Assembly (NCBI GenBank): GCA_903970405.1
Contig: CAJCIT010000164.1
Span: 1 to 50,589 of the forward strand
Reading direction: 5' to 3'
DNA: 50,589 nt
Origin: Acidobacteriaceae bacterium
GTDB lineage: Bacteria > Acidobacteriota > Terriglobia > Bryobacterales > Bryobacteraceae
This document shows, in pieces, positions 1 through 50,589 of this stretch. How positions within the stretch are numbered: position 1 is the stretch's first letter; each line of letters begins with the position of its first letter. The position numbers and the translations under genes are program-made. The notes beneath the pieces are model-generated. The model was not told the DNA's origin. It did no database searches and saw only the letters and a program-made list of their open reading frames with translations.

Positions 1-1
1 C

Positions 2-811
2 ACCGGCGTCGGCGCGGGTAGCCTCACCACGCCCATCCTGATGTTGGCGTTGGGTGTTCCTCCCGCTATTGCCGTTGGCTCGGCGCTCACCTTCGGCTTC
101 ATCGTGAAAATTATCGCCGCGCCGGTTTACCTGGTTCGAAAACAGGTCGATTGGCGAGTGCTCGGGTTCTTGCTCATGGGCGGCGTGCCTGGCGTCATCG
201 CGGGTTCGTTCCTGCTCGGCTCCCTGCAGAAAGTGGCGCGTGAGAACGTTATATACACCCTCATCGGAGGCGTCATCGGCCTAACCGCGCTCATTCATTT
301 ATGGCGGATGACCCGCCCAGGCTTCGAATCCCGCGGACGGGACCGTGCTCGCCTGCTCCCGTATTTCGCTTTGCCCATCGGCCTGGAGGTGGGCTTCTCG
401 TCGGCTGGCGCCGGCGCCCTGGGTTCACTCTTATTGCTTGGTTTCACCACTTTAACCACTGCCGCGGTTGTGGGTACCGATATTTGCTTCGGCCTGGTGC
501 TGTCACTCATCGGCGGGGGATTTCAGATCGGCAATGGCAATGTCGATGCCGCTCTGCTCCTGAAACTCTGCATCGGCGGCATCGCCGGCGCTGTCACCGG
601 CTCTTTCCTGGCTGGCCGCGTCGCGCAGAAACCGCTGCGGGTGGCGCTGCTGGTAATGCTGGTGATCCTCGGCGGACAACTCTTCTGGCGCGGCATTGTC
701 TCAAACGCGCCGCGCCCCGCCACGGTGGCCGGCCGCGCCCAGGCAGTAGCGGCGGCTACACCGGCTCGCGCATTGCTGAAGCCGGAAACACCAAGCGCAC
801 AGGCGCTTTAA
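2..811 (+). CDS. TauE/SafE family permease (5' end outside window)
   Basis: This is a polytopic inner-membrane protein of the TauE/SafE family, which exports or imports small anions such as sulfite or sulfoacetate; the substrate cannot be told from sequence. The frame is open from base 2, so the gene starts before the window. The first visible residues (TGVGAGSLTTPIL) are the glycine-rich N-terminal signature of the family, and a second repeat-like GxG segment (SSAGAGALGSLLLLGF) follows about 120 residues later, matching the internal duplication. Several hydrophobic helices are evident. The last ~35 residues are Ala/Pro-rich and probably cytoplasmic. The first in-window ATG at 41 is internal to the signature and is not the true start. 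The next gene follows after 67 bases on the same strand. Confidence 0.85.
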   Translation, partial: TGVGAGSLTTPILMLALGVPPAIAVGSALTFGFIVKIIAAPVYLVRKQVDWRVLGFLLMGGVPGVIAGSFLLGSLQKVARENVIYTLIGGVIGLTALIHLWRMTRPGFESRGRDRARLLPYFALPIGLEVGFSSAGAGALGSLLLLGFTTLTTAAVVGTDICFGLVLSLIGGGFQIGNGNVDAALLLKLCIGGIAGAVTGSFLAGRVAQKPLRVALLVMLVILGGQLFWRGIVSNAPRPATVAGRAQAVAAATPARALLKPETPSAQAL

Positions 812-878
812 GAACAAAAGCCACCCAAGGGTCCGGTAAAGTCGGGAACACGTCCGCGTCCCGACGCATCTCTCGCCT

Positions 879-1943
879 ATGCGGCTTTGGCCTTTCTTCG
901 TGTTCCTGTTCCTGACCGCCGCTCCCGCTCAGCAAGATGTGGTTCAGCCAAAGGAAGTTCAGCAGCCGGGAGTCCAGCAACCCGCCGTTCAGTCGGCTAA
1001 TCAGCCCCAAGCCACGATTCGAACCACTGTTCCCCTTGTCGTGGTGCCGGTGAGCGTTACGGACGCCAAGGGGAATCCTATCGATGGCCTTGGCGAAGAG
1101 GATTTCGTCGTTCTGGACGATGGTCAGCCCCGCAAGGTTCGGGTCGACGCAAGCGACGCCATCATCGCACCGCTCTCCGTGGTCATCGCCGTCCAAACCA
1201 GCGATATTTCTCAGCCCGCCCTCCTGAAAATCAGGCAAGTGGGCGCCCTCATTGCGGAATCCATCGCCGGCGCGAACGGCGAAGTTGCTGTGGTGGGTTA
1301 CAACAGCCAAGTCACCGTCTTGCGCAAGTTCACACGCGACCCTGACCAGGTCACCGACACGTTCGAAGATTTGAAGCCCGGCGGCGGCAACGGCGGCAAG
1401 ATGGTGGACGCCATCGCCAAGGCCGCGGACCTGCTGGAACATCGCCCATCCGAAAAGAGGCCCCTCTCGCGCCGGACCGTCATTTTCGTGATCGGCGAGA
1501 CCAAGGACCGCGGCAGTGAAGCCAAGTTGGCCGACGTCATTGACCGGACTCAGCGGCTTGCCACCACCATCTATGGCCTTTCTTACTCGGCGTACGCCAG
1601 CGCCTTCACCACCAAAGGCAGCGACTATGAGGCGCCCAATCGTGCCTTTAACCCGCTCATGGCGATCATAGAGGTGGCCCGCCTCGCCAAAGGGAACACG
1701 ATGGAGGCTCTAGTTACTGCCACCGGCGGCCAGCGCCTCGGTTTTGAAACCAAGCACAAGCTGGAGAATGACCTGCTCGCCTTGAGCAAGGAAATCCATA
1801 GCCGCTACTATGTCTCGTTCACGCCAACGGAATCTGACCAACCCGTCTTCCATCGCCTTCGCATCACGATTCGTAGCCAGCCGGCAGCCAACGTCCACGC
1901 GCGGCCTGGCTATTGGACCGGCCTGGAGCACGCGCCAGCGTGA
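879..1943 (+). CDS. Secreted VWFA-related protein (acidobacterial type), MIDAS degenerate
   Basis: A 354-residue exported protein with an N-terminal signal peptide (hydrophobic residues 4-16, then AAPAQQ). After a Gln/Pro-rich linker comes the pattern of the VWFA-related acidobacterial family: a small beta region (TVPLVVVPVSVTDAKGNPI...DFVVLDDGQPRKV) followed by a von Willebrand A-like fold from about residue 97 to 320, ending in a Tyr-rich SRYYVSFTP strand. In typical members the first strand reads LxxDTSGS and binds metal; here it reads VIAVQTSDIS, so the first MIDAS aspartate is replaced by Gln106. Metal-dependent adhesion is therefore doubtful. No convincing Shine-Dalgarno precedes the ATG. 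A hairpin terminator lies about 115 bases downstream. Function is unknown; the family is abundant in acidobacteria and is usually secreted. Confidence 0.8.
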   Translation: MRLWPFFVFLFLTAAPAQQDVVQPKEVQQPGVQQPAVQSANQPQATIRTTVPLVVVPVSVTDAKGNPIDGLGEEDFVVLDDGQPRKVRVDASDAIIAPLSVVIAVQTSDISQPALLKIRQVGALIAESIAGANGEVAVVGYNSQVTVLRKFTRDPDQVTDTFEDLKPGGGNGGKMVDAIAKAADLLEHRPSEKRPLSRRTVIFVIGETKDRGSEAKLADVIDRTQRLATTIYGLSYSAYASAFTTKGSDYEAPNRAFNPLMAIIEVARLAKGNTMEALVTATGGQRLGFETKHKLENDLLALSKEIHSRYYVSFTPTESDQPVFHRLRITIRSQPAANVHARPGYWTGLEHAPA

Positions 1944-2058
1944 ACCCCGCAACAGCCGGCCGCCGGTCACGATAGAAGGCTCAGCTATACTGAAATTGCC
2001 CCGATCAGAAGGGGACCACTCAGTCACAACTCTAGGGTCGAATCCGATCGACACGACG

Positions 2059-2086
2059 AAAGGGAGAGTTCACGCTCTCCCTTTTT
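2059..2086 (+). terminator. Rho-independent terminator after the VWFA gene
   Basis: A hairpin with arms AAAGGGAGAG and CTCTCCCTTT around a 6-base loop (TTCACG), running into a T-rich tail (CTTTTTCTTT). It lies 115 bases after the VWFA stop. Because the A-rich 5' arm base pairs with the T tail it could work weakly in both directions, but the gene to the right is on the minus strand and ends about 190 bases away. Confidence 0.7.
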
Positions 2087-2108
2087 CTTTAGCGTCGATA
2101 TTGCCGGG

Positions 2109-2174
2109 CACTGGCTAAAGCCTGCGCCACCAGTTGCGCGGGTAAATGTATAGTGGCACAGGCTTTAGCCAGTG
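2109..2174. repeat. REP-like inverted repeat, GGCTAAAGCC family
   Basis: Two 22-base arms (2109-2130 and 2153-2174) are reverse complements with one mismatch, separated by 22 bases. Each arm holds the core GGCTAAAGCC, or its near-palindromic complement GGCTTTAGCC. A second, shorter copy of the same core is at 49837-49860. It sits between the 3' ends of two convergent genes, the usual place for REP elements. It is too long and has no T tract, so I do not call it a terminator. Confidence 0.7.
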
Positions 2175-2273
2175 AAAGGATTTTGCTCTGTCTCCTATTC
2201 CTTTTGTGGCCGGGTGATCCCTGCCAGCGCTAGCTAGCCGCAGTATCTTGCTGCATTCAAGTTTTTGGACTAC

Positions 2274-3512
2274 CTACACGAACAACTCGTGCACCGGTTC
2301 TATTCCGGGCTCGATCAGCGGAATCGGCTGTGCCTGTCCGTCGGGAAGTTCCGTCGCAAGGTCGATGCCCAAACCCTTATAGATGGTAGCCGCGATCTCA
2401 GCAGGCGACGTCGGCCGGTCTTTCGGAGCGGCGCCTCTGTCGTCGGAGGAGCCGATGATCTGCCCGCCGCGAATACCGCCGCCGGCCATCAGCATGCTCC
2501 AGCACTGGGGCCAGTGGTCGCGCCCGCCGGCCGGGTTGATCTTCGGCGTGCGTCCAAACTCGCCGGCGCCCACCACCATGGTGTTCTCAAGCAGGCCGCG
2601 CTCACTCAGTTCAGAGAGCAATGAACTATAGGCCATATCGAACATCGGTCCCACCCGGCCGCCGTAACACGCGATGGGGCTGAAGGGCTTCGCCCCATGA
2701 ATATCCCACGTGATTTCGTTGAAGACTGTCTCAAACATGTTCACGGTAACGAATCGCACGCCCGCTTCCACCAGCCGGCGCGCCAGCAAGCAGCTTTGCC
2801 CGAACCGATTCAACCCATACTTTTCGCGGACGTCCTGCGGTTCGCGCCGCAAGTCAAAGGCCTCGCGCGCCTTCTGCGATAACATCGGCGCCTGGGACGG
2901 GCCGCCCGGGTCGTGAATACCCGGGTCATGAACAAAGGGGTCAGAGCGATGCCCCAGGAAACCGGCAGTCTGACCGTGCGGCATGTTGCTGCCCGTGTTG
3001 CCGATGGGTCCCGGCAACAACACATGCGAAGGAACATCGCTGCGCTGGCCCTTCAGCTTTGTCAACACGCAGCCAATGTGCGGATACTCAATATTGCCTT
3101 CGAACAGCCGCCCTGTCTGCATCATCTGGTAGCCGGCCGCGTGGACGGCCTCTCCGGTGCGATACATCCCACGCATAATGGCAAACTTGTCCGCGATCCG
3201 CGCCATGCGCGGGAAGATCTCTGAAATCTCGATTCCCGGCACGTTCGTCTTGATTGGCTGATACGGCCCCCGAATCTCCCGTGGCGCGCCAGGCTTCATG
3301 TCCCACGTGTCGAGCTGTGACGGCCCACCCACCAGCGCTAAGAAGATACAGTTAGCATCGGCCTTCGCCTTAGCCACGCCGCCCCTCGCCCTGCGGCCCG
3401 TGAACTGTGTCAGGCCCAAGCCGGTCGCGGAGAGCGATCCGGCATGCAAAAAGTCGCGGCGTCGCATTCCATTGCGGAACTCAGCGGACTTGTCAGAGTC
3501 AGAGCGGAACAT
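2274..3512 (-). CDS. DUF1501 domain protein, Tat-exported
   Basis: A 412-residue protein of the DUF1501 family, which belongs to the alkaline-phosphatase/sulfatase-like fold and is common in Planctomycetes and Acidobacteria; no reaction is established. The N-terminus carries a twin-arginine signal (RRRDFLHAGSLSATGLGL, about residues 17-34), so export is expected in folded form. Family motifs visible include CIFLALVGGPSQLDTWDMKP near residue 60, ARRLVEAGVRFVTV, and the C-terminal GAGEFGRTPKINPAGGRDHW. The start at 3512 has an upstream GAGAGG at good spacing; a second Met directly before the RRRDF motif is an alternative. The usual DUF1553/DUF1549 partner gene is not adjacent, since the neighbouring genes on both sides are unrelated. 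Confidence 0.88.
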   Translation of the reverse strand: MFRSDSDKSAEFRNGMRRRDFLHAGSLSATGLGLTQFTGRRARGGVAKAKADANCIFLALVGGPSQLDTWDMKPGAPREIRGPYQPIKTNVPGIEISEIFPRMARIADKFAIMRGMYRTGEAVHAAGYQMMQTGRLFEGNIEYPHIGCVLTKLKGQRSDVPSHVLLPGPIGNTGSNMPHGQTAGFLGHRSDPFVHDPGIHDPGGPSQAPMLSQKAREAFDLRREPQDVREKYGLNRFGQSCLLARRLVEAGVRFVTVNMFETVFNEITWDIHGAKPFSPIACYGGRVGPMFDMAYSSLLSELSERGLLENTMVVGAGEFGRTPKINPAGGRDHWPQCWSMLMAGGGIRGGQIIGSSDDRGAAPKDRPTSPAEIAATIYKGLGIDLATELPDGQAQPIPLIEPGIEPVHELFV

Positions 3513-3956
3513 TCGGTAAACCTCTCGGCCCAGCAGGGTGATTACGAGTCTATAACCTCGGCGGGAGCAAGGCTCCCACCTCGCCTGTGAGTTGGATAGA
3601 AGTTTTCCGGGCTGTCAGAGATCTACGCCGACACATTGGCGGCCGTCGGTCTCAACGCTGCTGGAACCCAATGCAAAACGAGAACGAGATCCCCGTTACG
3701 CTGCATGAAACGTCTAGCGCTCGCGCTAATACGGAACCTTGATTTGGCAAGGCGTGTTGTGGACTTCAGCCAGGGCCGTTCGAGCGCCGAAGCCTGAGGT
3801 AGACAATTGGAATATCTGGTTTGAGCGCGGCGTGTCACTAACGACTGGGCTGGCTGCGAGAAGGCTCTTGACCACTTGATTCGCGACTAGATTAAGCTAT
3901 GGCAGAAGCTTGGCGGCTTGCCAAAGTACCTGCCGCGGAAAGCAGGCTGAGATTGC
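3513..3956. other. Intergenic region with small hairpin; no recognised gene
   Basis: 444 bases between DUF1501 and DUF2779, both on the minus strand. A perfect hairpin GGGAGC-AAG-GCTCCC lies at 3563-3577 just upstream of the DUF1501 start, without a T tract; it could be REP-like. A 71-codon minus frame at 3623-3838 and short plus frames through the same stretch have no recognisable motif, and I treat them as non-coding. A CTGAG-ATTG-CTCAG hairpin at about 3947-3960 overlaps the DUF2779 stop. Confidence 0.4.
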
Positions 3957-5462
3957 TCAGCCATGGCCACGCTTCATTCGCGAGTCCCTGAGCCGTTCCA
4001 GAATCTTCACCATTGCCAGCGTGTCTTGGCGGCAGTAAGCCAACAATCCCGCTTTCAATCGTTGCCGTTCGGCTGGCTCGAGTTTGCCTCGGGTAATCTG
4101 CTCCCAGGTGAGACCGGCTTCATTTCCGTCAGCGACATCCATGCCTTCGTAAGTCATGTTCGGCACCAGAGCCGGCAGCACTGTCTTGATTGAGAACGAC
4201 CCTCGAAACTCGGGGTGATACACGTTCCTTCTGATAAAGGGCAACAAGTCCCACAGGCGTCCCCGAATGCCTTTGATGCGTTCCCCATATTCCGGAGACC
4301 TATCAGCCAATTCGCTCAGACGCTGCGATTCGAAAGAGCCGTTGTAGACCACGATCTGCCCACGCTTCCCCAGAACCGCGCAGAGGGACTCAATAAACTT
4401 CGGGCGCGGATCAAGCTCATCGCCGGCCAGAAACTCGAAGTGTTCGAGATCGGACGAATTCGTTGACTGCCGATGGACAGACCATTGGAAAGGAATCTGC
4501 GAGTAAGGCCACATCCCGGCGAATCGGGGAATTGCCGGATAGATCGACTCGAAGTCCATGAAGAAGAGCGGGTACTTCAGCTCCGATAGCTCCTCCCGCA
4601 GCGCGTCGCTAATCCACGTTTGACCCGTTGTGACCACCGCGCGCATCCGCGCCTGATGTTCGGTAAGCGGGAAGTCTTCCGGGATCTTGTTAATGATGGT
4701 CACGCCTAGATCAATGAGAGCTTGGTGTTTCTTGCTGCTCAGCCTTGGGAGAAATGAGATGTGGTGCTCCGGCGGCTCAGGGTTGCAATGGCCGAAGAAC
4801 TCACAAGGATATGGGTCGGTACATTGGGGACCCGGCCGAATATCGGGTGCAGCAGATTGAGCTAAAACCTTCCGTTGGGCCTTCAGAAGTCTGGGTACAT
4901 CGGCGCCGATCTTCTTGACCTGACCTGTCTGGTTGCGGATTGTAAAGAGCGCCGCCAAAGCGTGCTGCTTCCCGTCATAGCGGTAATCGCGATTCAGGTG
5001 CATGAGACAGGCCGACGAAACATCAACACCGCAGGCGCTGAGAACGTAGTGTTGGATGGCAAGATCGAACAGGTGGTACGGCTTCACGTCGACTGACGAC
5101 TTCACTTCTATCAATCGCCAGCGGTTTCCGGGACGGCGCTGAAGGATGTCCACTCGTACCAGCACATTGGAATATTGGAATGCCGCCTCGAAGATAGCGG
5201 GGACGGAAGAATCGGCCATCAGGCTAGCCGTGTTTGCAAGAGCTTCGTCAATCCGTGTTTCAAAGCCGACAAGGACACCGCCTGGAAACCTGCCCTGAGC
5301 GAGGATTCCGACCTCCTGACCCTGCTCAAGGCGCGCCTCCTGCTCGTCTTCAGCTTCCTGCGCAAGTTCCGGTTGGTGAACCTGAAAGTAAAGTCGCCTC
5401 AAGCACTGGATGCCGGCGACGAACTTCGATTTCGATATGCGAATGGGAGCTGGCGCTGGCAT
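3957..5462 (-). CDS. DUF2779 protein: Cas4-like nuclease plus DEDDy exonuclease domain
   Basis: A 501-residue protein matching DUF2779. The N-terminal half looks like a PD-(D/E)XK nuclease of the Cas4/AddB kind: D105 (VRVDIL), E119 and K121 (LIEVKSS), Q137, plus one early cysteine (C20, GIQCLRRLYF) and a later trio C214-x5-C220-x5-C226 that would hold an iron-sulfur cluster. The C-terminal half resembles a DEDDy 3'-5' exonuclease: motif I D303-F-E305 (FFMDFES), motif II around YNGSFES (372-379), and motif III Y476-C-R-Q-D480. A role in DNA or RNA processing, repair or defence is inferred; no substrate is known. It is monocistronic, starting at an ATG downstream of an AT-rich stretch. A decayed toxin-antitoxin locus lies just beyond its 5' side. 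Confidence 0.85.
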   Translation of the reverse strand: MPAPAPIRISKSKFVAGIQCLRRLYFQVHQPELAQEAEDEQEARLEQGQEVGILAQGRFPGGVLVGFETRIDEALANTASLMADSSVPAIFEAAFQYSNVLVRVDILQRRPGNRWRLIEVKSSVDVKPYHLFDLAIQHYVLSACGVDVSSACLMHLNRDYRYDGKQHALAALFTIRNQTGQVKKIGADVPRLLKAQRKVLAQSAAPDIRPGPQCTDPYPCEFFGHCNPEPPEHHISFLPRLSSKKHQALIDLGVTIINKIPEDFPLTEHQARMRAVVTTGQTWISDALREELSELKYPLFFMDFESIYPAIPRFAGMWPYSQIPFQWSVHRQSTNSSDLEHFEFLAGDELDPRPKFIESLCAVLGKRGQIVVYNGSFESQRLSELADRSPEYGERIKGIRGRLWDLLPFIRRNVYHPEFRGSFSIKTVLPALVPNMTYEGMDVADGNEAGLTWEQITRGKLEPAERQRLKAGLLAYCRQDTLAMVKILERLRDSRMKRGHG

Positions 5463-5689
5463 GGAAGAGCGATCACAACGCCGTATTTTTTACCGATTCC
5501 GGCTGACGTGTCGTTAGATTGCGATTATGCTTTGATTGTGCATTATTCATCACGGCGCGTTCGGGGCGCCGCGCCCCGGTGCATGGTACCGTGCGGCGTC
5601 GAGGTAGTTGGTCACCTTTGCCGCCCGATGAGAGGCCATAACAAGTTTAGGGACGATAGCTCAGAACGATTGCGTCTCCGCCCCCTGAG
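5463..5689. other. Upstream region of DUF2779 gene with two palindromes
   Basis: An AT-rich stretch (about 5510-5552) probably holds the minus-strand promoter of the DUF2779 gene, although I cannot point to convincing -35/-10 boxes. Two palindromes follow: CGGGGCG-CCG-CGCCCCG at 5562-5578 and GCATGGTACCGTGC at 5581-5594 (one mismatched pair). No gene is recognised here. Confidence 0.4.
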
Positions 5690-5845
5690 CTGCCAGCGCT
5701 GCCAATCGCGGCCGGGTGCTATTCGTGGCGTGGACGCCCCGCGGCGAGCGGACGCACCCGGTGACTGCGTTTGAGGCAAACCGCAAAACTCGCACCGCGT
5801 ATGAGAGGAGACGTCATGAAGAAAAACAGCAGCAAAGCAAATTGA
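5689..5845 (+). pseudogene. Remnant of BrnT-like toxin (C-terminal part only)
   Basis: The plus frame open after a TGA at 5686-5688 encodes GRVLFVAWTPRGERTHPVTA followed by FEANRKTRTAYERRRHEE. This matches the C-terminal end of BrnT-type or related small RelE-like toxins (pattern LxVVxTPRGxRIRxITAxxAxxxERxxYE). The N-terminal half with the DExK/HG core is absent, and upstream codons hit a stop, so the gene is truncated. Removing one base from the A5 run at 5822-5826 would give this frame a TGA at 5843-5845, overlapping the antitoxin start by about 30 bases as expected for such pairs. Family assignment rests on about 38 residues and is tentative. Confidence 0.5.
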
Positions 5846-6068
5846 GGCGGAAGCAGCCTTCGCCGCGGACCTTTATCGCGGCCGCGCTGCGCTCAACAGC
5901 AAAGCGCAGAAGCTTCTGGCGACCGGCTCGCGCCAGGTTACGATCCGCCTGAGTAACAGCGAAATTGCGCGCGCAAAGCAGCAGGCGGAAGCCAAAGGGC
6001 TCCGCTATCAGACATACATCAAAATGCTGCTGCACGAAGCGCTCTTGCGAAATCCAGTCGGTCGCTAA
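5816..6068 (+). pseudogene. Ribbon-helix-helix (CopG/BrnA-like) antitoxin, frameshifted
   Basis: ATG at 5816 has a good Shine-Dalgarno (GAGAGGAGA), but its frame stops after nine codons. The +1-shifted frame is open to TAA at 6066-6068 and encodes QVTIRLSNSEIARAKQQAEA followed by KGLRYQTYIKMLLHEALL, a textbook ribbon-helix-helix antitoxin C-terminus that would bind its own promoter and neutralise the upstream toxin. That frame has no start codon of its own after the TGA at 5817. Deleting one A from the A5 tract at 5822-5826 joins ATG to this frame, giving an 83-residue protein beginning MKKTAAKQIEAEAAF. Hence either a real one-base insertion or a sequencing error in the homopolymer. Confidence 0.7.
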
Positions 6069-6163
6069 CGGCCATTTAACTGACATATCGGACCGAAAAC
6101 TTTCGTCGTTGAAGCACCGCTACCGACAGCCCGGCCACGCCGCTACTCCCACCTCATCCAATC

Positions 6164-7996
6164 TCATCCCGCACCTTGGCTTGGAACGGCTATGGGCGGG
6201 GCCCACGGGGCAAAGCCGGGTACCTTGAGCCGGCGCATGAAAACCTGCGTGCCGTCAGTCACGTAAAGAACATCGAAATGCTCACCACCGAAGCAGAGGC
6301 TGCGCACTGTCCCAATTGGCGTAGGCAGCGGCAGAATAGCGCGGACCCTGCCGTTTTGGTCACAAACCTGGATGCCCATGCCAGTTGCCACATAGAGATT
6401 GCCGTGTGTGTCGACGGCAAGATCCCCGGCGCCGCTCTCATTGGAAATGTCCGTCATGTGCAGCCAATAGTACGCCTGTTTGTCACCCAGAGAGCCGTCA
6501 GGCTGAACGACAAAGCTGTAAATCCATTTCGTGCTTTTCTCCGCGGCGAAGAACAAAGAGCCATCGGGTGAAGAGGCCACTCCGGAGGCGGAAAGAAGAC
6601 CCTGGTCCACCACCTTTTTGTCGCCGCCCTTGACCCGCCAAATCCGGCTGGGCATATCGCTGTGCGCGCCGGGTTCGCTCACATAAAGCGTGCCATCGTG
6701 CGTCACGATGATGCCGCGGCCCGCGATGCCTTCGGCAACCGTCCGGCTACCGCTCTGGGGATTCAACGCAATGATTCTTCTCTCGCTTGGGACAACGCCG
6801 TACAGCATCCCATCAGGACCAAAGGCCTGGCCAACAATCGCGGGCGCCCGCGGGAGGATGACGGCCGGCTTGCCGTCGGTGGCGACGCGATAAATTCTAT
6901 GCGCGGGCGCATCGCTCAAGTAGACGTCGCCCTTAGCATCCGCGGCTAGCCCGGCTGCGCTTTGGAAGGATTGTGGCAATTTCCGCCACCCCTCATCGGG
7001 CAAGGTGATTTCCTGAAGCGTGCTGTTCTTTGACACACCACTCTTGATAGCCGCCGGATAGTCACGCCACAACCAACGCATGACATCGGGAAAAATGATC
7101 TGCCCAGGGCGTCCGTCATGCCCGTGCACGCCCCAGGCGTGGGCAACGTCATAGCCGGCAAAAGTCAGGGCCGACTCCATATTCAGATTTGCGTCGTACC
7201 AGGAGCCAAAGAGCGGGTTCCAGGCATCGGTCGAGCCGTCTTCGAGGAATATGCGAATCGGTTTTGGATCTGTCTTGCGAATTAACGCCGGGTATTCGTG
7301 GCCGCCGCGCATGGAAACAAAAGTCCCGATGACGGAATAGACGCGGGTGAATTGATCCGGACGTTGCCAGGCCAATGTGAAGGAACCGATGCCGCCGGTG
7401 CTGCCCCCGGTGGCGGCATGGTCGTTCCCATCGGACGATAGCTTGATCGGCCTGCCGTCCCGTGTGGTCAGCTTCTGTACCGCCGGCAGCACCTCGTTGA
7501 GGACAAAGTCGGGAAAACGATCGTTCACACTATCGAACTCGTAGGAACGATTGAAGCGAATCGCGCGGCGATTGGGCGTTCCAATGGGGTCTTTCCAGAC
7601 CGTACCGGAACTGATGCCGACGCCAATGATGACCGGCACTTCCTTCCTCGCGATGAGGTTATCGAGCACGGCGCCCTCATACGCGCCGATGCCATCGAGC
7701 TTGATCAAGAGACAGGCGGGTCTTGATGGATCATACTGGGCGGGCACGTAGACCTGAAAATTGTTCACCGTGCCTGGATAGATTTTCGAATCGGTGATGG
7801 CGCCTTGAAGAAACTCGCCGTGAGGAACACTGGGGTCTGGCTTGCCGTCATCGGGCGGAAAAGGCCCCGCGAGTTCACCCTGGATTTTCTTTACCAGTGC
7901 ATCCGGATCGACCGGATGTGGCACTTGCGCGTGAAGGGTGTAAAGAGCGACCGGCAGCAGGGCAAGCCAGATGTTGGGACGACGCAGGTCAGGCAT
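6164..7996 (-). CDS. Secreted esterase fused to SMP-30/NHL-type beta-propeller
   Basis: A 610-residue two-domain exported enzyme with a signal peptide at residues 1-23 (ends LHAQ). Residues about 50-315 form an alpha/beta hydrolase of the enterochelin-esterase (Fes/esterase D) type: nucleophile elbow GGSTGG with Ser199, acid residue probably in FLEDGSTDAW, and His in WGVHGHDGRPG. Residues about 340-600 form a gluconolactonase/SMP-30-like six-bladed propeller with repeats such as GLAADAKGDVYLSDAPAHRI, GPDGMLYGVV and GDLAVDTHGNLYVAT. It probably hydrolyses an ester or lactone, perhaps a sugar-acid ester, in the periplasm; the substrate is not deducible. It appears to be a single gene, with 194 bases to the upstream gene and convergent with the TA remnant. 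Confidence 0.82.
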   Translation of the reverse strand: MPDLRRPNIWLALLPVALYTLHAQVPHPVDPDALVKKIQGELAGPFPPDDGKPDPSVPHGEFLQGAITDSKIYPGTVNNFQVYVPAQYDPSRPACLLIKLDGIGAYEGAVLDNLIARKEVPVIIGVGISSGTVWKDPIGTPNRRAIRFNRSYEFDSVNDRFPDFVLNEVLPAVQKLTTRDGRPIKLSSDGNDHAATGGSTGGIGSFTLAWQRPDQFTRVYSVIGTFVSMRGGHEYPALIRKTDPKPIRIFLEDGSTDAWNPLFGSWYDANLNMESALTFAGYDVAHAWGVHGHDGRPGQIIFPDVMRWLWRDYPAAIKSGVSKNSTLQEITLPDEGWRKLPQSFQSAAGLAADAKGDVYLSDAPAHRIYRVATDGKPAVILPRAPAIVGQAFGPDGMLYGVVPSERRIIALNPQSGSRTVAEGIAGRGIIVTHDGTLYVSEPGAHSDMPSRIWRVKGGDKKVVDQGLLSASGVASSPDGSLFFAAEKSTKWIYSFVVQPDGSLGDKQAYYWLHMTDISNESGAGDLAVDTHGNLYVATGMGIQVCDQNGRVRAILPLPTPIGTVRSLCFGGEHFDVLYVTDGTQVFMRRLKVPGFAPWAPPIAVPSQGAG

Positions 7997-8190
7997 GACA
8001 CTTTGAGAATAGACTCCCGGATTTTGTGGCGGGCCAGGAATGCGCGTTGGGCATCAGTCTGCATCGGTGCTATCCATCGAACTAACTGCTGTTCTTCTGA
8101 CGGCGTGCTCGTCATGGAAGGTCCGGCTTAATCATGGTCCACGCGCCGCGCTCGAAGGATGGAGCCCGTGATTTCAATGATTGGCGATCC

Positions 8191-9345
8191 TTAACGCTGG
8201 TCCGGCGTCTGGCATGAGAGATTCGCCGCTTCGTCAAGGCTTCTTCCAATGGGTTCGAGGAACCTCCGATAAAAGGCGAGCGTCCGCCTATCCTTCTTCG
8301 CGATTGCCTCTTGCACCGCTCGCTTCGTCTCCGGCGTAATCAATTCGATCCGCCCCACAAATACCCGCGCTAGCCGCTCCGGGGCGGGGTTAATTTCGAG
8401 CGGCAGCATCGCGTTCACTGCGCTTTCCGGCAGAATGTAAATCAGACGCGATCCTTCCTCAAACCACGAATCGCGCCATGTATCGATCATGGCCTCGGCT
8501 TCCTTCGGAAACAAACCCTGCTCGATCAGGGCGCCTTCCAGATCCGCCTTCAGTTGCGCCTGCGATCCGTCAAGCGATGGCCGTTCGAACGTGACGCCGT
8601 GTTCCACGCAGCCCGCATTCCGATACCCGATCGCCCCGCCGCGATTCTCGAAAAGAATCACAGCCGGCATGTCGCCCGCGCCCGTGTTCGCCACCACAAT
8701 CCGTCCGTCCGCGGTAACACGCGCCGAGAGAGGAACCGGAATTCTTGCTACGCCGCGATAGAAGAGGAATTTCTCGTGTTGATCGCCGACCGAAAGAGGT
8801 GACGCGCCGGTAGCCCGTGCGGCATAGTAGCGGCTGGGATCGCTTTCCATAGGGTAGTCAGGCGTGCTGCCAGGCCTGACCTTCACCGATTTCCACTCGA
8901 TAACGCCGGTCTGATTCATAAGGTCCATGCCGAGCCCGTTCAGATTTGAGGCAAGTGGGAACATCAGGCCGTTCCAAGGGTCTTTCCTGAATACCCGATA
9001 ATCGGACTTCGGATACCACTCGGTGATCAGACCGTTCGGAAACGAAACCTTCACGCTGGCGTCGAGATCGCGAGGGCTGTAGAAATAAATGACCGGGGTC
9101 TCCATCCGCACCGTCCCGCTGAGCCGGGCCTTGAACCCTCGGAAGCCGTAGTCGTTAACGAAGCGCGGCAGATCGCTGCCGCAGCCAAGTGTGTTCCAGT
9201 CGGCCGGCGCGCCGTTATCGGCCGCCACCGAAGTGAAGGTTCCCCACTCATGCACGGTCAAGCCAGAATCGGCCGACCGGCTGTGGCCCGCAACCAGACA
9301 CAACGCGGCGCATGCCAGCGCTCCGCAAATCGTAAGCATTTTCAT
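8191..9345 (-). CDS. Secreted protein of unknown function (HEWGTFTSV family)
   Basis: A 384-residue exported protein beginning MKMLTICGALACAALCLVAG (signal peptide), followed by the motif TVHEWGTFTSVAADNG, which I have seen in uncharacterised planctomycete and acidobacterial proteins. Another conserved-looking stretch is RMETPVIYFYSPRDL. It is beta-rich in the middle and helical at the C-terminus (TPETKRAVQEAIAKKDRRTL). The start was placed at 9345 because GGAGGGAGG lies 5-13 bases upstream and a signal peptide follows; the longer frame to 9525 would lack both. The ATG overlaps the upstream stop as ATGA, so it is translationally coupled to the 154-residue protein. It is the last gene of the sigma/FecR operon. 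No enzymatic residues are recognised. Confidence 0.78.
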   Translation of the reverse strand: MKMLTICGALACAALCLVAGHSRSADSGLTVHEWGTFTSVAADNGAPADWNTLGCGSDLPRFVNDYGFRGFKARLSGTVRMETPVIYFYSPRDLDASVKVSFPNGLITEWYPKSDYRVFRKDPWNGLMFPLASNLNGLGMDLMNQTGVIEWKSVKVRPGSTPDYPMESDPSRYYAARATGASPLSVGDQHEKFLFYRGVARIPVPLSARVTADGRIVVANTGAGDMPAVILFENRGGAIGYRNAGCVEHGVTFERPSLDGSQAQLKADLEGALIEQGLFPKEAEAMIDTWRDSWFEEGSRLIYILPESAVNAMLPLEINPAPERLARVFVGRIELITPETKRAVQEAIAKKDRRTLAFYRRFLEPIGRSLDEAANLSCQTPDQR

Positions 9346-9806
9346 TTGTATCCTCCCTCCGGAAACGCCTTCAGCGCCGCATCGATTTCGCCCTCGGTTG
9401 GGTGATGCGCGAAGAACTTCGAGGCCTCGCGAACAAATCCCTTCGGGCCAACGGGAATAATGGCGCCGGCCTGCGCACCGCCGCATGAGCCCTTCAGAAT
9501 AACGGCCCACCGTCCCGCATCCCACTGCTGAAAAACCCCGTAGACACCGGGTTTCGACGAGGGCGCCACCTTCAGCGTCATGGATCGTCGGCCGCTGTCG
9601 ACAATGCCCTGGGCGGTGGCGCTAATCTCGGCTTTCTGCGGCTCGCCGCATCCGGTGGTGCGGAATACGAAAGGCGCCGCCTTGAAACGAAAATCCTGAG
9701 CAGCGACGGGGCTGCCGATCTCGAACGTAAACGTCTGTGCCGAGGCAACCGCAGAAGCGCAAATCAGCGCCACCGGCGCCAGCAAGAGGCATTTTGCTGT
9801 TTTCAT
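9342..9806 (-). CDS. Small secreted protein of unknown function
   Basis: A 154-residue protein with a clear signal peptide (MKTAKCLLLAPVALICASAV, cleavage probably after ASA). The mature part is predicted beta-rich (TFTFEIGSPVAAQDF, FVFRTTGC) and has two cysteines that could pair (TTGCGE and GSCGGA). The family is not recognised. It follows the FecR-like gene after 36 bases and overlaps the next gene by four bases (ATGA), so it belongs to the four-gene operon with the ECF sigma factor. A role as a secreted effector or envelope component controlled by that sigma factor is inferred only from position. Confidence 0.72.
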   Translation of the reverse strand: MKTAKCLLLAPVALICASAVASAQTFTFEIGSPVAAQDFRFKAAPFVFRTTGCGEPQKAEISATAQGIVDSGRRSMTLKVAPSSKPGVYGVFQQWDAGRWAVILKGSCGGAQAGAIIPVGPKGFVREASKFFAHHPTEGEIDAALKAFPEGGYK

Positions 9807-9842
9807 ACCGCATTAGACGGCCAAGGCAGGAATTTCTTCCCG

Positions 9843-10655
9843 CTACCATTTCCACGCCAGTTCCTCTCTCAACTGCATCAGCGTTTCAGGTTCCAGCGCC
9901 AGTGCGCGTTCCCGCGAAAGGCCGGCCGGTAAGGGTGTGAGCGAAGAGATCCGGTCATAAACGCGCGCTCGGTCGGCTGGCGCTACGCGCGAAAGCAGAT
10001 GCCACAAGGTAAGCGTGTCGCGCACGCGTGCCGAGTCAAGCATCGAAGTGAGCGCCCCCTGCTCCACTGACTGTACGAACTCAGGCGCCGCATCCTCGAA
10101 ATAAGGAACGTCCGGTCCCTCAACCGGCTTGATGCGACACTTCGCGCCGGCGGGCACCAGCGATTCGAATGCTTTCCACTGAAAGGCCACCCAGCCCTTG
10201 GTGACGCGCAGTACGCCCGAGCCCCCTTCTTCCATAGTCAGCGCATACTCGCAACCAAGATCGATGGCCGTCCCGGATTTCGTATCCACAAGGAACATTC
10301 GAGGCGGCGCCGCGATCCGCGCGTAGATCGTCCCGCGCTCCAACCGAAGCCGGTGTTTGTCCGCGCGATCCACCACCACCCGCAGCCGGGTGCTTGGACC
10401 CATTTCCACCGTGCCGATGTCGCCGATCCGCAGGTTGGCCGACGCCGACGCGCTTGTCTCAATCCATCCCGCCTGACGGACCCTGAGCCAATAGATACCA
10501 GCCGCGACGAGGAAAATTGCGGCCGCCGCAACGGCCACCCGCCATCGCGGAAGCTGCCGTGCGCTGCCGTATTCACCTTCCCGCATCGCTACTTCGATCG
10601 CATCCCAGACCGATTGAGGCGCTTCCACCAGCGGAAGGTGCTCGCGGATATTCAT
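9843..10655 (-). CDS. FecR-domain membrane protein, putative anti-sigma/transducer
   Basis: A 270-residue protein with one transmembrane helix (about residues 41-58, VAVAAAAIFLVAAGIYWL) after a short cytoplasmic N-terminus, then a FecR-like beta domain (about 85-170: ANLRIGDIGTVEMGPSTRLR, RGTIYARIAAPP, VLRVTKGWVAF). The periplasmic C-terminus is helical and Arg/Glu-rich. FecR proteins relay signals to a partner ECF sigma factor. The gene overlaps the sigma gene by four bases (ATGA at 10652-10655), which supports a functional pair. No zinc-binding anti-sigma motif (HxxxCxxC) is present in the short N-terminus, so the mode of sigma control is open. Confidence 0.8.
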   Translation of the reverse strand: MNIREHLPLVEAPQSVWDAIEVAMREGEYGSARQLPRWRVAVAAAAIFLVAAGIYWLRVRQAGWIETSASASANLRIGDIGTVEMGPSTRLRVVVDRADKHRLRLERGTIYARIAAPPRMFLVDTKSGTAIDLGCEYALTMEEGGSGVLRVTKGWVAFQWKAFESLVPAGAKCRIKPVEGPDVPYFEDAAPEFVQSVEQGALTSMLDSARVRDTLTLWHLLSRVAPADRARVYDRISSLTPLPAGLSRERALALEPETLMQLREELAWKW

Positions 10656-11218
10656 TCCACCATCCCCTTCAGCCGTTCGGCGAGCATCTTATGTCCACGG
10701 CTCAGACGTGACGCCACCGTGCCCAGGGAGCAACGCAGCGCCTTCGCCATTTCCGCGTAGGACAGATCATCGAAATAGCGGAGCAAAACCGCTATCCGGA
10801 ACTTCGGCGGAAGGGACGCCACCGCCGCCTGCACGGAAGCGGCGACCTGAGCCCGCGCATATCGCGACTCCAGCGAGTCCTCGTTTACCGCTGACTCAAG
10901 CCGCTGCCGTTCGTACACGCCTGCGCGCGGCTTGCGGCTGCGCGCTTCATCCAGGCACACGTTGACTACCAGCCGGTAAAGCCACGTCGAAAAACCGGCT
11001 TCGCCCCGGAACTGGCCGATATTCGCCAGCAGTTTCAGGAATACTTGTTGGGTAACATCGCTCGCCGCAATCCGGTCGCCATGAAAGAAATAAAGCGCTA
11101 TTGAATACACGCGGTCTTTGTAAAAATCGTAGAGGTCGCGAAAGGCAAGGCGATCCCCGGCTCGGCACGCTTCGACGATCTCGACGCCGGCTTCACGGTC
11201 GCTCAGATTGACCACCAA
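10652..11218 (-). CDS. ECF sigma-70 family RNA polymerase sigma factor
   Basis: A 188-residue extracytoplasmic-function sigma factor. Region 2 is clear (AFRDLYDFYKDRVYSIALYF, SDVTQQVFLKLL, FSTWLYRLVVNVCLDEARSR) and region 4 shows the helix-turn-helix (LPPKFRIAVLLRYFDDLSYA, then EMAKALRCSLGTVASRLSRG). It would direct RNA polymerase to the promoters of its own operon or envelope genes. The start is uncertain: the longest frame begins with TTG at 11218 and the next codon is GTG; neither has a strong Shine-Dalgarno, and no ATG fits before region 2. The gene is first in an operon with the FecR-like protein and two secreted proteins. The upstream 400 bases contain a large inverted repeat. Confidence 0.87.
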   Translation of the reverse strand: MVVNLSDREAGVEIVEACRAGDRLAFRDLYDFYKDRVYSIALYFFHGDRIAASDVTQQVFLKLLANIGQFRGEAGFSTWLYRLVVNVCLDEARSRKPRAGVYERQRLESAVNEDSLESRYARAQVAASVQAAVASLPPKFRIAVLLRYFDDLSYAEMAKALRCSLGTVASRLSRGHKMLAERLKGMVE

Positions 11219-11364
11219 AGCGTAAGACGGCGCATGGAACGATTTTCTTCCAAAATCCGCCGCCCGTGATCAGCCCGGCGGAGACCAGCAGTGTGGTGCA
11301 GAGCGCGACCTGCAATCCGCAGAGAACTACGCAAGGAGTATCTCCGCCGCTCACCTCTGCTCAG

Positions 11365-11606
11365 CGCCCGCAACTCTTGGGAGCCGCGACCGTCAGGGAG
11401 CTTGGCCAAACAGGACCACCACCGCGGTCGTTCCCTGAGTACCTGAGAACGCGGGAAAAAATCTCAGTCGCAAGAGGCGATTGCGGCAGCGAGAAACTGT
11501 CCGTTTACCCGCTTGCTCACGCGCGGGGTTCAGAAGGAGGGCGAGCCCCGGGAACAACCAACCGGTCGCTCCCTGACGGTCGCGGCTCGGAAGCGTTGCG
11601 GGTGCG
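11365..11606. repeat. Inverted pair of GAGCCGCGACCGTCAGGG repeats (MITE-like, 240 bp)
   Basis: The 20-base arm at 11381-11400 (GAGCCGCGACCGTCAGGGAG) is repeated exactly, inverted, at 11569-11588; imperfect homology extends the arms outwards to about 36 bases (CGC..CCGCAAC.CTT...). Inner flanks contain ACCACCACCGCGGTCG and CCAACCGGTCGCTCCC, which recur in the copies at 23428 and 27317. The region separates the minus-strand S9 peptidase from the sigma-factor operon and contains no gene. No transposase lies inside, so this is a non-autonomous dispersed element. Confidence 0.75.
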
Positions 11607-11624
11607 GTTTTCGGACCGCTCGGA

Positions 11625-13700
11625 TCAAGGCTGAACGTTTGTAAGGCTTTCACTCCCGGGCTTGGGAAAGTGACTCTGGTACCAGGCAACCGAACGGTCA
11701 ATCCAATCGACGATGTGCTTGGTTTCGTGAATACCGTGCCCTTCGCGCGGGTAGCGAACGAAAATCGTGTCTACTCCCACGTCCTTCAACGCGACGAAAT
11801 ACTGTTCTGCCTCGGCGATGGGCACATCGGGATCGTTCTCGCCATGAACCAACATGGTAGGTGTATGGGCGTTGGCAACATGCTTCAGCGCCGACCGCTC
11901 CCAGGCGTCGTCCATCAACTTTCCCTGGTGGAAGAACTGGCCGAATTCCATTTCCTCATATTGATTGTAGTAAGTCATGTAGTTATAACTGATCAGGTTT
12001 GAGATACCAGCGGTTGGAACGGCCGCCTTGAATTCATTCGTTTGCGTGATCAGCCAATCGCTCAACTGCCCTCCATAGCTTACGCCCTCTATTCCCATGC
12101 GCTCGCGATCGATCCAGAGATACCGCCTCACGGCGGCGCTGACACCATAGAGAATATCCTGCCCTTCGTTGCCGTCCTGATCGCCGAAAACGGCATCGGC
12201 AAACTTCTGGCCATACCCCGTCGAACCCCGATAGTTGATCTGCAAAACCGCCCAACCTAACGCAGCATACACTTGATTCTTGAAGCTGAAGGCCGGGCCA
12301 TTTTGTCCGTGGGGCCCGCCGTGGATATCCACAATCAAAGGATGCTTGCTGGCAGGTGTCATGCCTAACGGCTTGGTCAGGAAGGCTTCCACCTGGAACT
12401 TATTGTCGTTACTGACAAAAGTGAATGACTCCGTTTCGGCGATGGTCTTGCCCGCCAAAACGTCCGAATTCAGCGAAGTAAGTTGGCGGGCTGGGACGGT
12501 TCCGGTCTTGAAATACAGCTCAGGCATATCCGCCGCCGTGGCGAAAGCAAATGCAACCGAGCCATCTTTACCCACCGAGTACTCACCAACGGTTCCCACG
12601 CCCCGTTCCACAATTTCCGGCTGTCCGCCGGCAACAGGCAGCTTGGCTAAGTGGGTGTTTCCTCTCTCCTGGTAAGTAACGTACACGGCCGATCCGTCGG
12701 GCGCCCAGTGCAGCATGCGCTGCCGGTTGTCAATGGAGGCCCCCACCTCGCGCCGGTGTGTGCCGTCTGCGTCGATCAGCCAGGCGTGCGTGTCTTCCAT
12801 GGTGGTTTCCCGGTCTGTGAGTCCGCGTTTTGTTGCCAGGAACGCGATGCTCTTGCCGTCTGGAGAATATCGAGGCGCATATTCGGTGCTCTCTGTCGCC
12901 GTTATTCTTCGAATACTCCCGTCAGAAACCTTCAAAGCAAACAGGTCGTAGTTAAAGAACTCATCGGAGTTGGGCTCCCTGTTGGACGCGAACACAATCT
13001 CCTGGCCATCGGGCGACCAATCCACAGAATGCTCATCGTAACTCCCCGTGGTCAACTGACGCACCTGCTTCGTTCCGAGATCCACGGAGTAAAGATGCAA
13101 GCGTTTGTTGTCATTGAAGTGCGTCATACCCTCGCCGGCGGTCGGCTTATACAGGTATCTCGTGATCACCATTGGATCACCTGAGGCAGCCTGCGTCTCA
13201 GGTCCGGCGCTTGAGGAAACGTAGGCGATCGTTTTGCTGTCGGGCGACCATGTAAGGCTCTCGCCTTGACCGGGCAGCGGGGAGTTGGTGCCACTCGTCT
13301 TCGCGAGAAACGTTTGGCCTGACCCATCCGCGCGAACAGTGTTGAGCCCCTTTTGCTCGCCGTCTCCGCCCATGAAGGCGATCGTCTTACCGTCCGGCGA
13401 CCAGCGCGGGTCGGACGATGTGTCCTTTTCGCCGCCGATCCGCATGGATTTGCTTGAGGCAAGGTCCATGATCCAGACTTGTGAATAGGGCCGGCCTGGA
13501 CGGTCATTCATCGCCACGGTGTACGCGATGTGGCTCCCATCAGGGGAAAGCTGAACGTCGGTTACTGACCGGAAACGGTAAAGATCCTGGCTCCGGATAC
13601 CCTGCGCCTTGCCGGAGACTGCCCAAAGCGCGGCAACGCATAGAACAACTGAAAGACGGACAGAAAGCAAAGATGTGCTCCAATCAGAAGAGAATAGCAA
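11625..13700 (-). CDS. S9 family serine peptidase (prolyl oligopeptidase-like), secreted
   Basis: A 691-residue exported peptidase. The signal peptide covers about residues 10-32 (ending SGKAQG). An N-terminal seven-bladed WD40/PD40-type propeller is shown by repeated VQLSPDGSHIAY, PRWSPDGKTIAF, VDWSPDGQEIVF and PRYSPDGKSIAF. The C-terminal alpha/beta-hydrolase domain carries HGGPHGQ (oxyanion side), nucleophile GVSYGGQ, Asp in HGENDPDVP and His in REGHGI. It cleaves short peptides in the periplasm, probably dipeptidyl or acylaminoacyl type. The frame starts at TTG 13700; another TTG ten codons later is possible, as no ATG precedes the signal peptide. It follows the membrane protein at 13721 after 20 bases, so the two may be co-transcribed. 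Confidence 0.9.
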   Translation of the reverse strand: MLFSSDWSTSLLSVRLSVVLCVAALWAVSGKAQGIRSQDLYRFRSVTDVQLSPDGSHIAYTVAMNDRPGRPYSQVWIMDLASSKSMRIGGEKDTSSDPRWSPDGKTIAFMGGDGEQKGLNTVRADGSGQTFLAKTSGTNSPLPGQGESLTWSPDSKTIAYVSSSAGPETQAASGDPMVITRYLYKPTAGEGMTHFNDNKRLHLYSVDLGTKQVRQLTTGSYDEHSVDWSPDGQEIVFASNREPNSDEFFNYDLFALKVSDGSIRRITATESTEYAPRYSPDGKSIAFLATKRGLTDRETTMEDTHAWLIDADGTHRREVGASIDNRQRMLHWAPDGSAVYVTYQERGNTHLAKLPVAGGQPEIVERGVGTVGEYSVGKDGSVAFAFATAADMPELYFKTGTVPARQLTSLNSDVLAGKTIAETESFTFVSNDNKFQVEAFLTKPLGMTPASKHPLIVDIHGGPHGQNGPAFSFKNQVYAALGWAVLQINYRGSTGYGQKFADAVFGDQDGNEGQDILYGVSAAVRRYLWIDRERMGIEGVSYGGQLSDWLITQTNEFKAAVPTAGISNLISYNYMTYYNQYEEMEFGQFFHQGKLMDDAWERSALKHVANAHTPTMLVHGENDPDVPIAEAEQYFVALKDVGVDTIFVRYPREGHGIHETKHIVDWIDRSVAWYQSHFPKPGSESLTNVQP

Positions 13701-13720
13701 TTGCCGCTTGCCGGCTTACG

Positions 13721-14752
13721 CTATGTAACCGTGAGCGTCCATTTGAATTCTGCGGTCTTGCCTGTGCTATCCGTCACCTGAAAGCGGAACTCCGCCGCCG
13801 GTGCGGCTGCCGGCGGGGTACCAGCCAACACGCCGGAATCCGGGTCCAGGGTTAGCCAAGCGGGCAGCGGCGTCAGCGCGAGCCACTGATAGGGCGGAGT
13901 GCCGGATGAGGCGTTGAGTGTCAGGCTGAACGGCTGACCGTTGGGCGCGGTCGCGGTTGTCGGCGAGGTCACCTTCACGCCAGTGAGCTTCCCCGTCCGA
14001 TCGTCGTCGGCCTTGAAGATCGTCAAAGCGATCTCTCGCAGCTTCAGAAACGCCTTATCGGAAAATAGGCCCACCAATGCGGCGACGGCCGAGACCCCAT
14101 AAGGATTTACGCTGTTGGCGCCGTCCGCGCCGGAGCCGGACAGAAACCCGCCCCGAATAACCAGGTAGAAAATGAAGGCCAGTCCCGCCCCCAGCGGTGG
14201 TTTCGCGAAGTAAAAGGGGATCCAGCTCTCCTCAAGTTTCTTCTCGCCGATGAAATTTACCAGTGACTGCAAGCCGCTCATGCAGGCCCCCAGGCCACCG
14301 GTAAAGATAATCAGCAAAATCAATCGAACATCCGGCTGCAGATCCATCGATACGCCCCAGAGCGACCACATGTAGATGCTGGGGGAAGATGTGGGCGGCT
14401 GCGGAGAATCCGTTCCCTTGTTCGCCCCGCCCGGGGGCTGGGGAGCGTTGCCCGGGGGCTTGGCTGCTCCGGATCCCGCTGAATCGGTGCCCGTGGAGGG
14501 CGGCGCCGGCTGCGCGGGTGTGTTGTTGGGAGGGGCTGTCTGCGCGGGTTTCGGCGTTGGTGTGATTGCGGCCGGTTCGCTCTTGGTGACCGGGTTGGAG
14601 GCCTGATCCGCCCCGTGCGATTCAGCAGTTCCAGGGCTGGGAGAAGACTTTGGCTGGGCGTTCCACAGACTGTAAATCAGAATCAGTAATCCCAGCCCGG
14701 CCAAAAGCAGGTACAAAAACGCGGCGTACTTCAAGTACCCTTTGAATTTCAT
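13721..14752 (-). CDS. Membrane protein with Pro-rich linker and putative Ig (He_PIG) domain
   Basis: A 343-residue protein of unknown function. Layout: an N-terminal transmembrane helix (YAAFLYLLLAGLGLLILIY, 9-27), an unstructured Pro/Ala/Ser/Thr-rich linker (about 32-125), then three hydrophobic segments (VRLILLIIFTGGLGACMSG; AGLAFIFYLVIRGGF; GVSAVAALVGLFS), and finally an Ig-like putative-Ig domain (about 265-343) with the typical GTPPYQWLALTPLPAWLTLD and SGVLAGTPPAA motifs. This domain is usually exported and binds carbohydrate or protein. Start 14752 is preceded by GGAGGGACGC, an acceptable ribosome site. It lies upstream of the S9 peptidase. I cannot name the family. Confidence 0.72.
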   Translation of the reverse strand: MKFKGYLKYAAFLYLLLAGLGLLILIYSLWNAQPKSSPSPGTAESHGADQASNPVTKSEPAAITPTPKPAQTAPPNNTPAQPAPPSTGTDSAGSGAAKPPGNAPQPPGGANKGTDSPQPPTSSPSIYMWSLWGVSMDLQPDVRLILLIIFTGGLGACMSGLQSLVNFIGEKKLEESWIPFYFAKPPLGAGLAFIFYLVIRGGFLSGSGADGANSVNPYGVSAVAALVGLFSDKAFLKLREIALTIFKADDDRTGKLTGVKVTSPTTATAPNGQPFSLTLNASSGTPPYQWLALTPLPAWLTLDPDSGVLAGTPPAAAPAAEFRFQVTDSTGKTAEFKWTLTVT

Positions 14753-14904
14753 GCGTCCCTCCTATGCCGGAGCTATCCGGCCGTTGTCAATGATATGCCC
14801 GAAAGCCCAGGCAAGGAAGGGCGAGATATGCGTTTTTCAGTGATCTTAGAAGGGGGACCCTTTGGGGGTAACCCGGCAGTGAATGAAGCCCGGCGCCGAT
14901 TCCT

Positions 14905-15471
14905 TCACGCCCGCTGGCCTTCTAATCCCAGTTCAGTGGCCTTGGCCTTCATCGCTTCTAGGCAGAAAGCGATGTGATCATCCAGAGCGACGCCCATCTC
15001 CGCGGCGCCTCCAATAATGTCGTCGCGGCTGACGTTCCGGGCGAAGGCCTTGTCCTTGAGCTTACGCTTCACGCTGCCTAAGTCGACCTCATGAATACTC
15101 TTGCCAGGCTTCACATAGGAACAAGCGGTAAGGAATCCCGCCAGTTCGTCGCAGGCGAAGAGGGTTTTTTCGAGTAAGCTCTCGCGCGGGACTCCGCTGT
15201 AGTTGGCATGGGAGAGAATCGCCCGTCGAATCTCCCCGGAAACGCCGCGTTCAGCGAGAATTGCTTCGCCTTTCATCGGATGATCGGGGGCTTGGGGATG
15301 GATCTCCCAATCGAAGTCATGCAGCAGCGCGGTGACCCCCCACTTCTCGTCGTCCTCACCAAACTTCCCAGCGTATGCGCAAACACAGCACTCCACCGCC
15401 AGCATGTGGCGGCGGAGGCTTTCCGATTGAACAAACTCACGGACAATGGCCCACGCCTGGTCTCGCGTCAT
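14905..15471 (-). CDS. HD-domain hydrolase
   Basis: A 188-residue cytoplasmic protein of the HD superfamily of metal-dependent phosphohydrolases. The signature is seen as an early His (SLRRHMLAVE), the HD pair in ALLHDFDWEIHP, a further His (HPMKGEAIL) and the later segment AILSHANYSGVP. Such short HD proteins hydrolyse nucleotides or other phosphate esters; the substrate is not known. Its start at 15471 is ten bases downstream of the cyclophilin stop on the same strand, so the two probably share an mRNA. Confidence 0.83.
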   Translation of the reverse strand: MTRDQAWAIVREFVQSESLRRHMLAVECCVCAYAGKFGEDDEKWGVTALLHDFDWEIHPQAPDHPMKGEAILAERGVSGEIRRAILSHANYSGVPRESLLEKTLFACDELAGFLTACSYVKPGKSIHEVDLGSVKRKLKDKAFARNVSRDDIIGGAAEMGVALDDHIAFCLEAMKAKATELGLEGQRA

Positions 15472-15480
15472 CCTTGCAGT

Positions 15481-15963
15481 TTAGACTTCTTCAATCTTCA
15501 CCGACGTCAGTTTGTCGCCTTGCTTGATCTTATTAACCACATCCTGCCCGTTGCGAACCTGGCCGAAAACCGTGTGCTTCCCGTTGAGCCAGTCAGTGGC
15601 GATATGTGTGATGAAAAACTGGCTGCCGTTCGTGTTCGGGCCGGCATTGGCCATGGAGAGGGAGCCCACCTGATGCTTCTTGAAGCCGCCCTTCAACTCA
15701 TCCTCAAACTTATAGCCTGGACCTCCGCGGCCGGTGGCCGCCGGGTCTCCGCCTTGAATCATGAAATTATCGATGACGCGGTGGAACACTGTGCCGTCGT
15801 AGAAGCCCTCGCGAGCCAGGAAAACAAAATTGTTAACCGTCTTCGGCGCCTCTTTCGGAAACAGATCCACCACCACAGATCCGCGCGATGTTTCAAATGT
15901 CGCCGTGTAGCTCTTGGTGGGATCGATGGTCAGAGGCGGCGGGGCCGAATATTGTTTGCTCAT
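15481..15963 (-). CDS. Cyclophilin-type peptidyl-prolyl cis-trans isomerase (cytoplasmic)
   Basis: A 160-residue cyclophilin catalysing cis-trans isomerisation of Xaa-Pro bonds. Hallmarks: TFETSRGSVVVDLFPKEAPK, the catalytic arginine in VFHRVIDNFMIQGGDP, the substrate groove GSLSMANAGPNTNGSQFFIT, and WLNGKHTVFGQV. No signal peptide, so it should act in the cytoplasm, unlike the exported cyclophilin at 23523. ATG at 15963. It is immediately followed by the HD hydrolase gene. Confidence 0.93.
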   Translation of the reverse strand: MSKQYSAPPPLTIDPTKSYTATFETSRGSVVVDLFPKEAPKTVNNFVFLAREGFYDGTVFHRVIDNFMIQGGDPAATGRGGPGYKFEDELKGGFKKHQVGSLSMANAGPNTNGSQFFITHIATDWLNGKHTVFGQVRNGQDVVNKIKQGDKLTSVKIEEV

Positions 15964-16023
15964 AAGCCCAGTGTAATTGCTTGAGGTATGAGGAGCCCGC
16001 GGCTCGGAAGGCGTGGCGCACGT

Positions 16024-17670
16024 TTACACCGTTCCCTGCTTCATTTGCCCAGCCAAATAATCCGTCGATCGCCACGCCAGCGCCAGAATCGTCAGCGTCG
16101 GGTTCTTTTCGCTGGCAGTTGTAAACGAAGACCCATCCACCACGAAAACGTTCTTCACTTCGTGCATCTGGTTGAAGCCATTGAGGGCCGCCCGTTTCGG
16201 ATCGTCACCCATCCGGCATGTGCCATGTTCGTGGATGGCGCTTCCGGCGGCGTCCAGATCGCCACGCTGAAACGGCATGATCTCGGCCTTGGCGGAGCGC
16301 AGAATGGCTTCGGCCGTATCGTACATCTCGGCGGCCATACGCTGCTCATTCTCGCCCGTCTTGTATTCAATTCGCATCAAGGGAACTCCGTAGGCGTCGG
16401 TCCCGGTTCCTTCCACGGTGATCCGGTTGTCATGGCGGCCAATCACTTCGCCATAGGGATGCAAGGCCACCAGCGCCGGGTAACGTTTCTTGATGGCGGT
16501 CTTCAGATCCACGCCAAAGCCAGGAAGCCGCTTGCCGAAATCCGCACTCTCGCCCGCTCCGCACCCCCAGAACTGCATGCCGTAACCGCGCAGGTAATCT
16601 CGCTTGCGGCCGTCCCGGTGATTGAAGCGCGGCATGTAGATGTGCTCGCCGCCAATGCCACTGTCGTCCTGCGTCGGCGCGCCTATCAGTTCAGGCATGA
16701 AGCCGTACATGTGGAATCGGATCTGCTCCGATAGATACCTTCCAATCACGTCGTTGCTGTTGCCGATGCCGTTTGGATAGCGGGCCGACCGCGAATTGAG
16801 CAGAATGCGGGTGGAATCGATGCAGGAGGCGGCCACGATAACGACACGTGCCCGCAGTTGGTGCTCCTCTTTTGTTCGCCGGTCGAAGTATTGAACGCCG
16901 CTCGCCAAGCCGCGGTCGTCCACAAGCACCCGCGCCACCACGGCATTGTCCACCACCTGCAATTTACCGGTGGCGAACGCCGGTTCAATCAGAAAATCGG
17001 ATGAGTTGAAGAACGCCCCCACATCGCAGCCTTTGCCGCAGGCGCCGCAATAGTGGCAGGCCGGATGGCCGTTATGAGGCTTGGTGAGGACGGCCCGGCG
17101 TCCCGCGACAATCGAAATGCCGGCGTTCTTAGCCGCCTTTTGGAGCAGCCTCTCTCCGCAACGAGGCGGGGGCGGCGGCAAGTGATACCGGCTGCCGGGT
17201 AACGAATCCTGGTCGTCATCGCCCCCGCAGACGCCAATCCATTGATCCACCTTGTCATAGTAGGGAGCAATGTCTTTGTAGCGGATGGGCCACGGGATTT
17301 CCCAACCGTCCTTCGCCGGCCCCTCAAAATCGACGTCGGAATAACGAAGCGAAACGCGGCCCCAGACATTGGTTTTCCCGCCGCGGCCCCACACTCGAAC
17401 TAAGTCGAACGGATAACCGGGCGGGGTCTCGTAAGGCTGTTCTTTCGTGCTCAGGTAGAAATCGGGGGAGTGCTCCCCATTGGCGCGCCGCGCCTCCGCT
17501 TGCCAAGGCTTTACGTGCGACCAGAACTTCGAACGGCTGAAGCGCTCGCCCGCATCGAGCATCAGAACGTCCACCCCTTGGCGGGTCAGGTTCCAGGCGG
17601 CCATTCCCCCGGCGGCGCCGCTGCCGATAATAACCACGTCGTGAACCGGGCCAGGCGTCTTGATCTGCAT
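16024..17670 (-). CDS. GMC family oxidoreductase (FAD-dependent)
   Basis: A 548-residue glucose-methanol-choline oxidoreductase. The FAD-binding Rossmann motif is at the N-terminus ([17 protein letters not shown]), the middle has a cysteine-containing [15 protein letters not shown] segment, and the C-terminus has the active-site pattern [10 protein letters not shown] ... [20 protein letters not shown]. It would oxidise an alcohol or sugar and pass electrons on through a small-subunit partner, in the manner of gluconate 2-dehydrogenase. The longer frame reaches 17784 inside the upstream gene, but I start at ATG 17670: it directly precedes the dinucleotide-binding strand and leaves a 4-base gap after the upstream stop. 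The upstream gene encodes the matching small subunit. Confidence 0.9.
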
Positions 17671-17674
17671 GCTT

Positions 17675-18229
17675 TTAACTCTGGTGCTCCGGATGGGTAC
17701 ATCCGGGGAACGAGGTTCGATATGTATTGCCCTGAAAGCCCAACTCTTGAACAAGTCCTTCGCGCGAAGAGTAGTAAGCGTCAATCGTCATATTCTTGAG
17801 AGATTTGAAAAACGGGTGAGGCGGATTGCTGGCGGACATGGCGGTGAGAATCGCCACTTGACCATCGTGAGGGAGACCGAGAAAGGATCCACCGGATGCC
17901 TGATTCACGTGCGCGAATCCATTCGCAAATGTTTCCATCACGCGAGGATTCACCTCCGCGCGGCGATCGATCCAATAGGGCACGCCTGCGTCCACTGCGC
18001 CAGGCGTATCGGTTCGCGGAATGATCAGATCCGTCAGGCAGGCTAATAACGCGAAATCCCCGGTCGAGAAAGCCCGCGGATTTCCCGCAGCCTTGTGCCC
18101 TTCTTCAGCGGCGTCCCCGGAATGAGTGTGATGGCTTTCTTCTTGTGAACCGGGGCCCGCGTCCACCAGAGTCTTGGCGATGGCCGGCGTTGCCGCCAAA
18201 ACAGCGAGAGCAGTGCGTCGACTTGTCAT
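17675..18229 (-). CDS. Gluconate 2-dehydrogenase subunit 3 family protein
   Basis: A 184-residue protein of the gluconate 2-dehydrogenase subunit 3 family, the small subunit that typically accompanies a GMC flavoprotein. The N-terminus ([20 protein letters not shown]) looks like a Tat signal, suggesting the partner enzyme is carried out of the cytoplasm with it. Family motifs are [20 protein letters not shown] and [11 protein letters not shown] His-rich linker ([17 protein letters not shown]) sits between signal and domain and could bind metal. Four bases separate its stop from the GMC gene. A possible promoter lies upstream, between it and the divergent phosphodiesterase gene. Confidence 0.87.
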
Positions 18230-18265
18230 AATTACATCTAACTCGGAGGTCTGGCGTATTGAGGC

Positions 18266-18295
18266 AGTATATACCGTTATCAGGCTTGCTCAGAA
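18266..18295 (-). promoter_or_regulatory. Candidate sigma-70-type promoter of the GMC/subunit 3 operon
   Basis: On the minus strand a TATACT box (18266-18271) lies 37 bases upstream of the subunit 3 ATG, with TTCTGA 18 bases further upstream. The -35 match is weak (three of six). It lies in a 150-base divergent spacer shared with the plus-strand phosphodiesterase operon. This is a pattern match only. Confidence 0.3.
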
Positions 18296-18379
18296 GCCGC
18301 GAGACAATGGAGCCGTGAAAGAATCGGCGCGCGGTGGCGGGCCTGCCGGTCCGGGCTGCGGTGCGATACTTGCAGAGTG

Positions 18380-20557
18380 ATGGCAAGGCCTGACGAGACC
18401 CAGTCTCAAGATGCCTTGTTTCATGGGCAAAAGCATATCCGGGCCTTCATTGGCGTGCTCCTGGCCGCAAGCGGGTTGCTCGATGTCTTCTTTTTTAGCG
18501 GGGCGCCCCCACACGATGCGCTTCATCAGGCCTACATTGGTCCCGGCGCGGGATTCGCGTTTCTCGGTTCATTTCTCGCCATCGCGCTCTCGCTTCTGGC
18601 AAGCCTGGTCTCGTTGTTGGTCTGGCCGTTCCGGATTCTTTGGCTAGCGTTGCGGCGCCAAGGCCGCTTTGGAAACGCGCAAGTGAAGAAGGCGATCGTC
18701 TTGGGGCTGGACGGCCTCGATCCAAAACTCACCGAACAATGGATGGCGGAAGGGAAATTGCCGAATTTGGCCCGATTGCGGGAAACCGGGTCTTACAGCC
18801 GGCTCCGGACCACCTTTCCCCCACTATCGCCCGTGGCGTGGTCCACCTTTGCGACCGGCGTCAATCCGGCTCGTCACAACATCTTCGATTTCTTAAATCG
18901 CGATCTGCGCACTTATGCGCCTGAGCTTTCGTCGGCGCGCGTATGGCCCCCATCGCGCTTCCTGAAGATACTCCGATGGCGAATCCCGCTGTCGAAAGCA
19001 CATGTGGAATTGAAGCGCAAGAGCGAACCGTTCTGGAACATTCTTGGACGGAATGCCATCGGCAGCACGATTCTTCGCGTACCCGTCACGTTTCCGCCGG
19101 AGCCATTCAACGGGCGGCTGCTATCGGCAATGGCGACGCCCGATCTGCGCGGCACCCAAGGCAGCTTTTCATACTTTTCCAGCAGGCCCTCGAATAACCC
19201 TTCCGCCGCGGCGGATGCGCCGGCAGCCGAAGGTGGAGTGCGTCTTCCGCTGACCGCGCGCAATGGCAGGTTTACCGGCTCTCTGACGGGTCCGGAAAGG
19301 GCGCAAGTAAGGTTTGAGGTGAAGGCCATCGACGACATGAGCGCCGAGCTTTCTATCGATCAGCAGACGTTGACGCTCCGGTTGGGCGAATACACGGACT
19401 GGATCAGGCTACGCTTTCCCACCAGGGGCATCGCATCGGCGCATGGAATTGTCCGGTTCCTCTTGACGGCAATCGCGCCCGATGTCTCGGTCTACGTGAC
19501 GCCGGTCGAGATTGATCCGGAAAACCCCGCTCTTCCCATCAGCTATCCCAGCTACTATGCAATCTATCTGGCCAAACTGCTGGGTTCGTTCGCCACCCTG
19601 GGCATGGCGGAGGATACCTGGGCTTTGAACGAAGGGGCCATCGATGAGGACGCGTTTCTTAAACAGGCCACGCTGATTCAAGCGGAGCGGGAGGCCATGT
19701 TTTTCAGTGCGCTGGACCGCACCAAGCGCGGCGTGGTGGCGTGCGTGTTCGATACCTCAGACCGCGTGCAGCACATGTTCTACCGATACCTGGAGCCGAC
19801 CTCGCACGGCCCCGGATTAGCTCGCCACGCGGCTGTGATTGAGGACCTCTATCGCGACATGGATCGCGTGGTGGGGCAAACGATGAAGTACGCCGGTCCG
19901 GAGACGGCTCTATTCGTTCTCTCAGATCACGGCTTCTGCTCATTCCGGCGAGGCGTGAATTTGAACGCCTGGCTGCGCCAAAACGGGTACCTGGCGTTGG
20001 AGACGGGACTCGCGGAGGGCGGCGAGTACTTCGCCGGGATCCACTGGCCCCGCACGCGCGCCTATACATTTGGATTGAGCGGCATTTATCTGAATGTTCG
20101 CGGGCGCGAGGCCCAGGGCGTCGTGACCAGAGAAGAAGCGTCGGCTCTGCGAGAGGAGCTGAAGTCGAAACTAGCGGGGCTTGTAGACGAGGCGGAGGGT
20201 GCGGTGGCCATTCGCGATGTGTACGATGCGAACACGATTTATAACGGACCGTACCTGGATGCGGCGCCCGACTTGATTGTGGGCTATGCGGCCGGGTACC
20301 GCGCTTCATGGAGCGCGGCGGTAGGCAAAGTAAGCGCCAATGTTTTTGAGGACAATTCGAAGTGCTGGAGCGGCGACCATTGCGTGGATCCGAGCCTGGT
20401 GCCGGGCGTACTGTTCTCAAACCGGAAACTGATGGCGCCCGACTCAGCCGTTAACCCAAGCGTTGGCCCAGGCATCGAAGATATGGCGCCGACGATTCTG
20501 CGGCTGTTCGGCGTCGACGTGCCGCGCTGGATGGAGGGCCGGCCGCTATGCGTTTGA
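18380..20557 (+). CDS. Membrane-anchored type I phosphodiesterase/alkaline phosphatase family protein
   Basis: A 725-residue protein of the alkaline phosphatase superfamily (type I phosphodiesterase/nucleotide pyrophosphatase branch). Two N-terminal hydrophobic segments (about 21-40 and 55-83, the latter AYIGPGAGFAFLGSFLAIAL) anchor it. The catalytic domain starts at KAIVLGLDGLDP (metal-binding D111), with the nucleophile region PPLSPVAWSTFATG (probably Ser150), and later VLSDHGFCSFRRGVNLN and GDHCVDPSLVPG giving further metal ligands. An inserted beta region lies at about 240-400. The substrate is unknown: nucleotide, lipid or glycan phosphate. GTG at 18377 is an alternative start. It is the first gene of a three-gene overlapping operon, overlapping the small gene by 10 bases. 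Confidence 0.87.
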   Translation: MARPDETQSQDALFHGQKHIRAFIGVLLAASGLLDVFFFSGAPPHDALHQAYIGPGAGFAFLGSFLAIALSLLASLVSLLVWPFRILWLALRRQGRFGNAQVKKAIVLGLDGLDPKLTEQWMAEGKLPNLARLRETGSYSRLRTTFPPLSPVAWSTFATGVNPARHNIFDFLNRDLRTYAPELSSARVWPPSRFLKILRWRIPLSKAHVELKRKSEPFWNILGRNAIGSTILRVPVTFPPEPFNGRLLSAMATPDLRGTQGSFSYFSSRPSNNPSAAADAPAAEGGVRLPLTARNGRFTGSLTGPERAQVRFEVKAIDDMSAELSIDQQTLTLRLGEYTDWIRLRFPTRGIASAHGIVRFLLTAIAPDVSVYVTPVEIDPENPALPISYPSYYAIYLAKLLGSFATLGMAEDTWALNEGAIDEDAFLKQATLIQAEREAMFFSALDRTKRGVVACVFDTSDRVQHMFYRYLEPTSHGPGLARHAAVIEDLYRDMDRVVGQTMKYAGPETALFVLSDHGFCSFRRGVNLNAWLRQNGYLALETGLAEGGEYFAGIHWPRTRAYTFGLSGIYLNVRGREAQGVVTREEASALREELKSKLAGLVDEAEGAVAIRDVYDANTIYNGPYLDAAPDLIVGYAAGYRASWSAAVGKVSANVFEDNSKCWSGDHCVDPSLVPGVLFSNRKLMAPDSAVNPSVGPGIEDMAPTILRLFGVDVPRWMEGRPLCV

Positions 20558-20742
20558 AGGAGACCGTCAAACTCAACAAGTCGATTTGCGACCGGGCCCG
20601 AGCGGTGGTGCGGAAAGCCGGCTACAGTTCATTGGAGGAGTTCATTGAACACGCCATGGAGCGGGATCTGGGACGGCTGGAGCAAGCGGAGTCAAAGGAG
20701 AATTTGATCGAAAGGCTGAAGGGGTTGGGCTACCTGGAGTGA
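20548..20742 (+). CDS. Small ribbon-helix-helix-like protein between two phosphodiesterases
   Basis: A 64-residue protein: a basic beta-like N-terminus (MRLKETVKLNKSICDRARAV) followed by two amphipathic helices (AGYSSLEEFIEHAMERDLGR and a Glu/Lys helix ending RLKGLGYLE). The first ~45 residues resemble CopG/Arc ribbon-helix-helix proteins, so DNA binding as a dimer is plausible. The C-terminal LKGLGYLE ending resembles the LKxLGY tail seen on many sulfatases and phosphatases, which may hint at docking to the neighbours instead. The ATG overlaps the upstream stop by 10 bases and its TGA overlaps the next GTG (GTGA), so it is translationally coupled on both sides. Confidence 0.75.
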   Translation: MRLKETVKLNKSICDRARAVVRKAGYSSLEEFIEHAMERDLGRLEQAESKENLIERLKGLGYLE

Positions 20743-23369
20743 CTCCGGTCGACTTAGGCGCGGGTTCGCTGGCGCTGATTGCCGCCGTGGGTCTGGTTAC
20801 GGGCGTAGTTAGTATCTGGTTTATCAGGAGGCTCACAGATGGCGCCCGCGTGCGCGCCGCCGTGAACCTGGTTATCGCGCACTTACTGGAGTTTCGGCTC
20901 TTTGCCGCGGAACCCGCCGTCATCGTAAGGGCTCAATGGTACCTGATTGTGGCGAACGGGCGTCTATTGCGCTTGATTCTGATTCCTTCGCTCTTGTTGC
21001 TGCTGCCGTTCCTGGCGCTGATTGCTCTGTTGGACGGTGTGCTCGGACACGCGCCGATCAGGGTGGGCGAGCCGGCGGTGATCACGGTGCAATGCCGGAA
21101 TGCGCCAGACACCTTAACCGGCGATATTCGCCTTGACGCTCCGCAAGGTATTGCCGTTGAGAGCCCGCCCGTGCGAATTCCAGCCGGCGCGCAGGTGTGT
21201 TGGCGCGTACGGGCGCTTTCCGCGGTCTCAGGCTCGCTCCAGATCCATGATGGCGGCCGCTTAGTGACTAAAACGATATCCGCAGGAGAGGGGCTGCGAC
21301 GACTCTCTACTCGCCGGGGCGGCGCGGTTTTTTCACTTCTGCTGCATCCCTGGGAGTTGCCCTTTTCCGACCCGAAAATCGAGTGGATTGGCATCGAGTA
21401 TCCGAAGGCCACTGTGTACGGCGCGCACTGGCTGTTCTGGTTCTCATTGGGTTCTCTCATCGGCATGGCGATAGCCCTGATGCCAGGCTGGCGCTTCCCC
21501 GTCGCCACGCTTCTGCTCATCGCCTCGAGCGCGTCCTGCCTTTCTGATAAGACCTCCGGTTACCCCAGCGTCATCGTGCTGGGAGTGGATGGCATGGATC
21601 CGGCCTTTGTGGAACGCCATTGGGACGCGCTCCCCAACTTGGCTGCCCTCCGCCGCCAGGGGTCATTCCTCCGTCTGGCCACCACGACGCCTCCGCAGAG
21701 CCCTGTGGCTTGGTCCACCTTCATTACCGGCCTCGAGCCGGCAGACCATGAGATCTTCGACTTCGTTCACCGCGACCCCAGAATGCTTCAGCCCTTTTCA
21801 TCGATGTCCCGGACGGAGGAGGCGGCGAAGACGCTCACACTGGGGCCGTACCTGCTTCCCTTGTCGAGTTCGCGCGTCGTGTCTCTTCGCCAAGGCACGC
21901 CTTTTTGGACCACTCTGGCCGCAAAGGGGATTCCCGTCGAAGTGGTCCGCATGCCCACCAACTACCCGCCCGAACAGCAGGGGCATGCGCTCTCTGGAAT
22001 GGGAACGCCCGATCTGATCGGCACTCTCGGCACATTCACTCTCTTTACCGGCGATCCGCTGGAAGCCTCGCGGGATGTGCCTGGCGGCAGGATCGTCAAG
22101 GTGGCGTTCAACGGAAACCGCGCGAACCTGGTTTTGGAGGGGCCCCGCAATACCCTGAGAAAGGACGGCCGCGTTACCTCGGTGAACGTAACCGTGGATG
22201 TTGACCCGGAGAATGCGGCTGCCAGAATCAAGATCGGAGAGAACACGGTCATCCTCAATGAGGGCGAATGGTCCGATTGGATTCCGGCCGATTTCCCATT
22301 GATTCCTCACCTTTCCTCGGTCACGGGGATGGTCCGAATCTTTGCCAGGCAGCTTCGGCCTGGCCTGGAACTCTACTTCTCTCCCATCAATATCGATCCG
22401 CTCAACCCGGCGCTTCCCATCTCGGCGCCTCCGGACTGGTCAAGCGCTGTCGCGCATGAAGCCGGGCGCTATTACACCATGGGTACTCCTGAAGACACCT
22501 CGGCCCTGCGTCAGAACGTTCTGACACTGGATCAGTTTCAAGCGCAAACCAAGCTGGTCTTCGACGAAGAACACCGGCTGCTTCAGTACTCTCTCCGCCA
22601 CTTTCGCGGCGGTCTGTTGTTCTTCTATTTCTCCTCCATCGATCAGAATTCACATATTCTGTGGGACAGGTATGAAGCGGACCTGTTAAAGGTCTACCGG
22701 GAGATTGACATGTGCGTCGGTGAAGTCAGGAACTCGGCGCCTGGTGCTGAGTTGATTGTGATGTCTGACCACGGTTTCACCAGCTACCGCCGTTCGGTTC
22801 ATCTCAATACCTGGCTGAATCATCGCGGCTTCCATGGCGTAACCGGGCCAGCGGGAAACGAGACGGACTTCTCCGCTGTCGATTGGCCCGCGACTCAAGC
22901 CTACGCACTGGGACTGAATGGCCTCTATGTCAATCTCCAGGGCCGCGAGGCTCATGGAATTGTGCTGCCCGGGGAACAGCGGCGCGCCCTGATCGCCAAT
23001 CTGCGTCAGCAACTGCTGGCGTGGCGCGATCCTCTGGATGGCCGGCAGATTGTCGAATCCGTGGATGAGACCCGGATCACCCCTCATAACGCCGAATTCG
23101 CGCCCGATCTCATTGTCGGCTACGCGCGCGGTTATCGTGGCTCCTGGCAAACGGGCCTGGGTGGCATGGCCCCGGAAGAACTGGAAGACAATATGGACGC
23201 CTGGATCGGCGATCACTGCATCGACGCACGCGAAGTGCCGGGCGTCTTGTTTACGAGCAGGAAGATCTCCGGCCCCGGACCGCGGCTTCAGGACGTCACG
23301 GCTTCCGTTCTCGGACTCTTCGGTCTGAATCCGCCGAAAGGCTCATCGGCCAGGAACTTCTACCATTGA
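20739..23369 (+). CDS. Membrane protein fused to type I phosphodiesterase/alkaline phosphatase domain
   Basis: An 876-residue protein. The N-terminal part (1-270) has membrane helices at about 7-30, 76-98, 228-250 and 253-267, with a beta-rich segment between (about 100-185) and the motif VIAHLLEFRLFAAEPAVIVR. The C-terminal part (about 275-876) is a second phosphodiesterase, paralogous to the first: VIVLGVDGMDP, TTPPQSPVAWSTFITG, VMSDHGFTSYRRSVHLNTWL and GDHCIDAREVPG. The junction TLLLIASSASCLSDKTSG looks like a lipoprotein signal peptide, suggesting a fused former lipoprotein. The start is GTG at 20739, overlapping the small gene's stop. It probably acts on a phosphodiester substrate at the periplasmic face. 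Last gene of the operon. Confidence 0.85.
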   Translation: MTPVDLGAGSLALIAAVGLVTGVVSIWFIRRLTDGARVRAAVNLVIAHLLEFRLFAAEPAVIVRAQWYLIVANGRLLRLILIPSLLLLLPFLALIALLDGVLGHAPIRVGEPAVITVQCRNAPDTLTGDIRLDAPQGIAVESPPVRIPAGAQVCWRVRALSAVSGSLQIHDGGRLVTKTISAGEGLRRLSTRRGGAVFSLLLHPWELPFSDPKIEWIGIEYPKATVYGAHWLFWFSLGSLIGMAIALMPGWRFPVATLLLIASSASCLSDKTSGYPSVIVLGVDGMDPAFVERHWDALPNLAALRRQGSFLRLATTTPPQSPVAWSTFITGLEPADHEIFDFVHRDPRMLQPFSSMSRTEEAAKTLTLGPYLLPLSSSRVVSLRQGTPFWTTLAAKGIPVEVVRMPTNYPPEQQGHALSGMGTPDLIGTLGTFTLFTGDPLEASRDVPGGRIVKVAFNGNRANLVLEGPRNTLRKDGRVTSVNVTVDVDPENAAARIKIGENTVILNEGEWSDWIPADFPLIPHLSSVTGMVRIFARQLRPGLELYFSPINIDPLNPALPISAPPDWSSAVAHEAGRYYTMGTPEDTSALRQNVLTLDQFQAQTKLVFDEEHRLLQYSLRHFRGGLLFFYFSSIDQNSHILWDRYEADLLKVYREIDMCVGEVRNSAPGAELIVMSDHGFTSYRRSVHLNTWLNHRGFHGVTGPAGNETDFSAVDWPATQAYALGLNGLYVNLQGREAHGIVLPGEQRRALIANLRQQLLAWRDPLDGRQIVESVDETRITPHNAEFAPDLIVGYARGYRGSWQTGLGGMAPEELEDNMDAWIGDHCIDAREVPGVLFTSRKISGPGPRLQDVTASVLGLFGLNPPKGSSARNFYH

Positions 23370-23427
23370 CTTGCCTGGCGGCTTCGATCAAAGCTTCCGG
23401 AGCCAGACAACCGCGCCCACGCCTTCT

Positions 23428-23462
23428 GAGCCGCGACCGTCAGGGAGCGACCGGTTGGTCCC
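23428..23462. repeat. Single copy of the GAGCCGCGACCGTCAGGG repeat
   Basis: Bases 23428-23447 match the 20-base arm GAGCCGCGACCGTCAGGGAG, and the next 15 bases (CGACCGGTTGGTCCC) match the inner flank of the copy near 11560 in inverse orientation. It lies in the 153-base gap between the phosphodiesterase operon and the secreted cyclophilin. This copy has no inverted partner. Confidence 0.7.
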
Positions 23463-23522
23463 TTAAGTTAACGGCCGCGTCTGAACTGGGCGCCCAGGGC
23501 AGCGTTTGAGAGAATTCGAATC

Positions 23523-24164
23523 GTGGCCCGGAAGCTGCTCCCGTTCAAGAAATTGTTCGTCACTATCGCTGCGCTCGCTTTCGGCGTTTGCTTTGCCTGC
23601 GGTGGCAAGCCGAAAGCCATCGGTCCGGCGCCGGCCGAATTCAAAGTGACGCTCCAGACCACAAAAGGCCCGGTGGTTATTCTCATCCATCGCGACTGGG
23701 CCCCCATTGGGGCCGACCATTTCTACGAACTGGTCAAGATCGGCTACTTCAACGACAACTACTTCTACCGCGCGCTGAAGGGTTTTATCGTGCAATGGGG
23801 CATCAACGGCGAGCCCCAGGTGACCAAGGACTGGAGCGTGCTCACCATCAAGGACGATCCCCGGAAGCAGGACAACTTGCGCGGCCGAATCTCCTTCGCC
23901 AAGCCCGAAGAGGCGAATGGGCGGTCGACCCTGGTGTTTGTGAATCTGGCCGATAACAAGATTCTGGACGCCCAGGGATTTGTTCCATTCGGCGAAGTAG
24001 TGGAAGGTATGGGCGCCATTGACAGCCTTTATATGGACTACGGGGACGGGCCGCCCGCCGGCACCGGCCCCGATCCCTCCGCCTTTCAAGAGTTAGGGAA
24101 CGCCTTGATTGAACACCGCTTCGACAAACTGGACAGGATCAAGAAAGCGGTGGTGGCTCAGTAA
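23523..24164 (+). CDS. Exported cyclophilin-type peptidyl-prolyl isomerase
   Basis: A 213-residue protein with an N-terminal signal segment (FVTIAALAFGVCFAC) that could be a lipoprotein signal (CFAC) or a normal one; the lipobox is imperfect. The body is cyclophilin-like but divergent: FKVTLQTTKGPVVILIHRDW, DHFYELVKIGYFNDNYFYRA, FIVQWGINGEP, RGRISFAK, STLVFVNLADN and FVPFGEVVEGMGAID. The usual FHR arginine motif is FYRALKGFIVQWG and still has the arginine; the groove NGSQFFI is replaced by RSTLVFVN. It presumably assists folding in the periplasm. GTG start at 23523. The antitoxin gene follows after 26 bases. Confidence 0.87.
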   Translation: MARKLLPFKKLFVTIAALAFGVCFACGGKPKAIGPAPAEFKVTLQTTKGPVVILIHRDWAPIGADHFYELVKIGYFNDNYFYRALKGFIVQWGINGEPQVTKDWSVLTIKDDPRKQDNLRGRISFAKPEEANGRSTLVFVNLADNKILDAQGFVPFGEVVEGMGAIDSLYMDYGDGPPAGTGPDPSAFQELGNALIEHRFDKLDRIKKAVVAQ

Positions 24165-24190
24165 GGTCAAGAAGCCCCTATGATGAACTC

Positions 24191-24460
24191 ATGGAGCCAA
24201 CCGTCCTAGGCGTCACCGCGGCTGAACTGGCTGGCGATGTGCGGGCTATCCTGCACAGCGTTGAAACCGGGGCGGAGGTGATCATCGAAAGGAATGCACA
24301 GCCCGTGGCGGTTCTGCGCGCCGCAGTCCCTTCGCACCGCAAGCTCTCAGAATGCATTGCTCTGCTGCCGGCGGATTCAACAGCCGCCATTGACCCTGAC
24401 TTCGCCGCCGATGTGGAAGCCGCAATCGCGGCTCATCGGGAACCTTTGGACACGCAATGA
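24191..24460 (+). CDS. Phd/YefM-type antitoxin without a recognisable toxin
   Basis: An 89-residue protein with the prevent-host-death pattern: a short beta strand and helix (VTAAELAGDVRAILHSVETG) followed by the characteristic EVIIERNAQPVAVLRA, then an acidic/helical tail that would wrap a toxin. Antitoxins of this type bind DNA and usually precede a PIN or Doc toxin. Here an ATG overlaps the stop (ATGA at 24457-24460), but that frame ends after 13 codons and shows no PIN motif, so the toxin seems lost or replaced. It follows the cyclophilin gene closely. Confidence 0.75.
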   Translation: MEPTVLGVTAAELAGDVRAILHSVETGAEVIIERNAQPVAVLRAAVPSHRKLSECIALLPADSTAAIDPDFAADVEAAIAAHREPLDTQ

Positions 24461-24576
24461 CGAATTTTCGGGCCGCTGATTTCCCTGCGCGTTCCTGACG
24501 CCTGATGCGTCCACAACGCTAGGGGTACCCGCGCTTCACGAAAACAGGGTACGCTTAGAAGCGGGAGAAACTGACG

Positions 24577-25284
24577 ATGCCTGACTCGAAGCAATCGAAG
24601 TATCGGACCGCGGTTCTGGCTGGAGTGTCGCTCCTGATGACAGCAACCGGTCTGCTCGCCCAGGGTCATGGACCGGCATTTGCAGGCGGCCAGACTTCGC
24701 CAGGCGCGAGTTTTCATGCCGGCGGCTCAGCCGTTGTTCCACCTGTTATTTTTTCGAACAGCGGGTACCGCCCCTCAGGCTCATCCGGTGCGGCTCATTC
24801 TCACGGTTCTTCGGGTTATGGACGTTCGGGCAGTACCTATAGGAACCAGTCGACCTACCGGGCGCCCGTTTATCCGTTCGCTTACTATGCGTACCCCTAT
24901 TTAGTGACGCCCAGCAATGGCTGGGTGGGCGATCCGAGTCTGGTGGGGGGCGGCGATACCGGCGGCGATCAAAGCGTCTACGCGGAACTCGATATACTCC
25001 ATCAGCAAGTGGACCAGCTCCGCACTGACCAGCAGTACCTCGCCTACGGCCAGCCGCCGTATCCCGAAACTGCCGAGGCGCCGGCCGAAAAGGCGCCGCC
25101 CGCTCTGATCCTTGTTTTCCGTGATGGAACCCGGACTGAGGTGCAGGACTATGCGGTGGTGGGGAAGACTTTTTGGGATCTCTCGTCGCACGGCATGCGC
25201 AAATACCCTGTCTCTGAGCTGGACCTGCAGGCGTCCATCAAGGCCAATCAGGCGCGCGGCCTGGAATTTCCGGAAGTCAAATAA
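24577..25284 (+). CDS. Secreted Gly/Ser/Tyr-rich protein of unknown function
   Basis: A 235-residue exported protein. Signal peptide residues 9-29 (RTAVLAGVSLLMTATGLLAQ). Residues about 30-110 are low complexity, rich in Gly, Ser, His and Tyr (GSSGAAHSHGSSGYGRSGS, YPFAYYAYPYL). A short coiled-coil-like stretch (YAELDILHQQVDQLRTDQQY) follows, then a compact C-terminal module (about 165-235) with FRDGTRTEVQDYAVVGKTFW and KYPVSELDLQASIKANQARG, a pattern I associate with uncharacterised acidobacterial exported proteins. GGGAGAAA gives a reasonable ribosome site. Monocistronic and convergent with the metallophosphoesterase, 6 bases away. A structural or surface role is only a guess. Confidence 0.72.
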   Translation: MPDSKQSKYRTAVLAGVSLLMTATGLLAQGHGPAFAGGQTSPGASFHAGGSAVVPPVIFSNSGYRPSGSSGAAHSHGSSGYGRSGSTYRNQSTYRAPVYPFAYYAYPYLVTPSNGWVGDPSLVGGGDTGGDQSVYAELDILHQQVDQLRTDQQYLAYGQPPYPETAEAPAEKAPPALILVFRDGTRTEVQDYAVVGKTFWDLSSHGMRKYPVSELDLQASIKANQARGLEFPEVK

Positions 25285-25290
25285 GCTTGG

Positions 25291-26160
25291 CTAGCGCCAG
25301 GTCACGCTGGTGGTCTTGCCGTCGTCTTTAGTTTCGCCGGCAATGGCGTGCAGCTTGAAATCCGCTCCCGCCTGTGTGAAGTTCGCCTCCACCCAACCTA
25401 CCGCCTCGCCGTCCGCGAAGTTGTAAGCGACGGCAGGCAGATTGATCAGGTGCAGCCCGCTGCGTTTCTCAAAACGATAGACATGCATATGACCGTAAAT
25501 CAGCGCTTTTACCTGCTTTTGGCCATCTAGGATGCTCAGCAACCGGTCGGCATCCACCAGCGCCCCGTCGCTATCCCCATCCGGGTTGTGGTGAACCATG
25601 ACGATGGTCGGTTTCTGCGTGGTGTGCGCAAGCGAATCAGCCAGCCACTCCCGCTGCGATTTGCCCACTTGCCCAGCGGAAACATTCGTGATGAACAGCG
25701 AATCCAGCAGCACGAACCGGAACGGGCCGGAATCGATGGAGGTCACCAGTTTCTTTTCCACTGGCTGCCGGTCTCCGGCCAGTTTGGTCAGTGCGCTGCG
25801 GGCATTCTTTCGGTCATCGTGATTGCCCAGCGTCACCACCAGCGGAGCTTGATCCGCCAACGGATCGATGAAGCTGGTGAAGCGATCGTAATCGCCTGGC
25901 TTGCCCTCCAGCCGCGCCAGATCTCCGTTGACCAAAATCACATCGAACTTCGCCGCCTTCACCTGCGCACAGACCTTCGCCAGATTCTCATGCGGCTTGA
26001 AACCTCGATAGGTGTCGGAGGCGTCAGCGGCGATGTGGGTATCGGAGAGCAGCGCCCAGCGAACGCTCTCCGCATCGGCGCGGAGCAGTGGTGAGGCCGC
26101 ATAAGCGGCGGCGGCAAACGAGGTCTTGAGAAACGCGCGGCGGTCGACGATCAACGGCAT
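25291..26160 (-). CDS. Tat-exported metallophosphoesterase
   Basis: A 289-residue calcineurin-like phosphoesterase. The twin-arginine-type signal is DRRAFLKTSFAAAAYAA (residues 6-22). The five metal-binding motifs appear in order: LLSDTHIA (D-x-H), LVNGDLARL (GD), VVTLGNHDDR (GNHD), MVHHNPD (H), and YGHMHVYR (GHxH). It hydrolyses a phosphate mono- or diester in the periplasm; the substrate is unknown. The start at 26160 has GAGTGTTCCC upstream, without a strong Shine-Dalgarno. It lies downstream of ccmD on the same strand with a 67-base gap and could be transcribed from the ccm operon. Confidence 0.9.
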   Translation of the reverse strand: MPLIVDRRAFLKTSFAAAAYAASPLLRADAESVRWALLSDTHIAADASDTYRGFKPHENLAKVCAQVKAAKFDVILVNGDLARLEGKPGDYDRFTSFIDPLADQAPLVVTLGNHDDRKNARSALTKLAGDRQPVEKKLVTSIDSGPFRFVLLDSLFITNVSAGQVGKSQREWLADSLAHTTQKPTIVMVHHNPDGDSDGALVDADRLLSILDGQKQVKALIYGHMHVYRFEKRSGLHLINLPAVAYNFADGEAVGWVEANFTQAGADFKLHAIAGETKDDGKTTSVTWR

Positions 26161-26227
26161 GGGAACACTCCTCAGAATTAGTTGTAGCGCGAGGAGGTTT
26201 CAAAGAAATTGCAGCGCGAGAACGGAC

Positions 26228-26395
26228 TCATCGCGCTTTCGGCGCCGCCTGCTTGTCTTCAAAAAGCTGTTTGACGTCTTCCAGCTCTTTCCTCAGCCGT
26301 CCCGAGCGCCGCGCCAAGGTGACAATGTATACCAGCACAATGAGCCAGGCGGCCAGAAAGCCGTAGAACATGAAGGTGAAATTTCGTGCGTCCAT
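26228..26395 (-). CDS. ccmD: CcmD-like small heme-exporter membrane protein
   Basis: A 55-residue reading frame starting MDARNFTFMFYGFLAAWLIV, with one transmembrane helix (about 8-27) followed by a basic turn (LARRSGRLRKELED) and a charged tail. Length, topology and position directly after ccmC are those of CcmD, which stabilises CcmC and CcmE in the holo-CcmE release complex of cytochrome c maturation. The ATG at 26395 has AGAGGAA about 8 bases upstream. It is 20 bases from the ccmC stop. Small size makes the assignment depend on context, but the helix plus Arg-rich pattern is typical. Confidence 0.8.
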   Translation of the reverse strand: MDARNFTFMFYGFLAAWLIVLVYIVTLARRSGRLRKELEDVKQLFEDKQAAPKAR

Positions 26396-26415
26396 GATAG
26401 TTTCGTTCCTCTTGG

Positions 26416-27174
26416 CTACATCAGCCGGCGGCGCAGAGAGTCAATTTCGCGAGCCGTCGATTCCTGGCGCGCGCGCAGAATCACCAGCGAAATCGCAATT
26501 AGCAGCAGCGGGATCAGATTGCGGTAAATGGCGGCCTCCATGGTGGGATCCATGCTGCCTCCGCCAGTCCGGATACTCAGTACCGGCCCCGGATGCTGAG
26601 TTCTGAACCACTCGATCGACTTCCAAACGATCACGATATCCACGCAGCCGAAGATGGAAAGCGCCGCCGAAAGCCGCGCGCGTTGCGTCGGTTCATCGAT
26701 CGATTGGCGCAGCAGAAGATAGCCGAAGAAGATCAGGATGCAGACCAGCATGGAGGTGAGGCGATAATCCCACGTCCACCAGATCCCCCAGATGATGCGC
26801 GCCCAGATGCTCCCCGTGACGATGTTCACGCAGGCAAAGACCAGCGAGACCTCGTTGATGGCAGCGGCGAGCGAATCCCATTTCAGATTGTTGGTGGAAA
26901 GGTAAACGACGCTGAGCACCATCGCCACGAAGAACCCGATAAAGGCCGTCAGGGCGGCCGGAACATGAAAAAAGATGATGCGATAGATGGCGCCCTGCTG
27001 AAGCTCATCGCCCAACACCATGAAGATCTGGTAAAGGTTATAGGCAAGCAGGATTGCGGCCAGCCCAGCGAACGCGTAAATCAGCCTGTCCACGACGACG
27101 CTGTTTGCGCTTGTAGCAGGACCGGATGGAACGGCCGCATCCGATGAGTTGAGGGGCTTGGTCTGAATACTCAT
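26416..27174 (-). CDS. ccmC: CcmC heme-handling protein (CcsA/CcmC family)
   Basis: A 252-residue six-helix inner-membrane protein of the heme-handling family. The tryptophan-rich WWD motif is seen as IWGIWWTWDYRLTS, flanked by conserved histidines in FFHVPAALTAF and FRTQHPGPVL that coordinate heme. CcmC attaches heme to CcmE in the periplasm. In this cluster it is separated from ccmB by 234 bases packed with repeats, unlike the overlapping ccmA-ccmB pair, so it may have its own promoter or use read-through. ccmD follows 20 bases downstream. Confidence 0.92.
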   Translation of the reverse strand: MSIQTKPLNSSDAAVPSGPATSANSVVVDRLIYAFAGLAAILLAYNLYQIFMVLGDELQQGAIYRIIFFHVPAALTAFIGFFVAMVLSVVYLSTNNLKWDSLAAAINEVSLVFACVNIVTGSIWARIIWGIWWTWDYRLTSMLVCILIFFGYLLLRQSIDEPTQRARLSAALSIFGCVDIVIVWKSIEWFRTQHPGPVLSIRTGGGSMDPTMEAAIYRNLIPLLLIAISLVILRARQESTAREIDSLRRRLM

Positions 27175-27226
27175 AGTTGCCTCATTAACACTATTTGAAC
27201 AAATCTCGCCGGCCTTAGCGCAGACG

Positions 27227-27402
27227 GGTGAAAAAAGTCGAGCACCACGCCTACTGAGCCGCGACCGTCAGAACGTGTGAGAAAAATCGGAGCAAGACAG
27301 CCGCACCGCGCCTTCCGAGCCGCGACCGTCAGGGGGCGACCGCGGTGGTGGTCCTGTTTGGCAACCGGTCGCTCCTAACGGTCGCGGCTCTGAAGGGTTG
27401 CG
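27227..27402. repeat. Repeat cluster: three GAGCCGCGACCGTCAG units, one inverted pair
   Basis: Between ccmC and ccmB. Unit 1 at 27256-27271, unit 2 at 27317-27334, and an inverted unit at 27377-27390 (AACGGTCGCGGCTC). Units 1 and 2 also share an A-rich lead-in (GTGAAAAAAGTCG / GTGAGAAAAATCGG), so they look like a direct duplication. The inner part between the inverted units contains GCGGTGGTGGTCCTGTTTGG, the reverse complement of sequence inside the element at 11400-11440. Insertion inside the ccm operon may affect transcription of ccmC and ccmD. Confidence 0.75.
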
Positions 27403-27408
27403 CTTGCC

Positions 27409-28089
27409 TCAGTTCAGCAGAATCGCCTCCGCCAGCAGGATCGCGAGGCTCGTGAACACGACATCGAACACAATCAACACGCGGCCCCATAAAAGAACAT
27501 CCGGCGTCAGCGGCTGGTTCGTCAGCAGCGCCCCAGTCAACTCAATCGCGCCCGTCAACAGCGGGATCATCAAAGGGTAAATCAATACCGGGAGCATCAA
27601 CTCGCGGAGACGAAGATTCACCGTGAGTGCGCCGAAAACCGCGCCCACAATGGAGAGCCCCCAGGTGGCCAACACGAAAACTATGAAAAGGGCGGGAAGA
27701 CGCCGCGTCCAGTTCATGTTGTAGAAGATCCCGCACGCAAACAGCGAGACGGCTTCCACAATCAACAAAAGGACGAAGCTCGCGAAGGCCTTCCCAACCA
27801 CCAGGCTGGCCGCGGGAATGGGAGAGGCCATCAGCGCATCCAGGCATTCGTTGGGCATTTCGCGAGCGAAGCCTCGGTTGAAAATCAGCGCCCCGGCAAA
27901 GGCGAAGACCAGCCAAAGCAGCTTGCCGGCGAGTTCGGCGGGTTCATCGGACGCTGTGTCGAACGCGAAGCTGAACAGCAGCAGAATCACGATGGCGAAC
28001 GCGCCCGCGGCATTCAACGATTCCTTGGTGCGGAACTCAACAGCCAGATCCTTGCGCGCAATCGCCCAGGCATAGGAGAGGCCATTCAC
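27409..28089 (-). CDS. ccmB: CcmB heme ABC-type exporter permease
   Basis: A 226-residue polytopic membrane protein. Its start MNGLSYAWAIARKDLAVEFR and the segment LIFNRGFAREMPNECLDALM are typical of CcmB, the permease of the CcmAB complex that uses ATP to release heme-loaded CcmE from CcmC. About six hydrophobic helices are visible. The ATG overlaps the ccmA stop (ATGA at 28086-28089). It ends just before the repeat cluster that separates it from ccmC. Confidence 0.9.
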   Translation of the reverse strand: MNGLSYAWAIARKDLAVEFRTKESLNAAGAFAIVILLLFSFAFDTASDEPAELAGKLLWLVFAFAGALIFNRGFAREMPNECLDALMASPIPAASLVVGKAFASFVLLLIVEAVSLFACGIFYNMNWTRRLPALFIVFVLATWGLSIVGAVFGALTVNLRLRELMLPVLIYPLMIPLLTGAIELTGALLTNQPLTPDVLLWGRVLIVFDVVFTSLAILLAEAILLN

Positions 28090-28793
28090 AGGATTCCCAA
28101 CTCCTCGCGAATGCGGTAGAGCGTTCGCGGGTCTTCCACCATTTCGTCCGTGCGGCGAGCGAAGTAGCGAAGCTGCCCCTGGTCAAGCAACGCGACATGC
28201 GAGGCGATGGCCAGCGCCTCTCGAATCTGATGGGTGGAAAGAACCATGGTGGCGCCACGCGCTTGGGCTTCACCCAGCAACTCGCCCAGCATCGCGATGG
28301 AGCGGTCGTCGAGCGATGTGAAGGGCTCATCCAGCAGAAAGAGTTGGGGTTCGTGCTGGAAGGTGCGGGCCAACGCCAGCCGCTGCCGCATGCCCCGCGA
28401 AAACTGACGGACAGGCGAGTCAGCCACCCGGGCCAGATCGACGCGCTTCAACCACCTGTTCAGCGCCGTTTCGTCGAGCTTTGCCCCCGCGGCGCGCCCG
28501 AAGAAACGTAGATTTTCGCGGGCGGTGAGGTCCTCGTAAACGCCGATCCCGTGTCCCAAGAAACCGGTTTGCCGCCTGGCCTCCGCACTGCGAACCTTGC
28601 TGCCTAAGACTTCAATGGACCCGCGTTGGAACGGGCTCAGGCCGGCCAGAACGCGAAGCAGCGTCGTTTTGCCGGCGCCGTTGCGGCCGAGCAGCGCGCA
28701 GCACGAACCGGGCTCCAGCCCGAGTGTGACTTGTTTCAGTGCGGGAAAATTTCCAAAAAACTTCCAAACATCGTCAAGGGCTATGACGGCCAT
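28086..28793 (-). CDS. ccmA: CcmA ABC transporter ATP-binding protein
   Basis: A 235-residue ABC ATPase. Walker A LLGRNGAGKTTLLR, signature QFSRGMRQRLALAR, Walker B LFLLDEPFTSLDD and the switch histidine in VLSTHQIREAL are all intact. With CcmB it forms the ATP-driven step of cytochrome c maturation at the cytoplasmic face. The start codon lies six bases after the stop of the upstream accessory gene; no strong ribosome site is present in that gap, so coupling to upstream translation is likely. Confidence 0.92.
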   Translation of the reverse strand: MAVIALDDVWKFFGNFPALKQVTLGLEPGSCCALLGRNGAGKTTLLRVLAGLSPFQRGSIEVLGSKVRSAEARRQTGFLGHGIGVYEDLTARENLRFFGRAAGAKLDETALNRWLKRVDLARVADSPVRQFSRGMRQRLALARTFQHEPQLFLLDEPFTSLDDRSIAMLGELLGEAQARGATMVLSTHQIREALAIASHVALLDQGQLRYFARRTDEMVEDPRTLYRIREELGIL

Positions 28794-28799
28794 GGAGGT

Positions 28800-29801
28800 C
28801 TATAAATCCCTCACCGGAGACAGGCGATAGAGCAGCACGAAGCCGATCGCCAAAATTCCAAAGGCCAGTGCCGCCAGATAGGGCAGCCGCTTATAGACGG
28901 GCGGGGGGTTCGATTCAACGGCCGGCGAATCGCTGCTGTCGGTTCCAGCGTCGGCCTGCGGGCCGCGCAGGCTGCCCATGCCTTTGATGGCCACTGAGTA
29001 GGCGCCCGTCGCCGCCAAATCGTAAATCGTGGCCTGCGTACTCGGCTCCGTACCCAGCTTCCGGATGTCATCGCTTTCCAGCACCACGCCCGCCGGCGCA
29101 ATTAAACGCAACGGACCCGAGGGCTGACCCTCAATTCCCACCACTTTGCCGACAAACTTCGCGGCATCGGAAGCCGGCAGCACGTAGGAGATGGTGAATT
29201 CCGTCTGGCCGGGCTTGATGGGGAAATTGACCTTGTAGACGTCCGGCTGATTAGTCTTCTCGCCGGATCGAGGTAGCGGCATGCCGCCCGGCCCCTTTAC
29301 CGACACGCCCACCTGACCGTTGGCATCGGCCGGCAAGTAGAATCGCACGGCGCCCAGATCGTCATTCGAATACGTGGTATTGCTTTTGTTCTCCACCAGC
29401 ATAGTCTCGCTGACTGCCATCTGCCGTTCAGCCGGCTCCAGCACCATCATGTGCTGCGCAACGGCCGCTTGAGCCGGGGATTTCGATGTTTCGAAGACCT
29501 GCACCGTAATGCCGGTTGTGGGCGCGCCGGGAGTCAGGAACTTCGTATAGGTGACGCCCTTATAGAGAGCCTGAACCAGTTGCGGCCCCGTTTGCGAAGC
29601 GGACAGATCGAACTGAAAATGGCCGGCGGCATCCGTCTTCGCGCTGCCCAGCGTTTGCATGCCCTGCTGGCCGGGTTGAATCACGCTGACCGTGATGCCC
29701 ACGGCGGGCTTCTCCACGGTTCCATTCGTGACAGTTCCGTCGATGGCGGCAAAGAGAGGGACGGCCAGCACTAGCCAGACCGCGATGAGAGTCAGTTTCA
29801 C
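28800..29801 (-). CDS. Exported beta-sandwich protein in the ccm operon
   Basis: A 333-residue protein with a signal peptide (GTG start, then KLTLIAVWLVLAVPLFAAID) and a C-terminal membrane anchor (LPYLAALAFGILAIGFVLLY, near residue 310). The first domain resembles a carboxypeptidase regulatory/transthyretin-like Ig fold (GTVTNGTVEKPAVGITVSVI, GSAKTDAAGHFQFDL); the second half is beta-rich with no recognised family. I start at GTG 29801, which overlaps the upstream stop (GTGA), rather than the longer frame to 29819, because the signal peptide follows it directly. It sits between the CcmI-like gene and ccmA, six bases before ccmA. A role in apocytochrome or heme handling is inferred from position. 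Confidence 0.75.
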   Translation of the reverse strand: MKLTLIAVWLVLAVPLFAAIDGTVTNGTVEKPAVGITVSVIQPGQQGMQTLGSAKTDAAGHFQFDLSASQTGPQLVQALYKGVTYTKFLTPGAPTTGITVQVFETSKSPAQAAVAQHMMVLEPAERQMAVSETMLVENKSNTTYSNDDLGAVRFYLPADANGQVGVSVKGPGGMPLPRSGEKTNQPDVYKVNFPIKPGQTEFTISYVLPASDAAKFVGKVVGIEGQPSGPLRLIAPAGVVLESDDIRKLGTEPSTQATIYDLAATGAYSVAIKGMGSLRGPQADAGTDSSDSPAVESNPPPVYKRLPYLAALAFGILAIGFVLLYRLSPVRDL

Positions 29802-30247
29802 GCCATCGCCTTTCCACACTCGCCGCAGAACCTTAGCGGCTTCTCGAACTCAGCGCCGCAATGGGGGCAGACAGTCCCGGCGGCCGCGACCGGAAGCTTC
29901 TTTGACGGCGCTTCCGCCTTTGGGGCCATTGGCTTTCGTGGCGGCTTCACCGCGGGCGTCCGCTTCGTTATCAGACCGAGCTGCGCCGCTGTGGATTCCA
30001 TCTCCGCCAGTACCCCGGCGAGCTCCTTTTGCAGCGCCAGCTTCGTGGCCTGATAATCGGCGTCTGAGAGTTTGCCCAGCCGGTATTCAAACTGGAGATC
30101 TCGCAAGTTCTCATAAATCGCCGCCTTGCGGTCTTCCAGGTGCGCCAGCGGCGAGACGGGAATCGGTTCCGGCAGATCCTGGGGGCGGACAAAGAGCGTA
30201 TAGAAAAGTGCGGCGAGAGTGACGCCAACAATAAGGACGATCGTCAT
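29798..30247 (-). CDS. CcmI-like membrane protein with C-terminal zinc ribbon
   Basis: A 149-residue protein. One N-terminal transmembrane helix (MTIVLIVGVTLAALFYTLFV), then a charged helical hairpin (YENLRDLQFEYRLGKLSDAD, YQATKLALQKELAGVLAEME) like the membrane-proximal part of CcmI, a Pro/Lys linker, and a zinc ribbon CPHCGAEF ... FCGECGKAMA at the end. CcmI-like chaperones hold apocytochrome c for the heme lyase. The gene lies where ccmI often sits, directly after ccmH, overlapping it by ATGA (30244-30247) and the next gene by GTGA. The zinc ribbon replaces the usual TPR domain, so the role may differ. Confidence 0.75.
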   Translation of the reverse strand: MTIVLIVGVTLAALFYTLFVRPQDLPEPIPVSPLAHLEDRKAAIYENLRDLQFEYRLGKLSDADYQATKLALQKELAGVLAEMESTAAQLGLITKRTPAVKPPRKPMAPKAEAPSKKLPVAAAGTVCPHCGAEFEKPLRFCGECGKAMA

Positions 30248-30756
30248 TTCTGCTTCGTAGGTTGTGAGGGAGCGGCATGATCGCTCTCATCAAGTTCGCG
30301 GTCGATCTGGCCGCGGAACCGCTCCAAATCCGCGTCGTGTACAGGCTGTTGCGCTTCCGCCGGTTTCCGTGAATTGCGGCGAACCCAGGATGTGTAGATC
30401 CAAAAGCCAAGCAATAGAGCGAAACCCGGCATCACCCAGGTAAAAAGACCCCAACCGGTGGCGGGCGGCGACGCCAGCGCGACAACGCCTTCTTCCTGCA
30501 CGATGGTCTGGACGATTTGGTCGTCAGTCTTGCCGGCGGCCTGCATGTCGTGAATCCGCCGGCGCATGGGGCTCGCCGAATGACACATGATCATCGGGCA
30601 ATCGCCCACCGTGTTCCGGCATGCGCCGCAACGGCACGCCAGACGCCCTCCCACTCGCGCCACCTCCGGCGTCATCCAGGCCGAGGGATCCTGCGCCACC
30701 ACGAATGAGAGAGACAGCATAAATGCCGCCGCCAATTTCAAGTTGGTGGAGCGCAC
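30244..30756 (-). CDS. ccmH: CcmH-like thiol-disulfide protein for cytochrome c maturation
   Basis: A 170-residue exported protein. Signal segment LKLAAAFMLSLSFVVAQ, then a cysteine-rich helical domain (RLACRCGACRNTVGDCPMIM followed by CHSAS), and a C-terminal transmembrane helix (FTWVMPGFALLLGFWIYTSW). This matches the CcmH/CycL N-terminal fold, which reduces the CXXCH disulfide of apocytochromes; the canonical LRCxxC appears as a CRCGAC variant with extra cysteines. I chose GTG at 30756 because the longer frame to 30834 would overlap the ccmF end; an internal ATG in AAAFML is another option. 22 bases separate it from ccmF. Confidence 0.82.
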   Translation of the reverse strand: MRSTNLKLAAAFMLSLSFVVAQDPSAWMTPEVARVGGRLACRCGACRNTVGDCPMIMCHSASPMRRRIHDMQAAGKTDDQIVQTIVQEEGVVALASPPATGWGLFTWVMPGFALLLGFWIYTSWVRRNSRKPAEAQQPVHDADLERFRGQIDRELDESDHAAPSQPTKQK

Positions 30757-30778
30757 AAGGCGAGGCCTTTGGATTGCC

Positions 30779-32791
30779 TTAGGACTTAACAGTTTGCGGT
30801 ATGCTCGCAATGCCCACCACCTCCGTACGCGCATACTGCAGGCGCGCCTTGCTGGGAATCAGGCACACAATGGTGCCGGATAATAGAACCCAATAGCCAA
30901 TCCAGATCCAGGAAACCAGCGGGAATTGGTAGAGCTGGAAGGTGGCCTTGCTGCCGTCCGCCAGCACACCGGAGTAGTTGATATAGAGATCCTCATTCAG
31001 CGCCCGGTGAATGCCGATCACGGAATTCTGCTGCTGGCTGGCTTTGTAGAGGCGAATCTCAGGTGTCAGCTCGCCGATGCTGCGGCCGTTTCGCAGAACG
31101 TCGATTGTGGCTTTACTGAATTCGTAGTCGTCATTCTGCCCGTCGTTCACGTTCAATAGCTTTAGGTCGTAGTGGCCGAATCGCGCGGTTTGTCCGAGGC
31201 CCACGTTTCGGGTCTCACGAAGGTTGAAGGCCGAGCCGGCAAAACCGACAAACATCACCACGATACCCATGTGCACGATGTAGCCGCCATACCGGCGCGT
31301 ATTGCGCCAAGTCAGCTCGAAGGCAGCGCGCGGCAGGTAGATCTGTTCCTTCGCGGCAATGGCCCGCGAGCCTTTCCAGAACTCGGAAACAATCGTCGCA
31401 GTGACAAAGGCGCACAGGCCGAAGGCAAGGGTCGCCTCAAAATGCCTGACGCCTGAGGCGACTAATGCAACGATAGTGGCCACGCCCACGGCGGCCGGCA
31501 GCAGGAACGCCCGCTTCAAACTGTCCAGCGAACTCTTGCGCCACGCAATCAGCGGCCCTACGCCGGTAAGAAACAGGAGAAACAAAGCGATGGGGATGTT
31601 CACCTTGTTGTAGTAAGGCGCGTCAATGGTCTCCTTCTCGCCGGTCAGTGCCTCCATGATTACCGGGAACAGCGTCCCCCACAGCACGGCGAAACAACTC
31701 GCCAGCAGGATCAGATTGTTAAACAGGAAACTGGATTCGCGCGAGACAACGCTCTCAAGCCTTGACTCGCTTCTCAGATAGGGCAGATTCTTCACAATCA
31801 CGTAGGTGATGAGCGCCAACGAAACCAGCAGAAATGCCGTGAAGTGCGGCTTGATCGGCGATTGCGCAAAGGCATGCACCGACGCCACCATGCCCGTGCG
31901 GGTCAGCGTGGTGCCCAGAATGCTCAGCAGGAAAGTGGCCGAAACCAGCACCATGTTCCATACTTTCATCATGCCCTTCTTCTCCTGCATCATCACGGAA
32001 TGAAGGAAGGCGGTGGCCGTGATCCAAGGCAGCAATGAGGCGTTCTCAACCGGGTCCCAGCCCCAATAGCCGCCCCAACCCAACACTGTGTAGGCCCAGC
32101 CCATGCCTAGCATGACGCCTGTGCTTTGGAACAGCCAGGTCACAATGGCCCAGCGGCGCGTGGTATGAATCCATCCTTCGCCCGGTTGTTTGGTGATCAG
32201 CGAAGCCATGGCGAACGCGAACGGCACAATGAAGCCCACGTAGCCCAGGTAAAGCATGGGCGGATGAATCACCATCGTCCACCACTGCAGCAAGGGGTTT
32301 AATCCCTGGCCATCGCCCACATCGATAGGGCCCTTGCCAGCCATCAGTACATTGAACGGACTGATGACAAACGCGATCAAACTGGTGAAGAAGGCAAGCG
32401 TCGTCATCATGATGGCAATGACGATAGGCATCATGTTCCGGAACTTCCTGCGATTGGTGAAAACGACAATGGCCGAATACGTAGCCAGCAGCCAGCTCCA
32501 CAACAGCAGTGACCCTTCTTGTCCGCCCCACCAGGCCGCAAACTTGTAGATGGAAGACATGGCGCGGTTACTGTGGGCCGCGACGTAAGCCAGCCGGAAA
32601 TCGCCGGAGACCAACGCGTCGATCAGCAAGCCCGAGGCGAGGGTGAGTAAACCCCAGGCAGCATAGACTGAGCGCTCAGCGCTCACCACCAGAAACGGAC
32701 GTTTCGCATACTTGCCGGCGACTGCCGCCACCACCGCGAAAACGGCGAAGCAGAAGGCCAGCAGAATGGAGAGCGCGCCTAAATTCTCCAT
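30779..32791 (-). CDS. ccmF: CcmF cytochrome c heme lyase
   Basis: A 670-residue polytopic membrane protein, the heme lyase core of the Ccm pathway. The WWD motif reads GWGGYWGWDPVENASLLPW; other conserved parts include SSIYKFAAWWGGQEGSLLLW, VIHPPMLYLGYVGF, and the late periplasmic segment before the last helix. It transfers heme from CcmE to the apocytochrome CXXCH site. Length is normal for the family. ATG at 32791, 67 bases after the ccmE stop. Confidence 0.94.
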   Translation of the reverse strand: MENLGALSILLAFCFAVFAVVAAVAGKYAKRPFLVVSAERSVYAAWGLLTLASGLLIDALVSGDFRLAYVAAHSNRAMSSIYKFAAWWGGQEGSLLLWSWLLATYSAIVVFTNRRKFRNMMPIVIAIMMTTLAFFTSLIAFVISPFNVLMAGKGPIDVGDGQGLNPLLQWWTMVIHPPMLYLGYVGFIVPFAFAMASLITKQPGEGWIHTTRRWAIVTWLFQSTGVMLGMGWAYTVLGWGGYWGWDPVENASLLPWITATAFLHSVMMQEKKGMMKVWNMVLVSATFLLSILGTTLTRTGMVASVHAFAQSPIKPHFTAFLLVSLALITYVIVKNLPYLRSESRLESVVSRESSFLFNNLILLASCFAVLWGTLFPVIMEALTGEKETIDAPYYNKVNIPIALFLLFLTGVGPLIAWRKSSLDSLKRAFLLPAAVGVATIVALVASGVRHFEATLAFGLCAFVTATIVSEFWKGSRAIAAKEQIYLPRAAFELTWRNTRRYGGYIVHMGIVVMFVGFAGSAFNLRETRNVGLGQTARFGHYDLKLLNVNDGQNDDYEFSKATIDVLRNGRSIGELTPEIRLYKASQQQNSVIGIHRALNEDLYINYSGVLADGSKATFQLYQFPLVSWIWIGYWVLLSGTIVCLIPSKARLQYARTEVVGIASIPQTVKS

Positions 32792-32858
32792 GAGATTCTC
32801 TTGTCTCCTCTATCAGAACTGGCGAGGCATCCCGAGTGGATCGCCCGCAACACGTAGT

Positions 32859-33323
32859 TTAAGACGCTCGTCCTGACCCGTTGGTAATGGAAGTGACCTT
32901 GGTAGCCGGCGTTTCGTGCGAGAGGCCCTTCTGTTGCGGCTTCTGTTCGTACTTCGAAGCGCATTTGGCTTGGATTTTCTTTGCCTCAAAAACCCCATCC
33001 GGACCCAAGCGGCCATCGGCCAGCGCCTGAGCGCCATCCTTGAAGGTATCCGGCAGCGGATCGGCGCCATCGTAGACCACCTTCAGCGTTTGCGGGCCCT
33101 GGTGCAGCACGAACGTGGTCTGGGAGCCGTTCTTCAGGATGGAGCCTTGTTCAACATCGCCGCCAACCCGCAAGCGTTGGCCGGCAGCCGTGTTCCCCAT
33201 CTGCTGCAATTCGCTGATTGTCCGGTAATACATCTTGCTGTCGCTGATTCCCCCGGCGGCGAGCCACACCAGGGAACCGATGATGACGGTCATTAAAATA
33301 CCGAACTTGAGGTACGTTTTCAT
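32859..33323 (-). CDS. ccmE: CcmE periplasmic heme chaperone, cysteine (CXXXY) type
   Basis: A 154-residue protein. N-terminal membrane anchor (FGILMTVIIGSLVWLAAG), then the OB-fold of CcmE (QRLRVGGDVEQGSIL, TTFVLHQGPQTLKVVYDG, PDTFKDGAQALADGRLGPDG). The heme-linking site, which is HxxxY in proteobacteria such as E. coli, reads KCASKYE here: Cys in place of His, with Tyr four residues on. This CXXXY form is known from deltaproteobacteria and archaea and defines the variant often called System I*. The start at 33323 is the Met before the membrane anchor; the frame is open to 33383. First gene of the ccm operon. Confidence 0.9.
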   Translation of the reverse strand: MKTYLKFGILMTVIIGSLVWLAAGGISDSKMYYRTISELQQMGNTAAGQRLRVGGDVEQGSILKNGSQTTFVLHQGPQTLKVVYDGADPLPDTFKDGAQALADGRLGPDGVFEAKKIQAKCASKYEQKPQQKGLSHETPATKVTSITNGSGRAS

Positions 33324-33409
33324 AGAGGGGCCTGTCCTTAGTATACGGGCCTCCAGCCCGAGTTCAGCCACAGCCCACACCAACGCGATCGGGCCGGCTG
33401 CGGGGGAAT

Positions 33410-33470
33410 AACCTTAAAGGGCCGATCATTGCATTGTCCTCACGCTCGAGAATGTGCATACAAGCCATTG
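33410..33470 (-). pseudogene. 60-base degenerate remnant of a multicopper oxidase 3' end
   Basis: About 57 bases here match the reverse-strand end of the multicopper-oxidase remnant at 42435-42492 with roughly 85% identity by eye and small indels. Decoded on the minus strand it gives the degraded counterpart of HILEHEDNEMMRPFEV, with His changed to Arg and frame errors. It lies just upstream of ccmE and has no coding capacity. Confidence 0.55.
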
Positions 33471-33614
33471 AGAGATAAGCAACTCGAGTTAAAACTGGCC
33501 TGTTACTTTCGCGTGTCTGTCCAGGCATCGAACTGCGCCGGGGCAGCTCTGTTATCGAGCTAGCGCGGGCGCTGATGTACCTGTGTTAGTGTGGGCGTTT
33601 GGGGTAAAGGACTG

Positions 33615-34250
33615 ATGGTTGGTGACCGCCCTTCGTCGAGCCATGACAATGGCTCGAATCCAATCAGCGACCCCGCCGATCCACAGCCCGAATCGATCAC
33701 TTGGCTCCTGGCTTGTGTACGCCAAGGAGACTTCGCTGCCCGAGAGGAATTACTACGGCTCGTCTATGGCGAACTCCGCCGCTTGGCCGCCATTGCCTTT
33801 CGGCGAGAAGCCTCCGGCAATACCCTCCAACCCACGGCGTTAGTACACGAAGCCTTCATCCGGCTCTTTAGCGGTCCCGTGCCCGCCTTTGCTGACCGCG
33901 CACACTTTCTCGGCATCGCTGCGCGGGTCATGCGGCAAGTGCTGGTGGATCACGCAAGAGCCCGGCGTGCCCAGAAACGCGGGGCCCAATTCACAGTTCA
34001 ACTGGGTGATCACATCGCCGCGGCTGCGGCAAATAAAGATCTGCTATTGATCGACGAAGCACTCGACAAGCTTGCGAGCGAAGATCCGCTCCTGGTTGCT
34101 CTTATAGAGATGCGTTTCTTCGCCGGAATGACCGCCGAGGAGACGGCCGAAGCACGGGGCGCATCCGTGCATGTGGTCCGGCACGATCTTCGATATGCCC
34201 AAGCCAGGTTGCGGCAGATCATCCTAGGAGACGGCCAGCCCCCTCTCTGA
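33615..34250 (+). CDS. ECF-like sigma factor of the kinase-associated type
   Basis: A 211-residue sigma factor. Region 2: AAREELLRLVYGELRRLAAI, then NTLQPTALVHEAFIRLFSG and RAHFLGIAARVMRQVLVDHA; region 4: IEMRFFAGMTAEETAEARGA followed by SVHVVRHDLRYAQARL. This pattern (LQPTALVHEA, ARVMRQILVDHAR) marks the ECF subgroup usually found beside Ser/Thr kinases in acidobacteria and planctomycetes. The frame opens at GTG 33591, but ATG 33615 is preferred because AAAGGA lies just upstream, although spacing is short. A terminator-like hairpin follows the stop. A kinase gene lies three genes downstream. Confidence 0.88.
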   Translation: MVGDRPSSSHDNGSNPISDPADPQPESITWLLACVRQGDFAAREELLRLVYGELRRLAAIAFRREASGNTLQPTALVHEAFIRLFSGPVPAFADRAHFLGIAARVMRQVLVDHARARRAQKRGAQFTVQLGDHIAAAAANKDLLLIDEALDKLASEDPLLVALIEMRFFAGMTAEETAEARGASVHVVRHDLRYAQARLRQIILGDGQPPL

Positions 34251-34284
34251 CGGGCTTAGGGCGACGGCCAGCCACCTGTTTAAA

Positions 34285-34334
34285 GCGGCCGGCAGAAGAA
34301 GAAATTCCCCCGCGCCGGCCGGTGCTCTTTTTTT
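34285..34334 (+). terminator. Probable terminator after the sigma factor gene
   Basis: Arms CGGCCGGC (34286-34293) and GCCGGCCG (34314-34321) form an 8-base stem around a 20-base loop, followed after six bases by seven Ts. The loop is long and the T run is offset, so strength is uncertain. It lies about 35 bases after the sigma stop and 100 bases before the sedolisin gene. Confidence 0.5.
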
Positions 34335-34433
34335 GCGAAATCCCCGCGCGAATTCCGCATTCAGACCAGAAGCGCCTGGACTAAACGCCAATTCCCTTGT
34401 GCCCGGCCTTCGACCTGGAAGGAACAAGAGCCC

Positions 34434-37400
34434 ATGAACTCGCCGTTTAGCATCGCTGAAGCCCTTTTGAATGTCCTAAGAAGGCTTACTCGCGCCATAT
34501 CACCATTTACGTCAAACACCCCAAACCGGAGCCAGAGAGCTCTCATATTCGCCTTGCTTGCGGCGCTGCTGTGCGCTGCCGCCAGTGAGGCCCAAAGCCC
34601 GACTCACGGCGCAGTTGGCCAAACACCCGACGTTGTTCAGAACGGAAGCGCCGTGCTGGTGTCGCACTTCGAACCGACTCAGAAGCTGCGCCTAGCCATA
34701 GTGCTGACGCAACCTCATCTGGAAGAAGAGCAGCAGTTTCTCATGGACGTGCAGAATGTGCAGTCGCCGCTGTTCCATCACTTCTTGAGCGATGACGAGT
34801 GGAACACCCGCTTTGCTCCTTCGGCGGCCGATGAAGAGGCCGTCGTGGATTGGGCGACTAACCAGGGCCTGACTGTTACGAATCGTTTCCCCAACCGCTT
34901 TCTGGTGGACGTGGAGGCTCCTGCCGCAACGATTGAAAAAGCCTTGAGCGTGGTCATCAATAACTACCAGGTGGGCGCCGAGACTCACTTTTCAAATGAC
35001 CGTGATCCCGTGCTGCCGCCGACGGTCTCAGCGATCGTCGATTCCGTGCTGGGCTTGAATTCGCTTGAGCATGTCCTGCCCATGGGCGGAACGGGCCAAT
35101 ACGTGGCCGGGCCAATCTATTCGCCGGGCGCCCCAAAGACGGACCTGGGAGCATCGAGCCATGACGCGCCTGGGGGAATGGAGGCAGATGCCGCCATCCC
35201 GCTCAATGTCGCCACTCCCCCCAGCAATTATTGGCGGCCGAGTGACATGTTTTCGAGCAACGCCTATAACTATGGGGCTTTGATGAAGCAAGGCCATTGC
35301 TGCAACCCGCGGAATAACCCCGTCAACTCCCCGCCCGAGTCCTCAATCGCAATCGCCGCCTACGGCGACGTGGCGTTTAGCGACCTGGCCGGCTTTCAAG
35401 CGGGATTCAGCAATCTCGCCTATAACGTGCAGAAGTACGCTATTGACGGCACCTATACTTGTGGAGCCAACGACGTCAATTGCAGTGAGACCACCTTGGA
35501 CACCGAGTGGGCGCTCGCCATGGCCAATAGCGAAGGTTCGAGCGCAAATACCGCCAAGGTTTACGTCTACGAGGGAGCGAATTCGAACGCGAACACCGTG
35601 GCCGACGTGCTGACCTTCATGGTGAATGGGGGCTATGCGCGCGTCATGAGCACCAGTTGGGGTTGCGCTGAGAGTGGTTGTTTTTCGGCAAGTTCGATGA
35701 ATACCTTGAATGCCATCTTCTCCGAAATGGTGGGAAAGGGCTGGACACTTGTGGCCGCCACCGGCGACCAGGGCGCTACTGCGGGTTGCGGCACCACCCT
35801 TGCCGTCCAATACCCGGCTTCAGACCCTAACGTCACAGGAATCGGCGGTACCCTACTCAGTGGCGGTAAGGAGGTTGCCTGGACCGGGGGCACGGGCAAG
35901 GGTTCCTGCAGCTCCAACAACGGCGGCAGCACGGGCGGCTTCAGTTCTTATTGGAAAGCGAGTTCCGCGCCTTACCAGGGTGGCTTAGGAAAGACCTACC
36001 GAGCCGTGCCCGACATGGCACTCGATGCGGCTACCGGTCACGATGTCTACTTTAATGGCGGCTGGACCCACCCTGGCGGAACCAGCATTGCCGCGCCGAT
36101 GATGGCTGGCTTCTTTGCCCAGGAGAATGCTTATCTGCTGACACTGGGAAACATCTGTGGGGCAGGAGGTGGAACTTCCCCGTGCGCTCCGATGGGAAAT
36201 GCTAATTACCCGATCTACACACGCGGTTTTCTGCTCTCAGAGGGATTCCAGATTCACGATCCCTTCTACGACATCACGTCTGGCTGTAATTCGAACGACA
36301 TCACCGCGGCGAATCGCCTCACTGCCTTTTGCGCTGGAACCGGCTTCGATGAAGTTACCGGATGGGGCTCCGCGAATATGCTGCAACTGGCGTGGGCCAT
36401 CAATTTTCAGCTTGTCGCCAGCGACTGGGGTTCACCAATCATCCAATTTTCCGGGCCTTCGACGGCGAAATGGTACAACACCGACCAAGTAATCAGTTGG
36501 ACCATCAGGGACAACACAGGCACATCGCACGCTGGCTCCGGCATTGCCGGTTTCACACAGGGTTGGGATTACATGCTCCCTGACTCGCTTAGTAAGCCGA
36601 ACGGCGGAACTGGAGACTCATTCTATAACGGTCCGCAGTTTCCGAACGTCTCCGAGGGTTGTCTTTCATTACTCTCCCATAGCTGCGGGGGAGGCGGTCT
36701 TGCACAGGGCTGCCATATCGCCCACGTGCAAGCGTGGAATAACCAGGGGATTACATCCGGCGACCAAACGTTTGGACCTCTCTGCTACGACTCCGAAGCG
36801 CCATATACATCAGCTGCACTTCAAGGCGTCTTCTTCGGAAACGGCGCGTATATTTCGCCTGTGACCCTTTCGCTGAACGCGTACGACAACGAAAGCGGCG
36901 TGGCGGCGACTTACTACAACGTGAATGGAGGGCCTTATCGCCAATACACCGGCCCGACCACGTTCACTGCTTTTGGCGCTTATACGATTGCGTATTACAG
37001 CACAGACGTGGCCGGCAATGTGGAAGCGGCGCAATTCAGCAGCTTCTCTATTAGAACCACAACAACCACATCGCTGACGTCCTCCTTGAATCCATCCACC
37101 TATGGGCAAAACGTCCTCTTCACAGCAAAGGTTGTTCCTAACCAGGCGCTTCCCACGGGAACGTTTCCCACCGGGACGGTCACCTTCATGAATGGAGCTA
37201 CTGCCCTGGGCACCACCTCTCTTAATGCGGGCGTCGCGTTGCTTTCTTCCGCGGGCTTACAGGCTGGCAAACCGGCCGTCACGGCCATCTATTCGGGCGA
37301 CGGTCACGACACCACCAGCACGTCATCGCCGCTCAGTCAGAAAGTGAAGCAGGCGTCGAGCACCACCAAACTCACCACATCAGAAAGCACCGTCGTCTAC

Positions 37401-38276
37401 GGAACCCAAGTGAAGCTAACCGCTTCCATCACCTCTGCCGATGGCGGATCCGTTAGCGGCACGGTCACGTTCATGGACGGCTCCACTGTCATCGGAACAA
37501 TACCAGTTGACTCCAGTCTGAACGCTGCTGTGTTGGCTGTGGAGCTTACTCTTGGCAGCCACGCGGTGACGGCCTCCTACAGCGGCAGCACAAATGACTT
37601 GCCGAGTGCTTCAGCAGCTCTGACGGAAACCATTAATCGCGCTCCATCGAACGTGGTGATTGAATCTACGAACACCCCGACGGCGTTTGGGCAACCAGGG
37701 CAGTTACTGGCTTCGGTGACCAGTTCCGGCGGCGGATTAGTCAGCGGCACCGTCACGTTTAAAGAGGGAACCACCACCTTGGGAATTGCCAACGTAATTA
37801 CCCTTCTCGGAAAGTCTTCCACTTCCTTGGCTACCTGGGATATGAGCAGCTTGCCGGTTGGCACTCACCTGATCGCAGCAGCCTACAGCGGAACGGCCGA
37901 GAATCTTCCATCCACCTCGGCAGTATTCACTCAGGTGGTGAACCAGGCAGCCACCACCACAATGCTTCATACAACTCCGAATCCGTCCTCTCCCACCCGA
38001 GCGGTCACACTTTCGGCTGAAGTCGTGTCGGTATACGGCCAGCCCATCACCACCGGGACAGTAACGTTCTTCGATGGATCTTTAACCCTCGGCACGGCAA
38101 ACCTCGATGCCACCGCCGACGCCACAATGACAACCAAACTGGGAATAGGCACACATTCTATTACCGCTGTATATAAAGGTAGCGCCAACGATCTGACCAG
38201 TACCTCCCCGGTGGTGACCCAGGTCGTAGATGGCCCACCGCACCCAATCCCGTGCCTCCCTGGCCGGTGTATGTAG
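34434..38276 (+). CDS. Sedolisin (S53) peptidase with Ig-like repeat tail
   Basis: A 1280-residue secreted peptidase. Signal/anchor at about 36-52 (ALIFALLAALLCAAAS). Pro-kumamolisin activation domain at about 65-205. The catalytic domain has the S53 set: E352 and D356 in SETTLDTEW, the oxyanion Asp in AATGDQGATAG, and Ser551 in GGTSIAAPMMAG (usual SGTS is GGTS here); the calcium site appears as FDEVTGWGSAN. After about 790, four Ig-like repeats follow, each with a GTVTFMDGSTVIG-like strand and a TASYSGS-like strand, ending near 1270 with a Cys-containing tail. It would digest proteins at acidic pH outside the cell, with repeats for attachment. GGAAGGAAC is a good ribosome site. Confidence 0.9.
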   Translation: MNSPFSIAEALLNVLRRLTRAISPFTSNTPNRSQRALIFALLAALLCAAASEAQSPTHGAVGQTPDVVQNGSAVLVSHFEPTQKLRLAIVLTQPHLEEEQQFLMDVQNVQSPLFHHFLSDDEWNTRFAPSAADEEAVVDWATNQGLTVTNRFPNRFLVDVEAPAATIEKALSVVINNYQVGAETHFSNDRDPVLPPTVSAIVDSVLGLNSLEHVLPMGGTGQYVAGPIYSPGAPKTDLGASSHDAPGGMEADAAIPLNVATPPSNYWRPSDMFSSNAYNYGALMKQGHCCNPRNNPVNSPPESSIAIAAYGDVAFSDLAGFQAGFSNLAYNVQKYAIDGTYTCGANDVNCSETTLDTEWALAMANSEGSSANTAKVYVYEGANSNANTVADVLTFMVNGGYARVMSTSWGCAESGCFSASSMNTLNAIFSEMVGKGWTLVAATGDQGATAGCGTTLAVQYPASDPNVTGIGGTLLSGGKEVAWTGGTGKGSCSSNNGGSTGGFSSYWKASSAPYQGGLGKTYRAVPDMALDAATGHDVYFNGGWTHPGGTSIAAPMMAGFFAQENAYLLTLGNICGAGGGTSPCAPMGNANYPIYTRGFLLSEGFQIHDPFYDITSGCNSNDITAANRLTAFCAGTGFDEVTGWGSANMLQLAWAINFQLVASDWGSPIIQFSGPSTAKWYNTDQVISWTIRDNTGTSHAGSGIAGFTQGWDYMLPDSLSKPNGGTGDSFYNGPQFPNVSEGCLSLLSHSCGGGGLAQGCHIAHVQAWNNQGITSGDQTFGPLCYDSEAPYTSAALQGVFFGNGAYISPVTLSLNAYDNESGVAATYYNVNGGPYRQYTGPTTFTAFGAYTIAYYSTDVAGNVEAAQFSSFSIRTTTTTSLTSSLNPSTYGQNVLFTAKVVPNQALPTGTFPTGTVTFMNGATALGTTSLNAGVALLSSAGLQAGKPAVTAIYSGDGHDTTSTSSPLSQKVKQASSTTKLTTSESTVVYGTQVKLTASITSADGGSVSGTVTFMDGSTVIGTIPVDSSLNAAVLAVELTLGSHAVTASYSGSTNDLPSASAALTETINRAPSNVVIESTNTPTAFGQPGQLLASVTSSGGGLVSGTVTFKEGTTTLGIANVITLLGKSSTSLATWDMSSLPVGTHLIAAAYSGTAENLPSTSAVFTQVVNQAATTTMLHTTPNPSSPTRAVTLSAEVVSVYGQPITTGTVTFFDGSLTLGTANLDATADATMTTKLGIGTHSITAVYKGSANDLTSTSPVVTQVVDGPPHPIPCLPGRCM

Positions 38277-38330
38277 GTCGAACGCTGAGACGGCGACCTG
38301 AAACCGTAATCCAGTAAAGAGCAACTGACC

Positions 38331-39181
38331 ATGACGAAACTACTTACGCTCATTGCGGTACTGACCCTCGTCTCGGCGGCGCACGGCGCGCCGCCTGAGA
38401 CGGTCCATTTCCAAAGCCTGGATGGCCAGACTATGCTGGTGGTTTACCTGTTTCACCCTGAATCAGGGAAGGGCGAGAAGGCGCCGGCGATTGTGATGCT
38501 TCACGGACGCGCCGGCCCATTCTCATCTCTCGCCAAGGGCGTTTACGATGCAAACACGCTATCGAAGCGCCATAAGGAGTGGGGTGAGTTCTGGACAGCG
38601 CGCGGCTACTTTGCCATGCTTGTGGACAGCTTTGGTCCTCGCGGGTACCCGGAGGGATTCCCTCGCGGCAGTTACGATGAGCGGCCGGCAGAGGTGAGCG
38701 AACAAACGGTGCGCCCGTTGGATGCCTATGCCGCGCTCAAATTCTTGCGTGGCCGCCGCGACGTTAACCCGGAAGCCATTGGGGTTCAAGGCTGGTCTAA
38801 TGGCGCATGACGGTCCTGGTGACAATGGGTAGTAATCCTCCAGGCTTGGCAGAACCATCGCCCTCCTCTGGGTTTCGGGCTGCGCTTGCCGAATATCCTG
38901 GCTGTGGCATGGATGCGGTCAAGGAGGGCTACCGCAACTACGCGCCCCTCCTGATGATGCTGGGTTCAGCCGACGAAGAGGTCTCGCCTGAGCGCTGCCA
39001 GAAATGGGCCGCGAAGGCCAAAAAGTCCGGTAGTGAGATTCAAGTCATTCTTTACGAAGGCGCCGAACATAACTTCGATGACCCTGGTACAAAAAAGCAG
39101 GCTAATCCGGCGAACCATAAAGCGACTGAAGACGCGATGTGGCAAGCCGGGGACTTCTTTTCCCAACATCTGCGGCAGTAA
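38331..39181 (+). pseudogene. Dienelactone hydrolase family protein split by a frameshift
   Basis: Two consecutive frames together encode one secreted alpha/beta hydrolase. The first (38331-38810) has a signal peptide, PAIVMLHGRAGPFSSLA (oxyanion), and ends right at the nucleophile elbow GVQGWSNGA. The second (38807-39181) continues with MTVLVTMGSN, EYPGCGMDAV, the acid residue in LGSADEEVSPE and the catalytic histidine in EGAEHNFDDPG. Adding one base at the junction GGCGCATGACG would join them as GWSNGAMTVL. As written, the elbow Ser is separated from Asp and His, so neither product alone can be active. The ATGA overlap would permit coupled translation, so a two-chain product is conceivable but unlikely. 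Confidence 0.75.
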
Positions 39182-39207
39182 ACATTCCCCGCTATACTCC
39201 AAAATGC

Positions 39208-42096
39208 ATGTCGAGCTTTGATCGGACCGCCCTCCGCGATCTTTTCCGGCGCGCCCTTGAATTGCCTGCGGAGGAGCTCGATAAACTCCTGAATGATTTG
39301 TCGCCTGATTTGCGGGCAGAACTGAAAGCGCTTCTGCGAGCTGACCAGGACGCTGCCGCGTTTCTGGAGCGCGGTATTGCCACTGAGCTTTCCGACGGTC
39401 CAGCCGCTGGCGAGCGATTTGGCCCTTTTGAGATAGATCAGCCGCTAGGCCGTGGCGGCATGGGCGCGGTTTTCAAAGCCCACCGCGTGGACGGAGAAGT
39501 TTCGCAGATTGTTGCGGTAAAAGTGGTGCGGTCAGGGGTTTTAGCCCCCCGCGCCGCTGACCGGTTCCTGCAGGAGCGCCAGTTCCTGGCAGGACTCTCG
39601 CACCCGAACATTGCCCGCCTGATTGACGGGGGCACGAGGCCGGATGGCGTCGCCTATCTAATCATGGAGTATGTTGATGGTCAACGGATTGATCGATTCT
39701 GTGACCAGCGTGAACTCTCTATCCGGCAACGCCTTGAATTATTTCTACCGTTGTGTGGCGCCGTTGACCACGCCCATCGCAAGCTGATCATCCATCGCGA
39801 TCTGAAGCCGTCAAATGTTCTGGTTACCGACGACGGCCGGCCTAAGCTCCTTGATTTCGGAGTCGCAAAAGCCCTTGACGCGACGTCCGCTACAGAAAAC
39901 GCGGCCGGAGCGACCCAAACCATCGTCCTGACGCCGGATTTCGGCAGCCCGGAACAGTTGAAGGGTGAGGAGATTACCACCGCAACAGACGTCTACGGTC
40001 TGGGCGCCCTTCTTTACTTCCTTCTTACCGGTAGTCCCCCTCACAAAACGGAGGGCCTGTCCGGCAGGGCCCTCCACCGCGCCATTTGTGAGACGCCCCC
40101 CACCAAGCCAGCGGTATTGCGTGCCGAGTTAAAGGGCGATCTGGAAAACATCCTTCTCAAAGCCCTGCATCCTGAACCGGAGCGCCGTTACCCGACCGTC
40201 CGGGAATTGGCTGAAGACGTTGAGAGTTACCTTTCGCATCGTCCGGTCCGCGCCACTCCGGATAGCCCTTTTTATCGAGCCAGCCGTTTTGTGCGGAGGA
40301 ATACGCTGGCCTCGGCGGCGTCGCTAGTTGCCCTGCTTGCCGTCGGAGGGGGCCTTGGCGTGTCGCTGTGGCAAGCACGGATCGCGTGGCGGGAAGCTCA
40401 GGCGTCGGCGGCCGTTGAGAAGTTCCTGACCGACATCTTTCGTGCTAACAGTTCGGCGCAGGAAAACCCGATTAAGGCCCGCCAAACTACTGCGCGCGAA
40501 CTGCTTGACATTGGCGTCTCTAAAATTGACGGCGAGCTGGGGAATGCCTCGGTTGCCAAGCAGCGAATGTTCGTCACACTTTCAGGCTTGTACCGCGATC
40601 TAGGTCTTGACGATCAGGCTGTGGCGCTGGGAAGGAAGGCGGTGTCGTCGGCCAAACAAGTGTATGGAAATGACGATCCAAGAGTCGCAAGCGCCCTGGT
40701 GGATTTGGCCGGCGCGATGCACTCTTCGTCCTCTGTAAACGATGAAGAAGCAGTACTCACAGAGGCCGCCAGTATTTTGAATCGGTCTGGCGATTCATCG
40801 TCGGTGACCCGCGCTGTTCTTGATGAAAAGTTGTCGGAAATGTACCAGTCCAGCGACTTGAGCAAGTCCATCGCTTACGCGGACCTGGCGGTGGCCATCC
40901 GGCGCCGTTATCCACCATCGGCCGACCTGGGCGAGGCGCTCTTTCTAAAAGGGTTGGCCTGCTTCCAGCGAGGCGAGGCCGAAAAATCGGTTGCTGCCCT
41001 GGAAGAGGCGCTGGTTGTTTCCCGGACGCAAGAAGGCGACCCGAATCCAAGTCTTCCGCGCTTCTACGGAACGCTCGGGCTGGCACAGTCCTCAGCAATG
41101 CATTTCACCGCGGCCGAAAAAAACTTGAAGTCCGCAATTGCCGCCGCAGTGGCTGTGAACGGCGATGATCACGTAGACACCATCATGGCCAAGCTTTACC
41201 TTGCAAAGTTTCTGGATGACTCCTCAAAACCAAAGGATTCGTTGCCTTACTTTCGCGACGCCCAAGCCACGGTCATGAAGACCCGAGGCCCGAACGACCC
41301 CTTCTTTACCCCGCAGGTCCTGGCTTTTTATGGACACGCACTAGGACACTTGGGACACCCTGAGCAGGCTTTGCCGCTTATTGATGAAGCCGTGGAAAAC
41401 AGGCGGAAGAATAGGCCGGGCACTCGCTTTCTCGCGACCCTGCTTCAGTTCCGTGCACGCACTTTACTTGAGCTGGGATCCTACGATCAAGCGCGCGCCG
41501 CATTGAAGGAGGCGGGGGAGATTCTGCAGAAAGTCAATGATCCCGATAAATGGAGGAACTCCGCTATAGAGGCCGAACTGGCGCTAGCGGCGGGCGATGT
41601 ACAACAGGCCGCTCGCCTGGTGGGACCCGAGCCTCACACGCCAGACTCACTCCCCTTCACCTACAAGGAACAGCGCTTTGCCTTGCTTTTTTCTGAAGCA
41701 GCTCTGGCGCAAGGGAACCCGAACGCCGCGATCCGCGTAGCTGGTGCGCTGCGTCACAGAGCAAGCAGCTCCGCCGAATTCAACTATCTCGCGGAAACCG
41801 AAGCTTCTGCCGCTCTGTTCGAAGGGCGCGCCTGGATGATGCTCCATCAACCCGAGCGCGCCTTGACCCTCCTTGAAAAGTCCGTTGAAATCCGGACGGC
41901 AGTGTTTGATCAAGACAGTCCGGCGTTGGCGGATGCAGATGTTGCGCTGGCAGAGTGTGAGCTTGAAATGGGAAACCGGGATACTGCAATAAAGCGCGCA
42001 AGCGACGCTAAGACAATCATCGCCAGGCATCCAAGAATTGGAAGGCAGCATTATGATCTAGTAAAAGACTTGGCAGCTCATCTATCCGCTTCGTGA
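39208..42096 (+). CDS. Ser/Thr protein kinase with transmembrane helix and TPR domain
   Basis: A 962-residue receptor-like kinase. After a helical N-terminus (FDRTALRDLFRRALELPAEE, typical of this family) the PknB-like kinase domain spans about 70-345: glycine loop LGRGGMGAVFKAH, VAVKVV lysine, catalytic IHRDLKPSNVLV, metal-binding LLDFGVAKAL and SPEQLKGEEITTATDVYGLG. A single membrane helix follows (SAASLVALLAVGGGLGVSLW, about 370-390). The rest is tetratricopeptide-like helices (GLYRDLGLDDQAVALGRKAV, FLKGLACFQRGEAEKSVAAL, FYGHALGHLGHPEQALPLID). Start is ATG 39208; the frame is open to 39139 inside the upstream hydrolase, but the N-terminal family signature begins here. It is the likely partner of the sigma factor at 33615. 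Confidence 0.88.
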   Translation: MSSFDRTALRDLFRRALELPAEELDKLLNDLSPDLRAELKALLRADQDAAAFLERGIATELSDGPAAGERFGPFEIDQPLGRGGMGAVFKAHRVDGEVSQIVAVKVVRSGVLAPRAADRFLQERQFLAGLSHPNIARLIDGGTRPDGVAYLIMEYVDGQRIDRFCDQRELSIRQRLELFLPLCGAVDHAHRKLIIHRDLKPSNVLVTDDGRPKLLDFGVAKALDATSATENAAGATQTIVLTPDFGSPEQLKGEEITTATDVYGLGALLYFLLTGSPPHKTEGLSGRALHRAICETPPTKPAVLRAELKGDLENILLKALHPEPERRYPTVRELAEDVESYLSHRPVRATPDSPFYRASRFVRRNTLASAASLVALLAVGGGLGVSLWQARIAWREAQASAAVEKFLTDIFRANSSAQENPIKARQTTARELLDIGVSKIDGELGNASVAKQRMFVTLSGLYRDLGLDDQAVALGRKAVSSAKQVYGNDDPRVASALVDLAGAMHSSSSVNDEEAVLTEAASILNRSGDSSSVTRAVLDEKLSEMYQSSDLSKSIAYADLAVAIRRRYPPSADLGEALFLKGLACFQRGEAEKSVAALEEALVVSRTQEGDPNPSLPRFYGTLGLAQSSAMHFTAAEKNLKSAIAAAVAVNGDDHVDTIMAKLYLAKFLDDSSKPKDSLPYFRDAQATVMKTRGPNDPFFTPQVLAFYGHALGHLGHPEQALPLIDEAVENRRKNRPGTRFLATLLQFRARTLLELGSYDQARAALKEAGEILQKVNDPDKWRNSAIEAELALAAGDVQQAARLVGPEPHTPDSLPFTYKEQRFALLFSEAALAQGNPNAAIRVAGALRHRASSSAEFNYLAETEASAALFEGRAWMMLHQPERALTLLEKSVEIRTAVFDQDSPALADADVALAECELEMGNRDTAIKRASDAKTIIARHPRIGRQHYDLVKDLAAHLSAS

Positions 42097-42431
42097 ACGG
42101 TGGGATGCAACGACGGTTCTGTCCACTAGCTACAGCCAGGGGCTGTGGCCTGGAGATCCCGGGGGCCCATCCTCTTAGGGACAGCCGGTCCTTCTGAACC
42201 GCGCGCGAAGTCCCTGACGGGCATGGCGTCATGATGGCGGAAACCATGCTTATCGCAGCAGCCGAAAGTGTGCAGGCGCCTTTCGGGGAGAAACGGCTTG
42301 GAAATGACGGCCCGCATTTCATTTCATAAGGGGGCTTGTGCAACAGGCTCACCCAGAAACTCGCGTACGGAATCTGTGCCTTCTTGGTCCATGCACCAGA
42401 AACTGCCAAGAATGCTTTGCCGACCGGTCGG
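42097..42431. other. Intergenic region without recognised features
   Basis: 335 bases between the kinase gene and the multicopper-oxidase remnant. Minus-strand frames run through it (to 42451), but codon content and the lack of any motif argue against coding. No clear terminator follows the kinase stop. Confidence 0.35.
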
Positions 42432-42600
42432 CTACGAGGGAACAACCTCAAAGGGCCGCATCATCTCATTGTCCTCATGCTCCAGAATGTGACAGTGCCA
42501 CACATAGCGGCCGGCGTAGCCATCGAACTTCACAATGATTCTGGTAATTGAGCCGGGCGTAGCGCGCACGGTGTCTTTCCGCCGGTGGCTCTCTCCGGCA
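42432..42600 (-). pseudogene. 3' remnant of a multicopper oxidase
   Basis: The minus strand encodes KDTVRATPGSITRIIVKFDG followed by YAGRYVWHCHILEHEDNEMM and RPFEVVPS then TAG. This is the C-terminal cupredoxin domain of bacterial multicopper oxidases (CotA/bilirubin oxidase type), with the type 1/type 3 copper ligands HCHILEHEDNEMM intact. Nothing upstream in frame resembles the other ~450 residues, so only the last ~55 residues survive. The frame stays open to 42905, but that part is unrelated sequence. A shorter, more degraded copy of the same end is at 33410-33470. Confidence 0.75.
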
Positions 42601-42682
42601 TCGCCGAACATGACCCAAGGCCAAAGCCGAGACGCCGGAGAGGTGCCGCCTAAGATTTGCTGCCGGGTTGGGCCGGCGGGGC

Positions 42683-42877
42683 CTACTCTTGCGGAAAGGT
42701 GAAATCGGGGTTGTAGCCGCCACCCGCGTCCTGGTCCAGTTCCGCCGGCGCGGGCTTCGGAAGCGTCGCCCCAGACTCCACAATCTTCAGCATTTCTTGA
42801 GCGGCTTTGTCCTGCGCCGCAATCTCGCTCAGAATTGGTTTGGTGATGTTCGGTGTGCGAATGTTCTTTTGACTCAT
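42683..42877 (-). CDS. Small hypothetical protein
   Basis: A 64-codon frame beginning MSQKNIRTPNITKPILSEIA and ending GGGYNPDFTFPQE. Codon use looks like the neighbours and the sequence is not low complexity (one helix IAAQDKAAQEMLKIVESG, then a Pro/Ala linker), so it may be real. The AGGGG upstream is only one base from the ATG, which is too close to be a good ribosome site. No family is recognised. It lies directly upstream of the oxidase remnant on the same strand and may be a leftover of the same locus. Confidence 0.4.
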   Translation of the reverse strand: MSQKNIRTPNITKPILSEIAAQDKAAQEMLKIVESGATLPKPAPAELDQDAGGGYNPDFTFPQE

Positions 42878-43032
42878 GCCCCTTGCTTATCAGCCGCGCC
42901 GGCAAAATCGATGCCCAGACGCATCCGCGAACAAAAAAAACGGCCCGCTAAGTAACTGGCAAGCCGCAAGTTGCGCCTCACTGTGGCAAAATTAAGAAAT
43001 TTCACTTTCCTGTGACTGGATCCATTCGAACC

Positions 43033-44469
43033 ATGAACAACGCCAGAGTCTTCGCGTTTTGGGCCGTCCTGCTGGGGGCTTTAGCCTTACAAGCAGAAGT
43101 GCCTTCGGCAGTGGCCATCAAGGACGCCCGGGTGGTGACAGTGAGCGGCGCGGAGTTGCCGAAGGCCACGGTGCTCCTGCGAAACGGTCTGATTGAGGAC
43201 GTCGGCCCCAATCTCACCATGCCGGCGGACGCTTGGGTCATCGACGGCGCCGGTCTGACGGTATATCCCGGCTTTTTCAACGCCATGAGCACCTGGGGCA
43301 TTCCCGATGCGGCTCCGGCACCAGGCGCCTCCGGACGAGCGGCGGCCCCAGCCACGCCCGCGACGCCGGCACCCCGGGTTCGGGGTCCGGAAGACCGGCC
43401 GCAGAACTATTCTTATGAGCGGGCCGCCGATTTGGTGAAGCCCACCGACAGGCGTTTGGAGGGTGCGCGATCGCTGGGATTCACCACGTCAGCCACGTTC
43501 CCGAACCGAGGCATCTTTACGGGCTTAGGAGCGGTTGTGGATCTGGCCGGCGACCGCGGCGGCAATATGGTGGTGCGGCAGCCCATCGGCGAAGAGATTG
43601 TGCTGAGAGGCGGGGGATTCCGTTCCGGCTACCCCGGATCTTTGATGGGCCTCTTCGCTTATGTCCGGCAGATGTATCTGGATCTGGATCAATACCAGCA
43701 GGCAAAGCAAACGTACGCGGCACACATGAGCGGAACGCCCCGGCCTCCCTACGATCATTACCTGGAGGGTCTGCTGGAATCGCCGCGCATTCTGCTACCT
43801 GCCTCCGAAGCGCAGCAGATTGACCGGGTGCTGGCTTTCTCGATTGAATTGAAGCAGCCGGCTGTCCTCTACGGTCTGCACGAAGCCTTCAACCGCATCG
43901 ACGAACTGAAGCAGGCGAACCTTCCCGTCCTGGTAAATCTGCATTGGCCGGAGAAACCCAGGGAAGCCGACCCCGCTGACGTTCCGGAGCTCCGGCAACT
44001 CGAGTTGCGAGCGAAAGCGCCCTCCGTGCCATCTCTGCTGAGCAAGGCGGGTGTGAAGTTTGCGCTGTACTCGGAAGGAGCGGACCAGCCCGCCGACATC
44101 AAGAAACAGGTCAAGAAAGCGATTGACGCCGGATTGTCCAAGGCCGACGCCATCCGTGCCTTGACACTGTCACCGGCTGAGATTTACGGGGTGGCTGACC
44201 GGCTGGGCAGTGTCGACAAGGGAAAGATCGCGAACCTGGTGGTGACCAAAGGCGACGCCTTCGAGGAGAAGACCACCGTTGAGTATGTGTTTGTGGATGG
44301 GGAGTTGTTCAAACCAACCAAGCTGGCTCCGGCGGGTGGGCCGGGTGGCGCCGGTGGCGGACCGGGCGGCGCCCCGAGCCCGCCTCAGAATACAACCGGC
44401 GCACATCGCGACAATGCCGACGACCTCGACCTTTCATCTCCCAACCGGACCGAAGGAGGCAACAACTGA
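43033..44469 (+). CDS. Secreted amidohydrolase-like protein lacking the HxH motif
   Basis: A 478-residue exported protein of the amidohydrolase superfamily, imidazolonepropionase-like branch. Signal peptide MNNARVFAFWAVLLGALALQ. The N-terminal beta-sandwich (AIKDARVVTVSGAELPKATV, VLLRNGLIEDVG) and C-terminal return (LTLSPAEIYGVADRLGSVDK, GKIANLVVTKGD) are normal. The site that should read PGLIDxHxH reads YPGFFNAMSTWG, and the late metal aspartate region reads YSEGADQ, so metal binding and catalysis are doubtful. A Gly/Pro-rich tail ends the protein. Start at ATG 43033 rather than 43012 because of the signal peptide. The stop overlaps the next ATG (TGATG), with GGAGG just upstream. Confidence 0.85.
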   Translation: MNNARVFAFWAVLLGALALQAEVPSAVAIKDARVVTVSGAELPKATVLLRNGLIEDVGPNLTMPADAWVIDGAGLTVYPGFFNAMSTWGIPDAAPAPGASGRAAAPATPATPAPRVRGPEDRPQNYSYERAADLVKPTDRRLEGARSLGFTTSATFPNRGIFTGLGAVVDLAGDRGGNMVVRQPIGEEIVLRGGGFRSGYPGSLMGLFAYVRQMYLDLDQYQQAKQTYAAHMSGTPRPPYDHYLEGLLESPRILLPASEAQQIDRVLAFSIELKQPAVLYGLHEAFNRIDELKQANLPVLVNLHWPEKPREADPADVPELRQLELRAKAPSVPSLLSKAGVKFALYSEGADQPADIKKQVKKAIDAGLSKADAIRALTLSPAEIYGVADRLGSVDKGKIANLVVTKGDAFEEKTTVEYVFVDGELFKPTKLAPAGGPGGAGGGPGGAPSPPQNTTGAHRDNADDLDLSSPNRTEGGNN

Positions 44470-45917
44470 TGCGCCTCGTCAAATCGACGCTTTGTTTGCT
44501 GGTTGCGTGCGCGGCCTTACAAGGCGAGAGCATTCTCATTCGCAACGCCACGGTGTTGACCGTGTCGAAGGGAACCATTGAGAAGGGCAGCGTTCTGGTG
44601 GTGGATGGAAAAATCACCGCCGTCGGCAGGAACATCAGCGCACCGGCCGGCGCCACTGTTATTGACGGAACAGGTAAGTTCCTTTCGCCAGGCTTGATCG
44701 ATTGCCACTCCCACACCGCCGTGGAGGGGGGCGTCAATGAGGGCAGCCTCTCCGATACGTCCATGGTGAACATCCGCGACGTCCTCGATCCACTGGACAT
44801 CAATATCTACCGCGCGCTTGCGGGCGGATTGACGGTTTCGAATGTGCTGCACGGCAGCGCCAACGCGATCGGCGGCCAGACTATCGTCATCAAGTTGCGC
44901 TGGGGCAAGCGCGCGAAGGACCTGATCTTTGAGGGCGCGACGCCGGGCATCAAGTTTGCCTTAGGCGAAAATCCGAAGCGCCAGGGGTATCCGTCTGACC
45001 TCTTCTCGGGGGGCCAAGCGGCCGAACGCCGCTATCCGGGTACCCGTCTCGGCGTGGAAGACGAGATTCGCGAAGACTTCACGCAAGCCAAGATCTATCA
45101 GGCCAAATGGAAGCTCTACAACGAACAAGTGGCCAAGGGCGAACACCCCATTCCACCGCGCAAGGATCTGCGGCTGGAGCCGCTGGTGGAAGTCCTGGAA
45201 GGGAAGCGATACGTGCATGCGCACTCCTATCGCGCCGATGAGATTCTGGCGCTGATCCGCACCGCCGACGAAATGGGCTTCAAGATCCGGACCTTCCAGC
45301 ACGTCTTGGAAGGGTATAAGGTCGCCAAGGAAATCGCCGCGCACGGCGCAGGCGCTTCCACATTCAGCGACTGGTATGGCTACAAGTATGAAGTGATCGA
45401 TGCCACTCCGTACAACGCGGCCATCATGACCCGCAAGGGCGTGGTGGTTTCGCTGAACTCTGATTCCGATGAGCTGCAGCGCCACTTGAATTGGGATGCC
45501 GCCAAGACCATCCGCTACGGCGGTATGACGGAGGATCAGGCTCTGGCCATGGTCACGCTGAATCCAGCCAAACAGTTGGGGATCGATGACAAAGTAGGCT
45601 CGATCGAAGTGGGCAAGTCCGGCGATCTGGTGCTCTACGACAAACATCCCCTTTCGAACTACTCAAGGGTCTTGAAGGTATGGATTGACGGGACCCAATA
45701 TTTCGATCGCGATCAGGACTTGAAGGATCGCGTGCAACTCGCGGCTCGAAAGAAAGAATTGCTGGATAAGGAAAAGGCGGCCGAAGACGCGGCAAAGCGT
45801 CAGAACGGCCCGGGCGGACGCGGATCTGGCGGAAAGCCCACCGGCCCGCCGGAGAAGAAGCCGGACACCCCGAATCCAGGACCGCCGAAGCCTGAATTGA
45901 AGGAGGCCGCGCGCTGA
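44469..45917 (+). CDS. Secreted amidohydrolase with intact metal site
   Basis: A 482-residue exported amidohydrolase. Signal peptide MRLVKSTLCLLVACAALQGE. The metal-binding HxH is intact (PGLIDCHSHTAVEGG, H80 and H82), later histidines appear in YVHAHSYRADEI and TFQHVLEGYK, and the catalytic aspartate in SLNSDSDELQRHLNWDA. The segment GGLTVSNVLHGSANAIGGQT is typical of the subgroup. It would hydrolyse a C-N (or similar) bond in a periplasmic substrate, perhaps a cyclic amide or dipeptide; specificity is not known. The C-terminus is Gly/Pro/Lys-rich. It is coupled to amidohydrolase-like genes on both sides by one-base stop/start overlaps. Confidence 0.9.
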   Translation: MRLVKSTLCLLVACAALQGESILIRNATVLTVSKGTIEKGSVLVVDGKITAVGRNISAPAGATVIDGTGKFLSPGLIDCHSHTAVEGGVNEGSLSDTSMVNIRDVLDPLDINIYRALAGGLTVSNVLHGSANAIGGQTIVIKLRWGKRAKDLIFEGATPGIKFALGENPKRQGYPSDLFSGGQAAERRYPGTRLGVEDEIREDFTQAKIYQAKWKLYNEQVAKGEHPIPPRKDLRLEPLVEVLEGKRYVHAHSYRADEILALIRTADEMGFKIRTFQHVLEGYKVAKEIAAHGAGASTFSDWYGYKYEVIDATPYNAAIMTRKGVVVSLNSDSDELQRHLNWDAAKTIRYGGMTEDQALAMVTLNPAKQLGIDDKVGSIEVGKSGDLVLYDKHPLSNYSRVLKVWIDGTQYFDRDQDLKDRVQLAARKKELLDKEKAAEDAAKRQNGPGGRGSGGKPTGPPEKKPDTPNPGPPKPELKEAAR

Positions 45918-47239
45918 TGCGATCCAAGGTGTTCCAAAATCCTCCATTGCTCGCGGCAAGCCTATGTCTAGCCGCTTTAACCCTCAGTGCAGCCGCTGAC
46001 GATTCGGTTCTCATCAAGAACGTGACCATTCACCCGGTGACTTCAGCCGACATTGTGAACGGCTCGGTGCTGGTAGTCGACGGCAAGATCACCGAAATCG
46101 GCATCAAGGTGACGGCGGCCAAGGGCATTAAAGTTTATGACGGCAAAGGTCTGCATCTCTACCCGGGTCTGATTAACGCCGCCTCTAATGTGGGTCTTTC
46201 TGAGATCTCATCCATTCGCGACACGGTGGACCTGGACGAAATCGGCACCTTCAATCCGCAGTTGAAAGCGGAAGTGGCTTTCAATCCGTCGAGCGAACAC
46301 GTGCCGATCGTGAGGGCGGCGGGCATCACCACGGTGCTCTCATTACCCGGCACGGGCGGCAACTTCCGAGGCGAAGGCGCCATCATCTCCGGGCAGGCAT
46401 CGCTGATGCACTTGAGCGGTTGGACATGGGAAGAGATGGCGCTGAAGCGCGGCGTTGCGCTGGACGTGACGTTCCCGCAAATCCAGATGCCCTCACGCCA
46501 GATTCAGCAGTTTCTGGGCACGCCGGCGCGCACCTTTGCGGATGTCGAACGCGATTACAAACTGAAACTGGAGCAACTGAGCAACTTCTTTGAAGACGCC
46601 CGCCGTTATGCGAAGGCAAAGGCGGCCGGCGGCGCGGATTTCCAGCCCGATCCTAAATTTGAAGCGATGCTGCCCGTGCTGGAAGGGAAGCGGGCGCTCT
46701 TCGTGCGCGCTGAAAAGGAGCGCGCCATTAAGGACGCCGTTGAATTTGCGGACAAAGAAAAGATCAAGATCATCATCGCTGAACCGCGCGAACTGGGCGC
46801 CTCGGCGGCGCTTCTGAAGCAGCACGCCATTCCCGTGGTGCTGGGCGACACTTTATCTCTTCCCCTGAAAGATGACGACGCCTACGATTCTCAATACACT
46901 CTGCCTTCGCAACTGCAGGCCGCCGGCGTGAAATTCTGCTTTGGCACCTTCGATGTGGAGTTCGCCCGAAACGTGGCCTTCAACGCCGCTGCGGCCGCCG
47001 CTTTCGATCTGCCGCCCGGCGAGGCACTAAAGAGCGTCACCATCAATGCGGCCGAGATCTTCGGCGTAGCCGATCAGGTGGGTTCGATCGAAAAAGGCAA
47101 ACTGGCGGATCTGATCCTGACCGATGGCGATCCGTTGGAGGCGAAGACCAGCATCAAGGCGATGTTCATTGCTGGGAAAGCCGTGAGTTTGGAATCGCGC
47201 CACACGCGGTTGAACGATCTGTGGAGTTCGCGCCCGTAA
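45917..47239 (+). CDS. Third amidohydrolase-like protein, HxH missing
   Basis: A 440-residue exported paralog with signal peptide PPLLAASLCLAALTLSAAAD. The fold markers are present (LIKNVTIHPVTSADIVNGSV, GVADQVGSIEKGKLADLILT), but the metal motif reads YPGLINAASNVGLSE, with no histidines, and the late aspartate region reads FGTFDVEFARN. Like the first paralog it keeps VRAAGITTVLSLPGTGGNFR and the AEIFGVADQVG return. Its ATG overlaps the previous TGA by one base (TGATG). A structural or regulatory role beside the active middle enzyme is a possible reading. It ends 132 bases before rpsT. Confidence 0.85.
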   Translation: MRSKVFQNPPLLAASLCLAALTLSAAADDSVLIKNVTIHPVTSADIVNGSVLVVDGKITEIGIKVTAAKGIKVYDGKGLHLYPGLINAASNVGLSEISSIRDTVDLDEIGTFNPQLKAEVAFNPSSEHVPIVRAAGITTVLSLPGTGGNFRGEGAIISGQASLMHLSGWTWEEMALKRGVALDVTFPQIQMPSRQIQQFLGTPARTFADVERDYKLKLEQLSNFFEDARRYAKAKAAGGADFQPDPKFEAMLPVLEGKRALFVRAEKERAIKDAVEFADKEKIKIIIAEPRELGASAALLKQHAIPVVLGDTLSLPLKDDDAYDSQYTLPSQLQAAGVKFCFGTFDVEFARNVAFNAAAAAAFDLPPGEALKSVTINAAEIFGVADQVGSIEKGKLADLILTDGDPLEAKTSIKAMFIAGKAVSLESRHTRLNDLWSSRP

Positions 47240-47371
47240 CTATTTGGTATCCTCTAGGAGGAGCTTAGCCCTCGTGCGCATTCGTGCGCCTGCCGGGAAC
47301 GGCTTTCCCAACGCCGGGTGGCTCTTTCCCAAGGCAAACGACAGAAAAGGATCACAGGTCAGAAGTTTTTC
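47240..47371 (+). promoter_or_regulatory. Possible structured leader of rpsT
   Basis: A 132-base spacer before the S20 gene. It contains GTGCGC-ATTC-GTGCGC (near 47274-47289), which can pair partly, and a GCCGGG...CCCAACGCCGGG region that could fold. Ribosomal protein genes often have autoregulatory leaders, but I see no match to a named one. An AGGAGGAGC near 47259 belongs to no obvious start. Confidence 0.25.
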
Positions 47372-47650
47372 ATGGCAAATACAGTTTCATCCATTAAGCG
47401 CGTGCGTATTGCTGAGCGGCGGACCGCCACAAACCGCGCCCGGAAGTCGCGCCTGCGCCATCAGATCCGGACCATGCGCCGCCTGCTTGAGCAGAAGGAC
47501 GCTTCGGCTGCCGCAAAAGCCGCACCGGCCACCTACTCACTGGTCGACCGCGCCGCAAAGTGGGGCATCATCAAGAAAAACACCGCTGCCCGCTACAAGA
47601 GCCGTTTGACCCTGCGCCTCCGCAAGATCAGCACTCCCGCCGCTGCCTGA
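47372..47650 (+). CDS. rpsT: 30S ribosomal protein S20
   Basis: A 92-residue, highly basic helical protein: MANTVSSIKRVRIAERRTAT, then NRARKSRLRHQIRTMRRLLE, and the end KNTAARYKSRLTLRLRKIST. This is bacterial S20, which binds 16S rRNA early in small-subunit assembly. The MAN start and length are typical; the longer frame to 47318 is not needed. It stands alone among metabolic genes, as rpsT often does. The upstream ribosome-binding sequence is weak (GGTCAGAAG). Confidence 0.95.
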   Translation: MANTVSSIKRVRIAERRTATNRARKSRLRHQIRTMRRLLEQKDASAAAKAAPATYSLVDRAAKWGIIKKNTAARYKSRLTLRLRKISTPAAA

Positions 47651-47702
47651 CCCTGTGGAACAGAGATTTTTGCATCTCCCTTAGAAGCGATACAGTGAAG
47701 AG

Positions 47703-48716
47703 GTGAGCACGGCTGCCTCTCCTTCGCTCTCATCGCAGGCTACGCCCGCACAGCAACCCTCCCAATCCAGCTTCGCGGTCTTCGCATGGAGCGTGCTGGG
47801 CCTTAATCTGCTTGTCATTATCTGGGGTGCGTTTGTGCGCGCCAGCAAATCCGGAGACGGGTGCGGTGGACACTGGCCTTTCTGCAACGGACAGGTGGTC
47901 CCCACGGCCGTCGTCTCCGGCGCCTCAAAGTTCCAGACCATCGTCGAATTCAGCCATCGCGTCTCCAGCGGCATGGCATTGGTGGGCGTCTTCGCGCTGT
48001 GCGTGTGGGCCTACCGAAGCCTCCCCAAAGGCCATCAGGCGCGCCTGTTCTCAGCGTGGTCGGTGGTGTTCATATTGCTCGAAGGGGCGCTGGGCGCGGG
48101 CTTGGTCCTGTTCCGGTTGGTCGCGGGCAACACGTCCCTCACCCGCGCGGTTTACCTTTCGGCCCATCTCACGAATACCCTTCTTTTGATTGGCGCGCTC
48201 ACGCTGACGGCATGGCTCGCCGGTCACCCGGGCGCGAGGATTCACGCGAAGTCCCTGCCGCGCGAATTGTTGGCGGCGCTGGCCCTAACCGTGGTGATTT
48301 GCATTACGGGCGCGGTGGCTGCGCTGGGAGACACGCTCTTCCCAGCCCTTTCGGTATCCGGCGGATTGAAACAGGATTTTGCCTCTACGGCGCCCATCCT
48401 TTTGCGGCTCCGTTTCTTTCATCCGGTCATCGCCGGCATTTCGGGCCTGGGCATTTTGATTGTCGCGCTCATGATTCCACGGCGGATGCGCGCGCAGCCG
48501 GTCCGCGAGATGGCCGCCCTAATCGTGTTATTGGTGCTGGTCCAATTTGCGCTCGGCGCGGCGAACGTCGCACTGCTCGCGCCTATCTGGATGCAACTGG
48601 TCCATCTGCTGGCTAGCCAGCTTCTTTGGATCTGCCTGGTTCTGTTCGCCGCGGAAATCGGGTCGCGCAGTTCGGTGGAACGGTCTGGCGGCTTCACCGA
48701 AACTGTGATCTCCTGA
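47703..48716 (+). CDS. ctaA: CtaA/Cox15 family heme A synthase-like protein
   Basis: A 337-residue eight-helix membrane protein. Conserved features are WGAFVRASKSGDGCGGHWPF, VEFSHRVSSGMALVG, SAHLTNTLLLIGAL, LRFFHPVIAGISGLG and LVHLLASQLLWICL: four helix histidines for two hemes plus an N-terminal cysteine pair after the first helix. It would oxidise the heme O methyl group to give heme A for cytochrome oxidase. No ctaB is next to it. GTG start at 47703. The dehydrogenase gene follows after five bases, so the two may share an mRNA without an obvious functional link. Confidence 0.88.
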   Translation: MSTAASPSLSSQATPAQQPSQSSFAVFAWSVLGLNLLVIIWGAFVRASKSGDGCGGHWPFCNGQVVPTAVVSGASKFQTIVEFSHRVSSGMALVGVFALCVWAYRSLPKGHQARLFSAWSVVFILLEGALGAGLVLFRLVAGNTSLTRAVYLSAHLTNTLLLIGALTLTAWLAGHPGARIHAKSLPRELLAALALTVVICITGAVAALGDTLFPALSVSGGLKQDFASTAPILLRLRFFHPVIAGISGLGILIVALMIPRRMRAQPVREMAALIVLLVLVQFALGAANVALLAPIWMQLVHLLASQLLWICLVLFAAEIGSRSSVERSGGFTETVIS

Positions 48717-48721
48717 CAGTC

Positions 48722-49822
48722 ATGCGGGCTGTCGCTGTATTCCCCACCGAGAAGAAGGTTTCGCTGATCGACGATCACCCGGAGCCTGCTCTGGAGAGTC
48801 CTACCAGCGTGAAGCTGAAGGTGCTGGAAGTGGGCATCTGCGGAACCGACCGCGAAATCTGCACCTTCGAATACGGCGAAGCGCCGCCTCAATCTCCCTA
48901 CTTCGTCTTGGGCCATGAGTCCTTCTGCGAAGTGATTGAGGTGGGTTCCGGCGTGCAGCAGATCAAGCCCGGCGATCTGGCCGTGCTCTCGGTGCGGCGG
49001 CCATGCCCTGAGATGTGTCCCGCCTGCCGCGTGGGACGCCAGGACTTCTGCTATACCGGCGACTTCAAGGAGCGCGGCATCAAAAAGCTGCACGGTTTCA
49101 TGACTGAGCTGATTGTTGAGGATCAGCAGTATGTGTACACAGTGCCGCGGGAGTTGCGTGAGATCGCCGTGCTGACCGAACCGCTTACCGTTACCGAGAA
49201 GGCGTTCGATCAGTTGTCGACCGTCCGCGAGCGCATGCCCTGGCATGATCGAGCTTCGAATTCAAGCACGCGCAACGCATTAATCCTGGGCGCGGGCCCG
49301 GTGGGTTTGCTCGCCGCCATGAAGATGGTTCTGGAGGGCTTCAACACCTTTGTGTATTCGTTGGGCAAGGGCGATGCGGCCAAGGAAAAGATCATGAAGG
49401 ATATCGGCGTCACATTCATTCCGGCTGAGGATGTGAAGGCATCGGATGTCCTGTCTCCCTGCGGCGGCCACGTGGATGTGGTCATTGAGGCGCTGGGCGC
49501 GGCCACGGTTTCGTTTGAGGTGCTGCAGGCGCTGGAACAGAACGCCATCTTCATTTTCACCGGAGTTCCCGGCCGCAAGGCGCCCATTCCGTTCGACCTC
49601 TCGGACCTCATGAAGGAACTGGTGCTCAAGAACCAACTGGTCTTCGGGACGGTGAATGCGGGACCGGCTCACTTCCGAAGCTCAATTGCCGATCTGGAGC
49701 GATTCAACGTCAGGTTTCCGCAAGCGGTTCGCGGCTTGATCACGGCGCGTATCGCGATGGAGCAGTTCGCCGGGCCCATCGATCAGCCGGTGGGGATCAA
49801 GAACGTGATTCAGGTGAATTAG
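48722..49822 (+). CDS. Zinc-dependent alcohol dehydrogenase, glucose 1-dehydrogenase-like
   Basis: A 366-residue medium-chain dehydrogenase. MRAVAVFPTEKKVSLIDDHP and VGICGTDREI at the start are characteristic of glucose 1-dehydrogenase-like enzymes. The catalytic zinc site includes C-G-T-D and GHE (FVLGHESFCEV); the structural zinc cysteines appear in CPEMCPACRVGRQDFC; and the Rossmann motif is LILGAGPVGLLAAM. It oxidises a sugar or polyol with NAD(P). ATG at 48722 was chosen because the family N-terminus begins there; the frame is open to 48626 inside ctaA. A REP-like palindrome lies 15 bases after the stop. Confidence 0.87.
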   Translation: MRAVAVFPTEKKVSLIDDHPEPALESPTSVKLKVLEVGICGTDREICTFEYGEAPPQSPYFVLGHESFCEVIEVGSGVQQIKPGDLAVLSVRRPCPEMCPACRVGRQDFCYTGDFKERGIKKLHGFMTELIVEDQQYVYTVPRELREIAVLTEPLTVTEKAFDQLSTVRERMPWHDRASNSSTRNALILGAGPVGLLAAMKMVLEGFNTFVYSLGKGDAAKEKIMKDIGVTFIPAEDVKASDVLSPCGGHVDVVIEALGAATVSFEVLQALEQNAIFIFTGVPGRKAPIPFDLSDLMKELVLKNQLVFGTVNAGPAHFRSSIADLERFNVRFPQAVRGLITARIAMEQFAGPIDQPVGIKNVIQVN

Positions 49823-49836
49823 CGGGGCAAATACTC

Positions 49837-49860
49837 GCCACGGGCTAAAGCCCGTATGGC
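49837..49860. repeat. Short palindrome of the GGCTAAAGCC family
   Basis: GCCA-CGGGCTAAAGCCCG-TATGGC: a 14-base perfect palindrome CGGGCTAAAGCCCG with outer complementary GCCA/TGGC. It shares the GGCTAAAGCC core with the inverted repeat at 2109-2174. It sits 15 bases downstream of the dehydrogenase stop and could stall or protect the mRNA end, but has no T tract. Confidence 0.65.
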
Positions 49861-49975
49861 CAATCTTCAGAATCTACCAGCACTGCGAAGATTTTCGTCA
49901 GGCTGCAAAGCTTCTCTTTCACGCGCACCCGCGGTTCCCGCGCTGGCGATCGTGAAAGAGCCTCTTCCGGCGGTT

Positions 49976-50177
49976 CGCAGAACAACGTAAGTCCCTTTGA
50001 AGCAATGATTTCCCAGGGAAAGGGGACACACCCCTTTTTCGAGAAACGGGTGCTCACCATTTTTCGGTTACTTGCTTCGATTCGCGTCTCCGTGAAGCGG
50101 TTTCCGGCGGGGTCGCGGAAAATGGTAAGCCCCTTCCCCTCAATGCTTTCCCAGGAAAAGGGACAGACCCTTTTTGC
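49976..50177. repeat. Two direct copies of a GGGACAGACCC-type repeat
   Basis: Copy 1 (about 49976-50044) and copy 2 (about 50115-50177) align along their length: GTAAG..CCC, CAATG.TTTCCCAGG, GGGACA.ACCC and CCTTTTT recur in the same order. Units of this kind (GGGACAGACCC followed by a T run) are known to me as dispersed intergenic elements in acidobacteria and other soil bacteria. Minus-strand frames through them repeat the peptide pattern CPFSWE..KGLT.F, which is a by-product of the DNA repeat. The rest of 49861-50276 shows no gene. Confidence 0.6.
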
Positions 50178-50276
50178 GGGGGAGACAGCGCTCAGTTTGC
50201 GACGAAGTCGCCCTATGCCACCCAGAAACTCATGCGCGGCTCTCAAACAGCCGAAAATGGCCAATTTTCACCCACC

Positions 50277-50589
50277 CTACTGTGTGCTTGTTGCCGCCGG
50301 GGGTGGTTTGGGCAGCGGTTTCGGCATCGGGACGCGCGGCATCATCTCCGCTCGCGTCGCGGTGTTGTAGACAAACCAGGCCATGATGGCCGAGGCCTGC
50401 ATGACGTCGCCCTTCTGAACGCGGTCATACACATCCATGTTTGAGTGGTGAGTCCGGGTGCCGTACTCCATCGGATCCTGCACGAAGCTGAATCCCGGCA
50501 GGCCGATCCAGGTAAATGAAGTATGATCCGTTCCGCCCGGCCTCACGGTTGGAGGCGCGGTGGTTCCCAGCACGGCCGTGGCGCCCAGA
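50277..50589 (-). CDS. M28 family peptidase, C-terminal part
   Basis: The minus-strand frame is open from the right edge of the window to TGA/TAG at 50277, so the N-terminus lies outside. Visible residues include [20 protein letters not shown], the tyrosine/acid stretch [20 protein letters not shown] (final zinc-ligand histidine in THHSNMD) and an A/F-rich helix ([15 protein letters not shown]). This is the end of an M28-type zinc aminopeptidase/carboxypeptidase, usually secreted. The tail is Pro-rich ([14 protein letters not shown]). Metal ligands encoded upstream cannot be checked. Confidence 0.8.

Follow-up and report, generated by a model that had tools for sequence, protein, structure and literature searches.

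The predicted ribbon-helix-helix (RHH) protein encoded in this DNA, a membrane protein (M) and two phosphodiesterase-like enzymes (PDE1 and PDE2) constitute a real and hitherto undescribed membrane enzyme module of Acidobacteria and Planctomycetes, in which the constant partner of the RHH protein is M. The window, that is, the whole stretch analysed (contig CAJCIT010000164.1, 50,589 nt), holds four of the five parts of this conserved module (S, PDE1, PDE2, RHH, and M); the fifth, S, a sulfatase-fold protein (PF00884) with no transmembrane (TM) segment, is encoded on another contig of the same genome. A literature search returned no description of such an operon or module.

Arrangement of the module genes

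The features of the operon in the window are as follows.

18380..20557, + strand: PDE1, with an ATG at 18380 and an in-frame GTG at 18377 (Pfam PF01663, hydropathy, charge flanks)
20548..20742, + strand: gene of the RHH protein, 64 aa
20739..23369, + strand: third gene, an M-PDE2 fusion with a GTG start
20548..20557, + strand: PDE1/RHH overlap, 10 bases
20739..20742, + strand: RHH/M-PDE2 overlap, 4 bases, GTGA
20695..20739, + strand: C-terminal tail of the RHH protein, residues 50-64, ENLIERLKGLGYLE region
20739..21506, + strand: M domain, residues 1-256 of the third gene, a separate gene in most relatives
21480..21539, + strand: fusion seam, with the remnant of the PDE2 lipoprotein signal, MPGWRFPVATLLLIASSASC
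21561..23369, + strand: PDE2 catalytic domain, residues 275-876 of the third gene (PF01663)

The original prediction of three genes overlapping by 10 and 4 bases (GTGA) agrees with these coordinates, and a GTGA-type junction between RHH and M is also kept in several relatives. Its description of two membrane-anchored enzymes of the phosphatase superfamily held for the enzymes, both of which belong to PF01663, but not for the anchor of the second: the N-terminal ~250 residues encoded by the third gene make up a protein in its own right, M, which most relatives encode separately and which was taken for the anchor of PDE2 because it is fused in front of it here. In relatives, M and PDE2 are two genes and PDE2 is a separate lipoprotein. 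At locus L073, where the order is PDE1-RHH-M-PDE2, the stop codon of M is followed a few bases on by the start of PDE2, which has its own lipoprotein signal; in the window this signal survives as the segment linking the M and PDE2 halves, and probably now forms a fourth TM segment of the third gene. The usual order in relatives is S-PDE1-PDE2-RHH-M, with M as a separate gene of ~250 residues. The position of the small protein between two enzymes, considered as the conserved feature and rejected, is therefore a local accident special to this genome and caused by the fusion of M to PDE2. In events separate from the one that joined M to PDE2 here, M has been fused to a sulfatase-fold enzyme at three other loci, in L034 and L036 in place of PDE2 (coordinates with RHH on the + strand).

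L034:7186-9381: M-sulfatase-fold fusion, with TPR
L036:7186-9384: M-sulfatase-fold fusion
L055:2076-5294: M-sulfatase-fold fusion

PDE1 and the PDE2 part of the third gene matched PF01663, the type I phosphodiesterase/nucleotide pyrophosphatase family, at E 6e-35 (121.8 bits) and E 7e-33 (115.1 bits), respectively, against a cut-off of 23 bits. By inspection, the catalytic motifs were present in both enzymes (D, Ser nucleophile, D..H, DHG, and GDH), and the metal and nucleophile motifs of PDE1 were intact (GLDGLDP, SPVAWS, DxxDxxxH, SDHGF, and GDHC); a comparison of PDE1 with solved structures gave no match below E = 0.01. PDE1 has two N-terminal TM segments (residues 23-41 and 60-78, numbered from the GTG at 18377), and its catalytic domain is probably on the cytosolic side, a topology based on hydropathy and charge only; the catalytic domain of S probably lies on the same face. 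PDE2 is predicted to be a periplasmic phosphodiesterase of the alkaline-phosphatase superfamily and is a lipobox lipoprotein in relatives. PDE1 and PDE2 differ from other PF01663 members in being predicted to act one on each membrane face and in having no C-terminal LGY tail, which is present in further members encoded by the same genomes. The PDE2 proteins of order-family f3 (L196, L198, and L200) have an N-terminal twin-arginine lipoprotein-like signal (MTRRRFAQAV...C), which may mean that Tat replaces Sec as their export route.

Among the neighbours of the operon in the window, a GMC oxidoreductase gene and a gluconate 2-dehydrogenase subunit 3 gene lie divergently on the minus strand (16024-18229) and have the spacer 18230-18380 in common with PDE1, while a lone Phd/YefM-like antitoxin ORF with a weak PF02604 match lies close downstream (24191-24460). 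In relatives, genes named by inspection were seen just downstream of M: a sulfate adenylyltransferase/APS kinase-like gene at L042:7813-9654, a similar gene at L040:6317-7564, and an APS kinase-like gene at L053:6429-7004 (RHH on the + strand). A link of the module to sulfate activation was considered from these neighbours and set aside, since they were found at these three loci only. The unlinked PDE1 and PDE2 loci had no conserved neighbour genes that could serve as a clue to a pathway.

Co-inheritance of the module

We followed the module in 150 genomes of the order and in 297 genomes sampled across the phylum Acidobacteriota; kinship of the genomes inflates the p-values of all co-occurrence counts. 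In the order sample, a single RHH query found homologues in 55 of 150 genomes, far beyond chance. Once weak matches that are other RHH proteins were left out, the RHH protein was present in 54 genomes, M in 55, and PDE1 in 58. All 54 genomes with the RHH protein also had PDE1 and none lacked M, while 4 had PDE1 and no RHH protein. In the phylum sample the RHH protein and M occurred in exactly the same 77 genomes, and PDE1 orthologues were found in 73 of these and in 2 others (73/4/2), the orthologue cut-off (E below 1e-165) being a natural gap in the list that was picked after viewing it. In order-family f3, PDE1, PDE2, and the RHH-M pair lie at three distant sites and all have been retained, so neighbourhood alone does not explain the co-occurrence. 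Outside Acidobacteriota, the operon was found in Planctomycetota, in a Desulfobacterium, and in single MAGs labelled otherwise.

Across 80 loci, from a scan seeded with the RHH tail and therefore partly preset to show that tail, M adjoined the RHH gene in 77, and M together with both enzymes was present in 55. These results bear out the tight link of the small protein to two enzymes that had been proposed: its homologues lie with such enzymes rather than mostly away from them. Tandem RHH gene pairs were seen at L066:6992-7399 and L130:4203-4598, the second copy at L066 having a degenerate and extended tail.

Predicted folds of the RHH protein and of M

The 64-residue protein is predicted to have a ribbon-helix-helix fold, as had been suspected from its sequence. 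It is present in a single copy in its genome, and its dN/dS was 0.01-0.14 in pairs with unsaturated dS, which speaks for a coding frame under purifying selection rather than the value near 1 expected of a spurious frame. The AF2 model (pLDDT 87) has helices at residues 11-24 and 29-45 and a third helix at 50-60, followed by the tail GLGYLE; since the strand of this fold forms only in the dimer, the model covers the helices. It fits the strand-helix-helix plan of about 45 residues, and the top Foldseek matches were NikR, MazE, and ParD2, with weak E values in a list made up mostly of RHH proteins. NikR was the best match by both sequence and structure (profile against the NikR RHH domain, E 0.02), and weak VapB-like and PSK_trans_fac similarity was also seen. 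The best Pfam RHH_1 score, reached by one orthologue, was E 0.0016 (18.8 bits against a cut-off of 20.5), and RHH_1 was unlisted for the window protein itself. The most conserved parts are GYSS, EF, the tail and, within helix 2, a His and a Glu; the conservation of the tail is partly by construction. In the strand, position 7 is K/R in 95% of the proteins and T/S/K is conserved at position 5. Compared to NikR, MazE, ParD, and Arc, the protein is alike in its strand, its two helices, and the GYSS..EF(V/I) loop/helix signature, and differs in its third helix, in the exact C-terminal GLGY(L/I)(E/D) tail, in the strongly conserved His/Glu on helix 2, in its sub-threshold RHH_1 score, and in its fixed membrane-protein partner.

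M is probably a bacterial member of the Oxa1 superfamily of the EMC3/DUF106 type with an inserted Ig-like domain, as its sequence profile suggests. The AF2 model (pLDDT 94) places TM1 at residues 8-32, cytosolic helices at 35-54 and in the first part of 59-102, the long helix of which ends as TM2, a periplasmic Ig-like domain of about 100 residues at ~106-226, and TM3 at 231-247; the model and the charge pattern agree on three TM segments, the first two joined by a helical hairpin on the cytosolic side. When the M profile was compared with the PDB, a single chain fell below E = 1, MJ0480 (5c8j), an archaeal YidC-like DUF106 protein, at E 1.3e-10. The alignment spans TM1 through TM2 and has another, weak segment at TM3; hhalign gave a probability of 94. 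A profile built without Acidobacteriota, mostly from Planctomycetota with the Desulfobacterium and single MAGs, again found only MJ0480 (E 6.7e-4). In Pfam, PF01956 (EMC3_TMCO1) matched 7 of 41 M members and the next family 2, with scores short of the family cut-off (best E 0.0018). Matches to the Ig-like part (Z up to 6.8) took up the list of the structure search, whose result thus applies to that domain and not to the membrane part. M is like MJ0480, EMC3, TMCO1, and Get1 in its order of TM1, cytosolic helical hairpin, TM2 and, further on, TM3, but differs in being bacterial, in the Ig-like insert between TM2 and TM3, in its obligate RHH and phosphodiesterase partners, and in scoring below the EMC3_TMCO1 cut-off; any insertase activity of M is putative. 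DUF106 has been described as archaeal, its three TM helices corresponding to TM 1, 2, and 5 of Oxa1, and the branch familiar from bacteria is that of YidC, with five TM helices (PMC8887752), while the non-archaeal members named for PF01956 are EMC3 and TMCO1 (PMC8675477). A literature search found no report on bacterial EMC3-like proteins.

The C-terminal tail and the possible role of the RHH protein

When RHH orthologues were collected without the tail as a seed, nearly all of them had GLGY right at the C-terminus, and loci retrieved with the whole protein as query end in GLGY(L/I/V) plus one residue, except for second tandem copies. The likeness of this tail to the C-termini of sulfatases and phosphatases, noticed in the original prediction, is real, since LKGLGYLE recurs C-terminally in other enzymes of the sulfatase fold, which are mostly exported, and of the phosphodiesterase fold, which have no signal and are probably cytosolic. 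In the PDE1/PDE2 cluster the tail was found in 0 of 128 proteins. In the order sample, the only one in which the tailed proteins themselves were read, tailed enzymes occurred in 20 of 54 module-positive versus 3 of 96 module-negative genomes; the three exceptions comprised two near-identical non-sulfatase proteins, one of them scanned and MauE-like, and one match without an open frame. In the phylum sample, matches to the tail pattern were present in 43 of 220 genomes without RHH and M. The idea that the tail is a signal read only by the module, supported within the order, was rejected for the phylum on this count; the tail is thus a feature of such enzymes in general, and one that the RHH protein shares.

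Our best guess, favoured over a DNA-binding regulator as the main rival, is that the RHH protein is a cytosolic adaptor that lends the M/PDE assembly its LKGLGYLE tail in trans; we put this reading forward tentatively, as quite possible though short of probable. An RHH dimer would present two such tails, which could serve PDE1 and PDE2 in place of the motif that other sulfatase- and phosphodiesterase-fold enzymes carry in cis, and would connect the cytosolic hairpin of M with PDE1 (and S). More speculatively, the enzymes on the two membrane faces might have a common substrate, the head group of a single envelope lipid or lipid-linked polymer, with M providing a path or scaffold between the leaflets; the combination of catalytic domains on both faces with an Oxa1-type protein suggests a substrate of this kind, and Oxa1-type proteins or insertases have been reported to scramble lipids (PMC10491306, preprint). 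An adaptor is consistent with the co-inheritance of RHH, M, and PDE1, kept in f3 although unlinked and recurring as an operon across phyla, with the fusion of M to PDE2 here and to sulfatase-fold enzymes in others, with the lack of a shared operator word, and with a tail common to other superfamily enzymes and absent from PDE1 and PDE2; the match of M to MJ0480 (PDB, hhalign), with EMC3_TMCO1 as top Pfam family, also argues for it. Against it stand the RHH fold with a basic residue, K/R, at strand position 7, the sub-cut-off Pfam scores of M, the hydropathy-and-charge basis of the PDE1 topology, and the apparent presence of tailed enzymes in many genomes without RHH and M, so that the tail is not read by M and RHH only.

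RHH domains usually bind DNA, and a conserved basic strand residue in this fold usually marks DNA binding; together with the T/S/K at position 5 and the weak NikR/MazE/ParD similarity, this speaks for an autoregulator of the module with the tail as its input, held at the membrane when docked to M or a phosphodiesterase and repressing or activating when released, comparable to the membrane capture of Mlc. We regard this as possible, though somewhat less likely than the adaptor. Against it, the spacer (18200-18390) has no inverted or direct repeats, no 8- to 10-mer was common to the unlinked PDE1, PDE2, and RHH upstream sequences of six f3 genomes above shuffles, and the RHH gene lies late in the operon, tied to M and not to the first gene. 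Each of these counterpoints is non-decisive, and the operator tests are weak; the f3 upstream sequences searched look mostly coding. PutA, a trifunctional protein with an RHH domain and a membrane-associated enzyme, moves between DNA and membrane and is a precedent for tying an RHH domain to membrane association; in the present module the RHH unit is a protein of its own, 64 residues long, and the enzymes are of unrelated kinds.

The kinship of M to an archaeal YidC-like protein, the inseparability of RHH and M, and the much greater frequency of tailed enzymes in module-positive genomes of the order would also fit M as a working insertase or holdase, to which the RHH protein, as a cytosolic client-recognition factor, brings the LGY tails of new enzymes. 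We consider this unlikely, as the tail pattern also occurs phylum-wide without the module and a tail placed at the very C-terminus of a soluble RHH protein has the look of a ligand rather than of a receptor. A type II toxin-antitoxin pair, with an RHH antitoxin encoded before and overlapping a membrane toxin, matches the gene order and the weak VapB-like and PSK_trans_fac similarity, but is very improbable: the RHH protein is single-copy and strictly co-inherited with PDE1 across phyla, M has no toxin similarity and resembles an Oxa1-family protein, there was no match among 72,556 plasmids, and PADLOC gave no notable match. Neither a known toxin partner nor a patchy, mobile distribution was thus found, and this candidate was rejected.

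Returning to the adaptor, its fullest form, in which a bacterial EMC3/DUF106-type M is the hub of a two-sided phosphodiesterase machine in several phyla and a protein of DNA-binding fold has been reused to supply a tail, strikes us as somewhat unlikely. If true, it would place in bacteria, in a defined genetic setting and with named partners, a branch of the Oxa1 superfamily otherwise of archaea and the eukaryotic ER, would give an RHH protein a membrane protein rather than a promoter as its fixed partner, and would make a clear prediction for the role of the LxxLGY tail that is widespread at the C-termini of sulfatase-fold enzymes.

A literature search gave no account of the LGY tail. Several sulfatase-fold membrane proteins or lipoproteins per genome end exactly in L(K/R)SLGY(V/I/L)Q (G031, G013, G032, G006, and others), apparently an undescribed common C-terminal motif of the sulfatase-fold class, and further genomes of the phylum sample with the tail pattern are G164, G175, G218, and G369.
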